From: Polychytrium aggregatum
Lineage: Eukaryota; Chytridiomycota; Chytridiomycetes; Polychytriales
Reading direction: 5' to 3'
Assembly: GCF_025602895.1 (NCBI RefSeq)
Contig: NW_026516252.1
Location: forward strand, 124,001 to 188,000
DNA length: 64,000 nucleotides
Shown here: piece after piece, positions 1 through 64,000 of the stretch
Position numbering within the stretch: the first letter of the stretch is position 1
Layout of the letters: the number at the start of each line of letters is the position of its first letter
The notes under the pieces: model-generated
The model's input: the letters and a program-made list of their open reading frames with translations, nothing else
Told to the model about the DNA's origin: nothing
Database searches by the model: none
Program-made: the position numbers and the translations under genes

Positions 1-836
1 CTTGGGAGACAGCTTGAAGGACTTTTCAAAGATGAGTCCGGTCACAGCCGTGCGTATGTCGATGGCAATACTGATCATGATCTGGCTCTCTGCACCGCCG
101 ATGACGGCGGAGAGCAGGACGCAGAGGAAGAGCAGAACCGAGGTGCCATAGGGATTGGCGATGATTGCGGGCTCGCCAGAGATGCTCAGAATCACTTGGC
201 GGAGAAGGATCGGAGTGCAGACGATGCCGATTTTGTAAATGACACACATCAAGAAGCCGACGAGCCTGCGTGGGCAGATAGCGGGGTCACAGGGACTCGG
301 TTAGAGGGCGGGGCGGGCCGAGAAGCTGTCCATAGCAATGCGCTCTGGATCGATCACGGGAAGCCAGGATGCTCAGGTACCACAGGTGCAACATGGCCGG
401 GCGAGACTGGACACAGCGACCACACAGCGACCACATAGCGACCACATAGCGATCCCTTCGCTTGACAGCAAACGAACCGCCCAAGCGGGCGTTCGGCGGG
501 CCGTCCTCACCATCGACCGAGAAAGAGCCGGACGAAAACCGGGAACAGCGAGGGTGGGCGAACGCCCTTGGCGTCGGCACCTCCGTCGCCACTGGCAGCC
601 TTCTTCTGCTGGAGATAGCGGGCCAGCTGGTCGTTGAAGGGCTGGATCTGCCGAGTCAGAGACTCGGCCGTGCTCTTGGCCTTCATCACATAGAGATCTT
701 CTTCAACCAGGGGATTCTTGTAGCCGGTCTTGAGGAGCGGCGAGAGCCACATGAGAAAGAAAAAGTCCAGGGGGTTGCCGGGGGACGAGGTTGCAGCCTT
801 CTTGCCCGGCGGCTGGGCTTTGGGATCACCAGTCAT
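1..836 (-). CDS. ABCC/MRP-type ABC transporter, N-terminal part (partial)
   Basis: Exon 1 is 511-836 and exon 2 is 1-265, continuing off the left edge; the 245-bp intron (266-510) has donor GTGAGG and acceptor CGCAG and joins in frame. The start at 836 gives a hydrophilic leader followed by NPLDFFFLMWLSPLLKTGYK, the conserved stretch preceding the first ABCC transmembrane domain. Exon 2 contains two long hydrophobic segments (from FLGRWLVGFLMCVIYKIG, and around SVLLFLCVLLSAVIGGAESQ) and the family-typical run ending FEKSFKLSPK. There is no TMD0 before this region, so it resembles a short MRP. ABCC proteins export conjugated organic anions or drugs in an ATP-dependent way; the substrate cannot be read here. 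Nucleotide-binding domains lie outside the window. Confidence 0.88.
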
Positions 837-1648
837 GGAACAGACAGCCGAGAGGGATGGAGCGGGTTTGGTTGATTGGATGAGGCGGTCGCTGTGCCGA
901 CAGAACCGCAGCCGCCCCCCCGCGCTCCTTAAATACGGGCGCCAAGCCCAAATCGCTGGCCGGCACCGACCCATGCCCAGACTTTTGCCAAGGGCGGCGC
1001 CATGGAAATCACTGGCAGTAACCACGCGGTGGGACGAATGCCAGCCCCGGGGCGCAAGGCGCGTCCTTGTGCTGCACAGACGCGGGTGCGTGCGCAGCAC
1101 GTTGCACCGGATGGCGCAGACAGCGTCACACAGGTCGGGCTTCCACAGGGCGCGCAGCGGGCGCCACCCGGCAGACAAAGCCCGACGAGCCACCAGCCCA
1201 CGCAACTCAGGACGGTCGGCACAGGGGGTGCTTGTCCCGGTCCCAGAAGCGGGTGGGCAAGCAGAGCAACAAAAGAATGTACTTGTACAGCCGGCTGTTG
1301 TCAGCCCGAGCGCTCCATTCAACCAGGCCATGCCGCAACCGATCGGCATCCCAACGAAGGCGTGGCCGCCCTTGACAGGCGAGAGGGGCAGCTGGTGCGG
1401 GCTCCAGCGGAGTACACTGTTCCAGTGAAGTATATTCATCAAACAACCCATTACAGTCTGCAAGATTGAGTGCAACTGGTTGTGGCGATCGCGGGGGAGG
1501 GACGGTTGGTACAAAGACTATTTTTTGAGGAAGTGGAAGGGGGATTGACTGACAGCACCGAGGTCGCGCAGCGGCTCAAGCACATTCAGTTGGTTCGGAT
1601 CAAAGCTCATGGCCAAATAATCACAGGTTCGAGGGACTGGCATGAGCC
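837..1648. other. Divergent-side spacer, no gene seen
   Basis: Between the ABC transporter start and the 3' end of the next minus-strand gene I see only frame-shadow ORFs without conserved motifs. The right part must hold the 3' UTR of the 1649-3032 gene. Confidence 0.5.
928..935 (-). promoter_or_regulatory. TATA-like box of the ABC transporter
   Basis: The minus strand reads TATTTAAG about 95 nt upstream of the ATG at 836. This is a position call only. Confidence 0.4.
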
Positions 1649-3032
1649 TTACGCGCAGTAGTAGAAATCCTCGATGCAGCTGGTGCCGCTGGAGCAGACC
1701 TTCAGCTGGGCCCAGTTGCCGTGGAAGCAGTGGAGAACGTCGTTCTTGTTGCCACAGGCAAACTTGGGACCGCCAGCACAGGAGCTACCCTTGCTAGGCT
1801 TGGCGCTGAAGTCACCGGGGGTGGTGGTGGCAACAGGGGCGGGATCTGTGGTGGTGGCAACAGGAGCGGGGCCGGTGGTGGTGACGACCGGTCCAGGGCC
1901 GCTGGACTGCGAGGGCTGGACACCGGTGGGTGCATAGCAGCCGTTGTGGGAGTTGGACCACTGCTTCTGGACGATATAGCTCTTGCCGTCGGTGCCGTAG
2001 ACGGTGGCCTGCTGGGCATTGCAGAGATCACCGATCTCGCCGTTGGCCTCATTGTACCAGGCAATGGGAGCAGCAATGGTGCTGCCGGTGGCGACACCGA
2101 CAGCGGCATCGGTCAGAGCCTCGACGAGTTCGTGGGACGAGACGGACTGGAGGTTGTTGAGAGTCGAGGGGTTGCTACCGCAGCCACCAGCGCAAGAGCC
2201 ACCCTGGTCGGGCATGACACCGTAGTAGAGGTACTTGGTCGAGCTGATGTCGGAGACATCGATGGTGCCGTGGTAGGCGCAGAACTGGACACAGGACGAG
2301 TCGGAGCCCATGGAGATGGAGTATCCAGGAGCAAAGTGGATGGGGTAGTAGGTGTTGGTGGTGGGCTTGAGGGTACCGCTCTGGACAAGGCCGCGGAGCC
2401 AGGTCTGCAATGAAGAGGGGTATATGCAAGCCAGTTAGTAACAGCGTGTGAGATGTCGCTGGAACTGTCACAGGCAGAGCAAGCAGTTCGGATCGAGTAA
2501 TGTAGTGAATCGAGGGTGCCCGAGCGAGTGGGAATCATCGCTCAATTGGGTGCAATACAAGCCAACACAGCGCGAACAGGAAGCATACCTTGATGTTGTC
2601 ATCGGTGGTGGAGGTGCTGAGGCCAGAGTTCTGGGTGATCGAGCCCGAGAAGGTGCCGGTGCCGATGTTCTGGGTGGGGGTGTTGTACTCGGAGAGCCAG
2701 CTGATGTAGGGAGAGCCAACGATGGCACCGTAGAAGGTATCCATCTCGTTCTGGTAGTTGACGTTGCCGCCGTAGTAGATGGGGTGGACGTCGATGTTGG
2801 CGATGACCGGGCCGCCGTAGTAGGTCAGGCCGTTGGACGAGGCAGCGGCAATCTCCTCGACCTTGGGGGCAGGGAAGATGCCGTCCTTGTAGTGGATACC
2901 CTTCTGGCGAATGGCAGGCTTGGTGGGAGCAACGACGGGCTTGTGGGGGACGGTGTTCTTGCGCTTGGGAGCAGCCGAGGCAGCTCCGGCGAGGGCAAGG
3001 AGCAGGACAACAGAGGACTTGAGCGAGAGCAT
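1649..3032 (-). CDS. Secreted HELVE-motif protein with C-terminal CBM19-like cysteine domain
   Basis: Exons are 2589-3032 and 1649-2404 (intron 2405-2588, donor GTATGC, acceptor TTGCAG, phase 0), giving 399 aa. The start at 3032 was chosen because it opens a classic signal peptide (MLSLKSSVVLLLALAGAASA). The middle contains YYGGPVIANIDVHPIYYGG, WLSEYNTPTQ, SSHELVEALTD and NGEIGDLCN, the pattern of a widespread secreted family with EXORDIUM-like features and a metalloprotease-like HExxE site. A TTT/PAPV linker follows. The last ~45 residues have a C-rich pattern ending GTSCIEDFYYC that resembles fungal CBM19 chitin-binding modules. The likely location is extracellular or cell wall. Protease activity is not demonstrated by the motif: the canonical third ligand is absent or altered (HELVE, not HExxH). 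Confidence 0.75.
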
Positions 3033-6032
3033 GGCTGGAGGAGGGTTGGTTAGAGTAGTGGAGAGGCGGGTGTTGCTCCAAGAGGCGGCTGGTCGAGCTC
3101 GGCGGATGTGGTGCTGGTCGAAGGAGGCTGGGAACTGCATCGGTATTTATGGCCCTCGGAACCCCATGCGGCACGCAGGATGCGAGGTGGATCCAGTTGG
3201 TCATGCGGGAGTGCAGCGGAGTGGAGGGATCACGCCCCAAATGGAGATGGTGCCGCCGAGGAAGCATCCGAATGAATGAACGCAAAGGACGGGACCCGGC
3301 GCGAGAAGCAGCAAAGTGTTTTGCCGACGGGGAAGATGCAGGCAGACGGCAGTGTGCACTTCAGTTGATGAATGGCGCTGGGTGTATTCTGTGCTGGATG
3401 TAACCAAATGGACTATTGCGGCGGTGGTCATGAGGACAGCTGGTAATCTGCTGGCGCAGCGTCCATGGCTGGCGGGTGCTGAGCCAGAGCAGCGATGCCA
3501 GACAGGGAGGGGTCGGCGGTCTGCCAGTGCGCATTGTGGAAAGCGACCGAAGGCTCGGAGGCGAGTATGTGCATGTTGGCGGACGATGCAATACGCCCCC
3601 AATGGAAAGCATCGATGGTGCAGGAGTCTAGCTGTTCCGTGATGCACGAGTTTATATGCACTCGACTCTCGACGACAACGCATGCAAGACAGCAACCTCG
3701 CTGCATGGTGTGCTGACAAACGTCGGGTGTGGGTTCGCTTACTCGATCAATGTACCAGCCCCGCAAAGATACTTACAACTGGGGATGGAATGCTGACTGG
3801 GCTGGTGAGTGTGGGGGCAGTGGAAGTGCCGCATCGATCATGTGCCAGCGTGAGAACGCGGGTGCATCTGTTCTGTCAGGCAAATGCTTCTTGGACCCGC
3901 ATCCTTGAGCCGACCGAACATGGGCACACACGCCGCCGAGCACCAGCAGCTGACGCAGGTGCCTCCCGCAAAATGCGAGCGTCCTTGGCAATCTCGCTGA
4001 CGGTTTGGATATCCAATGGCACCCCGTGACGGAAAGCGGAAAGTCTCGTGGTCATATGAGCACAGCGATATGGCTTCTGCTGAGGAATACCAATTCCGCT
4101 GGTAACGCTGTGGTGGGGGGTGGCCTGCCACGGAGCCTCCCGGAGGACGACGAGCCATGCCCAAGGCAAGGGTGGGTCGACAGCGATTGTCGACGGGCGT
4201 TCTGGACATGCACCATGGGCACCTGCCACGATGCGAGTGGTCCATTGGGGGCACAGTTATCTTTGAGAAGCGAGTTGTATTAAGCTGTTTCAAAGAGGCC
4301 GGTTGCTCCACCCGACGCATGACGGATGACTGGGGCTCGTCGGATTGGCATTGCCTCGGGTCCTCGCTCGCAGCCATGTCTTCAGAGAGCATACCGAACC
4401 GCCTCTGATTTGAGCGCGCGGGATTGATGGGCAGATTGAATCGACGCTGAGGCTGTTGACCGGCATCATGGCGATGCGTTGTCCAGCTCCGGCGCTGCTC
4501 AATCGATGCATGGATATGCGCGTATCAAGCCAATACTACGCGAGTGCTAAGCGAGTACTAAGCGAGTGCTGGGCGAATACCGGGCGAGTCAGCGCCAAGC
4601 TGTCCCAGACAGGAGCTCGGCAAACTCCCACCAGCCGCACACCAGCCGCCTGGATATGAGAGCCAATACTGCCACCGCATCGCCACACGCCAATCAAGAC
4701 GATGTCTATCACGTGTTGAGCTTGCCGGCCTGTCCCAGAGAGCCGTGTCACTGTCCGGTGGTGTGCTTTGGGCCATCCAATGCCGGCTCCGGTCGCTACT
4801 CGTCCAGAATAAGTCAATGCGCTTCAAAGTGCCTGACTGGGCCAGGGCAGACTGGCCTGGCATTGGTCGCCGCCGTTTTGTATCCGGTGCAATAGACATC
4901 CACGGTCGCATCACCCCAATTTTATGGTCTATGTTCTCGGCGATCATACGTGACTGCTGTTTAACCGGTCTGCTGATCCCTGCCGGGCTATGTATGAGAC
5001 TTGCCCGATTGGCAATGACGACTTTCGTGGCCGACATCTTCACTGCCTCGATTGCTAAACTGCAGCACCCAGAAACCCAACCTGAGCACTCCATGTCCAT
5101 TTTGCGATGGTCCTCGATCAGTTTTATGGCGCTCCTCTTGCGGGAGCACAACGGAGGATGAACATCGAGTGCTTTGAGCAGCCCCATTGTCGCCAAGCAA
5201 GGTCGCCCGAGTCGCCGCGAGTTCCGGCACTGGGCCGTCGGTCGCCAGGGCTCCTTCCACGCACACCGCTTGTTCCCACGCACCGCCCGATTCCGCACCA
5301 CCCGATCGCACACATCATAAGATCCCGCGCAGCGCCTGTCCGCCATGGTATCTGTCGGCCCCCCCCCGCCCGATTGCTTTGCGCCGCTGCGCCGCTCGGC
5401 CTCGTCTGCTGGGCAGTGTCTGCGTCGGCGACGGCATGGTGGTCCAGCAGCAGCCGGGATACAATCGATGTCCTCGCCCCTCTCGCTGCACAGAGAGAGC
5501 GCTCTCGCCGCGCATCGGCCTCGCTGCGGGTGCATGGCCTGTGTCCTCTTTGGCCAAACCCGCGACCGATCCCCATCCCATCTGTCGATCCTGGAGCCCC
5601 GCTGACCGTCGTCGCTGATACCATCGCCTTCACGAGAACACTCTTGCGGTCACCCCTCCCCCCAGGATCAGTACAGCCGCAGCAGAACGCAAGCCGTGCT
5701 GCTGTCCCGCTCGCTTGTATCAGACTTGGCCACGCCGGCTGTTCCTGGCCATTCCACCGACGTTCCGAACCATTCCATCGGCCGCTGCTGGGAGCACTGC
5801 CTTTCGGCTTCATTGTCTCGCCTCCACCTGGAACACCTCGACCTGGCCCGGACTTGGCTTTGATCATTTAACCGTCCCACCACCCCTCCCTTCCAAGCGC
5901 CAGCTACCTGTCACCTTGCAACGCTCCAAGGTCCACACCAGAGTCCCTGCTCTCAACCAGCACGATCCTAGTCGTCCGCTGCCATAGTGCCGTTCCTCTA
6001 CGATTCCCGTTGGCGTATCCGTCCTCTTCGAC
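3033..6032. other. 3-kb spacer without a supportable gene
   Basis: Apart from the TATA-like box above, I find overlapping medium ORFs in all frames (for example around 3838-4392 and 4558-5535). None has a hydrophobic signal, known motif, repeat logic or plausible splice continuation. Composition turns pyrimidine-rich towards 5300-6030, as expected ahead of the next plus-strand gene. Confidence 0.45.
3144..3150 (-). promoter_or_regulatory. TATA-like box of the secreted HELVE protein gene
   Basis: The minus strand reads ATAAATA about 112 nt upstream of the ATG at 3032. Confidence 0.4.
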
Positions 6033-9000
6033 ATGGCTGATTCGCGCGCCCGGAGACTCCCTCTGGAAATCAAGGTGCTCACCGATGAGCCGATCGTGGG
6101 CATTGCTGCCCACTTTGATGACCAGGACTTTTCCTCCATGTGCCTGACTCTCTCGCCAACCGAAGGACCATTCCATGGGGTACGTTGTGGTTTCGACATG
6201 GATTCGGTCAGAACACTCCGCCTGTATGCGTTCTGGCACCGCTCCCTCGCCAGTCCACCCTCTTTCGCTCCCTTTTGCCAGGGCCTACCGCTACTCTCTC
6301 TGTCGGCGCCCATTTGACATCAAGCACGATGGCGAAGAAGCCACCGTCGTCTGTCCAATCGATCTTCCTATGTTAACACCTACTTTCGCTCAATCCCCGC
6401 TCTACCATAGCTCCGGCTCCATTTCTCAGTCACCATTCCCGAGTCCTATCCAAAGTCTCCGCCCATCATTAAAATCTCGTCCCCCATTCCGCACCCAAAC
6501 GTCGTCGATGGCAAGCTATGCTGCGACATTCTGCTCCCGACCGATCCCGATGCCGAGAGCAACCCAGAGTACCGAGGCGGGTAAGGCGATCCCATGCAGC
6601 TGCTGCAGTGCTGAAACGATCCCATGTCGCCCGAAACGCTGGGCGTGGGCTTGTGTCGGGGGTGGAGCCAGCTCCTGCTGTCCTGCTGTCCTGCTGCCCT
6701 GCTGCCTTGCTGTCCTGCTGCCCTGCTGTCCTGCTGTCCTGCTGCTCTGCAGTCCCGCCCTCGTCCGATTCATCGTCGCGATGTCGTTGGAGCCAATGGC
6801 GTATCCTTTCGGCGACATCGATAATCTGCGGACGGTCTCAGTGGCCCTTGTGGTCTGGGTATCTGACTCGCCTTTTGCTGCAAACAGGTGGTGTCCAATG
6901 TACAGTCTGCAGAGCGTATTTCTCCAGCTGCTCAGCTTCTTCATGAGCCGGAATGGTAAGATCCGGTTGACTGTCTCCGTATGCCCGATGCATACTTGTC
7001 CAGTATCGACCACCCGTCAGCTTGTCATTGCTAGGAAGGGGAGTCTGGGCTTTATCTGTCGCAACTTTTGCAGCCATATCTCACAATCCGCCTCTCTCGC
7101 CTCCATCCACATTTCGCCATCCCTCGGCCACCCTGCCATCAATCGCCGCCGCTGCTCCTCGCAGTTGAGCAAACCAGCGGCCGCATCACCCAGGTGGTTC
7201 GACCACGGAGGGGATTCAAGTGGCAATCGGCCTCCATGACCCCGGAGCAGATCCTGTTCGAGGAGTGCCGTGCAATTCTTGTCCAATTCTCGTGCACCAA
7301 GTGTGGATACAACGACGGAGCGATGCAATCCGTATGCTCGACCTCGGAGGTAACCGAGCCCCTGGTCGAGAGCACCCCAAGCCTCCCGCAGGACAGGGCA
7401 AGGCTGCGGAAGGTCCTCGCTCGCATCAATACCAAGCCCGAGATCTGGCTGCAGATAGCGGACTGGCTCTCGGACCAAAGCATGCAGCATCTGATGCAGG
7501 CATACAAGCCCTTCAGCGACATTGCCAATGCTCACCACCTCCTGATCAAGCGGCAGCTGCGTTGCTTCTTCCTGCGGACCCCGCTGCGCGAGACCAACAG
7601 CGTTGTCCTCGGCATCGGCGTCAGGGGATACTACAAGAACAGCCCCTCCGTGCGTCCCGTCGAGTTCGATCTTCTCTCGTACGAGGCCTTTTCGCCGCCC
7701 CATCGAATCCGCACCAGCTCATGGAACGAGCGCTTCACGCATTTCTTGCCGCTGGTGCTGACCGAGTACCACTTTCGACGATCGCTGGGCGTGCTACAGG
7801 AGTTTACCGCCGCCTTTACTCACAGCGGCGAGTCGCGGCGACGTCGCAGCTTTGATCCCTTGCTTGTGGTTCAGGTGCTTCCGTTGCTGATGAACGGCTT
7901 GGTGGTGCGATTCATGAAAGAGACCAGTCCGGCGCACCCGCCTGGCTTCCATGAGCCACCAGCCCGCTCAAGCTCCGAGTCGACACTGCTTGCTGAAGAC
8001 GCTGGGGCTACGACAGATCATCTCGCCCCCGGCCAAGTCGCCAGGACAAAGTCAATGATGCATGCCTCAGAGAAAGGTAGGCTTGTTTGCGGACCACTCT
8101 GGATGCTCGATTTGGATCATTCCGTTGCGATCGGACATCCGCACCGGTGGCTTCATGACGTTTCTTGGCGGCGCATCTTTCAGCGACTGGGGGAGGGTAT
8201 TTGGTTGACCATGCGATTGCCGCTAACGCCATTGCCTTTGCGTACCTCTCCGATCTTCGATCCTCGGCTTTGTCCATCGCCATTGTAGCCCTGATCGGCT
8301 ACTTTCTCATGCTTCACTCGTTCACCCGGCTGACACTCGAGTACCCCGGCATCCTCGAATGGGTGAACAACACCATCTCGTCCTTTTTGCAGGACCCCTC
8401 GGCGCGCGACAAGTCGTTCGTCCCCAACCTCGGAGAGTTCTATGCCTACCTCAGCATCTGCGACCAGCCCGAGGACCAGTGGAGAGCTGTTATCGAGCCC
8501 GTCTTTCTCGAGACATTGTGCCGATCGGTGGTGTGGATGTTGGATCCCAAGCACGGCAACAAACCCTATCTGGCGTATCTCGAGAGCGACGACCAAGTAT
8601 CCGAGTTCCGGCTCCTCGAGACCTTCGAGAGCGCCATCACCTCGCTCCGGATGCTCATGTTCCATGCCTATCTGATCCGGGTGATATCCCGGCTGGAGAA
8701 TGCCCAGAATCTCCAGGAGCGCAACGAAATCTACATGAGCCGGTACGGATACCCGCGCCCAGCGATTCTCGCCGATCTGCAGCGAGAAGTCCAGGAGATC
8801 TACACGGTCAACAACTGGTCCCTGGCCATGAGCAAGATTGGCCTCGAGCCCATGTCCAAACTCGAGCTGTGCCGGGTCCTGAGACAAGCCATCGTCGATA
8901 GCAGGCAAAAGGACTACCACCACAGTCCGCTCCATCGATGCACGCTGCAAAAGCTGCGACTCGACGCACAAGCTGCCCGTGAGCCGTTATTCGAGTCCTC

Positions 9001-9256
9001 GTTCGACAGCGATCCGTCGCCCGAGCCGATCCGGTGGGAGACGATTCCTGGACTCGACACGCTGCGAAGCAACCAGCTGAAGATTGTGGATGAACAAACC
9101 TCCAACGGCCAGTGCCCCACTTTCTTTGTCAACCGACGACGAAACGTCCCGGGCTCTGACAGGGGCGCCGTCGACGGAAGACCATCCGAGAAGAAGGGAG
9201 ACCATGAGCGACAGAGGGGCGCCGACGACTGGGGAGGAGAAAAGCGGGGACACTGA
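6033..9256 (+). CDS. E2 ubiquitin-conjugating domain protein with long conserved C-terminal extension
   Basis: Exons are 6033-6179, 6411-6580, 6888-6955, 7165-8076 and 8289-9256; the lengths sum to 755 codons (754 aa) with every junction in frame. Residues ~1-125 form a UBC fold: PFHG, then SVTIPESYPKSPPIIKI, HPNVVDGKLCCDIL (HPN at 77-79, catalytic cysteine predicted at C86), then YRGG...YSLQSVFLQLLSFF. The remaining ~600 residues contain a possible zinc pair (CTKCGYN) and alpha-helical stretches such as RTSSWNERFTHFLPL, LLVVQVLPLLMNGLVVRFM, MHASEKALIGYFLML and FVPNLGEFYAYLSI. I do not recognise a named domain in that part, though its style matches large E2-containing proteins of protists and early fungi. 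It probably acts in ubiquitin transfer; the extension could be a substrate- or E3-like module (inference). Confidence 0.75.
6674..6756 (+). repeat. CTG/CCTG-rich microsatellite in an intron
   Basis: A run of CTGCTGTCCTGCTGCC-type units lies inside the 6581-6887 intron of the E2-like gene. Confidence 0.8.
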
Positions 9257-9572
9257 TGCGGCGCCAGAGGTCTCTGGTGTAAATCACAGGGGAGACCATG
9301 TTTTTGAGGTAGATGACCTTATTCTGGAGTATAACTCGTCCCAATCGAAATATGACACGACACCCAGTCCTTTCTTGATCTCGAATACAAGCACTTTCAT
9401 CATTTGCAACGACCATCCGCTGCTCCTGGTTTCTGCACCGCTGCACTCGGTGCCGCATGCATCTTGATCCACAGTCTGTTGTGTTTGCCCGGGGTTCCGC
9501 TCGCTGCGTCGAGATAACGGGCCAACGGATCTTTGGATCTGGATGTTGGCACGCAATGTGAGTGCATCCGCG

Positions 9573-9573
<1 letters not shown>

Positions 9574-9616
<43 letters not shown>
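9574..9616 (+). repeat. (CAACAG)n microsatellite
   Basis: About seven CAACAG units lie just downstream of the stop codon of the ATP23 gene (minus strand), so probably within its 3' UTR. Confidence 0.9.
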
Positions 9617-9617
<1 letters not shown>

Positions 9618-9670
9618 CGCCCTTTGCCTGCCCGGCTGAATTGCCTGCGGTTGTGGTTGCGGTTGCGGTG

Positions 9671-10901
9671 TCAGAGCATATGCGTATCGATATCCGAAGG
9701 GCTGAACGGGGCAGTATCGTTGACGCAGGTCGCATAGACCTCGTCGATGACTTTGGCGGCCGAGCCTGCAGGAAGGTTGGGATTGATCGAGATTGCCAGA
9801 GCTGCTCGCCGCTTGATGCATTTCTGGGTTGGGCAGACGGGAAGCCCCAAAGCAGAGCCGCAGCGGCGGTGAGCTCAGACTCTGTGGTCTCGACGGGATG
9901 GCGAGTGGGAGATGCGGAGAGCGAGAGCAAGAAGGAGGGAGCCACATCAATGGGTCGACAGAGAAGATCGAAAAGACGGACCTACCTCCATCTGCCCCTG
10001 GATGTTGAAGTTGCCTCGCTTGAGCTCGCGGGCGACGGAGCAATCGCCACTCAACAATGCCGCCCGTATTTCGGTACAGGCATGATGCCGGACATTGTTC
10101 CAGTCACAGCGGACCCGGCAATAGTCAAAGGCATGGACGAGTTCGTGGGCAAGGGTCTCGGCCATATGGCTCTTCTCCTTGAATGTGTTTTCGCACAGGA
10201 TGATCTTGGAGGGTAGAGTCGTATCGAGAAGAGAGGGAGGGCAAGGCATCCGCAAGGATAGGTAGCGAAAGCCACACGGAAGAATAGACGAGCAGTTCAG
10301 CGTGAGCGGAAAGGGCGCTGAATGAGACGCATGCAGTTTGGCGATCCACTTGATGCAAGATAGGGCCGAGCAGCTCGCTTATGGCTCGTGCTCTTGTTCG
10401 CTTCTTGGGGAGGGAGCGGGATGGATGGATGGATGGATGATCGCTTACCCCGTGTTCTGGATGGAATCCTCCAGCGCTGCCAGGGGGACAGACGGTGCAA
10501 ACCAGGTGCTGCTGGGTGAAGGGACATCCCGACTCCTTCAAAGCCTTCATGAGTTTGCCCACCCGGAAGTCTGCACAGGAGTGTGTTGTGGATCAGAGGG
10601 CATTGGATGGATGTCAATGGATGGTGATGCGATCACAGACGACGATGCGATCACAGATGATGCCCCAAACGAAGCCGCCAGCCATACCGCTGTGAGCAAT
10701 CTCGCCCTTCCACTGGGTGCACTTTGTGTGGGCCTCGCTGGTGACCGAGCGATCCAACTGGGCGGCTCCCAGCAGGCCTTGGATGTTGAGAGGCTGGACG
10801 TCGACCATGGACATGGCGAGATTGGACAGAGCATGTCTCGGAGATGCGGGGCTGGGCGAAGGAGCGGCCTTTGTGGCTGTGTCTGGCGGCGGGGGGTGCA
10901 T
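9671..10901 (-). CDS. ATP23: Mitochondrial inner-membrane metalloprotease ATP23
   Basis: Four exons: 10688-10901, 10449-10570, 9986-10204 and 9671-9823. All phases close, giving 235 aa, close to the family length. In order the protein shows a leader, KCTQWKGEIAHS, LMKALKESGCP, CPPGSAGGFHPEHG, IILCENTF, then the zinc-protease motif HELVHAFD, RHHACTEIRAALLSGDC, GNFNIQGQ, KCIKRRAALSI-like and a C-terminal VNDTAPFSP. The HExxH site and the cysteines flanking it are those of ATP23/XRCC6BP1. In yeast this protease matures Atp6 and chaperones ATP synthase F0 assembly in the intermembrane space. The ATG at 10901 is the first in frame; an internal start a little downstream is possible. The acceptor before IILCEN is AAG rather than CAG/TAG. 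Confidence 0.92.
10420..10439 (+). repeat. (GGAT)n microsatellite
   Basis: About five GGAT units, located in an ATP23 intron. Confidence 0.8.
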
Positions 10902-11714
10902 TCCTTTGCCTTCTCGGCCCTCATCGTGGCAGTTGATCGTGGCAGTTGATCGTGGCAGTCGGTCACTGCAGCTGACCCGGGCATTTGATCGCCCCGTCGA
11001 TCTGCCAACGCACCCACATGAGTCACCTCTCTGCTCGCAGAATCGTCTGGAACGCCACCGCAGCGCGGGATCAGCCGGGATCAGCCGGGATCGGCCGGGA
11101 TCGGCTGTGGCCTGATCACAGGGCCGGTGCCCTGGATGCGTCCCCGCATTGGCCGGCCATGTTCCCCGGGCTCTGATGGACTCGATGGGCCATCGGGCCG
11201 CATCGGGGCCAGTTCATGGTCCGCATCCGCGTCGGCGTTCATGGCTGGCACTGCTCTGTTGCTATTCATATCCAGCGGCGATACCCTGTCGATGCCCATC
11301 TTCGTCCCTGTCGGTTTACAACAATGCCATTCACAACACGCCGGCTCGGGTATCGCCCACCCATCGGAAATGCAGGGACCAGGCCTTTCTGCCCCTTGTC
11401 ACAGGACCGGCCCCGTCGATGTTTGTTGACCCAACATGGATGCATCGCGCAATCCCACCCGTGTGGTTGTGTCTCCGAGCAAGGCCTGATCGGCTCAGCC
11501 GACCAGCCCCGGCTGCTCACGGCAATCAATATTGCTCACCCGCTATACTGTTGACGTCCCCCACAGCCGCCATGTGCCCTCTTCCCCGTGTCTCCTGCTC
11601 CTGGCGGCCTCGTGGGGGCTCAGCATATTGCCGCCACCATTTTCCTTTGGATCCGCAGATTGTGCCTTGTGTCGTGGCTGCAGGTCGCTGCTGATCGCGG
11701 CCGGGCTTGCACCC

Positions 11715-11721
11715 TATAAAG
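11715..11721 (+). promoter_or_regulatory. TATA box of the orphan gene
   Basis: TATAAAG about 250 nt upstream of the ATG at 11966, followed by a pyrimidine-rich leader. Confidence 0.6.
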
Positions 11722-11856
11722 CGTCACGCCTCATTCCGCCCCATCCCTTTTCGCCAACATACCCAAGTCTCTTCTCCAAAACTACACCAGAATAAAGCCA
11801 ACAACCCGAGAACCTCCAGAGCCTTCCTTCTCTGCCACGCCAAAAGTCTGCACTAC

Positions 11857-11919
11857 TCACCTCACCATCTCCACTGCTCACCTCACCATCTCCACTGCTC
11901 ACCTCACCATCTCCACTGC
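11857..11919 (+). repeat. 21-bp tandem repeat in a 5' leader
   Basis: Three copies of CTCACCTCACCATCTCCACTG lie between the TATA box and the start codon of the orphan gene. Confidence 0.85.
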
Positions 11920-11965
11920 TACTCCCAGTAGCCCGCACACTTGCTTCCCCCCCCGCAAAGTAACC

Positions 11966-12643
11966 ATGTACGAACGCCTCGTCACCGACACCGATGCTGA
12001 AGCCCCCCTCTTGACATACGAGGAGCGTGTTGTCGAGTTCGAGATCGAAAAGTCGCTCAGGATCAACTTTCTCAAGGCCGTGGACCTGATCCGGGTCTCC
12101 CGGGCCCCCTCCGAGGTTGATCCGGTTGAGCTCCGCACCGCATACAACACCATCATCAACAGCGGCCTCTTCCAGCGATACATCCCGGAGAGCTTTTGGT
12201 CCTCCAACAAGACCGCCAAGTGCCCCAAGGAAGAAACCTCACAGATCGATCCGCACCCCCTTGGTATGCCTCCAGAGTGCCTTCCCACAGGCCAGCCCTC
12301 CAGCTCAGAATCACCGAGCGCCATCAACACCCTCACCAGAGCGTCGGTATCCAACGACAGCCTCCCGAATGCCCCGAGCGCTTCGGGGGTCGATACACCC
12401 GCAAAGCTCAGCGCCCTTCGCTCGGCGCATCTTGAAACACAAGATGCTGATCAAAGTGACCATCCCACACTCTCGTTCGAGGACGAAAGCCCTCACGACC
12501 GCAACATGCGCCTCCTGGCCATCCGGCTGTACCGATCCAAGCTGGGCCATATGCTGATGAACGTCGTCAGTCACATGAACAGGACACACAGACGCATGGT
12601 CATTCTCTGGCTGATCCTCCGAGGCAAAACCGAGCCGGGCTAG
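11966..12643 (+). CDS. Orphan protein, paralogue of the 37655-38392 gene
   Basis: An intronless ORF of 225 aa with its own TATA box. I do not recognise the family. A conserved N-terminal block (EFEIEKSLRINFLKAVDLIR, then AYNTIINSGLF) and a C-terminal block (FEDESPHDRNMRLLAIRLYRS) are shared with the protein encoded at 37655-38392. The middle is serine/proline-rich and unconserved. There is no signal peptide or transmembrane segment. The two blocks look like short amphipathic helices, so a binding or adaptor role is possible but unproven. Confidence 0.65.
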   Translation: MYERLVTDTDAEAPLLTYEERVVEFEIEKSLRINFLKAVDLIRVSRAPSEVDPVELRTAYNTIINSGLFQRYIPESFWSSNKTAKCPKEETSQIDPHPLGMPPECLPTGQPSSSESPSAINTLTRASVSNDSLPNAPSASGVDTPAKLSALRSAHLETQDADQSDHPTLSFEDESPHDRNMRLLAIRLYRSKLGHMLMNVVSHMNRTHRRMVILWLILRGKTEPG

Positions 12644-13389
12644 CCGCGGAATCCGATTTCGCCCGGGCGTCGACTCCCCATCCCACCCCCTTAATCAACT
12701 AATTTGACGGCAAGGACCTCGGCTCCGGCCTTGCTTCTATGAGCAGCGCACCGCCTATCGCACGGCCGTGAGTCCTGGGGTCAGTTATCGGCTTGAATCA
12801 CCCGCTCAATTCCCAGACTCGGCGGCCAGCATGCTCATCGGTACCGGCTAACGGAGGCCCGCAGCACTCTGGTCGCCATCATGGCTCCTCATAGCAGGAG
12901 CGACGCTTCACAAAACCCTGGCGAATCGACTGCCAATGTCGCTTTGGCCTTTGTTGTCATTTCTTTCATTGGATCTTCGCATACCAGATCGGGTGTTTTT
13001 CATGACACCATGTATGTTATCATGTCATCGAGGCACCATTGGTGTCCATACCCCAGCTTTGCTCCAGTCTTTGTCGACACCATCACTTTGTTTCCTCACT
13101 TCTGATACCTTCCACAAGCACACATCTTGCAAGATCGCACCCTCCCTTTCATCCGCACAGACTCTGGTCTCTGTTGTGCCCATAGAGCTGGATGTGGATC
13201 CACAGGCAATACAGCTTCTTCAGAGCGAAACGGGGCAGTGTGTTCCTGAGCGTTCGTCGCAGTGATCTGTAGGCCCCGGTGGGCAGACCATGAGATTGCG
13301 CTCCTGTCTTTGGACAGCGCTGTGGAGAAAGCAAATGTCATATACCCTGGGTCTTTGTTCCCAAAAACCGCATTTACAGGCAATCCAAT
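12644..13389. other. Spacer left of the Fanzor transposon
   Basis: No conserved ORF. This is flanking host DNA up to the left inverted repeat at 13390. Confidence 0.5.
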
Positions 13390-13402
13390 AAAAAACGGGA
13401 CA
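13390..13402 (+). repeat. Left terminal inverted repeat
   Basis: AAAAAACGGGACA, the exact inverse of 17060-17072. It is directly followed by the palindrome CCCGGG. Confidence 0.8.
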
Positions 13403-13460
13403 CCCGGGTTTTTGACCATTCATCGAATATTTTGTTACCCAATGTTATCGCGCGCTGGCC

Positions 13461-14364
13461 ATGACCATTCGCCACACATCCGACTTTCGCACCGCCGCAT
13501 TGCGATGCTACGCCCTCATCCATAGCCTGCGTAAGGTCGCCTCCATCTTCAGTGTGTCCAAGAGCACCATCCATCGATGGCACCGAGGATGCAAGCTGGA
13601 TGACCCATCCCGGGTCCCAGCTCGCAGATCCACTTTCTTCGAGCAGGCATGTCCAGTCATTCGCACCCTGATTGAACAGGACCCGTTCCAGACTGGTCCT
13701 GTGTTGCGATGCAAGCTCGAGTCCATCCTCCAGAGGAAAGTATCACTCTCACTCTGCCACACTGCCCTACAGCGAGCAGGTCTCTCTCACAAGAGGGCAA
13801 CACACCTCAACAAGTCCAAGCGACTGGATGAGCGAGTGGCACAGTTCAGGGACCAGGTCCGCTCCATCGACCCACGGCGGCTCGTTTTTGTCGACGAGAC
13901 AGGGATCAGGAAATCCATTTTCCCTCTCTACGGATACTCACCGAAGGGTGCTCCGCTTCGCCAGCGCAATCACATGAAACACAAGTCCGTCTCGGCTGCA
14001 TCGCACGTACATCCCCACATCATTCAAGACACACTCGATGGTCGAGTTCTTTGAGCGAGCGAGCTTCCCAGACGACTCTGTGATTGTGATGGACAATATC
14101 AGCATGCACAAAACGAGGACTGTCCTGGACTGCATCGAGCGCCGAGGATGGTCAGTGATCTTCACCCCACCTGCCTCACTCGACTTCAATCCCATCGAGA
14201 ACTTCTTTGGGATTGTGAAGCATCAGTACAGGAAGGCAGCAGCGCTGAATGCATCCGAGGGGTTCAGGGTCGGGATGGTGACCCTGTTCGAGTCTGCCGT
14301 TCGGAGGGTGCTTCCAGATGTCTTCCCACGGCTGATTGAGCGAGCGATGCGCTTCTGGGGTTGA
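13461..14364 (+). pseudogene. IS630/Tc1-type DD34E transposase, frameshifted
   Basis: The first segment (13461-14054, 197 aa) starts MTIRHTSDFRTAALRCYALI and contains a helix-turn-helix (VASIFSVSKSTIHRWHRG), a second DNA-binding part and the first catalytic aspartate in RLVFVDETGI. It runs into a TGA at 14052. The second segment, in the +1 frame, ends at 14364 and carries VIVMDNISMHKT (second Asp) and FTPPASLDFNPIENFF (Glu). The spacing between the second Asp and the Glu is 34 residues, a DD34E signature. The two parts meet at about 14036-14040. Residues between TLDG and VEFFER seem fewer than normal, so a short deletion rather than a single lost base is likely (inference). Probably inactive as it stands. 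Confidence 0.85.
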
Positions 14365-14480
14365 GTTCCCTCCAATCAAGCCGCCATTTTCACGCCCAAA
14401 TCCCTGGCTTGAACCTCTCGGCGATTTTGAACAGGGTCGCTTCCCCAACCAGCCCGCGCAGACGGGTTCCTGCTCTCGGG

Positions 14481-14487
14481 TATAAAT
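14481..14487 (+). promoter_or_regulatory. TATA box of the Fanzor gene
   Basis: TATAAAT about 128 nt upstream of the chosen ATG at 14615. It overlaps the earlier in-frame ATG at 14486, which therefore cannot be the translation start of a transcript made from this promoter. Confidence 0.65.
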
Positions 14488-14614
14488 GCCACACCTTCGT
14501 CCTGCTGCTTTCTTCCATCATCTCGCCTTGATCGGATCATCGCGCTATTGTACGATAAAGAAAGTCTCTGTTCTGACCAGTACCACTGGCAGGCATTCAC
14601 CATCCTCTGCCCCC

Positions 14615-16987
14615 ATGCCTCCGAAGCGCAAGGGTACCGGTGATGGCCAGCCTCGGCCACCCAGGCCCAAGAAAGCCAAGTCACAGTCGGAGCCGGTCTC
14701 TGGTTCGTATTCTGACCCCACGCATGCTTGGTCGTCTGTTGCTCCGTCGCTCACCACCACTGCTTCTGCAGATCCAATGGATGTCGATCCCACCGAGCCT
14801 GGTCCATCTACTTCCTCGAGTACCGGCAAGCGATGTCGCCAGTGCGATGGCACCGATCACGAACGTTGCAACACCAGCAAATGTCCAAAATACCGGCCTC
14901 TCAAGAGTTCTGTCGTCCCACTCGTGGATGGAAGGTCATCCGCCCCTCAGTTCAGCTGCTTCAAGCAGACGATGGATGGCTGTTGTCTCAATCCCGCTCT
15001 CCGCGACAAGATCCAGGCCACCGTCGAGGCCATGACACAGATCCAGTTCGAGGCATCCAGGCTGCTCAACCTGCACATCCTCCGGTGCATCGAGCAGGAT
15101 CTTCCCGTCCCCGTCATCTCCAAGTCCACCCCTGCTTTCATCCGCCAATGCTTCACGATCGTCCAGGCTGGTGCCCTCTCCCCGACCGGGGACAATGAGA
15201 AATACAACGAGCATCTGGTCGCTTCCTTTCGCGACTACCAGTCCACTCGGCACGCAGACCTGCCTCCGGCCCCTCGTCTGCCTGATGGTGCTCACAGTCA
15301 GCTTCTCACCCTGGCTGTCAATGCCTATGCCACCAACTGCACGACACACCTCAATCTGGCCTACTGGCGACTCCTTCGCCGCTTCTGTGCTGCCGTCTTC
15401 CCAGCCAACAAGCATAAGCACGAAGCCATCGAGGCCTGTCTCGAGCTCTTCGAGAAACCAGGGCAGACACCACCCAAGGCCGATCTCGAGTTCCTCTATC
15501 CCGAGTTTGGCCATATCCTGGACGAGTTTCGGTACAGCAACGACCAGGACCGCTTCCGGGCTCTCCATCGCCTCTCACACCATGTGAGAATCCTCGCCCG
15601 AGACAAGATGGTCGACAATGTCCACAAGTGGATCGACTGTGACATGTCCGCCCTCCGAGTCACCGAGCTGCAGCGCCAGGCCAAGCTGGACAAGCTCACT
15701 GCCCGAGGCATTCCCTCCGACGACAAGAGGTTCACCACGGCCAAGTCTGAACTCGGCACCACCAAGTCCAAGATCAACAAGCTGGCCGCCAGGATCAACT
15801 GGGCACTCAAGCAGCTCGCTCTCGACACTCCTCCGGCCGTGTGCACGATAGTTCCTCTATGCACTGCCACGGCCAAGTATGTCAAGATTGACACCGTCAC
15901 TCTCTGGCAACTCCTTGACACCGAACATCGTCTTGGATTCACACGGGACAAGCTCAAGGAAGAAGGTGATGACGGTGTCAACAACCAGGATCGTCTCTGG
16001 CGCAGTTGCTTCAAGCTGCGTAGTTCCCTCTTCCAAGAGCGGGACGTGAACAAGAAGCTGTTCAACTACGAGATCAGCACCGATGGCATTGGATGCACCA
16101 TCGGTCTCGTCAAGTTTGTGCGTCGAACCGATCACACCGAGACCATCGAGCCTCCTCCGACTGCCGAGCAGCGTACCCAGACCCACATCGGCGACCCAGA
16201 CCCCGATCGCACCACTTGGATTGGCATCGATCCTGGAGTCGGCTCCATCTTCACGGCGGTCATCCAAGCACCGGGCCACCAAGACGAGGTGGTCTCATTC
16301 TCCAATGGCCACTACCAGCACATGTGTGGCCACAGGTCCAACACCGACTGGCACAATATCATGAAGTATCGACTCAGCATCGAGACCTGGATGTCGACCA
16401 CCCCCTCGCCCAAGGTGTCGTCCTCGGAAGCCTTCAAGGTCCATCTCACCCATGTCCTGCGACCGGAGCTGCGAGTGCAGCTCGACTTCCACCTTGGCAA
16501 GAAGGCCCGTCACCATCGCTTCACGGGCCACAGGAGACGCCAAGTGGCCGTCGACAGGATGTGCAAGGCCGTCCTGAAGCACGCCCCGATACGGACCGAT
16601 GTGGTGATCGCCTTTGGCAATGCGTCATGGCGGCAGGGCAAGGGCTATGCATCCAGCCCTCGGAGGCAGCGGTTTGCTCGGTACTTTGAGCAATTCGAGC
16701 ACCACCGACGCCGTCCCAATCACCATCATGGAAGCGTCAAGGTAGTCTCGACGAACGAGTTCAACACCTCGCAAGTGTGCTCCAAGTGCCTGGAGCCAGT
16801 TCGGTTGGAAGGACTCGATGCGCCCAGCGTTGCGAATTCCCACTTTGTCAGGAGCTGCAAGAATCCCAGCTGCCGGACAGTGTGGAATCGCGACGTCAAT
16901 GCGGCGCGCAACATGATCACAGTGTGCAGGTCGATTGTGGAGACCGGAGAGCGACCGGCGGTCTTCACTCGGAGGCTGCCAAAGTGA
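14615..16987 (+). CDS. Fanzor: eukaryotic TnpB-like RNA-guided nuclease family protein
   Basis: A single intronless ORF of 790 aa from ATG 14615. The N-terminus is basic (MPPKRK, PRPKKAK), consistent with a nuclear localisation signal. C74, C77, H82, C85 and C90 form a small possible zinc knuckle. A long alpha-helical middle is followed by a TnpB-like core: NYEISTDGIGCTIGLVKFV, RuvC-I WIGIDPGVGSIFTAV (D539), an AFGNASWRQGKG segment, STNEFNTSQVCSKC (E715, then C722/C725), CKNPSC (C748/C753) and NRDVNAARNM (D760). The D-E-D triad plus a four-cysteine zinc ribbon between the last two catalytic residues is the TnpB/Cas12 RuvC layout. The glutamate lies just before the zinc ribbon, as reported for Fanzor. 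By family knowledge it would cut DNA using a guide RNA made from the element's 3' end. All catalytic residues are present. Confidence 0.92.
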   Translation: MPPKRKGTGDGQPRPPRPKKAKSQSEPVSGSYSDPTHAWSSVAPSLTTTASADPMDVDPTEPGPSTSSSTGKRCRQCDGTDHERCNTSKCPKYRPLKSSVVPLVDGRSSAPQFSCFKQTMDGCCLNPALRDKIQATVEAMTQIQFEASRLLNLHILRCIEQDLPVPVISKSTPAFIRQCFTIVQAGALSPTGDNEKYNEHLVASFRDYQSTRHADLPPAPRLPDGAHSQLLTLAVNAYATNCTTHLNLAYWRLLRRFCAAVFPANKHKHEAIEACLELFEKPGQTPPKADLEFLYPEFGHILDEFRYSNDQDRFRALHRLSHHVRILARDKMVDNVHKWIDCDMSALRVTELQRQAKLDKLTARGIPSDDKRFTTAKSELGTTKSKINKLAARINWALKQLALDTPPAVCTIVPLCTATAKYVKIDTVTLWQLLDTEHRLGFTRDKLKEEGDDGVNNQDRLWRSCFKLRSSLFQERDVNKKLFNYEISTDGIGCTIGLVKFVRRTDHTETIEPPPTAEQRTQTHIGDPDPDRTTWIGIDPGVGSIFTAVIQAPGHQDEVVSFSNGHYQHMCGHRSNTDWHNIMKYRLSIETWMSTTPSPKVSSSEAFKVHLTHVLRPELRVQLDFHLGKKARHHRFTGHRRRQVAVDRMCKAVLKHAPIRTDVVIAFGNASWRQGKGYASSPRRQRFARYFEQFEHHRRRPNHHHGSVKVVSTNEFNTSQVCSKCLEPVRLEGLDAPSVANSHFVRSCKNPSCRTVWNRDVNAARNMITVCRSIVETGERPAVFTRRLPK

Positions 16988-17075
16988 TCTGTTTTATTTC
17001 TTATGGCTTTGCTTGACGCAAGCACAGCACATACTACATGTTCATGGAAACGGCTATATTGTCCCGTTTTTTTTC
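16988..17075 (+). ncRNA. Candidate Fanzor guide-RNA (omega/fRNA) 3' region
   Basis: The stretch from the Fanzor stop to the right transposon end is where the guide scaffold of TnpB/Fanzor elements usually lies. It contains a perfect 6-bp hairpin (TGCTTG-ACG-CAAGCA, 17010-17024) and a weaker one (CATG-TT-CATG, 17037-17046), then the inverted repeat. The guide would begin in flanking DNA after about 17075. Position and function are inference; no expression is shown. Confidence 0.35.
17060..17072 (-). repeat. Right terminal inverted repeat
   Basis: TGTCCCGTTTTTT, the exact inverse of 13390-13402, followed by two further T residues and CTGAATA. Confidence 0.8.
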
Positions 17076-17116
17076 TGAATAAAGTGTAGCTGCCACCTGC
17101 CCGCCCAGTTCAACTC

Positions 17117-17155
17117 CATCTCCATCTCCATCTCCATCTCCCTCTCCCTCCCCCT
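17117..17155 (+). repeat. (CATCTC)n microsatellite
   Basis: Short CATCTC/CCTCTC units just left of the AFG2B-like start codon. Confidence 0.7.
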
Positions 17156-17184
17156 CCACCCCGACCATATCCAGATCTCGGCCA

Positions 17185-20100
17185 ATGGAGCCACTTGTCT
17201 TTCGGGCCGTGTCTGCCCTGCCCGAGGACCGGGGGCTGGCCCGATGCAGGTTCTCCAAGGGCAGCCTCCCAGAGGATCTGCTTGCGAGCTCGGTGAATGC
17301 ATGGGTCCAAGTCGCAACTCCCTCGCAAACTGTGTACTGCAGATGGTGGCCGCTCCCGTCGCTCGCCTTGACATCGGCATCGGCATCAGCATCGGCATCG
17401 ACATCGATATGGGATCGGTCCATCTGTCGCATCGACAAACACATCTGCCGCCATCATGCCTCAGCATCTGCCGAGGAACTGGCTCTGGATCAGTGTAGGC
17501 CGTCATCTCATTCTGGACCCAACGGTCTCGGTCCCATTTGCCGATTGCCCTGCGACAAGTTGGTTTCGGTATATTCTGATCGACTCCGGATCTCTTGCCC
17601 ATGTTCGATGCAGGTGCTGTTCGCTTCATCCAGCCTCACCAGATCGAGCCAGCCAAGGCCATCGTCGTCCAGGTCAACCAGACGCAGGTTGACTTTCTGA
17701 GCGATCTCGGGTTCGACTATGCCCAGGCCGACGTCTATACCAAGAAAGCGGTGTGTGGTTCTTGTCCTTCGCTGGCGGCGCAAATATGGCTTCGGGTTGC
17801 TGTCGTTGCTGATGTTCTCGCTGCTGCACCTGGTGCAGACGCTTCGAAGGCTGCTCTCGGATACGATCTTCACGGAGGGATGTGTCTTGGGCGAAGAAAG
17901 TCCTGGTCACTCGCTCCGGATCGAGGTATGAATGCCGCTATCCATTCCTGCGTCCAGAGGGCCATTTCGTGGGGCTCAACTGCGACTCCACACGAGCGAC
18001 TCCACAAGAGCGGCGGCTTCGTCTCGAATAGCCGCTGATCCGTCTGAAACACCACAACCACACATTCTGGCTTCGATGCGCAATCTATTGGGAATCGATT
18101 CGATTCGCTGTGCTAATGAAGATACGCAGCACAACGCCTCCGAACAGCATCGTTGCGCTCGGCGCTGCAACCAGGATTGAGATCCTGGCCTCTCCGTCTC
18201 AGGCCTCGACGGACACAGCCCCCAGCACCGATTCGATCGAGCATCTGACCGAGCAGTTGGAGCAGCTCACGATGTCGGGATCGAGGACAGCTCTGGCACA
18301 AGGACCGCCACCGGGGCTCGAAAAGCCGTTTGCGGACCTGGTCGAAGTTGTGACGATTCCGCTCAAGCACTCGGGCCTTGTGGAGACGCTGGGAATCGAT
18401 TGTCCCAAAGGTATTTGTCTACAGCGGCCAGGATGGCGGTAGATCAACGACTGATCCCTACCCCCAAGCCCGGGATCGCGGCAGCGCGACGATGGATCGA
18501 CTGGCGGCAATCGATCGGGATGCATGCGGCAAAAGTCGATCGCACATTCATTTGCTCGTCTATTGCTCGTCCATCTACTCACTTGGATGTCTTGGCTTTG
18601 CTTGCTTGTTTTCCGCAGGTATCCTGCTCTATGGCCCTCCCGGTGTCGGCAAGACACTTTTGGTTCGGAGGGCAGCCGAGGCATGCAATGCTCGGATGGT
18701 AAGGGCATGGATCGAAAGTCACTCTCGAACTAATGGTCCCGAATGCTGCACCATTCCCCACATGCTGCTGCGACCGACCCTGACTTTGCTCGCGGTTTGT
18801 CCCTGGCCAGATCTCCATCCATGGACCCGAGGTCTACAGCGCATATCACGGAGAGAGCGAAGAGCGCCTGCGATCGACTTTTGGCGAAGCGCAGGAACTG
18901 GCCAAGAGCCAGAGCCAGCCCGTCATCATCTTTATCGACGAGATTGTAAGTCACCGACGGACGGGGGCATGGGGCCGTATCGCTCGGGGGATCCGTGGCG
19001 CTAACGCAGGAACAGCACGACCCAGCCATATCTCGCACACATGCCTTTGGCGATGCCGTGGAGGAGTTGAGTTGCCTCGTGCAGATCAAGTTGCTGCTTG
19101 TGCCATGAGCTTACATGCTGCGGATGCCCCCTGTTCTGATGGATATGGAATGCTGCAGGACTCGTTGACGCCGAATCGAAACGATGCGGGGCTTCAAGAG
19201 GCTCGTGTTGTTGCCCAGCTGCTGACATTGATGGATGGAATGAAGCACCGAGGTCGCATTGTCGTCATTGCGGCCACGAACCGCCCCAACACTATCGATC
19301 CGGCACTGCGACGGCCGGGCAGGTATGTTCGGCACACAGATAGCCCATCACACCATTGGCCTTGGATCGCGCCGCGCAAAGGATAGCAGGTGCAAATGTC
19401 GTCATCGGCGTATTGCGACCCTGTCGCCGCTGTTGCTGATTCCCACCTTCCTTGTCTTCCACTCGGTGGTCTCCCGCCGGGCCAACTCTCGGACGCTCAA
19501 GATTTGACCGCGAAATCTCGATCGAGGTGCCCTCCGAGTCGGCTCGGTTAGCTATATTTCGGACCTACAGCGAGGGGCTCCCTCTGGTCCCCGAGGTTGA
19601 CTTTGGTCTCTTGGCGGCGCGGACAAACGGTTTTGTCGGGGCCGACATTGCAGCACTGTGTCGTGAAGTTGCTATCCTCGTGGCCGAGAGAGGGTGCGCC
19701 AGTCCAGCGAGTATGGCTACCTTACCGACGACGACAACGACGACTACGACGACGACGACGACGAATCCACCAAGGATCACGCAGCGGGATTTCGAGTCGG
19801 TTTTGGGACAATTCAAGCCTTCGATCATCCGCAGTGTCACGCGCACCCTCGAAAAGCTCACCTGGGACGACGTGGGCGGCCTGGCACAGATCAAGAGCAA
19901 GCTGGTCCAGGCGGTCGAGTGGCCACTGAAGCACCGAGAGTCGTTTGTCCGTCTGGGACTGCGGCCTCCCCGGGGCGTGCTGCTCTATGGCCCGCCGGGA
20001 TGCAGCAAGACCACCCTGGTCAAGATCATAGCGGCGACAAGCGGGTCGACGTTCATATCGGTCAACGGAGCCGAGTTGTACTCGGCCTTTGTCGGCGACT

Positions 20101-21244
20101 CGGAGCGAACCATTCGCGAAGCCTTCCAGAAGGCCCGGGCGAGTGTGCCGTCGGTGGTGTTCTTTGACGAAATCGACACGATTGTTGGCAACCGGGGTCT
20201 AGGATCCAAAGGCGGCAGTGCTGATGTCGTCCAGGAGCGAGTGCTCTCAACCCTGCTCAACGAGATGGATGGTATCGAGCTGGCCAAAGGAGTACTGGTT
20301 GTGGTAAGGGCTGGCTGATGTTTCCGCCACCTCGAGGGGTGTCTCTTGTTGCGGAGGGTGGATGTGCGAGGACCGGATGTGCGCGAAGGCAAGACTGGTG
20401 GCCCACCACGCTAATATCGACTGTTGTTTCCCAGGGAGCGACCAACCGCCCGGACAATGTCGACGCGGCTCTGATGCGGCCGGGGCGATTCGATCATGTC
20501 CTCTATGTAATTGCTGACTGCCAGCAGCGATGCAGCATGTGTTTGCAATGCAATGTCGCCCGCACTTGGATAGCCTGCTTGATCCGGTCGGCTTATTCGC
20601 TGTGTCTGATGCCATCCAGGTCCCGCCGCCCGATGGGTCGTCGCGCACGGAGATCCTCGAGATCTTCACACGCCGATCGCCGCTCTCGGCGAATGTCTCC
20701 CTCGCGGCGCTGGCGCAGCAGACGGACCGGTATACGGGTGCTGACCTCAAGGGCGTTTGCCGAGAGGCAGCGCTGGCCTGTCTGCGCGAGCACAGTCAAA
20801 TCGGGAGCCTGGAGAACGCCAACGCCCAGGCCGGAGGTCTTTGCGAGATCGTAAGTCGCGCATGTGGGGCCCAAGGAGATTAGTCCGGCCCGGTGGAGGA
20901 GAAAGGAACGACTGGGCATTGGCGAGGGACCCAGCCGGGACCCCCCTGGGCCAGAGCGGACGAACTGAGGATGAACGGGCTGGGTGGTCCTGTCGAGACA
21001 AGGCGCGAGCCGCGGTGGCCGAGCCTTGGCTTGGGTTGGCTTGGTCCGATTGGGCCGATTGGGCCTGATTTGGGTCGACACGGCCTGGTTTGAGTTGAGT
21101 TGAGTTTTGATATGATCTGACCCGGCATGGCTTGTCCAGGACATGAAGCACTTTGTCGATGCCCTGGAGGTGGTCAAGCCGTCGCTGTCGGACGAGATGC
21201 TTGCGCAGTACCAGGCATTTGCAGCCAAGTTCGGACACAGTTGA
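17185..21244 (+). CDS. AFG2B/SPATA5L1-like tandem AAA ATPase
   Basis: Eleven exons: 17185-17494, 17614-17750, 17839-17925, 18122-18410, 18619-18698, 18811-18945, 19159-19322, 19502-20303, 20435-20506, 20620-20850 and 21140-21244. They total 804 codons (803 aa) with all phases closing; the first junction is the least certain. An N-domain precedes two AAA modules. D1 has GILLYGPPGVGKT (275-287) and Walker B ending at D344-E345. D2 has GPPGCSKT (564-571), Walker B D623-E624, and ATNRPDNVDAALMRPGRFD. The C-terminal ALEVVKPSLSDEMLAQYQ and the D2 sequence AFVGDSER resemble SPATA5L1 more than SPATA5. In animals the AFG2A/AFG2B assembly works in pre-60S ribosome maturation and in replisome turnover. 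A poly-Thr tract sits in the inter-AAA linker. Two acceptors are AAG. Confidence 0.85.
19727..19765 (+). repeat. (ACG)n coding microsatellite
   Basis: ACG/ACA/ACT codons encode about 12 consecutive threonines between D1 and D2 of the AFG2B-like ATPase. Confidence 0.9.
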
Positions 21245-21463
21245 CCCAGGGGAAACGCTGCAGCCCGGCGTGTGGCTTGGCAGCATGGCTGGCGCACGTG
21301 CGCGGATGATGCTGTCTCGCACAAGCGATCACGACATCGCACAGGCGACACGTTTCTGTCCAGCGGCGCGGCCGGCTGTGGCTCCTGGGTGCGCGGGGGC
21401 CATGGCCACCAAGCCTGGGGGACGCGAGTGAGAAGCAGCACAACCGGCGGTGCGGTGCGTATT

Positions 21464-21535
21464 GGGTGTCTCGAGTGTATTGGGTGTTGCGATTGTCTTG
21501 GGTGTTGCGATTGTCTTGGGTGTTGCGATTGTGCA
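21464..21535 (+). repeat. 18-bp tandem repeat
   Basis: About three to four copies of GTGTTGCGATTGTCTTGG, with a diverged first copy. Confidence 0.8.
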
Positions 21536-22090
21536 TCTTTGGGCTGGCTCTGTCCTGCTTGGCCGGCAAGAGCACCGGACGGACTGGACTGAGATGGGTG
21601 CGGATCCGCACCAGAAATACAACAGGCATCTTCCCACGCCGCCGGATCATCGCCGTCGCGCCTTGGTCGTCTTGGCAGGTTGTTCCCTTGACTCCGTGCC
21701 TGTCGGTATCCATCCATCGCAGCACGCATTGCCTTCTGCGGACATCGCAGGCGGTCTGCGGCCTGTGTATGCTGCCGATGACGCATGGTTGCACCCCACC
21801 CCCATCCACCAGCCCCGGCGAGTGAGCGAAGACAGCACACGTGCGGTCGAGTACGGGCGAGCCAGGCGGCGAGAGCGCCTGCAAATTTGCCAGCGAAGAG
21901 TGCGCCGGTGGAATCGCGACAGCACCGACAGCATCGCAGCAGCCTTGGGCGGCGGCGGATGGAAACCTTGATGTTGTTAACTTTGCAAATGCGAATGATT
22001 GTCGCCCGGGTTGGGTCGTCAGAGGGAATGACAATGGTGCCGAACGAACGACATTGCCTGTCAAGCCGGGTGTGCCGAATCGGCTTTAAC

Positions 22091-22234
22091 TGTTCAATCT
22101 GTCTAATCTGTCTAATCTGTCTAATCTGTCTAATCTGTCTAATCTGTCTAATCTGTCTAATCTGTCTAATCTGTTCAATCTGTCTAATCTGTCTAATCTG
22201 TTCAATCTGTTCAATCTGTTCAATCTGTCTAATT
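22091..22234 (+). repeat. 9-bp minisatellite (TCTAATCTG)n
   Basis: About 16 units, with a TTCAATCTG variant interspersed. No spacers, so not a CRISPR array. Confidence 0.92.
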
Positions 22235-22821
22235 CAGCTCTGCTCATAGGCGAATCAAGCTCGCTGCCCTGCGGCCGCCGTAACATCCACCGACTGTCGA
22301 CATCGCCATTCCGCCCATCGCAGCAGCCAGCCGCGCGGCCGCCGCGCCCGACAAGGGCCTGTCGCTCTGTTGCCACCCTCCCGCACGCCTCTTGCCCGGC
22401 ATGGCGGTTGCGCCGCGGCCCCGCGAGCGTCTCGCCAACACCCGCGCCGGCCCAAAGCCAAGGCCAGCGCCCCCATCCAAAAACCATTTATCTTCCCTCA
22501 TCCGCCCGGAGCCCTGTTCGTCCTGCGACTCTGTCTCTCTGTCTCTCGTCGCTGCGCTGTGCTCCGGTCGCCTCTGCTCTGCCTTTGCTCCAAGTCAACG
22601 CCGATCCTGCGTCTGGCCTGTTTCGCTCTGCGATACTTGGGCCGTTGCCGCAAAACACCCGCTCGATACATACTTTGCCTCTCGCTCCGTCTGTCATTCC
22701 ACTCTCCCCAGAATCCAGGGGCGCCTCGATATAGCAACAAAAGTGATCCCTTTCTCTGAGATTCCCATAGTGATTCCCATAGTGATTGCCATCGTTGTTG
22801 TCTCCTCGAGTGAATCCTTCC

Positions 22822-22918
22822 ACAGTCCTGTTGACAATCCTGTTGACAATCCTGTTGACAATTCTTCCACAATCCTGTCCACATTTCCTGTCCACATTTC
22901 CTGTTGACAATCCTGTCC
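22822..22918 (+). repeat. Interspersed CCTGTTGACAAT repeat in a 5' leader
   Basis: Several CCTGTTGACAAT and CCTGTCCACATTT units directly upstream of the cyclin start; they may lie in its 5' UTR. Confidence 0.75.
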
Positions 22919-22952
22919 CTCGGCCCATCATCTCTCTCGCCTCCCTCCTGCC

Positions 22953-23672
22953 ATGCTCACCACTCCCCTCGATCCTGCCCAACATACTTGGCCGCAGATG
23001 GTCCCCTCGGCCGCATACCCGGCCACATACCCGGCCCCGCTGGCCACCCCGGACCAGTCAACACATCCCGACTCGGTGGCCTACTACTATCTCTACATCC
23101 TTGAGACTCTGTACCCACAGCAGTTCCTGACATCGCTGGCTGCCCCGACGACCTCGCCCATCTTCAAGATCATCAAAAAGTTTCTTATCCAGTCTCGCGA
23201 CTCGCTCTCGGTCTTGCAGATGGCCCTGGTGTACCTTTACCGCATCACTACTGCTCTGCGCATCGGCCCTGTCCTGCGCTCGGCCCTGTACTCGCTCGAG
23301 AAGAACATGTGCCTGATATCCGGCTCGCTGCCGAGCCATGGCTATTATTGGGATCCTCCGAGTCTGCCCTCGGGCTGCTTGCCCGTCGTCGTCGCCCTGC
23401 CCTCGGCCCCGCGCTCGCCCTTCAACTGTCCCGAGATGATTGTCCATTCAGGGACTCTGATGTTTGTCGCTGCCCTCGTCGTTGCCTCGAAAGTACACTA
23501 CGAACGCAGCTATGCCAACAAGATCTGGGCCCAGACCGCGGGCCTGCCGCTTGAAACCTTGAATCTGGCCGAAAGGAGGCTGATGGAGGAACTGAACTAC
23601 AATATGTTTGTCCGGGCCGAAGACCTGGCTCCCCTCTCAGTCTTTCCACCCTCGATAGCCTGCTGCCCGTAG
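22953..23672 (+). CDS. PHO80-like cyclin
   Basis: Single exon, 239 aa. After a short proline-rich N-terminus the cyclin fold is visible: FKIIKKFLIQSRDSLSVLQM, ALVYLYRITTALRI, then FNCPEMIVHSGTLMFVAALV, VHYERSYANKIWAQTAGLP, LETLNLAERRLMEELNYNMF. The SY.N..W....G...... E..FL-type signature is that of Pho80/Pcl cyclins, which activate Pho85-type CDKs in nutrient and polarity control. A loop of ~35 residues between helices, rich in Pro and Ser (near LPSHGYYWDPPSLPSG), is longer than usual. It could be an unspliced in-frame intron, but no good GT-AG pair bounds it. Partner kinase unknown. Confidence 0.82.
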   Translation: MLTTPLDPAQHTWPQMVPSAAYPATYPAPLATPDQSTHPDSVAYYYLYILETLYPQQFLTSLAAPTTSPIFKIIKKFLIQSRDSLSVLQMALVYLYRITTALRIGPVLRSALYSLEKNMCLISGSLPSHGYYWDPPSLPSGCLPVVVALPSAPRSPFNCPEMIVHSGTLMFVAALVVASKVHYERSYANKIWAQTAGLPLETLNLAERRLMEELNYNMFVRAEDLAPLSVFPPSIACCP

Positions 23673-24350
23673 CAGCGACGTACGAGGAGCCTTCTGGCTT
23701 GACTTCCCTCTCCACCCCTTCAACTTTTGGATATCATGTATATAGACCCCTTCCCCCCTCCATATATAGCTCCCTGAGAGCAGATCAGCACACCCGAGTA
23801 TCGTCGTAATCTTCGGACGAAATATAGAATGATGTATTCAGTCGACAGCTTATCCGGGCTTGAGCGGGGCGGCATCACTTGCATACAGAGTTGGTCGCAA
23901 CAGCCGGCGGTCTCGCCGAGCATTTGCTTCATGGGGGAAACCGCCGCGCGACAATCGTGTGCTGATCGGGCCGGAGCTGCGTCCTGTTGCCCGGGTCTTC
24001 CTTCATCTTGCCTGTTTCCTGGCCTGAAGCCCTGTCTGCCTCGCCCTCTGGTAACCCAGCTTTCGTATATCTGAGCGGACCCCAGGGAATCCAACCGATG
24101 GGCGTGTGCTTCGATCCGCTTGACATCCGTCTGTTTGAAGCTCCATGCGCCGCGTTCGTCGCTCACATTCACCTGCTTTTGATCCGGCTTTTGGACCAGC
24201 AACGATTCTGCCAGTCTGCACCTCGCGGTTCAGGCTCAGGGCTCAAGAATCTAGACTCAAGACTCAAGAATCAGAACTCAAGAATCAAGACTTAATCAAT
24301 ATTCAAACTCAACACCCACAATTGCCGACCGCTCCCTCATCGTATTGCTG
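23673..24350. other. Spacer, no gene seen
   Basis: 3' flank of the cyclin gene and promoter of the CEP162-like gene. A small CAAGAATC/CTCAAGA repetition occurs near 24240-24290. Confidence 0.5.
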
Positions 24351-24486
24351 ATGGAGAGCCTCATCCACACCGCGACCGATTCGCAGGTAATCAGCCACGA
24401 GCTGGCCGACACGGCACCCAAATGCCCTCCCTTTCCGGATTTCTTCTTCTCTCTTATGCGAGCTGCCGACTCATCTATCTCCACTT

Positions 24487-24522
<36 letters not shown>

Positions 24523-27500
24523 AGACCGATCCCTCGTCCTCAGAGCATGTGCTGGTCCAGATCGACGAGCCATCATCGGCCTTTGGTCTCCCCTCTGGAT
24601 TCAAGGACGTCTCTCGACTGAGTGCCGTGCGCAAGCCCTGGACGGACGATGACGACATTGACTGCACCTCCAGCAGCATCTCGCTGCCCAACATGGACCT
24701 CGATGATCTTGTTCAGTCCTCCCCGACCGAGAGCGCTGTTCGGCCTGCTGTTGCTGCTGTTGCTGCTGTTGCTGCTGCTGCTCCTGTTGGCCCCGCCACC
24801 GATGCTGTCCTGGTCAATACCCTGGGTCCATCAGAGCCCTCGCAGTCGTCGTTTACTGAGGGCACCAAAGCAAGGTTCTTCCGCACTCTCGAAGCCGAGC
24901 TGGGCAGTTCCATCGATTACCGGGCGCTTAACCAGTGTCCAGACACCGCCGAAGACACCGAATCGCCTGGTGAGGTCTCTTCGGGCCGGCCTCCTCTACC
25001 AGACCATCCAACAGACGATCCAACAGACCATATAACAGACCATCCAACAGATCATCCAGCAGACCATCCAACAGAACATCCGGCAGACCATCCGGCAGGC
25101 GATCCAGCGGACAAGGACTCGCCCCCATCTCCACTCAGAACCGATCTGCCCACCCTGTCCGAGCCACCAACACACGCCGAATCCACCGATTTGATTCAGT
25201 TTTCCAACAATCCACCTCCCTTTGCTCCTGGTCTCCCGCCGGTGCTTTCGGCGAGCTCGCTCCTGGACGAAATCCACGATCTGCCTCAAAGTCATGTCTC
25301 CGCACCCATCCTGGACGGCTCACTGCCACTCGGCCCATCTGTTCCTACCCAACCAGAAGCCGACATCTCCCGCTCTCCATCGCCATTCCAACACGAGTCC
25401 AGATCTCATGTCGAGGACGACGGCTACTCCTACCAGTTTGAATCCGAGTCGAGCGAGCATCATGGGCGTGCCCGTTCGCCCGAGTCCCTGTCTACACCGT
25501 CATCACACATTCGCAATACCAATCCCGAGTCACCGTACCCGCTGCAGGCCCAGCCAGGATCCGTATCAATATCACCATCACCACCACCATCGCCATCACC
25601 ACCATCGCCATCACCACCATCGCCATCACCACCATCGCCATCGCGGGTTCCAAGGCCAGCTTCGCCGCTCTCAAACGGGGTCTTGCCTCTCAGTCCAACT
25701 CGCGAGGAGTGTCCCTCACCGGACTTGCTTTCTCCGCTGGCCTCGCCAGCCGTGGCCACCCGCCATCCGGTTCCCAAGGCCGAATCGAGTCAACTTCCTT
25801 CCGATCCATCTCTTGCTGAAGTTGACTTACAGAATGCATCGAATGCGCAACACCTTGGCGCCGAACTGAATCCGCAACCGATATCCGATCGGGACCTCGA
25901 GTCGGATGTGCACATCGAAGCACAACTCAGTCGTGATGGCCTCCATCCCGAGCCAGAGTCTCGTCTCGAGCAGACGCAGCTCCAGTCCAAGCCTCATCGT
26001 GAAGCCAGTCGTGGTGAGACCGTCAGCCGAGTCAGACTCGTGCTCCCCAGCCCTGCCAAAGAGCAGGATGGCAAGCAACCCACTTTGCCATCGAATGATG
26101 GAGCTCCGTCTCAGATCGCCGTGCGACCGGCGGGTACTCTCGGAGCAGATCCCAAGCGGCCAGTAGCCCAAGCTCGTCCGAAGCTGCCATCCAGTGGGTT
26201 GGCTGCACCGCCATCCTCTGCTACCGGCAAGCCAGCGCCGCGGCCGTCAGTATCGCCGGCCAAGGCGAGCACCAGCCAGGTCTTGTCCAAGCCTCCGGCG
26301 AGGCAAAACTCCAAGAGCTCGCTCAAGAAAGCCATCTTGCAGGACACAAACCTCAAGCGGCGACCTTCGACCCAGGAACTCAAACCCGCTATATCCGATC
26401 ACCCGGCGGCACCGCACCATCGCTCGTCCTCGTCTCAGGACCCGCCTACGCCCCTGCTGCCCGTGCGTCCTGATAGCATCCAGCCAGCTACCAGTCTAGA
26501 ATCCGCGCAACTCGCCTCAGAGATCGAGTGTCTGACTCGGCTTATCCATGATAAAGACGAAGCCATCAGGAAGCTCACCGCGACGATCGTCGAAAAGGAC
26601 AGCGCCATCCAGAGCCTCAAGGACGAAGTCGACTTTCTCGAAAAGCTGCGGGAAGAACGAGACCTGTTCCAGGCCGGCCGAGTCAGAGTGCCCGATGCAA
26701 TCGAGGGCGTCCCGGACTCGGAGCTGGCCGCGCTGCGGCGACAGTTTGAGGAACAGGAGGCTCTGATCGCGGGCTTCCAGCGCGAGAACGAGAAGCTGGA
26801 CGAGCAGGTCCGGCGACTCAAGAAAAAGGCCAAGGAGACCGAACACCAATTCTTTCTCAAGCACGAGGCCACCGAGCGAGAGATTGCCCATCTGCGTCAG
26901 CAGCTGCATGGCCGCGAGAACGACGCCGACTTTGGTGCGGCCAAGCTTCGGGTCCGCCTGGAGGAGCTCGAGCACGAGCTTCAGCATACTCGTCGCGATG
27001 CCGAGGATCAGCGCGAGGCCATGAAGGGCGAGCTGGTCAAGGTCCGGGCGCAACTTGCCGAAGCCAACTCGAAGCTGCGGGAACTGACCGAGGCCAGCCC
27101 AGAGGAGCTGGATCGCCTGCGTGGTCAGCTCAAAGAGTCCAAGGAGCGCTATGAGGCGTATATCGTCCAGCTGGAGGGCAAGCTCGAAGCCTTTTCCCAG
27201 AGCGGCAGGCTGCCCGAGAGTCATCTTGCTGGTGGCCCTGAACTGCAGCCGTGGCTTCCTTCGCCGGCGCTCTTGGAGAGCATCGACGACTTTGTGGCCA
27301 TGGTCGAGACCCTTGGACTCACCACCCAGGCACAGCGAACTAAGATTCCGGCCGCATCGCACAGCAGTCGGCGCACAGATGGCAAGCGCCCAGGACAGCA
27401 GCAGCCCGATCGACTCGAGCAGAAACTGGCGCAGATCAAGAGTCTGGTTCAAACGGCACGGGCATCGACATCGGCATCGACATCTGGCGGCGACTCTGCC

Positions 27501-29238
27501 TTTGGACTGGCCCGGCCGGCTATGGACCAACCCGACTATATCCGAAGGCTCCGCGAGCGCATCAAGCAACTCGAGCTCGATGCCGAAACGACGCTGAATG
27601 AGCACCGGGAGGTATGCCGACAACACGAGAACAAGGTACGGCCTTTTGTGTGGAGCGAGTACGCAAATCGCAAATCAACCCGCTGAATATCATGTATTGC
27701 GCCGCTGTGGATGATGGATTGCGTCGCTGTCGATGATGGATTATGTCGCTGCGTGGTAAACGGGAATCGGCTCTTTGGGTCGGCCACGGCGTTCTGACTT
27801 CCTTTGTCCGTCTATTCCCTTAGTTGTCGCGACAACAGGTTGAGTACGAGGAGCAGCTCGCCGAGCTCAAGTCCAAGAACGACCAACTCTATCGATCGCT
27901 CCTCGAGGCTGCGGAGAAGACCTCGTCCGAGACCATCGGCTTGGCCAACGATCGCATCTCGCAGCTCGAGCAGCAGCTCTCCACACTCTTGAACGAATAC
28001 TCCCAGCAGCTCAAGGAGGCCAACAACGTCAAGACCCTTGGATCGGAGCTAGAGCAGACGCAGAAGCTACTGTCGCTCTCCGAGGCCAAGGTCGAGACCC
28101 TCACCGAGCGGATGATCCAGCAGCAGAGCAAGCTCCTCGAGTACGAGCGGCTGATGAGCGAATACGAAGAAACGCTGACCAAGGTGCAGAAGACCAAGAA
28201 CAGCGTCGAAGCCGAGCTGCTGCAGAACGCGCTCGAGAAGGACCGCTTGGTGTCCAGCTACGAGGCCAAGATCGTGCAGATGCAGCAGATGTGGCACGAC
28301 AAGGTCTTTGCCGTCGAGGAGACAAAGTGGGTTGAAGAAGTCGGCAAGCTGCGGACCGAGCTGGAGCAACTTCGGATGACCAATCTGAATCTCAAGAACA
28401 AGTATGTACCTTTCCTCCCAACGCCCCACCCCCTTCTCCATGGCTCGACGCCCACTGCTCTCCCGGGTCAGCGCGGGTGGGTGCGCTTTTGGGTGCGTCG
28501 CAGCGGGCCCGCATTCTGTCTCGTGAATATGTCGCTGAGCCGTCCCTGCGCCGTCCTTCTGGCATTGTGTCGGGTTTCGTTCTCCCATCCACACGTGCTC
28601 CCAGGCTCCAAATCAGCGAGACCGCCCGCAAGGCTGTCCAAGAAAACACCCTTGCTATCCTTAAGCAGACCCAGCAAGAAACCTCGCAGATCTCCTCGGC
28701 GCACTATCACCAAGCTGTCGAGTTGGCTCGCGAGGAGACCCGGCGCGCGCTGCAAAGTGCGCATCAGCTGGAGGTTCGCGAGCTCAAGCGCGCCCGCGAC
28801 GACGCCGAAAAGCAGCTGCAGGTCTTGCGGGACAAGCACGGGGAGCTCCAAGAGCAGTGCCGGCGCCTCGAGGCGTCGCTTGAGGAGGCCAAGCTCGGCA
28901 GCGATTCGGCGTTGCGGCGCCAGAGCCAACAGCTCCAGCAGCAACTCCGAGTGGCACGCCAGAACTGGACGCCGGACATGCATGCCTTTGCCCGGCTCGA
29001 GGAGCAAATCCGGACGCTCGAGGAGCAGTACTCGGAGCGCGAGTCGGACATCCAGAAGCGCATCCAGGTGCATGCCCAGGAGCTGGCGCGCAAGGAAGTC
29101 GAGCGGGTGCGCGCCATGTACGAGCCCTTGCTCAAGAGAAAGAACCAGGAGATCGAGGGGTTCCGGCGCGAGCTGGAGGAGCTCATGCAGGGCTTTGCGC
29201 TGCTGAAGCGAAAGGGTGGTGCGTCGTCGCGTTCATGA
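24351..29238 (+). CDS. CEP162-like centriolar coiled-coil protein
   Basis: Exons 24351-27635, 27824-28401 and 28605-29238 give 1,498 aa with clean phases. The first ~700 residues are disordered and low-complexity (Ala-Arg repeats, an acidic DHPTDHP-type tract, a PSPPSPS tract, many Ser-Pro). The rest, from about residue 725, is near-continuous coiled coil. The C-terminal end (a LEEQIRTLEEQYSERESDIQ stretch, then LLKRKNQEIEGFRRELEELM) matches the architecture I know for CEP162, a microtubule-binding protein at the distal end of centrioles needed for transition-zone assembly. That fits a fungus with flagellated zoospores. Identification rests on the C-terminus; a different long coiled-coil protein cannot be excluded. 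Confidence 0.6.
24487..24519 (+). repeat. (GCTCGT)n coding microsatellite
   Basis: Encodes an Ala-Arg run near residue 50 of the CEP162-like protein. Confidence 0.9.
25005..25105 (+). repeat. 12-bp coding minisatellite (DHPT repeat)
   Basis: Units of the type GACCATCCAACA/GCA encode a repeated Asp-His-Pro-Thr/Ala motif. Confidence 0.85.
25568..25642 (+). repeat. 15-bp coding minisatellite (SPSPP repeat)
   Basis: CATCACCACCATCGC units encode Pro/Ser repeats in the disordered part of the CEP162-like protein. Confidence 0.85.
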
Positions 29239-29669
29239 GCGGCGCCAGCGGCATGAGGTGTGCAATCCGATGCGGTAGTCCGATGCGGTAGTCCGATGCG
29301 GTAGTCCGATGCATGCTGCTGCACTTGCTATATCCACAACCCTGCTGTTGATGGCGTGTGGTCGCCACCTTCGTCGGTATGGCCACGATGCTGGGGATGA
29401 GAGCGATCATGCGTGTGGCGAGGGGTCAATGCTGCGACTGATCATTTTTGTGAGTGATCCATGCGAGTCAAACCAATGTTGTACAATGGAAGAAATGTAT
29501 TCAGGTTCTGGGATAAAATTGTGGCTATCGGGCCTCAGAGGACCAAGGAGAGTTCCGCTTCATGATTATGAACGCTGGACTGCCGATCGGATGTGCGAGA
29601 GCGAGAGAGAGGGAGAGAAACAAACAACAAACAAACAGGGGAGTGGGCACAGCTGCTCTTGCCAGGATG
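29239..29669. other. Convergent 3' spacer
   Basis: The CEP162-like and R2-like genes converge here. Four copies of GATGCGGTAGTCC lie at about 29268-29312. No ORF of interest. Confidence 0.6.
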
Positions 29670-31458
29670 TTAAAAGTCGTCGTCGAGAGTAAAGGCGCTT
29701 TCGATGTTCGCGGGAACCTCGGCCTTCTTCTGGATGGCAGTGACGGGGGTCTTCGACTTGATCTTGATGGTCTCCGACTCGATGATGCGCGTGGCCCAGG
29801 GAAGTGGGTCGGTGACGCCAAAGACCTTCTCAAAGCCGAGCCCAACCACAGTCTGGTCGGCGACAAACTTGCAATACCGCTTCAGCTCGGCCGGATCGAC
29901 CGTTGTGCCGGCCAGGGCAATCGCGTTGCCGGCATACGAAAACAGGTCCTTGACGAGCTCCTCCTCGATGTCGACGGCCTCCTGCAGCATGGCGTGCACT
30001 TTGGAGACAGGGACCTTGTTGACCAGAAGGTCGCCGAGGATGGTCGAGAGCTCATAATAGTGGTGGTAGTCGTGATGCATCTTGATGAGTCCGTGGAGGA
30101 AGCCAGGCAATGCCGAACGCTCGTACTTTGGCACCTTGGCGGCCAGGTGGACGGCGATGATGCTCAGAGTCGAGTTGAAAATCTTGCTGTAGATGGCCAG
30201 GGCAACGTTGCGGACAGAAAAGTGCTCGTGGGATTTGTGGATGTGGCGCTCGACCCAAGCAATCTTTCTGTGCAGGCTGGGGACTATGGAACATGGTGCA
30301 CATCAGCAAAGATCGACTACATAAGCACTCGCTATCCATGCAAGCAGTTGAGGCATCAGTGTGCTTGGCGATGATGACAAATGGTAGTGGAATAGAGAAG
30401 CAGAGAGGCAGGGAAGCGGGGGACAGTAGTAGACCGATGGGATTGTGGGCAGTGGATGAATCGAGGCCGGTACGAGTGGCTGCCGAGGCAACGGAGCTCA
30501 ATGCACAGGGAGAGTGATGGATGGACACAATTTGTCCATACACATAGGCAAGCAACTGGCAATGATCCGTCACACGATATGGGGGACCGCTGCGCACATG
30601 AAGAGCCAAAAGCAGAAACTAGCAAGTATCTGAGGAGGGCCGGCTCAGAACAACCCTGCACATGGCCTTGCTGCACGCCGCCAATTGCTCGTGGATGGAC
30701 ACTTACAGGAGCTGATGGTTTCGTAGATCAGATCGCGGCTTGCGTCGTCTTTCAGAAACAGGCCCAGGAGAGCGTTGAGCAGCTCCAGGTGGATGTTCTT
30801 TTGCATGATCTGGAAGCCGTAGTATGCGCGAGGCTCGGCAGCCTGGATCTCGTTGGCGACGCGGGATTGGACATTGCCGACGAACGAATCGTTGGTGGCC
30901 AGCAGCAGCAGGATCTGCAGGAGCACCGACTTTTCTTTGCCTGACAATGTCTCCCACCCTGGCGATGGATCAAATGGAGGGTGTGAGAAGCACGGCGCAT
31001 ATGGACTACCGCTCAATGAGGGATGTGTTGGCGAGGCTCCACGGCCATCGCCGCTAATGGAGTCACTGATCGGTCGGACTCACCTTCGGCATCCTCGGAG
31101 AGTGCGATTTCCTCGGCACTCCAGAATTTGGCCTCGGCGGCCTTGTAGGCCTGCCAGATCTGTTGATCGGGGCATCAGACGAGGGGTTTGGGAGTATCTG
31201 TCAGTGGGGATCGGGCAGGCCGAGGGAAGCCACTCGATGATGCCGCCGAGCACGATCTAACCACGGGATACCGCTGCCATGGCGTCTCACCTCGTTGTAG
31301 TGGATCGGGAACATGACGAAGCGATGCTTGCTCTCGGTCAGCAGGGGCTCGTCCTTGTAGGCCGCTGCCGAAGGCTCAAATTCGGTGTTGTCAAAGTCGG
31401 CGCTGCCAAAGTCGGCCAGCGGTTGCTGCGCGGGGGTCTCGTCGGTGTTGCCGAGCAT
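29670..31458 (-). CDS. Degenerate ribonucleotide reductase small subunit (R2/Rnr4-like)
   Basis: Exons 31291-31458, 31084-31159, 30707-30958 and 29670-30283 (370 codons, all phases closing) give 369 aa, near the R2 length. The R2 scaffold is clear: EPLLTESKHRFVMFPIHY, IWQAYKAAEAKFWSAEEIAL, ETLSGKEK, FQIMQKNIHLELL, YCKFVADQTVVGLGFEKVFG, and the terminal FTLDDDF that docks on R1. But the catalytic residues of canonical R2 are replaced. Using mouse numbering: D139 becomes A75, E170 becomes K135, E233 becomes S198, E267 and H270 become Tyr by my alignment, and the radical Tyr177 becomes L142. Only H173 (H138) remains. It therefore cannot hold the di-iron centre. It resembles, and exceeds, yeast Rnr4, which stabilises the active R2. 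Role as a structural partner is inference. Confidence 0.9.
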
Positions 31459-32358
31459 GCTGGACTGGCGTGATGGCAAGGACGAGGTGGGCGTGTTGTA
31501 TGAGCTGCGAGGGGGTGCGCTGGACGAACTCAATGCTGAGGGTGTCCGAATATATACTGGCGGAGCGAGACGAGATCCAAACCGACGGGGGAGGGGCGAA
31601 TTGCGGGGGGGGGAAGTGCAGGTCGTTCCAGATGCATGTCGGCCGCGCTGTCGAATCGCGTGTCTGCGCAGCGCTTGCCGTATATGGGCAAATGACAGTC
31701 CCTCGCGCCTGTTCTCGCCGAGAAGCCATGTCGGTCTGGGGCTGGAGAAGGAGCTGAGGTCAATATTGGTCCTGGGTCCGGAGCCAAAGCATCCGGAAAG
31801 AGATATTTGCTCCGGCACTCGGTCAACTTGTCGGTGGTGGTGCGAGGGTAAGGGAGGGTCCGGGCAAGATCGGCTGTGGGGACGAGAACCCGCCGCAACC
31901 AGGGTCACCGCGGCTCGCTGATATCGCGAGAGTCGCTGCTTGTCTGCCGCCCGTGCTGCTTGATGTCCGTCTTGGTTGATGCCTGTCTTGCTTGGCTCGA
32001 GCAGCACCAAATCATAGACCCATGTCGGAGCACGCTGATCTGTCGTTTTTGGAGGTATTGGGCCCGCACATGCATGCCCTCTCTATGCTGCCCTGCTCGT
32101 CATTCGAGGATGGCGATTGGAATGGGGGCGACGGCGAGATCGGACTGGGGGCTGGTCACGACTTTGAGGCTCATGCGAACACACTCTCTTTACTCATGCC
32201 GTGTGGGGCTGAAGAGTCATTCCGATGGTGAGTGCTTGGAGCAGGCGGGTGGAGCCCAAGTAGCGACAATCAAGTCTGGCTTCAAGACAGCATCACATTC
32301 GCTCATGGCGGCCGCTCATACATCGACCTTCTCCCTCCTCCACTTTCGTGACTGCGAG
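31459..32358. other. Divergent promoter region of R2-like and ING genes
   Basis: Long overlapping ORFs on both strands (for example 31201-32010 minus) are extensions of the R2 exon frame or shadows. The ING start codon probably lies here near 32023. Confidence 0.5.
31551..31556 (-). promoter_or_regulatory. TATA box of the R2-like gene
   Basis: TATATA on the minus strand, 93 nt upstream of the ATG at 31458. It supports that ATG over the longer upstream reading frame. Confidence 0.55.
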
Positions 32359-34021
32359 CAGTGCTGGAGTCGCTTCCGGCCGAAGTCAGGCGGATGTTAC
32401 TGCATGTGAGTATCGCTGCTCGGATAAGCGGTTCGATCCTCGCTGACGCATCCGGCGAGGCCCTGGGATGCATGGTTATATCGGATGGGTCATGCTGCAT
32501 ACGGCCGATATCATCTTTGCATCCCTCCGCTACCCTGGCTTTGCTGCACTGGCTTTGCTGCACTGGCTTTGCTGGCGGCCGGGCGCGACTGGGGTTGAGG
32601 TCGAGGACTGAATCTTCCTTTCATCCGCCCAGATCAAAGAGCAGGATCGGTTGATCCAAGGTGCGTCGCTTGCTCCACTGCATCAGGCATCTGTCCTTCA
32701 TCCACTCAGCCAACCGAGGGCGGACACTCCCGAACAGATGTGCTTTGCCAAGTGCGACTCGATCTGGATGAGTATTCCCAGCGGGTCGATGAAGCCAGCC
32801 CATCCACCCCATTGAGCGACACGGACCGGACGAAGAAGGCCACGGAGATCTGCCGACAGCTTTCGGTCCCCGTCGAGCGAACCCACGAAAAGTTTGCACT
32901 GGCGAGTCAAATCTACGATCTTGTGAGCATCCGAATCTACCATATGGACATGGATGGTGCCGCGTAGCGTCGATGATATGCGGGAGTCGCCAAACTGGAC
33001 TGAACTGGGCTGGAGTGAGCTGGACTCACTGCTTTCTGCGGGCAGGTCGATCGCCATATCCGGAAACTGGACGATGACATCTCCAAGCTCGAAGACTCGC
33101 AGATGATCGGTCCGGCGATCAAGCTTGGGGGTGAAGCGAGGACGCCAACCTCCGAGGAGAAAGCAAAGCCATCCGAGAAGAAGAGTATGTGGCGGCGATT
33201 CGGTGCATACCCTCATGGAGGCGTTGCTATATCACCATTGTGCGGCGATCAACCGTGATCTCGCTTAGGAATGCACTGACGACATTCTCCTGTTCGTCCG
33301 GCGGTTTAGAGCGAAAGCAAGGGCCCTCCGAGGAGCCGACAAGCCCACCCAGGTCCAGGTAAGCCAGCGCCGGCCACCTTGGGAAGGGATGTTGTCGTGA
33401 ATGGCCCGATCGCTGCTGGTGTCCGGATGATCTGATACAAACTGCTGATTGAACTTGCAGCAGATCCAAGCCCAGCCAGCCGGCCCCAAAGGACTTCAAA
33501 GTCAATCCTCTAGAGGGGCTCGAGATCAATCCTGACGAGCCCAAGTACTGTATCTGTCGCCAAGTGTCCTACGGGATCATGCTGGGTACGGTCGATAGCT
33601 TGGGCGACATGCGCGACGGGCATTTGGCGGCTGGGAGCCACTGAGACGAGACGTCGCCTGGCAATACTTGCATGGAATGCGTATCTCAGCGACGCTGTTG
33701 TCTGTGGCTCTTTTGGATGCATGCTCATTTCACATGTCTCCCTGACTTGTTGACACGCTGTGGACAACTGGATACAGGATGCGACAACGACGATGTAAGT
33801 GCGCATCTGCTGGCTGTCGTTGAGTGACCGTCGTTCAGCGGCCGTCGTGCCAAGATGGCATAGCAAGTTCCTCGGTGTGCTGATGCTTTGAACCCGAATC
33901 TCCCCAGTGTCCATACGAATGGTTCCATATGGGATGCCTGAATCTGAAGGAGCCGCCACCAAAAGGACAGAAGTGGTACTGCGAGCACTGTGCCAATGCC
34001 CGCCGCAAAGATACCAAATAG
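32359..34021 (+). CDS. ING-family PHD-finger protein (first exon unresolved)
   Basis: Exons visible: about 32359-32405, 32633-32660, 32738-32922, 33046-33184, 33310-33358, 33464-33585, 33778-33794 and 33908-34021; phases are consistent from exon to exon. The N-terminal ING helices read LESLPAEVRRMLLH, IKEQDRLIQ, ...THEKFALASQIYDLVDRHIRKLDDDI. A basic KKKRK patch (nuclear localisation) and a Pro/Ser linker follow. The C-terminal PHD finger is PKYCICRQVSYGIMLGCDND, then CPYEWFHMGC and KWYCEHC, with the Cys4-His-Cys3 pattern complete. ING proteins read H3K4me3 within histone acetyltransferase or deacetylase complexes. The start is probably near 32023 (MSEHADLSFLE), but I found no canonical GT-AG junction linking it in frame. 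Confidence 0.88.
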
Positions 34022-34666
34022 ACAGCTTCCACATCGACGGGCTGCGCGGACGAGCGGTAATGGAAGAGAGCATCGCGAGCCACTGTTTGTGCGTTCAGAC
34101 ATGTATGCGTCTAGTTGCAACTAGTTGCATCTGATATTGCATCTAGTTGCATCGAGTTGCATCGAGTTGCATCTAGTTGCATCTAGTTGCATCGAGTTGC
34201 ATCGAGTTGCATCTAGTTGCATCTAGTTGCATCTAGTTGCATCTAGTTGCATCGCAAGACTGACCGCACCGGCGGTGCTGTATCCGGGCCCTGCTTCCTC
34301 GATCGCTGCAGCAGCACTCGCCACCCGCAACCGCACGCCGTCCCTGGCGCTTCTTCCCCAACCTCCCCCCCCCGCTGGGCGCCGAGAGCACATGCGACCA
34401 GGCCGCGCGCCGTTCCAGAATCCTCCATCTCGCCCGCTCCTCGCTGGTGCCCCGGCGGCTCTCGCTGCACTGTACCAGCGCTCTCTGCCCCATCTCGCCC
34501 TCGCCCGGCCCCTCGTCTGCTTCTCGCCGTCGTCTCGCTCCGAGCCTCGGCCGTCCCCGTCCTTTTGAGGGTTCCCCCTTCCTTTTTTTGCACCCTTTCC
34601 TCTGTCTTGCCTCGTCCCTGCCTTCGCCGTCTCTGCCGTCTTGCCTGCCGATTCCGTCTATCCACC
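34022..34666. other. Spacer with minisatellite and CT-rich leader
   Basis: It holds the 34108-34256 minisatellite and, from about 34260, a pyrimidine-rich Rab8 leader. No other gene. Confidence 0.6.
34108..34256 (+). repeat. 11-12-bp minisatellite (AGTTGCATC TA/GA)n
   Basis: About 13 units of TAGTTGCATC or GAGTTGCATC in tandem between the ING and Rab genes. Confidence 0.92.
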
Positions 34667-36551
<1,885 letters not shown>

Positions 36552-37654
36552 TCGCATTGCCATCGCTACTCTCCACCGTCTACCTATCCGCCCCCACACA
36601 CTCTGTCTATATAGGAGCAAGTGCGTCAGAAAATCAACGTAAATATACACTCCACACCCACCCACTCATCCACCCTGAGGCTGTCGCTGTGATGCGAGCG
36701 CATGATTTATGGGGAGATGAAAGCGGTTCTGGGGGCACACAGTCGCCGCGAAGCACAAGACCAAGCGCCTGATAGCTCCGCGGACGGGGATTCGTTGACC
36801 AGAGTGCTGGCAGCACCGATATCCTGGCTCCACCGCACTGCACTTGCCAGCAGCGTTGAATGTGTAGCTGGGACCGCGATTTCGGACCGCATTAGGACAG
36901 CGCTCGTTTTGCGTTCGTTCGCACTTCAACCAATGCCTGTTGTTGGATTGAGGAGTCCAGTCTCGAGGAGTCCAGTCTCGAGGCGCGATATGTATCCACC
37001 AGTTGCCAAGTTGGCTGAGTCAAACGAATCGCTCGCCGTGTATTCTGGGTCTGGGAGTCTCTGGTAGTGGTGGCGGATTGATATATCGTACAAGCGCGGT
37101 CTCCGTATGTTCGATGGACATCCCTTCCTGCGATACGCACCCAGAGGCAACTGCAACATGAGTATCTTGAGCCATACTGTTTGGCTCTGGCAGATGTGTG
37201 TATTCACATCCAGAAAAGTCCCCATGTGTTCAGAAATGGGGGTCTCGCTCCGTTTCAGTGGATGGTATATTGTTGCATGAACAGAGACACATATGCGAGC
37301 AGAAGTTACAGTTAGGTATGAGCATTTCGTGACAGCGTGTGAGTATGGTACATTTCGGATCTGCCCTGCAAATCCTGCGGGACCGAGCTCGACGCGGGGT
37401 CAAAGAGAGTGCGTCTAGTCTTGTGGCATTATGGTGGCAGCATTGACCAGAAGAGCCAACTTGCCAAGGAGGTGAAGAATCAAAGGAAGTGGTATCTGAC
37501 AATCGGGACCAGAGGTGTTAGCTTAGCCTGCAGTCTTCATAACCGAGATGCCAGTCCTAAGGAGCCACCATTCAACCCACATCAGCAAGGCATTCACACA
37601 AACAGTCCCAAAGGCCCCTCTCCACAGCCATGTGCAATCAAATTTGATACCAAC
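36552..37654. other. Spacer, no gene seen
   Basis: 3' flank of the Rab gene converging on the orphan paralogue. Short duplicate GAGGAGTCCAGTCTC at 36950-36978. No supportable ORF. Confidence 0.5.
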
Positions 37655-38392
37655 CTACGACTTGATATAGCCGAGCCGGGTACACACAACAGATACTCGC
37701 TTCGAGATGGTTTCCAGTTTGTCAATGGCCTTGGCAAGCCGACGTCCGACCCAGGAACGAGAGAGGCGAATCATCGAGAGTCGGCGTTGGCGATCTTGTG
37801 GACTCTCGTCTTCGAAGCAAAGCTGGCGCGAAGCGACAGAGCTGCTGGTCGAGACCAGAGTGATGGCCGAAATACTCAATCCGCACTCACTGTTTGAGGT
37901 GACGGGGGTACCACAGGGGGACGAGGGTCTGCTCGTTCGTTGGACGAGGATACCAGCTGGACAACGTGCGGGAACATCAGAGAGGACAGCACAAGTGTCG
38001 ATCGAAGAAATGGAAGTGGTAGGAGTATCGGAAGAGAGAGTGCTCAAATCAAGGGCCATACATAGCATCGACACTGACGATGATCGTCTCAGAAGCGGGG
38101 CATCTGGGCCTTTATAAGGAAGCGAGTGCAGATGAGGGAAGAACTTGTGGAAGAGTCCGCTGTTGACGATCGTGTTAAAGGCGGTGTGCAGCTCGGCAGA
38201 GTCGTTGCCGGCGGGGGCTTTGTTTCTTCTGATCATATCAAAAGCCTTGAGGAAATTGATGCGCAGCGACTTTTCGAGTTCAAACTCGGTCATGGAATCA
38301 TCCGAGAGCCCTGGCCAGGAATGGGAGCCGTGATGGGCTTCATCGAGCTGCAGGAAGCTCGGGCTATTTCTGGGGATGTAGGTGATGGACAT
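37655..38392 (-). CDS. Orphan protein, paralogue of the 11966-12643 gene
   Basis: Intronless, 245 aa. The ATG at 38392 (MSITYIPRNSPS) is the first true ATG of the frame. It shares EFELEKSLRINFLKAFDMIR, AFNTIVNSGLF and FEDESPQDRQRRLSMIRLSRS with the protein encoded at 11966-12643; the connecting Ser/Thr-rich region is unrelated. No known domain. A TATA box lies about 310 nt upstream, a spacing similar to the other copy. Two copies on opposite strands 25 kb apart suggest a dispersed, lineage-specific family. Confidence 0.65.
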   Translation of the reverse strand: MSITYIPRNSPSFLQLDEAHHGSHSWPGLSDDSMTEFELEKSLRINFLKAFDMIRRNKAPAGNDSAELHTAFNTIVNSGLFHKFFPHLHSLPYKGPDAPLLRRSSSVSMLCMALDLSTLSSDTPTTSISSIDTCAVLSDVPARCPAGILVQRTSRPSSPCGTPVTSNSECGLSISAITLVSTSSSVASRQLCFEDESPQDRQRRLSMIRLSRSWVGRRLAKAIDKLETISKRVSVVCTRLGYIKS

Positions 38393-38700
38393 GGTGTCGA
38401 AAGATGGGCAAGTGAATGGAGTGAAGAAAGGGCAACTATGGTATGTGGCGAGGCCAATACACAATGGGGCAGCGGTATTCGAGTAAGCAGATGGGTAGCG
38501 GAATGTCTTGCGCTTGAACGGCGCAGTGGATGGACGGCAGGAAAATGGGAAGCGTGGGAAAATTCGGAGCCAATATGCTTGGATAGAGGGTACAGAAAGT
38601 CTGACGGGATCGATGTGACTCGGGGGCAGAGACTGAGGATGGGAGGGGAATTATCCGAGGGCGGATGTCGAGGCGCTCGAAAAACAGGTTCTGTCCCATA

Positions 38701-38707
38701 TTTTATA
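38701..38707 (-). promoter_or_regulatory. TATA box of the second orphan gene
   Basis: TATAAAA on the minus strand, about 310 nt upstream of the start at 38392. Confidence 0.5.
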
Positions 38708-39573
38708 GCCTCTGGGATCCTGCCACGAGGTGGTGTGCTCCAAACGGCGCAGCGGGGGCGACCCAGATACAACAGAGATTAGCAGCAAGAGGGCTGGGTG
38801 TTTGTCGATGCGAGCGATGCATCCTCGCTCATCCTCGCTTCGGGACTTCCCGAGCGGAGCAGTGTGCGGGGCCACTTGGTCTCCCGCTTTTTGCCGCACG
38901 GATCAACAATATCCCCGCCTCCTGTCTGACGGCAAAACAGTCCGCGCGCCAGCGGTCGTTTGGCAATATCGCCAGGTGGAAGGGACTTGACTCTCTGTTT
39001 GCGAGTGGCATGTCCATCAGACCCTCCCGTAGTCTACTAGGGAATTTCGCCTTGATGCCAATATAGCCAGTGGGCATCGAACCAATGGATGCGTCGCTGG
39101 CTCGTCAACAAAGCCTTGATGGAGCTGTGGTCGATACACTAGTGAAGGGGGTTGGCCGTGTGTTGTCGATCAGCCCCTGGTTCGTTGTGTCGGACAGCCC
39201 TGGGATCTCGATCATAGTCTGTGTGCAACTGAGCGTCATCGATCGATATGCGCAAGCCTGCCCGCTCCCAATGCATGCATATTGGGCAAGGCCCCACTCG
39301 ACGCCTGAAGCCCCAGGTCCATCAGGTGCACTTGGGTGTCCTGCTCGGTCTGCATGTGTCTGGCATACCGGGCTGCGTTCGGCCAACAGCTCTGTACTTT
39401 GTTGGTCTCTGCGGTTCCTCCCCGGCAATGGTGCGGTTTATTTGGCCGGCGACAACCTGGCCAACGAAGACCGAGCTGTTTATCCGTGCGCAGCAAGGCT
39501 GCGGATGTTTTTCAGGGGACCAGGGGAAGGGAGTTTCGCGTGTGTCACCGCGATTGTGATTGGCTGCGCTCTC

Positions 39574-39580
39574 TATAAAA
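39574..39580 (+). promoter_or_regulatory. TATA box with upstream ATTGG, gene unknown
   Basis: TATAAAA preceded about 15 nt upstream by ATTGG (inverse CCAAT), with a pyrimidine-rich stretch after it. The downstream ATG is at 39683. Confidence 0.4.
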
Positions 39581-41096
39581 ACATGCCCACCCCGCATCGT
39601 CGTCCCGATTCCTCTTCGTCGATTCCCATCCTTCGCTGTCGCTTGGCGAGCAGTCCGGCTGCCGCCTTCGCAAGTGCCCACGATGCTCCAGCAATGTTCA
39701 ACTGATCGCAGTAAGTTACATTGGCAAGCTGTGAATGTTGCTGCGGCAGCACATTCTCCCAGCTCCACTCGCTTTTCGACACCAACAGCTTTTTCCGCAT
39801 ACCACTGGGCTGCACGCAGCACCCGGGTCAGCAGCAGTATCCCCGAGAAACATGGCTGGCTCGGTGGTTGCAAGCAGCGCCTGTGCAATTGCGGGAGAGG
39901 AATAATACCGATGGCTCAACGATACCGCCGCTGACATTCCTCCGTTCACTGGCGGACCTCCAGCCCATAGCTCGCTGCGGATGTACCCAAGGGTCACGAT
40001 GCAAGCCTCCAACGAATGTGCTGCAAGCATCGCAAGCCCGCCATTGACACCCTTCTAAGCCCCTTCGACGTCCCCGGCAGAGCCTCTGACGCCATGCTTT
40101 GCATTTGGTGCCCTTGGGTCTCGCTCCTCTGTCATCTTGGACGGAGGCTGGGAGACGCCGCTGTGGCTACCCACCGGCTTGGCGAGGGTGAGTGAGCATG
40201 AGCTGGTGTGGCTGCGATTGTCGTATCAACACTCCAGCCTGCCCAAGCGAGGACCAAAACCAGCATCGCCCTGGCCGTTGCTCGCGAATTGCCTCTATTT
40301 TCCATCAGGGTCGCGCATGCAGCCCTCAGGAGGTGAGCAGCCATTGTTTGCCCGCTGACTGCAAGGCGCTGAGGCTGGTTTCTCCGATCCTCCGGTCCGC
40401 CGATCCGTGCCCAACGATCCGCTCTGCCGCTTTTCACCGCTGCCGCTGCCCGTCCTTCCTCCGCGGGTGAAATCGGGGACGCCTTGCTGGTTGAAGACGG
40501 AGGCGGACGACCCGCCGGGGAAGTCTGATGCAAAATGACTGGGGAAGTGAGCACGCGATACACCTGTTTGTCCCAGCCTTCTCCTTCACGGGGATCGAGA
40601 GGTTTCCGCCTTGTATCGAGGCGAGAAAGCCGCCGCGACCCTGTCTCGTCGTTGGATTGCTGCATCGGCTTGACCTGAGAACAGCAACCGAGACAAGTCC
40701 AGAACTATGCACGGCTTGCAGTGGGCGGTGTGAGATATTTGTCACCCCCTGAGATCTCCGCCGCTAAAGGAAGCATCCCAGAGCGAGCACGCTTTCAGGG
40801 GGCACGAAATGCCAAGCTCTTGAAGGTCATCTCGTCGCCAGCATACTTCAATGGCTTGGCTGTTCCCAGGTATCCGATTTGTATTTGCCCGCGCACTCCA
40901 TCGGTGCAAATAAACTAGATGCCATCCCATCCCGTTGCGGTGTACTGGGCCTCCGACCGGAATGACATCGAGATACAATCCGCATCTATACGCGCTCCGG
41001 GAACATGCGTCCCAGGGTATTGCACTCATGTCGATGGTATATTTCAACAATGAGCCGGGCTATCGACGCGCGGGCCGGTATGCCATACAGCTACGT

Positions 41097-42375
41097 CTAC
41101 GGCTGCGGCTGCGGCTTGTTCTCTTTCCAGCTCCCAAAGAACAGATGGTTGACTCGAGCCATTGGATGAAACTTTCCCAGTCCAGCGGTTGGATGAAACC
41201 CCGTTGTCGGGAGCAGTAATGTCGAGCCAAGGACCCGAGGCTCCTCGAGCCCCTTCAGCGACGCCGAGTCGACTCGCAGTCCCTGAAGCTCGAGCACGAC
41301 CGAGTCTGTGAAGATCCCTGGCCCAGCAATCTCCATCACGTTGTCGATGTCGTGGAGCTCGCTATCACTCATCGACCGGATCTTGGCATCGATCCGGTCG
41401 ATCAAGTGTCCGAGAATCGGGTTCTGTGGGGTACTCGAGAAGGTCCACTGGCAGAGCTGGATGGGTCGAGCGCCGTAGCTTCTCCAGTTTTGCTTGTTCG
41501 AGTTATCCATCTGACCGATGGGGTGGTATGGGTATACAGAGGGGCATGTTAGAAAGGAGACCCGGATCGGCACTGTGGGTATTGTGGACAACAGATTTGC
41601 CCTGGCCAGGAGCACACAGCAGTGCCATATTCCCTACCTCGATGCCAATGATTGCCGTGATCCCCGGGTATTCATCAGTCCAGTCGTCGATCGGACGCAG
41701 ACACTCGGTGTCCACATCGGCATAAGTCCCGCCAAAGTGGAAGACAATGAGATAGCGCACGAAATCGACTCGAGTGATCCACCTCGAGAGGCGGCGGTAC
41801 GATGGGTAGATTGCCGGGAAGTTGTCGCGGACGAACGAATCGCATTCGAGCTCTCTCCAGATGTGATGGATCGCATCTGGATTGAGTTCCGTCCAGGTCG
41901 AGATGGCTCGCCAGGCTGGAGAGTCCGCGGGGAGATCCGAGAAGTAGATTTGGTGCAGGTACGGGGGAATGCTCGAGTTGGACCGTGGGACTCGGAACGG
42001 GTGAGGGCTGGAAGGTGGTGGCTGGTTCTTCAGGGTTCTCACCAGAGCTGCCGGGTTTGTCCGTCCAGGCAATAATGGTGGCAGAGTCTCCGATAACCCA
42101 TGTTGGGCCCGCGACTCGTCGTTGAGGACTTGGGACTTGGTTTGAGGGCTATCTGGAGTCGATCGCAAGATGTCTGGCTCGTCTCCACGGGCGATCGGAT
42201 ATGTGCTGTGTGTGATGCTTGCTGAGGACTCGACCCCATTCCGCCGGGTCCGGCTCGCCACTACTTGTGCCTCTTTGCGAACTGGGATTCCAAAACAAAG
42301 AAGCCACAGGACAGAGACCGCTAAGGCCAGGGACAGGACCGAGTTGGCTCGACGGAAAGATGCCAATGGCTTCAT
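41097..42375 (-). CDS. GT32 (OCH1-like) Golgi glycosyltransferase
   Basis: Exons 41638-42375 and 41097-41510 (intron 41511-41637, donor GTAGGG) give 383 aa. The start at 42375 opens a short basic tail and one transmembrane anchor (SVLSLALAVSVLWLLCFGI), making a type II Golgi membrane protein. The lumenal domain has IPPYLHQIYFSD, WTELNPDAIHHIW, FVRYLIVFHFGGTYADVDTE with the DXD metal/nucleotide-sugar motif, CLRPIDDW, and in exon 2 the GT32-typical AGPGIFTDSV and LLLPTTGFHP...FFGSWK. Fungal members add mannose to N-glycans (Och1) or to glycolipids; the exact linkage cannot be read. Confidence 0.87.
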
Positions 42376-43416
42376 GATGAGCGGGTGATGAGCCGGCAGT
42401 GACTTGGGAGGGGATTGGTGTGGCAAATGTACAGGTACCAAATGCATCGGAGGCTCGAGAAAGTGCCCTGTATTGATGACCACGCAGACAGCAAGGCTCG
42501 AAAAGCAGGTCAGAGACCACCGAGTTCATGGGGGACTTTGTGGACAATTAAAGCGGCCGGGCTGCTATCCTGCTGTCTCGGTTTCGCCATTGACCCGGCG
42601 TCTCATAAGCTGGGATGCACGATGATCGCCTCGACAACGGAATGCTTGGCCCCAGGAGGCGCTGTTCATTATGGCAGCAACTTCGACGCAGAAGCGCTAT
42701 TGTCGCCGTCGCGGACCATTGCGGCAGTCTCCGTCGCGTTAGTCTGTTGATTCAAAGAACAGCGGGCGAAAATGAAGGCGGAATGAGGGGGGGGGAAGCG
42801 GACAGGAGGGAGGAGACTGCGACAATGGCGGCGGATCCATGGTATATTCCATCAATCTGCCCTGTGCGAGTGGCTCGCTGGGAAGCTGGTCGAGAGGCAC
42901 AGGGGCTTGCTTGTCCCGTTCTGGCTGCGACCAGATCGATTGTCGCAACCGAGACCCCAATGAAGCGCATTGTGGCGAGATTTCATCTGGGGTGTGTGTG
43001 ATTGGTGCTCAGAGTCGAGCAGCTGTGGATGTGAATCCCTGCCAACTCGCTTCAACCAGCACACGCCTGACGCACGACGCTGAGCTTGCCATACGCCCCC
43101 CTCGCTGGAGTCCTCGATCTCGGCTGAAGCTCAATTTATTGCAATAGATGATGCACCAGCCTGCCACGAGAGGGGAAGATGGATAGAGGAGACGGATCGA
43201 AGGCTCGTTCAGAGTGCGGCCTAGGCTGGGGAGGGAATGCCGATGCAAGCCCATATTTGCATAGACGAATGGGCCGGATGGTTCTTTGTGCTCAAAGTAG
43301 GTCACCTTTGCCAATGATGCATGGTTTGGTCTTGCGAGCGATCTCGAGACCCAGGCTGCGCCGTCGGCATGGAAACTACCTTTCGTCTGCTCCAGCCCGA
43401 CTAGCGACTCGTTCGT
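42376..43416. other. Spacer, no gene seen
   Basis: Promoter side of the GT32 gene and 3' side of the ALIX gene, both on the minus strand. No conserved ORF. Confidence 0.5.
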
Positions 43417-46400
43417 TCAGATAAGGGATGGGTGGTAGATACCAGGGCGAGGCTGTGTCTGGCTCTGGCCGTGGGCATAAGGCTGCTGCTGAGGCTGTTG
43501 CTGTCCAAGATACTGACCAGGTTGCTGGCCAGCGTATTGACCAGGTTGCTGACCAGCGTATTGAACAGGTTGCTGACCAGAGTACTGACTAGGTTGCTGA
43601 CCAGAGTATGGACCGGGTTGCTGAGTGGGTTGCTGAGTGGGCTGCTGATATGCTCCATACGGATATTGAGGCTGCTGGGGTACACCGCCATAGGGTCCGG
43701 GAGCTGCCTGAGAAGTCCAGGGCTGCTGTGGTTGCTGGGGCTGTGTAGGTGGTGTCAGACAAGTCAGCACATCAGTCAGGCTTAGCTTGGGCGGCGACAA
43801 CACATTCGCAAGGGCAAGGGCAGGTCCCGAGAGACGCCGGGTCGCTAACTAACCATGCCGGTTGAATATCCGCCAGATGGGCCAGCGGGCTGGGTGCTTC
43901 CGTATCCAGGTCCGGCCGGGAGAGCGCCGGACGGCCCGCTCCATCCATAGGGTCGCTGGGTCGCACCCTGGTCGTAGTGCCCGGACTGTTGTGCCTGGGG
44001 CTGGCCGTATCCGTATGCGCCTGGGGCAGGCTGTCCATAGGGGCTGGCCTGTTGAGGAGGAGCACTGATTCCGGAATACTGCTGGTACTGCGATGCAGCC
44101 GGTGCACCGGTAGATCCGTAGGGCTGACCAGGTCGCGCAGGGACGGGTGGGGCTTGGTCGTAACTCCGAGGAGCTTGAGGAGCGGCGGTCGGTGGGAAGC
44201 CCTGCACTGGATTGGGCGTGTACGGATTGTGCGGTGCCTGGGCAACACCCGCAGGGGCGTAGCCATAGGCCTGGGAGGTTGGCGGGAAGGCCGAGTAGCC
44301 TGCAGCTGCCACAGATGGAGGATAGCCGCCATGCTGGGCAGAGGCAGTGGCAGGAACGCCCTGTGACGGGCTGGGCAGCGAAGCACCTTGCCACTGAGCA
44401 CCAGATGCATTCGGAGAGAACTGGGGCCTGGCACCCGCCGGAGATATGGTCTGGGGAAGCACAGGAGGGGTCGCCTGGATGGGACTGGAGCTGATGCTGA
44501 GACGGGCAAGCTGGTCCTTGAGAACGGTTTGGCTGGCCTGGGCAGAGCGTGCAGCCATTTGCTTGACAAGCCTGTCACGCTCCTGGGCTCGCTGAGCGAC
44601 CATCTCGTTGATGTTCTTGGACAGGGCCATGACCCTGTCGAGCAAGTCCGTGTAGAACTGCCGTCCAGAGCGGATGCCGTCCTCGATGGCCATGCGCTTC
44701 GTGTACGAGTCCCTCCACTTGCTAATTAGGCTCAATTTGACCCGCTCGCGCTGCTGGTGCTGCTTGAGCGTCCCAGAGAATGCGAGTCGTTGGTAGCTGT
44801 TTTGGAACTTGGACACAAGCTCGCCCAGGATGCGCAGATTGTCGCTGATCTTGTCTTGGTACGGCTTGAACTTTTTCAGTTCGATGTCGAACAGCTCTCG
44901 CTCCTTGTTCTTGTGCTGAACCAGGAGCTGGGAGATATCGTCGTTATGGACCTGTGAAATGCATGTGAGGGCAGAGGGGAGAGAAAAGGGTTGGAGGGAG
45001 TGAAGAGCAGCCGCGGGGTGTACGCATGGCCGATTGGCTTCACACATGGCTGAAACGGTTCAAACTCCTTCCAAGTTGATCGGTGGTCTCTCAGAAATAC
45101 TCCGACAAACCTTTTGTTTGAGCTCATCCAGATCAGCCTTGATTGCGGTCTTGAGATTCCGGATCTGGGCCAACAGCTGATTAAGTTCGTCGACGAGCAC
45201 CTGTTCGCCAAGCGCTCCCAGCTCGCCCGAGGCTGGGGTCTGGCTCGGAGGAGGAGCGATGTCGACTTCGAGCAGGTTGACTGGGGCCTCCTTGGGCTTG
45301 GGCGGCTGGGTGCTAGTTACGGTGGTGGCGACATGGGTGATGAGAGCGCCTTCGATGTCGCTGACGCTCTGGAGCAGCAGATCGACATCGGCCTTGACGC
45401 CGTCCATGACAGAGATCCAGCTGGCATCTGAGATCAGTGCCTTCTCGTAGAGGCTACGGTACTGGGTGATTTCCTGGCGGAACTTTGCCGCCACGGAATG
45501 GGATGGAGACTGGGTCCACAAGTCGCCATACTGGCGCTGATCAGGATCAGAGGAATGATAGCAAGGACAGAGGGGATCAGTAACGGGGCAGTCGTCGCAA
45601 ATGCGCATCGCTTGGGGATGTTGATCGGGCAAGTGGACGCCAATATGGACAGAACGTGTGGATCCGAAGCGATTGGCACTTGGGCCAGCCAACAACATGC
45701 GCCCTAGCGACGCACGGGTCGATATTGCCGCACGACCGCGTTGCTGTTACTCACGCGCAGATTTTCGCATTCAATCTGCTCCGAGTCGAGGGCTTTGACG
45801 GACTCGTCCAGGACATCACACACGAGCTTCTTGGTGCCGCTGAGGCTCTGCAAAAGCTCATCGGACTTGAGGCCGTTGTGGAGCTCCTTGAGGTTGTTAG
45901 ACCATTCAATCACCTCGGGCGGAACCTCGACCGAGACTGCGTTTGGGTTCTTTGTGAGCTTGGTGATGGTTGCCATCACGGTCGCAACATTGAGCGAGTC
46001 CATCGAGGCCTGGGTTTCTTCCAGCGCCGCCTCCGCCTTGGTCTGGAGGCTGCGGAGGATCTGGGCCTTCTCTTCGGAGTAGATCGACGACGACTCGTGA
46101 ACGGCCATGGGCACCAGCACCTGGAAGATGTCCTTGCCGATGATTCTTTGAGTTTCTTGCTCGCCGTTGGGGAAGAGGTCGACAAAGGTCGTGATCTTGA
46201 CAATGCAGGTCTTTTCGATCGCGGGCAGCACGTCGGCACTGGGCACAGGCTCGCTGTAGATCACGTCGTTATCCTTGGCGGCCTGGGTTTTCTTTTCGGT
46301 GACGGTGGCGAGGAGAGTCTTTGTGGCGTTTGCGAGTGCTGCGGTGGAGCTGTCGTTGGACTTGGAGTCTTTGGCAAAGGGAATGAACGACAGCCCAGTG

Positions 46401-47782
46401 CTCGAGATCTTCTTGGCGAGCTTCTCGGCCTCCTTGGCCAGGCTTTCTGCGGCGATAAAGTACGCGACGGCTTCACCGTGCTTTGCTGTGGATTGCGAAT
46501 GCAGGGCACGATGGTAGTGCGAGAGGGCATTATAGTGCTTGGACTTGATCTGGACAGCGCGAAGCCGGTGGCAAGTTGGTAGGTTAGTACAATGCCGATG
46601 GGCTCTCTGCAGAATCCTCATGGATGGACGTCAGACCGGCCGAGTGCTCGAGCAAGATCGGGAAAGAACACTCGAGCGATATTGGCCAAGCAAACAAAGC
46701 AGGGGCCCGACGAGCCACCGAATCCGTATCGATGCCGGCAAACAGTCGGGAGATTGGGCATCTCTCGATGGATACGCGAGCACAGCCGCGATCCAGCAGC
46801 CGAGCACGGACGAAAAACATGCAAGCGGAATAGCTGACGCGCCAACGGCGACATCGACGACGAAGGATGTCTGAGAACAACAGGTATCCACGGTGTTTGG
46901 TGCAAAAGTACGGGGGGGGGCATGCGTGCAGATAGAATGCATATTGTGGGAGGACAGCGCGAATGCCGAAGGATATGGAGGGCACGACGGCTATTCACGG
47001 TCGGGACATGGTGGAGTGGCAGAGTCGAGAAAGCCAAAGGGAGGGAGGGGACCTACCGTGACGATGTCGGTCCAGTTGGACGGAAACTGGTCCTCGAGCG
47101 ACTCGTCCGAGAAGCCCTCGAGAACAGATCGGTAGGCGTGGGTGATATGGGCGGCGAGCTTGGCGACGAGGTTGCCCGATTTGCCCTCGGAGAGCAGCTT
47201 CTCGACAAAACACTCCTGGGCCTGCGTCAACAACAGACTAACCAGGGTCTTGACGGATGCGTTCGACATGTCCTTTGAAGGGGCATGCAGGAAGTTCTTG
47301 TCGATGAAATCGAGCAGCCCGGCCGCGGTCTGGAAATAGTTGGATGCCGTCTTGAGCCCAACGAGCTCGAATCGGTTCTGGGCAGCGGCGTAAGAAGAGC
47401 ACACAGCCGCGAGGTTGAAGATGATGCAGGCTCGCTCGTAGGCAAACGAGAATTGAGCAATCTCCTCGGACGAAAAGGCGTCGTGCCACGGAAACTTGAC
47501 CTTGATGCCGTTCTGATCGAACTGGAATCGCAGGTCTGCGAGCTCGAGCTGGCCGTGGTAGCGATAGAGCATGTCCCGTCCGAGGATATCGGGTCCTGCA
47601 CTCCGGGCGTCCTGACGCAGGCGATTGAAGAGGGCGATCTCCTGGACAAACTTGTCGGGGTCTTCTTGGTAGGTTGTGCGGATGGCCGACTTGAGGGGCG
47701 AGACAAAGTCGACATCCTCGGTCTTTTTGAGCGGGATGGACAGCATTGGAATCTGCAGCGATGCTGCTGGTACGGAGCTCAT
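43417..47782 (-). CDS. BRO1/ALIX ESCRT-associated protein
   Basis: Exons 47057-47782, 45755-46549, 45111-45536, 43854-44951 and 43417-43740 are all phase 0 and total 1,122 aa. The BRO1 domain fills roughly residues 10-390 (LSIPLKKTEDVDFVSPLKSA, FNLAAVCSSYAAAQNR, KHYNALSHYHRALHS). A coiled V-type domain follows (YGDLWTQSPSHSVAAKFRQE, then several LxxL helices) to about residue 750. The tail is Pro/Gln/Tyr-rich and its last exon encodes about ten GQQPxQY-like repeats. Bro1/ALIX recruits Snf7 (ESCRT-III) and deubiquitinases to endosomes, and in animals also serves cytokinesis. It is longer than yeast Bro1 because of the tail. The last exon could be skipped: the exon 4 reading frame would stop two codons into the intron. 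Confidence 0.93.
43490..43645 (+). repeat. Coding minisatellite (GQQPxQY repeat)
   Basis: TGCTGACCAGCGTATTGA-type units, minus-strand coding, give the Gln/Pro/Tyr repeats of the ALIX tail. Confidence 0.8.
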
Positions 47783-50558
47783 GGTTGGGAACGGCAGGGG
47801 GTGGGGAAAGTCGGCCAGGCGACGTGAATGCAGATGAGGCCGACGAAGCAGCGACAAGCAACGCGGAGCCGCCAAGGAGCGGACGGGGTTTGAAACGGGC
47901 GGGGGAGGCTGGTCGGACTCTCGGCGGTTCTCGACAGTCCTCGCCGGCTCTCGGCAGCCGAGCGGTCCCAGCCCGGCCCATTGATGCCGGTCGGCTGCGT
48001 GGAAGCGCACTAGGATGGCTGCCTGTCGGCGTGGGGCTCGTTGCGACGACTGCGATGCAGTGGGAGTGATGAGCACTCTTGCAGATCACAGATGTGCAGA
48101 TGGAACGAGGGAGGAGAATACAAGTGCACCGCAGGCCCTGGTGGGAATGCCGGGCGATCGGGCATCACGTTGAGGCATCTGCTTGGTGGGGAGGACCAAG
48201 ATATGCAGTGGTGTCGGAATATCTTTGACAAATCATCCGACGCAGTAGTCCCCTTCAAGCCGGATGTCTGCCCCAGGGCTACTGCTTCAACAAACGCTGG
48301 CGAGGTATACTCAAGTGAGACAGCGTCTCAATCTGCGATTATGGAAAGCGATGAATATTGTCGGACGAAAAGAAAATACCAAGCGACAATAAATAAATAA
48401 GCTCTGGGGTTGGATGGAGGATGTGCCGGAGCTGATGATGTGCCGGAGCTGATGATGTATAGAGCGAGGTTGGACCGCGAAAGGGTGGAAGCAGAGCAGT
48501 CGAACGCAATCTGGAAACATCAACACAGTGGCTTGTCGTTACAGAGCGATAGACCCAACACCAGGACGGCAATCGAGCTCCGTGTGGTTGTGAAGTCGGC
48601 TGGCGAGAGCATGCAGGGTGGCAGGTATGTGGTCACGGGAGGACATGTGCCGGGATTCAGGGCCAGAAGCCGTGGGAAGCAAGGGCAGATACAAAAACGA
48701 GAGCATTCTGGACGAGAAGGGCGTGGGAACTGAAGCAAGCCGGCCACCGAACGACGGACCAAGGGCGATTCGACGAAAGCCATCGACCGGCAGCACCAAC
48801 AGCCCGGCTGAGCAGGGGGGGGGTTACTTTGGGAGCTCGCTGAGCGGGTGATTTGGATCTCGCTGGGCGCACCCGAGACCCAAGGACGAGACAGAATCGG
48901 TCACGCTCGAGTCAGGTTGCGGGGACAGACGACGGACCAATGGCGGTCGCGTGGTGGCGCTGGTGGCGAACGATGGATTGGATCCTGCATGATCCGGTGC
49001 CAATCCCGGCGGCGATCCGGGACTGGGTTGACGGGTAATGAAGATGGCCACAGCAGCGAGGATGGCCACAGCAATGGAGGGCAGGGCGGTGGTGATGGAG
49101 ACGATATCGCTGGCGATGCTGCATATCATGGACGGATTGTCACCGGCGTTGTCTCTGGCGAGCAGGGGCGCCTCGGTAGAATGCAAACGTTACCCGACGA
49201 GTCATCGGCGACGAGACACGCACAGCGATGCCACTGCCGCATGACTCAGACGCAGAGCTCGTCATCGGCGCTGGGGTTCGCCGTCATCGATGCGTCGTCA
49301 TCGACGAGCCATCGACGAGACATCGACGAGACATCGCGGCGGCGTGAGCCAGGGCAGCCACCGGCCGGGGTCACAGCCTGGCTGGCAGCAGGCCGCTCAC
49401 GGGACCAGCCCCGCGCGCTCGTTCTTCCACGGGCTTCGGCGCGTCCGAGCACGGCCCGGCGCGGGCGGCAAACAAAAGGCCAGCTCTGTGGTGCGTGGGT
49501 GGCTGTGTGCGACGCGCCGGTCGTACAGCGCGCGACGACCGGCTCTGCGGTGGCGTTATTTCGGCGACGCGCTGGTCCGTTGGGGCGGCCTTGTGGCAGC
49601 CTTGTGGCGGGCGGGGTCACCGCGTTGCGCAGCCGGCACACCGTGTGCGACTGTGTGTTTGGCTGTGCGCGTGGCTGGCATTGCGAGTGTCTGAGTGCGA
49701 TGGTGTGCTGCAGCGTGTCAGGCGGGGCGAGTGTTGCGCGATTGCACTGTGTGTGTGCGGATCTGTGCTGGACCGAGTGCGTCAGAGAACCCATTGTGTG
49801 AGCGGCTCTGTCCCCCTGTATTTATGCAGGCAAACTCTGTCTGGCTGTGGGCCGGTCGCTCTGGTCCCCACGGCCGCAGCAAGGGACCGCGGGTGTGTGA
49901 ATGGGTGAGCGATCAGCCGGCGGTCGCACAGCACATTGCCGTTGCCGTTGCCGTTGCCGCTGTCGCTGTCGCTGTCGCTGTGCTGGCTGTTTCAGGAACA
50001 AGAGTGGCTGGCTCTGAAGGAGCGGAGCCGATCGTGCCCACACCCAATTGAATGCAGCGACACTGTGGCTGTGGCCCACAGCCACACACAGGTCTGCACA
50101 GACACACAGGCCTGCGGACTGGCCACAGGCTCGCGTTGCGCCCCCACACAAGCAGCCGGCCCGTGGCCCTTCCGTGCCTGCCGGGCATACAGCGTGCTGC
50201 ATGTCCCACGCCCTGCGCGATCCCTTCTGCCCTCCTGTGTGCCCACAGCCGGCCGTCCCCCGCCAACGTGGTGGCTGCCGCCTCCCCCGCCCGCACTATT
50301 TCAGCTCGCACTCCCGGCGCCGTGCTGTTCTGCCCACTTTAAGGGTGTCAATCCTCGCCGACCTCCGCTTGCCTCATACCCGCCTGAATCTCATAAATAC
50401 TTCCGTAGCCCTCCACCCGCCGCGTTTGGTCTCCCACACCCGAGATCGTCCAAGTCGCCTCCCAGCGTTCCTTATTTTCGTACATATTCTCTGCCGGCAC
50501 TCTTTGTTTTTCTTGTGAAATATTTCCCTCGCCCCTCCTGTACTTAGCAGCCGTCCGT
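47783..50558. other. GC-rich intergenic region
   Basis: No gene supported. A long open frame at 48848-49801 has biased composition and no motif. Repeated CATCGACGAG-like words occur at 49290-49335, and a (GTTGCC)/(GCTGTC) microsatellite at about 49936-49981. Confidence 0.5.
49936..49981 (+). repeat. GTTGCC/GCTGTC hexamer microsatellite
   Basis: Eight tandem hexamers in two slightly different forms. Confidence 0.85.
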
Positions 50559-50566
50559 ATTTATAC
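50559..50566 (+). promoter_or_regulatory. TATA-like box of the PH/repeat protein gene
   Basis: TATTTATA ahead of a pyrimidine-rich leader. Confidence 0.4.
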
Positions 50567-50800
50567 CGCCTCGTTCCAAGTAATCCCTAACTTAACCGCT
50601 CCCTCAGTGACTTTCGCTGTCGTTTGTCCTTTCTCCGTCCATCCGCGCGCTCCCCCCTTCTCTTTCGCTATATCGAGTCTTTTTTCTTCTGTTTGATTGT
50701 TGTCGCCAAAAACCTCCAAAAACTCCTACAAAAAACAAGTTTATCGTTTTCCTTCTGAAGAGTAGCTGTCATTGCCGTCAACCCTCTCGTTCTGATCTCC

Positions 50801-51557
50801 GTAAGTACTTGTGCTGCCGCTCGTCTCTCCTGCTTCTCAGACGAGGCTGTCTTTGCCGGGATCTGCCCACTATTGTCGCGGCACGCTGGACGGCAGTACC
50901 GCGTTCGCTCCGGTTTTTTTTTTTTCTCTCTCTCTCTGCAAGCTTGCTGGCTGCGATTTGGCCTCTGGTCGGCCAAGTGCGATTCAACCACGGCGGCGAC
51001 CGGCCGGATCTCCACGACACGTCCTGGACGACGGGCTCGCTCCTCGCTGGTGGCTGAAGTCGGGTCGTTGCGATCCAGGCTGGTTCGGTCTCGCCAGTGT
51101 TGGTGGCGCACGTTTCTGTCTCGGCAGTTACAGGCGCCGACAGCTGGCTGTCGGGCATGTTCTGCCAGACGGAAGCGTAGGCTGCTGTGGCTCTCGCTCC
51201 ACACGAAAGCACACGCCGATAGCCTGAGATCGTCGCCATCGTCGCCATAACAGCTGCGGCTGTGTGTGTCGGTGGCTTCGATCCTGTGGCCGGCGTCCCG
51301 CAACAGTGTCCATTCCTGTGGGGGGGGGGATCAGTAGCCGCCCAGACAGCCGTCTGCTGCATATGCTGACTGTACACATCCTGCGGCCGCCCACGACTGT
51401 CTCCCACTGTCTCCCGACTGCCTGTTTTGTTTCTGAACTCACTCTGACCGCAATCTCGCTTTCTCTGTTTCTTGCCCATGGCCGGCATTTGCCCTGCTCC
51501 ATCTACCGACTCCTCCCTTCGTCGTCCGTCTCCATCATCGTGTTCCCCCTTTCTCAG
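50801..51557 (+). other. Probable 757-bp 5' UTR intron
   Basis: A strong donor GTAAGT at 50801 and a polypyrimidine-AG acceptor (CCCCCTTTCTCAG) ending at 51557 leave only ten bases before the ATG at 51568. The intervening stretch has no long ORF in frame with the gene. Confidence 0.55.
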
Positions 51558-54500
51558 AATCGTCAATATGGATTCCAAGCAAACTACCACCGCCCCTGCT
51601 GCTGATCTCATTGCAGTCGAGGAAGCTACCACTGCCACCAGTGCTGTCACTACCGTCACCACCACTCAGGTCGTCCAGGTCGCCCCTGACGGCTCCGAGA
51701 ACCTGGTCTCGGAGAAGGTCGAGACAACCGTTGAGGAGACTGCCCCTGCCGCCCCCTCGGGCTCCTCCGATGTCATCGAGCGCATCGAAGAAGGCTGGCT
51801 CTCCAAGCTGGGCTTCCTCGGCCTCACGACCTCTCGCCGATTCTACAAGCTCGGTAAGGACGAAGGCATCGTCCTGGACCGCCTTGTCGTCGTCCACCAG
51901 AAGAACGTCCGCCGCGGTCCCAATGATAGCGACGCCTACTATCTCAAGAGAAACGAGACTCTCTTTGACGATCTGGCCACCGCTGTCACCTCCGCCAAGG
52001 GCTTCCTGATCGGATTCAAGTCCGATGTCACCACCGACCAGCATACCCCTGTTGCCCTCATTAACCTCCGCGACATTGTCGAGGTTTTCCCCACCGAGAG
52101 CAACACCTTTGTCCTCAAAACTGCCCACAACACCTTCACCTTCTCCGCCGACACCCCGACTGAGACCAAGGCCTGGATTAGCACCCTGAACTCCATCAAG
52201 GCCGATATTGCCGCCCTGCCCAACGTCAAGAACACCCAGACGTACAAGGCTGCTTTCCGTCGTCTCTGTAAGTGCCCGCCGCGAGTGTCCGGGAAGATTG
52301 GGCGGTCGCGTTTTTATTCATCGGGGTCGAGCGCTGTCCGATCAAATGAGCACGCTGCAGTCCAGAGTGCTGTGGGCTTCCATTGCTGCATTGATTATGC
52401 CGGCGACCCTGAATGCCATAGATATGTCTAACGCCTACCTGCGACGGTGTTGCTGCTGTTGTATCGACAGTGGGCCAGACCGAGGCCACGTCCGACGATG
52501 AGCTGCTCACCACCCAGGATCGCGGTGTCGCTTCAACCTCTGTCCACGAGGAGGTTGAAATCGTCGAGAAGGCCGCGGGTGAGAGCCCCGCCATTGCTGT
52601 CGAAAGAACCGTGTCTGCCGCTAGCAAGGAGAAGCGCAACACCGGTCTCTTCTCGCTCTTCCGCAGCAAGGGCTCCAAGGTAAGCTTTGCTGGATGCAGA
52701 TCGCAGGGTCTATTTTGTGAGGGAACGTGGTTCGCTGAGCACCCTCTACGCTGTTGCGATCGTTGACTGATCACTGTCTTATTGCACAGGACTCTCTCAC
52801 CACCACCACTACGACGACCACCACGACCACCACCGAGACTGCTCGTGGTTTGGCTGGCGCCAACGTCACCGTGGTCGAGGCTCCGGTCGAGTACGTCCAG
52901 CTGACCAAGGACGGAAAGACCACCGTGACCTCCGAGGCCATCACCTCGACTTCCCGTATCGCCTACGAGGAGCAGGAGGAGATTGTCACCATCACCACCA
53001 CGGTGACTTCCAAGAACGGCGTCGTGCGCAAGATCATCAAAACGATCACCCGCATCACTCGCTCCTACCCCGACGGCCGCTCCGAGGTTGTATCTGAGAC
53101 CGTCGAGACCAGAGACGCCACCACCGGCGAGGCCTATGAGATCAAGGAGGACGATGTCGTCGTCGAGGTCGATGAGGCTCAGCTGGGCGCTGCTCACGCT
53201 GAGGCCACTCAAACGGTCGAGGCCATCACCGTGACCGAGCGCGGAGTTGCTACCGAGGCGGCTTCGGTGTCCGCTCCCGAGCCCGCCAAGGCGGAGCCCA
53301 AGAAGACAACGTAAGTGAATGACCGGACATGACCATGCGTTAGTATATTTTAGACGATGACCGGTGACGCCTGGAATAGACACTGACCAAGGTGCCTCGT
53401 CCTCCCTTCACAGTCGCTTCGGCTTTGGTCTCTTTGGTCTCAACCGCAAGAAGAACCGCAACTCTGCAGAGATCACAACGAGCACCACCACCACTACCAC
53501 CACGACCGAGACGGTCACCGAGAGCGCTGGTTCTCGCGAGGTCGAGAGCACCCCTGTTGCCACTGCGACCACTGCGACCACCACCACGGTCGAAACGGAG
53601 ACTGAGTCGTACCGCGACGACGAAGTTGTGGTGACCTACCGCTCGACAATCACCAAGGTTGACGGAAGCGTCCGCATTGTCATCAAGACCGTCAAGGAGG
53701 TCCGAAGAATCTTCTCCAACGGTTCCCAGATCGTCGTGTCTGAAACCACCGAGCGCCGTGATGCCCAGACCGGCGAACTCTACCTGCTTGAGGAGGGTGA
53801 CGTTGAGGTCGACGAGCCCTATGTCCCCGAGTCCGAGAAGATCGAATCCCGCACGACCGTGACGGAGCGAACGGTGATCACAAGATACATCACCCGAATC
53901 GTCCGAAAGGATGGAACCGTCCGCATCATCGTCAAGATCGTCAAGACCATCCGCCGCTACAAGGCCGATGGCAGTTACGAGGTTGTCTCGGTCGAGACTG
54001 AGCGCAAGGACCCCACCACGGGTGAAGATGTGACTCTTGCCGAGGACGAGACCGAAGAGGACACCAACGAGACCGACGTCACTGCCATTGCCTCGGCAAC
54101 GTCTGTCACCACCATCCGCTATGTCAAGCGCATCGTCATCACAATCTACCGCACCATCATCGTCCAGAAGGATGGTACCAAGAGGGTGATCAAGAAGGTG
54201 ATCAAGTCTCTGCGCCGTGTCTGGGCCGACGGCACTGAAGAAGTTCTCTCCGAGCAGACCGAGCGCAAGGACGCCGAGACTGGTGAAGCCTATATTCTCC
54301 AGGACGACGATAGCGAGGAAGTCGTCGAAACGCTTGGAGAGGAGATCGCTGCCGCCCCCGGTGATGTAGAAACCGTCGAAGCCTACGAAATCTACGCCAC
54401 AGGTGTGGACGAGTGCAAGCCCGCCGAGGAAGTCCAGGTTGAGGAGGTCAAGGTCGAGGAGGTTGCTGAAGAGGTTGTCGACGAAACCACCACTATCTCA

Positions 54501-54773
54501 ACCGAAACCATCCCAGCCAAGATTGAAACCTCAGTGACCACAACTGTTGTGGAGGAGACACGGGTGGAGGAATCATCTCCCGATGTCCAGCGTGAACAAT
54601 CTCAAGAGCAGACCAAGAAGCAGACTTCCCGCTTCAGCTTCAATCCCTTCGGCCGCCGCGAGGGCTCTGAGCGAAGTGGATTCTTCGGTTTTGGCAAGAA
54701 GAGCCAAAAGTCCACCGATGTTCAATTGGTTGAGCAAGTATCTGTTCCTGAAGTTGCTGTGGCTGAGGCTGCT

Positions 54774-57155
54774 GAGACTGTCGAGACCGTCACTACCACC
54801 GTTGTCGAAGGTACCGACGCCGTTCCCACCGAGACTGTCGAGACTGTCGAGACTGTCGAAACTGTTGAAACTGTCGAGACTGTCGAGGTCATTGAGGAGA
54901 CTCCTGCCCCCGCCCCCGTCGAGACCGTCACCGAGGTCACCGAAGTCACCGAAGTCACCGAAGTCACCGAGACTGTCGAGGTTGTCGAGGAGGTCCCCGC
55001 TCCCGTCACCGTCACCGAGACTGTTGAGACCGTTGAGACGGTCGAGACTGTCGAGGTTGTCGAGGAAGTCCCCGCTCCCGTCGAGACCGTCGAGACCGTC
55101 ACCGTCACCGAGGTCACCGAGACTGTCGAGGTTGTCGAGGAGACTCCCGCCCCCGCCCCTGTCTCGGAGGAGACTGTCGTTGTCGAGACCACCGAGACCG
55201 TTGAGGTTGTCGAGGAGGCCGTTGACGTTCCCGAGCAACGCGAGGTCGTTGAAGACGTGACCGCCTCTGTCGAGGTTACCGAAGTCGTCGAGGAGACCGT
55301 TGTCCCCACCACCGAGACTACCGAGGCCACCACTACCACCACCACCACCACTACCACCGAAGTTGTCGAGGTCGCTGCCCCCGTCACCGAGACCACCACC
55401 ACCACCACCACCGAGACTGTTGAGGTGACCGAGACTACCGAGGTCTATGAGTACGAAGAAGAGGAGGAAGTGACCACCATCACCACCACCATTACTCACG
55501 TCGATGGCTCTGTCCAAGTCATTGTCAAGACCATCACTCGCATTGTCCGCTACTACCCCGACGGCCGTGAGGAGCTTGTCTCTGAGGCCACCGAGTCCAA
55601 GGATTCGGTCACTGGCGAGGCCTACGTTCCTCAAGAAGGCGATGTCGAGCAAACCACCACCACCACCGTCACCGAGACCACTGAGGAGGCCACTGCCACC
55701 ACCTCGGCTGCCGAGAGCAAGAAGACCACTCGCAAGAGATTCGGTCTGTTCGAGACCATCGCTGCTGGTGCCGCCGTTGTCGGAGGCGCTGTCGCCGCTG
55801 GAGCTGCCGCTGTTGCTGGTGGCGCCGCCAAGGCCGGCGGTGCTGTTGTCGAAGAAGGCAAGGACGTTGTCGAAACCGTCAAGGGTCTCTTCCGCCGCAG
55901 AAAGGTTGTCCTGGCTACTGGTGAGGAGGTCTGGGAGGAGGTTCCCGCCGGCGCTGCCGATGACGAGACTGTCGAGACCGTCACTACCACCGTTGTCGAA
56001 GGTACCGACGCCGTTCCCACCGAGACTGTCGAGACTGTCGAGACTGTCGAAACTGTTGAAACTGTCGAGACTGTCGAGGTCATTGAGGAGACTCCTGCCC
56101 CCGCCCCCGTCGAGACCGTCACCGAGGTCACCGAAGTCACCGAAGTCACCGAAGTCACCGAGACTGTCGAGGTTGTCGAGGAGGTCCCCGCTCCCGTCAC
56201 CGTCACCGAGACTGTTGAGACCGTTGAGACGGTCGAGACTGTCGAGGTTGTCGAGGAAGTCCCCGCTCCCGTCGAGACCGTCGAGACCGTCACCGTCACC
56301 GAGGTCACCGAGACTGTCGAGGTTGTCGAGGAGACTCCCGCCCCCGCCCCTGTCTCGGAGGAGACTGTCGTTGTCGAGACCACCGAGACCGTTGAGGTTG
56401 TCGAGGAGGCCGTTGACGTTCCCGAGCAACGCGAGGTCGTTGAAGACGTGACCGCCTCTGTCGAGGTTACCGAAGTCGTCGAGGAGACCGTTGTCCCCAC
56501 CACCGAGACTACCGAGGCCACCACTACCACCACCACCACCACTACCACCGAAGTTGTCGAGGTCGCTGCCCCCGTCACCGAGACCACCACCACCACCACC
56601 ACCGAGACTGTTGAGGTGACCGAGACTACCGAGGTCTATGAGTACGAAGAAGAGGAGGAAGTGACCACCATCACCACCACCATTACTCACGTCGATGGCT
56701 CTGTCCAAGTCATTGTCAAGACCATCACTCGCATTGTCCGCTACTACCCCGACGGCCGTGAGGAGCTTGTCTCTGAGGCCACCGAGTCCAAGGATTCGGT
56801 CACTGGCGAGGCCTACGTTCCTCAAGAAGGCGATGTCGAGCAAACCACCACCACCACCGTCACCGAGACCACTGAGGAGGCCACTGCCACCACCTCGGCT
56901 GCCGAGAGCAAGAAGACCACTCGCAAGAGATTCGGTCTGTTCGAGACCATCGCTGCTGGTGCCGCCGTTGTCGGAGGCGCTGTCGCCGCTGGAGCTGCCG
57001 CTGTTGCTGGTGGCGCCGCCAAGGCCGGCGGTGCTGTTGTCGAAGAAGGCAAGGACGTTGTCGAAACCGTCAAGGGTCTCTTCCGCCGCAGAAAGGTTGT
57101 CCTGGCTACTGGTGAGGAGGTCTGGGAGGAGGTTCCCGCCGGCGCTGCCGATGAC
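54774..57155 (+). repeat. Two tandem copies of a 1,191-bp (397-codon) unit
   Basis: Copies at 54774-55964 and 55965-57155 look identical base for base by eye. A third starts at 57156 and continues after the retrotransposon at 63448-64000. Each unit encodes one TVETVE-rich stretch, one DG-module, a KRFGLFE segment with a glycine/alanine helix, and a VKGLFRRRK basic patch. Confidence 0.9.
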
Positions 57156-57517
57156 GAGACTGTCGAGACCGTCACTACCACCGTTGTCGAAGGTACCGAC
57201 GCCGTTCCCACCGAGACTGTCGAGACTGTCGAGACTGTCGAAACTGTTGAAACTGTCGAGACTGTCGAGGTCATTGAGGAGACTCCTGCCCCCGCCCCCG
57301 TCGAGACCGTCACCGAGGTCACCGAAGTCACCGAAGTCACCGAAGTCACCGAGACTGTCGAGGTTGTCGAGGAGGTCCCCGCTCCCGTCACCGTCACCGA
57401 GACTGTTGAGACCGTTGAGACGGTCGAGACTGTCGAGGTTGTCGAGGAAGTCCCCGCTCCCGTCGAGACCGTCGAGACCGTCACCGTCACCGAGGTCACC
57501 GAGACTGTCGAGGTTGT

Positions 57518-57522
57518 CGAGG
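57518..57522 (+). repeat. Target-site duplication, left copy
   Basis: CGAGG, repeated directly at 63443-63447 on the other side of the element. The empty site reads GTTGTCGAGGAGACTC in the intact repeat copies. Confidence 0.92.
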
Positions 57523-57907
57523 TGTGATGATCATGCACGTTGGGAACACGTGTGGACTGCTGCGCGTGATGCACCGTGAGTCATGTTTGTTTGTCTTGGC
57601 GTGTATTCCCTGATTGGCTGGCGCCGATGACTCTTACTTCGCCTCCGACTGCGCTGTGCTTCGCCCCTCTCTCTAGCAGCTCCGCCTCCCTCGCACCCCC
57701 ATCTCGTCCCTCGTTTGTCGCTCCACCCCTCTCGCCCACTTTCGCCCTTCGGTTTCCCTCTTGGCTATAAAGCCCCTCCTTTCTTGCACCCATTTTGTAT
57801 CTGCAGTTCGAACAACACTTGTTGTTATCTGATAAGTCGTAATATAGCTTATCGTTGTTCGCCAAGCACCTGGTCGTCCAGTGTCGTTGCTTGTCGTGGT
57901 CCTCACA
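57523..57907 (+). repeat. 5' LTR
   Basis: Starts TGTGATGATC, ends TCCTCACA. Contains TATAAAG at 57766-57772 and the presumed RNA start at about 57805. Confidence 0.93.
57766..57772 (+). promoter_or_regulatory. LTR TATA box
   Basis: TATAAAG, 39 nt upstream of AGTTCGAACAA, the presumed 5' end of the element RNA. Confidence 0.75.
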
Positions 57908-57909
57908 TA

Positions 57910-57920
57910 TTGTTCGAACT
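57910..57920 (+). promoter_or_regulatory. Self-primer binding site
   Basis: TTGTTCGAACT starts two bases after the LTR and is the exact reverse complement of AGTTCGAACAA at 57805-57815 in the LTR. An 11-base match between RNA 5' end and primer site is the hallmark of Tf1/sushi self-priming, as opposed to tRNA priming. Confidence 0.85.
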
Positions 57921-58027
57921 CCCTCTCTCTGTCTGACCACCTGCTTGGCTGAGGCTTCGTTGCTGCCCTCATCCTTCTATTCTCTGTTGTCTTCCCTGCA
58001 TCCTCGCTCCCCACTTTCAAAGCCCAC

Positions 58028-59012
58028 ATGGACCAACTCCAGGCCCAAATCGTTGCCCTCCAGGAGGAACTGGTTCTCCTCCGGACCACACATTCTTCCG
58101 CCGCCCCACAGCTCCCGCACATGCCGACCCCGGACAAGTTCGACGGCACCAGGTCAAAGTTCCGCCCCTTCGTCAACCAGTGCCGCCTGCTCATGATGCT
58201 CCAGGCATCCAGGTTCCCGTCCGAGCAAGTCAAGGTGGGTTACGTCTTGAGTTTGCTCACTGGTCCGGCCCTCCAGTGGGCGACTCCCTTGATCGAGTCG
58301 AACGATCAAATCCTGCACTCGTTCGACTCGTTCATGGAACGCTTTCGCCAAGCGTTTGACGATCCCGACCGCACCCACACTGCCGAGCTGCTCCTGTCCT
58401 CCATGGCACAGGGCAACCGCTCGTGCATGGATTATGCCTCAGAGTTCCTCCGCGTTGCCGCCGACCTTCCCTGGAACGACGAAGCCAAGATCTCCGCCTT
58501 CCGCCGTGGCCTGTCGAGGGAGATCAAGCAGCGCCTCTCCTTCATCGACCCTCTCCCTCTCCGCTTGGTCCCGTTCGTCGAGCGTTGCCTCAAGATCGAT
58601 GCACGCATCATCGAGCTCAACAACGAGCTCCGAAAACACTGGCCCTGTTTCCTTCGGCACCCAGGCCTTCAACTCCCGCACCCCGTCCTTCCAGCCGCCC
58701 GCCCAGGAGCCTCCGGTTCTCTACTCCGAGCCGATGCAGATCGACGCCGCCGTCGTCAGCCGCCTGACCCCCGAGGAGAAGAACCGCCGCTTCCAGGAGC
58801 GCCTCTGCTTCCGCTGTGGCAAGCCCGGCCACGTCGCCAAGTCCTGCCCCCTCAAGTCCGGCTCCCGTGCTCCCGCCTCTGGTTCCCGCTTCCCCGGCTC
58901 CCGTCCTCAGGCTCCCGGCTCCCGTCCCCGTTCGAAGGTTGTCCGAACCATCGTCTACGATGATGGTGAGGAGGAACACTTCGAGTCGGGAAACGACCAG
59001 GCCCAGATCTAA
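58028..59012 (+). pseudogene. Retrotransposon gag (frameshifted)
   Basis: ATG 58028 opens a Gag with a capsid core (TPDKFDGTRSKFRPFVNQC, LTGPALQWATPLI, RRGLSREIKQRLSF). The frame shifts near 58630. The nucleocapsid zinc knuckle CFRCGKPGHVAKSC (CCHC) follows in the shifted frame, which ends at 59012. Gag packages the element RNA in cytoplasmic particles. Confidence 0.85.
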
Positions 59013-59244
59013 GTGGAGGCTTAGATCTGGAGCCGTCTCCCCTTCCTCCAGAAGCAAGCGTCGATGGTAAGGAGCATGAGGTAAGTGTCGAACGCATGGC
59101 TATGTGTGGAATGATCAATGTAGTCGGTGGTGGATCGCACTCTGTCAAACCCGCCTCTTCTAAGGGCACATCTGGCTCCCAGGATGTCTTTGACAGAGCT
59201 CCCGATCTCCACACCACCTGCGAACTTGGTCATCTGCTCGAACC

Positions 59245-59660
59245 ATGCTGCCGACACTGATCTCTGCTCCGAGCCTTCTTCGTGCGTCTCGTCGAATTCT
59301 TCGTCTTCTCCCCGTTTTCTCCGCTTCTCTTGTTCTCCCTTCTGGTCGCTCCCTCTCTTGCCAACTTCTCGTCGATTCTGGTGCCTCCGGCAACTTCATC
59401 GACGAGAGCTTTGTTGACCGCTTCTCGGTCCCCCTCGTTTCCAAATCCACTCCCCTCCCTGTCCAAGGTGTCGATGGCCAGCCACTTTCTTCCGGCCCCA
59501 TCACTTTTGAGACGGGAACCCCTCAAGATTGTTCTTGGGGACTACACTCAACACCTTTCCTTTGATGTCATTAAGTCTCCCCACCAACCTGTTATCCTTG
59601 GCTATCCCTGGCTGCAGTCCATCGAACCTAGGTTCCACTGGGCTCGTGGACTCCTTGCCT
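59245..59660 (+). pseudogene. Retrotransposon aspartic protease
   Basis: LLVDSGASGNFIDESF is the aspartic protease active-site loop. The frame breaks near 59510, and the second half (LGDYTQHLSFDVI, HQPVILGYPWLQ) lies in another frame. It would process Gag-Pol. Confidence 0.85.
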
Positions 59661-59999
59661 TCCCCGTCCTGCAAACCACATCCTCAAGGTTGTGGATGCC
59701 TCTTCCCTCCCTTCCGTTTCTTCCGTTTCTCCTTCTCCCCTTCCTCTTGTTGGCGACACACCCAATGTTTTCCCTCGTGCCTCTACCGACACCACTGTGG
59801 TGCTCGCTTCTTCGCCTCGCACCGTTTGTACTCGCGAAGATGATCAGAATAAAGTGATCGCTCAACGTTATTCTGATTGTGTTCCGAGTGAGGTGCCCTG
59901 TTCCTGTGCTGCTCGTCCTGGTCCCTCCGGTCTCGTCTCCGTCCGTCCTGGTCTCCCCGGTCCCGTTGCTCCCAGCCCCGCTCCTGTCCGTGTCCAAGC

Positions 60000-61500
60000 G
60001 ATCAGGTACAAGTCGTTGGAGCAGTCCGTCCTCGACACACAGTCTAGCCCCGACCCCCTGACTGTGTTCCAAGTCCTCGTCCTTCCTGCCACCGATCCGG
60101 ATCCGACGCCCCTCTCGACGTCGATCCCCGAGGAGTACAAGTCGTTTGGCTCAGTCTTCTCGAAGCAGGAAGCCGATTCGTTGCCCCCGCACCGGACGTA
60201 CGACTGCCCGATCGACCTGGAGCCCGGCAAGACCCCAAGTTCGGACCGCTCTACTCCCTGTCAGAGCCCGAACTCAAGGCCCTTCGTGAATACCTCGACG
60301 ACAACCTCGTCAAAGGGTTCATCCGTCCTTCGTCCTCTCCCGCCGGTTTCTCCGATCCTTTTCGTCAAGAAGAAGGACGGCTCTCTGCGTCTCTGCGTGG
60401 ACTATCGCGCATTGAACACGATCACGGTCAAGAATCGTTACCCCTTACCGTTGATCAATGAGATGCTGGACCGAGTCGGGACGCGAAGGTGTTCACGAAG
60501 CTGGACCTCCGCGGGGCCTACAACCTGCTGCGTATCCGCGCAGGCGACGAGTGGAAGACGGCCTTTCGCACTCGTTACGGCCAGTTCGAGTACTTGGTGA
60601 TGCCCTTTGGACTCACCAATGCTCCGGCCACCTTCCAGCACTTCATCAACGATGTCCTTCGTGATGAACTGGACAACTTTGCGATTGCCTACCTTGACGA
60701 CATTTTGATTTACAGCGCTGACCCCACTCAGCATGCAAATCACGTCAAGCAGGTCCTGGCCAAGCTCCAGGCTGCAAAGTTGTACTGCAAGCTGGAGAAG
60801 TGCGAGTTCTCCAAGGACAAGGTCCTCATTCCTCGGCTACGTCATCTCGCCCAAGGGTATCGAGATGGAACGAGCAAAGCTCTCCGCCATTGTCGACTGG
60901 CCCGTCCCCCGCAATGTCTCCGACCTTCGCTCCTTCATTGGGTTCTCGAACTTTTACCGTCGCTTCATTGACGGATATGCCAAGATCGCCGGTCCGCTCA
61001 CGCTCCTGTTCAAGAAGTCCCAGGTCTTCCGCTGGTCCCCCGACGCCCACAAGGCTTTCCAGTCCCTCAAGGAAGCCTTCGTCTCCGAGCCCGTCCTTGC
61101 GCACCCCGACCCATCCAAGCCCTTTGTCGTGGAGTCTGATGCCTCAGACTTTGCGATCGGATGCGTCCTGTCCCAGCGCGGCTCCGATGGCCACCTGCAC
61201 CCGTGCTCCTTCCACTCCCGCACGCTCATGGATGCTGAACGCAACTACAGCATCTATGAGAAGGAGCTCTTGGCCATCAAGGAGGCTTTCGAGGTCTGGC
61301 GACACTACCTCGAAGGTGCCCAACACCCAGTCCAAGTCCTTACCGACCACAAGAACTTGGAATACCTGGCGTCGGCCCGCATCCTCAACCAGCGACACGC
61401 CCGGTGGTCGCAGTTCCTGTCTCGGTTCGACCTCCGGATCCAGTACCTCCCCGGTCCAAAGAACGGCAAGGCCGACGCTCTCTCCCGCCGCCCGGACTAC
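60000..61500 (+). pseudogene. Retrotransposon reverse transcriptase and RNase H
   Basis: RT motifs across several frames: [46 protein letters not shown] and the catalytic YLDDILIYS. The thumb region then leads to RNase [40 protein letters not shown]. Frame breaks near 60235, 60345, 60480 and 60830 stop any single full polyprotein. Confidence 0.9.
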
Positions 61501-61559
61501 GTCCCTCCGTCCGCACCTGTGTCCAAGGAGCCTCCCCGTTGCTGCCACCTTCGTCGTTC

Positions 61560-62640
61560 GCCTGTGCCGTCCGTCGCTCCTCGGATGCAAGTTCCACTCG
61601 CCCTGTGGACTTGCTCAAGCTCATTGCCGAGGAGCAACCCAAGGACCCGTCCCTGGACCAGCTCCGCAACGATCCCAAGTATGTCCTGAAGGATGGTCTC
61701 CTCACCTTCATGGACAAGATCGTTGTGCCCGAGTCGTGTCGAGTCCCCGTCCTCAAGTCATGCCACGATCCTGTCGCTGTTGGACATCCTGGCATTCGGC
61801 GGACTCGGGCACTGATCTCGAGGCAGTTCTGGTGGCCCTCAATCCGCAAGGATGTCCAGGCTTATGTCTCGACGTGCGACACTTGTGCACGCTCGAAAGT
61901 CCCTCGACATAAGCCGTTTGGATACTTGCAGCCCCTCCCGACGGCATCGCGACCCTGGTCTCTGGTGACGATGGACTTTATCACCGACCTCCCCGAGTCC
62001 AACGGCAAGACTTGCATCTTTGTCGTCGTCGATAGCCTGACCAAGATGGCCCACTTCCTTCCCTGTCGGTCCCTCCCAAGTGCCGAGGAAAACAGCGTCG
62101 CTGTTCCTCGACAACATCTTCCGTCTCCACGGTCTCCCGGACAACATCGTCTCGGACCGAGGAAGCCAGTTCACCTCGCGGTTCTGGCAGGCCCTGTGCT
62201 CAGAACTCGGCATCAAGACCAGTCTGTCCACGGCGTTCCACCCCCAAACCGATGGACAGACTGAGCGGGTCAACCAAGTCATCAACCAGCATCTCCGCTG
62301 CTACACCTCGTACCAGCAGGATGACTGGGCGATGCTGCTCCCGCTCGCCGAGTTCTCATACAACAACCTCGAGCACACCTCGACCAAGGCCTCCCCGTTC
62401 CTGGCGACTTACGGCTTCAACCCTCGATTCGAGTCTCCGGTCCTTCCTTCCAGCCTCGATGTCCCCTCCGCGACCGACCGAGTCGAACACCTTCAGCACA
62501 ACTTGGCGTTGCTGAAGGAGAACCTCGAGAAGGCCAAGGCGGACTACAAGCGCTTTGCGGATGCCCACAAGTCCGACGCTCCCAAGTTCGCTCCTGGCGA
62601 TCAAGTCTGGGTCCTAAACACGCAACATCAAGACCACCCG
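61560..62640 (+). pseudogene. Retrotransposon integrase
   Basis: An HHCC zinc domain (HDPVAVGHPGIRRT, then CDTCARSK) is followed by the catalytic core: SLVTMDFITDLP (Asp), NIVSDRGSQFTS (Asp), HPQTDGQTERVNQ (Glu). Frame breaks occur near 62085 and 62620. Confidence 0.9.
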
Positions 62641-63010
62641 TCCAAGCAAGAAGTTGGACTACCAGCGCATCGGACCCTACAAGATCGTCGAAGCCATCGG
62701 TTCCCTCGCCTTCCGCCTCGACCTTCCCAAGGATCTCAAGATCCATCCGGTGTTCCATGTCTCCCTCCTCGAGCCCCACAAGTCGAACACCCTCCCCGGC
62801 CGCATCCAAGACCCTCCTCCGCCAGTCCGCGTCGACGACCACTTGGAGTATGAAGTCCAGGAGATCCTCGACTCCAAGCTGGTCCGCGGTAAGTTGAGCT
62901 ATTTCGTTGATTGGAAGGGCTACTCGGACTGATCATCGCAGCTGGGAGCCCGCCAACTACGTTAACGCTCCCGACAAGATAGCCGACTTCCACCGCCGGT
63001 ACCCGACAAG
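62640..63010 (+). pseudogene. Integrase C-terminal chromodomain
   Basis: GPYKIVEAIGSLAFRLDLP and HPVFHVSLLEPHK (GPY/F-type region) lead to EYEVQEILDSKLVRGKLSYF and VDWKGYSD. WEPANYVN follows in a neighbouring frame. This is a chromodomain with aromatic residues typical of methyl-lysine readers; in chromoviruses it directs insertion to marked chromatin. Confidence 0.85.
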
Positions 63011-63031
63011 CCTGACTTATTGTATCGCAGG

Positions 63032-63058
63032 AGTGGCCGTAGTTTGGGGAGGGGATGA
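63032..63058 (+). promoter_or_regulatory. Polypurine tract
   Basis: The purine-rich GGGGAGGGGATGA directly before the 3' LTR is the expected plus-strand primer. Confidence 0.7.
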
Positions 63059-63442
63059 TGTGATGATCATGCACGTTGGGAACACGTGTGGACTGCTGCG
63101 CGTGATGCACCGTGAGTCATGTTTGTTTGTCTTGGCGTGTATTCCCTGATTGGCTGGCGCCGATGACTCTTACTTCGCCTCCGACGCGCTGTGCTTCGCC
63201 CCTCTCTCTAGGCATGCTCCGCCTCCCTCGCACCCCATCTCGTCCATCGTTTGTCGCTCACCCCTCTCGCCCACTTTCGCCCTTCGGTTTCCCTCTTGGC
63301 TATAAAGCCCCTCCTTTCTTGCACCCATTTGTATCTGCAGTTCGAACAACACTTGTTGTTATCTGATAAGTCGTAATATAGCTTATCGTTGTTCGCCAAG
63401 GCACCTGGTCGTCCAGTGTCGTTGCTTGTCGTGGTCCTCACA
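63059..63442 (+). repeat. 3' LTR
   Basis: Near-identical to 57523-57907. Differences are mainly single-base indels (for example in CCCCC/CCCC, TTTT/TTT and AAG/AAGG runs). Confidence 0.93.
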
Positions 63443-63447
63443 CGAGG
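63443..63447 (+). repeat. Target-site duplication, right copy
   Basis: CGAGG. The host frame resumes directly after it with GAGACTCCCGCC-type repeat sequence. Confidence 0.92.
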
Positions 63448-64000
63448 AGACTCCCGCCCCCGCCCCTGTCTCGGAGGAGACTGTCGTTGTCGAGACCACC
63501 GAGACCGTTGAGGTTGTCGAGGAGGCCGTTGACGTTCCCGAGCAACGCGAGGTCGTTGAAGACGTGACCGCCTCTGTCGAGGTTACCGAAGTCGTCGAGG
63601 AGACCGTTGTCCCCACCACCGAGACTACCGAGGCCACCACTACCACCACCACCACCACTACCACCGAAGTTGTCGAGGTCGCTGCCCCCGTCACCGAGAC
63701 CACCACCACCACCACCACCGAGACTGTTGAGGTGACCGAGACTACCGAGGTCTATGAGTACGAAGAAGAGGAGGAAGTGACCACCATCACCACCACCATT
63801 ACTCACGTCGATGGCTCTGTCCAAGTCATTGTCAAGACCATCACTCGCATTGTCCGCTACTACCCCGACGGCCGTGAGGAGCTTGTCTCTGAGGCCACCG
63901 AGTCCAAGGATTCGGTCACTGGCGAGGCCTACGTTCCTCAAGAAGGCGATGTCGAGCAAACCACCACCACCACCGTCACCGAGACCACTGAGGAGGCCAC

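Follow-up and report, generated by a model that had tools for sequence, protein, structure and literature searches.

Polychytrium aggregatum carries many copies of an IS630/Tc1-type transposon, and many of these keep the reading frames of both a DD34E transposase and a Fanzor1-type protein open. The element studied here lies in a window of 64,000 nucleotides (contig NW_026516252.1, positions 124,001 to 188,000), and judged by its sequence it is one member of this large, predicted cut-and-paste family. The pattern of occupied sites suggests that the Fanzor helps to decide which copies survive. The features of the window copy are as follows.

13374, plus strand: T directly 5′ of the left TA; the predicted target-adjacent motif (TAM), TTA, begins with it
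13375-13376, no strand: left TA, target-site duplication (30-copy alignment)
13377-17086, plus strand: complete IS630/Tc1-type element (copy comparison)
13377-13402, plus strand: left terminal inverted repeat, exact over its inner 13 nt; its outer half differs from that of the right end
13461-14054, plus strand: transposase 5′ piece, 197-aa frame with an HTH-like part and the first catalytic D (weak Pfam matches; 310-aa frame in other copies)
13994-13995, plus strand: 29-bp deletion junction that breaks the transposase frame (alignment)
14038-14364, plus strand: transposase 3′ piece with the second D and the E of DD34E (Pfam DDE_3, E 1.2e-12; spacing from copy L002)
14478-14487, plus strand: TATA-like motif GGGTATAAAT, 137 nt 5′ of the Fanzor start (same motif and distance in 28/30 copies)
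14615-16987, plus strand: Fanzor1-type gene, 790 aa, stop included, with DPG, alternative Glu, TDG, C4 zinc finger and RD (PF07282, 1.8e-9)
16988-17088, plus strand: predicted omega RNA scaffold region, including the right terminal inverted repeat and target-site duplication
17060-17086, plus strand: right terminal inverted repeat
17078-17083, plus strand: AATAAA inside the right end, possible poly(A) signal
17087-17088, no strand: right TA, target-site duplication (30-copy alignment)
17089-17105, plus strand: right flank, predicted guide of the window copy (by analogy with published Fanzor guide RNAs)

In the 64.7-Mb genome there are 363 occurrences of the left-end 16-mer, 318 of a right-end 17-mer and none of either reversed control, so the idea that no other copy shares these ends decisively failed. 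Intact and shortened forms make up the family, with hundreds of end copies. We scored 54 near-full copies at many places, and all 30 that were fetched lie between these same transposon ends. This makes the suggestion that the Fanzor has been kept by the host unlikely. The window copy, with its intact Fanzor and broken transposase, is what a host takeover at this locus might leave, yet a gene found in so many copies within transposon ends makes domestication barely credible, and we rejected it.

Comparison of the 30 copies places the element at 13377-17086, between TA at 13375-13376 and TA at 17087-17088. Its left terminus is TA followed by CAGGCAATCCAATAAAAAACGGGACA, and its right terminus is TGTCCCGTTTTTTnnCTGAATAAAGTG followed by TA. 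The exact 13-nt inverted arms of the sequence-only reading are present at 13390-13402 and 17060-17072, but they are not the termini, and the boundaries taken from them (13390 and 17072) fall 13-14 nt short on each side. Outside these arms the left and right ends are unequal over about 11 nt. Read by eye, TA stands just before the left end at 71/73 sites (exceptions L118 and L163) and forms the first bases of the right flank at 70/73 (exceptions L009, L030 and L140). The tandem copy L111 and L174, which has no right flank, were dropped from this set and likewise from the permutation described below. Alignment fixed the ends and the TA on both flanks. A search for empty alleles of 20 joined sites found none among the 40 scored of 85 candidates, so the target duplication is read solely from the flanks.

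A loss of 29 bp has shifted the two transposase pieces of the window copy out of frame with each other. The missing bases are present in 11 of 14 aligned sequences, and the gap adjoins a GCTGCAT repeat. The 5′ piece resembles DDE_3 below the Pfam cut-off (E 0.0045). In copy L002 the catalytic residues are D145, D221 and E256, giving DD34E; such a DDE_3-type transposase, the TA duplication and the terminal inverted repeats are those of an IS630/Tc1-mariner element. The earlier view of a decayed transposase beside an intact Fanzor holds for the window copy but not for the family. Family-wide decay is ruled out by an uninterrupted 310-aa frame in 13/30 fetched copies (9/25 without likely duplicates) and by purifying selection (dN/dS about 0.35). 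Intact Fanzor frames outnumber intact transposase frames, 22/25 vs 9/25, in a sample picked by Fanzor score, which favours that outcome.

The Fanzor frame is open, as first read. It encodes 833 aa from its first ATG (14486) and 790 aa from MPPKRK. We favour the second of these starts, since in 21/30 fetched copies the frame opens just 26 codons before MPPK. The protein has the RuvC-I DPG motif (GIDPG, D539), given as a Fanzor1 hallmark in the NAR 2023 account. Published descriptions add, as further hallmarks, an alternative RuvC-II Glu about six residues before the zinc finger in place of the canonical one, and a TDG motif within the WED domain. Here six residues separate E715 from C722. In alignment, E715 falls on the D-E-Y and P-E-H sites of SpuFz1 and GtFz1, and the sequence where the canonical Glu would lie is VVIAFGN. 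The TDG motif lies in ISTDGIG (487-493) and is invariant over 14 sequences. The pattern D-X(125-275)-[TS][TS]-X-X-C4-X(5-50)-RD, as given in PMC3627910, is present as D539, T718-S719, C722/C725/C748/C753 and R759-D760. The RuvC residues D539, E715 and D760 are invariant in 14 aligned proteins.

The best PDB profile matches, SpuFz1 (E 0.0044) and GtFz1 (E 0.14), are both weak, and the former is confined to a region near the C terminus. AlphaFold gave a model of low quality (mean pLDDT 48); in a fold search with it, the top two of 350,542 PDB chains were a Parasitella Fanzor (E 2.0e-4 and 3.6e-4, TM about 0.2). Protein searches and a viral scan gave no homologue above threshold, and none of the 41 viral stretches fitting a pattern had a relative. 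These fingerprints and the weak profile and fold matches support placement as a probable Fanzor1-type protein. Every tested fingerprint is present, and the original proposal of a Fanzor gene within an IS630/Tc1-type (DD34E, TA) element was borne out. The gene is under purifying selection (dN/dS about 0.30), with a lower ratio for shared than for private changes (0.26 vs 0.49, p = 0.0014). Across the whole window, scans with Rfam (gathering threshold) and for tRNA genes gave no matches, and Pfam matched two of the 10 other long frames.

The occupied sites follow a one-sided rule. T precedes the left TA at 57/59 distinct canonical sites and at 206/216 canonical left ends genome-wide, whereas T precedes just 12.8% of the TA dinucleotides in the window overall. 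The mirror base, A on the outer side of the right end, is much less frequent (41/213 right ends). We compared the window's family, E, with a sister family, D, whose left ends have T in 7/13 cases vs 206/216 (p = 5.6e-5); the D set is small, its 13 left ends having been found by pattern and four of them having a D-type Fanzor where expected. The transposase 5′ part is near-identical between the families (300/301 nt, one D copy sampled), while the two Fanzors are 40% identical. Because D shares this transposase part, differs in its Fanzor and does not show the T rule, the rule seems to go with the Fanzor and right end, which is what one would expect of a Fanzor TAM, here TTA.

One may ask whether the rule instead comes from an orientation-dependent preference of the transposase for TTA, caused by the unlike outer halves of the ends, with the Fanzor an inert or unrelated passenger. 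The outer 11 nt or so do differ, and copies of short or intermediate length that lack a complete Fanzor are also found at T-TA (7/7 canonical sites). Such a preference is nevertheless hard to reconcile with the D-type left ends, and an inert passenger with the purifying selection on Fanzor frames, and we consider this explanation quite unlikely.

Some left ends have been swapped for the first 5-12 nt of the copy's own right flank, joined at microhomology (2-6 nt in 7/7 footprints). There are 14 non-canonical left ends, and seven match their own right flank over at least 5 nt. At least 7 nt are shared at 6/73 sites, against a permutation mean of 0.79 and a maximum of 3 in 2,000. L023, which shares 6 nt, was excluded since its left end is a common subfamily form. 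No clear right-flank match was seen in L030, L088, L099, L118, L138, L140 and L163; of these, L099 has 4 nt in common with its flank, and L140, in which the TA reads CA, is ambiguous. The preceding T is retained in footprint copies L011, L014, L019, L022, L121 and L123 (L086 is ambiguous). As these show right-flank sequence after the TA with the T still present, the T is unlikely to be a base of the element rather than of the target.

The footprints fit a failed repair of a recut empty site. The same structure, with an exact right end, a duplicated tract from the TA and 2-6 nt of microhomology, is predicted by one-ended transposition. There the right end joins at TA and a damaged left end is joined by microhomology some nucleotides beyond it, so that the target duplication is lengthened with no part played by the Fanzor. 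If failure struck the two ends at random, however, both kinds of case would be expected, and the reverse one, a right end replaced by left flank, was not seen by eye in the flank table. This origin is therefore unlikely, although it keeps an appreciable weight. It is also conceivable that the Fanzor chiefly binds rather than cuts and acts as a regulator of the transposon, for instance silencing its expression via guide matches, so that the T rule would reflect binding. TAM-dependent binding would produce the same asymmetry, but the RuvC residues are in place and the footprints resemble break repair, which leaves this explanation with very little probability.

The predicted omega RNA region has low divergence among copies and is kept in 6/6 ghost copies examined. 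Its fold z of -2.33 is not robust and varies with the end points (-0.30, -2.33, -0.81, -2.86). Published Fanzor guide RNAs extend about 15 nt beyond the element. AATAAA, 3 nt inside the right end, was present in 74/80 right ends read, duplicates included; it could end the message in the flank and so set the guide, which stays a tentative idea because the one D right end seen has no AATAAA.

The account that we find reasonably probable for the insertion pattern combines these observations. The transposase would cut and paste the element at TA, and an RNA from the right end would include the first 15 nt or so of the right flank as guide. The TAM required by the Fanzor would be TTA, made up of the duplicated TA and the base that precedes it on the left of the insertion. 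The nuclease could then not cut a filled site, but a site left empty by excision, or empty on a homologue that lacks the element, would be cut, whereupon repair templated by the element-bearing copy would restore the element. Copies at sites without T before the TA would miss this rescue and be lost. Where the cut left arm was no more than partly trimmed and joined the template at microhomology, a few right-flank nucleotides would replace the outer left end. The one-sided TTA rule, together with the footprints and the Fanzor dN/dS, lends support to the earlier idea that the nuclease helps the element to persist.

A broader reading, which we hold tentatively and at somewhat less than an even chance, is that one transposase mobilises two very different Fanzor/right-end cassettes, each with its own site rule. 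In that case it would mainly be recutting of empty sites by the Fanzor, rather than site selection by the transposase, that determines in a eukaryote which insertions persist. Its failed repairs would leave left-only microhomology scars, and it may have driven conversion of left ends across families as well. The case for a left module spreading between families is weak: blocks in 13437-13856 differ by 0.7-2.8% among E copies, and several blocks further right are equally low (0.5% at 14637, 0.4% at 16857).

To our knowledge, the role of Fanzors for transposons in their native eukaryotes is still largely inferred from TnpB. This genome seems a natural experiment, with near-identical transposase 5′ sequence, two nucleases, hundreds of sites and a rule that varies with the nuclease. 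TTA is a testable TAM prediction, and the footprint class can be searched for in any Fanzor-bearing genome. Searches of the open-licence literature showed no report of Fanzor families with a shared transposase but different site rules, or of such left-end scars.

Among known systems, TnpB of IS200/IS605 is similar as an RNA-guided nuclease keeping its element at its site, and has been reported as a gene drive on plasmids (PMC11870625). It differs in its TnpA transposase, its bacterial host and, typically, D-hydrophobic-G with the canonical Glu. GtFz1 of Guillardia theta, also a Fanzor1, has the TAM TTAAN, close to the predicted TTA, although the sequence match is weak. Spu-1 with SpuFz1, from Spizellomyces punctatus (Saito 2023, PMC10432273), likewise has a Fanzor1 between inverted repeats, is multicopy and leaves ghost copies that retain the right-end region. 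The bases CA are conserved ahead of its 5′ inverted repeat, and SpuFz1 has the TAM CATA; conserved bases 5′ of the left repeat that fit the TAM, in our case a predicted one, are common to both elements. The Spu-1 locus described there differs in being 2.1 kb with a single ORF, and in its TAM of CATA rather than the TTA predicted here.

The elements PGv-1, PUl-1 and PUl-4 (Bao and Jurka 2013, PMC3627910) carry Fanzor1 in Tc/mariner elements and share with ours a Mariner-like transposase and/or Fanzor1, inverted repeats and TA duplications. PGv-1 is described there as single-copy, whereas the Polychytrium family has its hundreds of ends. In contrast to PGv-1 and the PUl elements, two Fanzors in Polychytrium occur with one type of transposase, and the insertion sites bear a signature; it is this insertion-site evidence that goes beyond the addition of one more member.

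Comparison of 30 fetched copies placed the IS630/Tc1-type element at 13377-17086 of the window. The 13-nt inverted arms described in the sequence-only reading do exist, but they are not the termini, since the 30 copies set the ends further out; both ends share an identical inner stretch of 13 nt, while their outer halves are unlike. The window itself spans positions 124001-188000 of contig C365. In the whole genome (64.68 Mb, 418 contigs) we detected 363 matches to the left-end 16-mer and 318 to the right-end 17-mer, segmental duplicates included, and none to the reversed control of either. At least one sister family has the same left-end 16-mer, so the 363 matches do not all represent one family.

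Features of the element (window coordinates)
13377-17086: whole element, TA on either side
14615: best Fanzor start, giving 790 aa
14615-14680: basic Fanzor N terminus, a possible nuclear signal
14828-14899: zinc-knuckle-like CxxC...H...C near the Fanzor N terminus (protein 72-95)
17078-17083: AATAAA, inside the right end

The 14615 start is preferred because the frame opens just 26 codons before MPPK in 21 of the 30 fetched copies. The protein has the DPG motif at D539, an alternative glutamate (E715) six residues ahead of the first zinc-finger cysteine, TDG at 489-491 and RD at D760, features that PMC10711439 (sections 23 and 28) describes in Fanzors. Pfam identified a Cas12f1-like domain (TNB, 1.8e-9). 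The best two PDB matches of a profile of 14 proteins from the same genome were weak (SpuFz1, E 0.0044; GtFz1, E 0.14; 177,635 sequences). For a low-confidence structure model (pLDDT 48), the Parasitella Fanzor took ranks 1 and 2 (E 2.0e-4 and 3.6e-4, TM about 0.2), which is at most a hint of a Fanzor fold. The protein searches and the viral scan gave no relative above threshold. The features tested give good support for placing the protein in Fanzor1 and the element in the IS630/Tc1 group. The Fanzor of the sister family D has stretches similar to the zinc-knuckle-like one.

The Fanzor search of the genome gave 1,475 first-look candidates, and 54 copies were scored. Among the 30 copies, which were picked by Fanzor score and are biased toward intact Fanzors, the frame from MPPK still runs to 788-790 aa in 26, and 13 have a transposase frame of exactly 310 aa; without five likely duplicates (L003, L017, L025, L027, L028) the counts are 22/25 and 9/25. 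TNB typing covered 80 matches with a profile range of 17-60, from the 150 scored of 663 candidates, and excluded a few copies of the window element's family (E) with range 16-60; frames of at least 750 aa hold 42 of the 80, and 13 sit in a shortened form with frames of 135-136 aa. Four copies on contigs C9, C13 and C57 (L099, L103, L145, L151) share a recurrent form with ends ~1.07 kb apart and the TNB match in a 136-aa frame. Other TNB matches, for example at C124:405504, C379:92828 and C279:35225, fall within frames some 477 and 447 aa long and have Pfam scores above that of the window Fanzor; those on C124 and C379 form inverted pairs about 5 kb apart. At L111 (C13:461800-461960) a left end follows a right end directly, head-to-tail, with a single TA between.

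Over 26 copies of each gene, with likely duplicates kept, mean pairwise dN/dS came to 0.297 (Fanzor) and 0.350 (transposase). With duplicates removed, the Fanzor ratio was 0.26 for shared against 0.49 for private changes (22 copies, p = 0.0014), and that of the transposase 0.20 against 0.36 (16 copies, p = 0.21). This pattern is what would be given by selection during transposition, and recombination among copies may obscure it. Copies L020 and L065 have an identical right flank and different left flanks; the left flank of L143 equals that of L020, and the left flank of L174 that of L065. This sharing points either to recombination between copies or to joins made in the assembly; elements of this group stand where contigs C52 and C81 end.

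Mean divergence among copies is 1.7% over 16988-17034 and 2.3% over 17035-17086, compared with 4.6% between the genes; it is likewise low (2.0%) in the last 70 Fanzor codons, and synonymous divergence of the Fanzor is 0.093. Each of the six shortened "ghost" copies examined retains 167-217 nt from the right end. Ghosts L081, L090, L120, L133, L140 and L163 span a few hundred bp with both ends present, and ghost copies have common deletion points at 16872 or 16920. Folding of 16988-17088 gave z -2.33, with the target-site duplication within a stem; other end points gave -0.30, -0.81 and -2.86. According to section 27 of PMC10711439, guide RNAs extend about 15 nt beyond the duplication. The right-end data fit a predicted guide RNA. 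Because of the AATAAA, the 3′ end of the message could fall in the flank; the motif is missing from the single D right end seen.

Our table listed 75 distinct sites, 73 with both flanks. In seven copies the outer left end is swapped for the first bases of the same copy's right flank.

Footprint tract lengths
L011: 8 nt
L014: 5 nt
L019: 12 nt
L022: 7 nt
L086: 10 nt
L121: 11 nt
L123: 9 nt

Microhomology of 2-6 nt occurs where the element resumes in all seven, and at least 7 nt are shared with the own right flank at 6 of 73 sites (2,000 permutations: mean 0.79, maximum 3). Seven further non-canonical left ends had no clear right-flank match. Replacement of the right end by left flank was not seen when the end table of 73 sites was read by eye (7/73 versus 0/73, p = 0.013; 6 versus 0, p = 0.028). 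The Fanzor would cut the empty site within its right-flank part, and incomplete trimming of the left arm would then leave right-flank bases at the left end; together these steps would give the left-only polarity. Such failed repair is plausible, and one-ended transposition is a possible source of the same footprints. SpuFz1 cleaves after target bases 16-17 and 20-21, according to passages of PMC10432273; every footprint tract found here falls short of those positions.

A canonical left end was present at 59 of the 73 sites. T precedes the left TA at 57 of these 59, whereas the mirror A follows the right TA at 11 (p = 1.6e-19). Genome-wide, duplicates included, 206 left ends have the T and 10 do not; for right ends, 41 have the A and 172 do not. 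Across all TA in the window the background is 12.8% for preceding T and 12.5% for following A; the right-side A slightly exceeds it and lies far below the left-side T. Short and mid-length forms obey the rule at 7/7 canonical sites.

By script, 8 of 73 right flanks resembled an element end (expected 0.73 per end type, two types compared).

Right flanks resembling an element end
Like a left end: L075, L091, L121, L141, L147, L023, L170
Like a right end read backwards: L120; L075 and L091 pass too

Six of the eight were convincing by eye, L023 and L170 being excepted; at the same cut-off 1 of 38 left flanks passes (L081). Since T-TA precedes old left ends, insertion beside them could be favoured by this rule.

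A D element on contig C63 has the left end TACAGCC, a Fanzor 40% identical to that of the window and a different right end. The 5′ part of its transposase gene matches that of copy L002 at 300 of the 301 nt examined, and 98/98 residues are the same. T precedes TA in 7 of 13 left ends of the TACAGCC type, which include at least one apparently duplicated pair (C30 and C79), versus 206 of 216 canonical left ends genome-wide (p = 5.6e-5). Comparison by eye gives a D-type TNB match at the right distance for four of the 13, with bases A, G, T and T. The simplest reading, with the D transposase compared over 301 nt, would be that the T rule goes with the Fanzor and right end, not the transposase.

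This comparison is the strongest leg of the view that the left-side T likely reflects a target-adjacent motif (TAM). According to PMC10432273 (section 7 and passages), a conserved CA lies upstream of the 5′ inverted repeat in Spu-1 elements, and CATA is the measured TAM of SpuFz1; by analogy, the predicted TAM here would be TTA.
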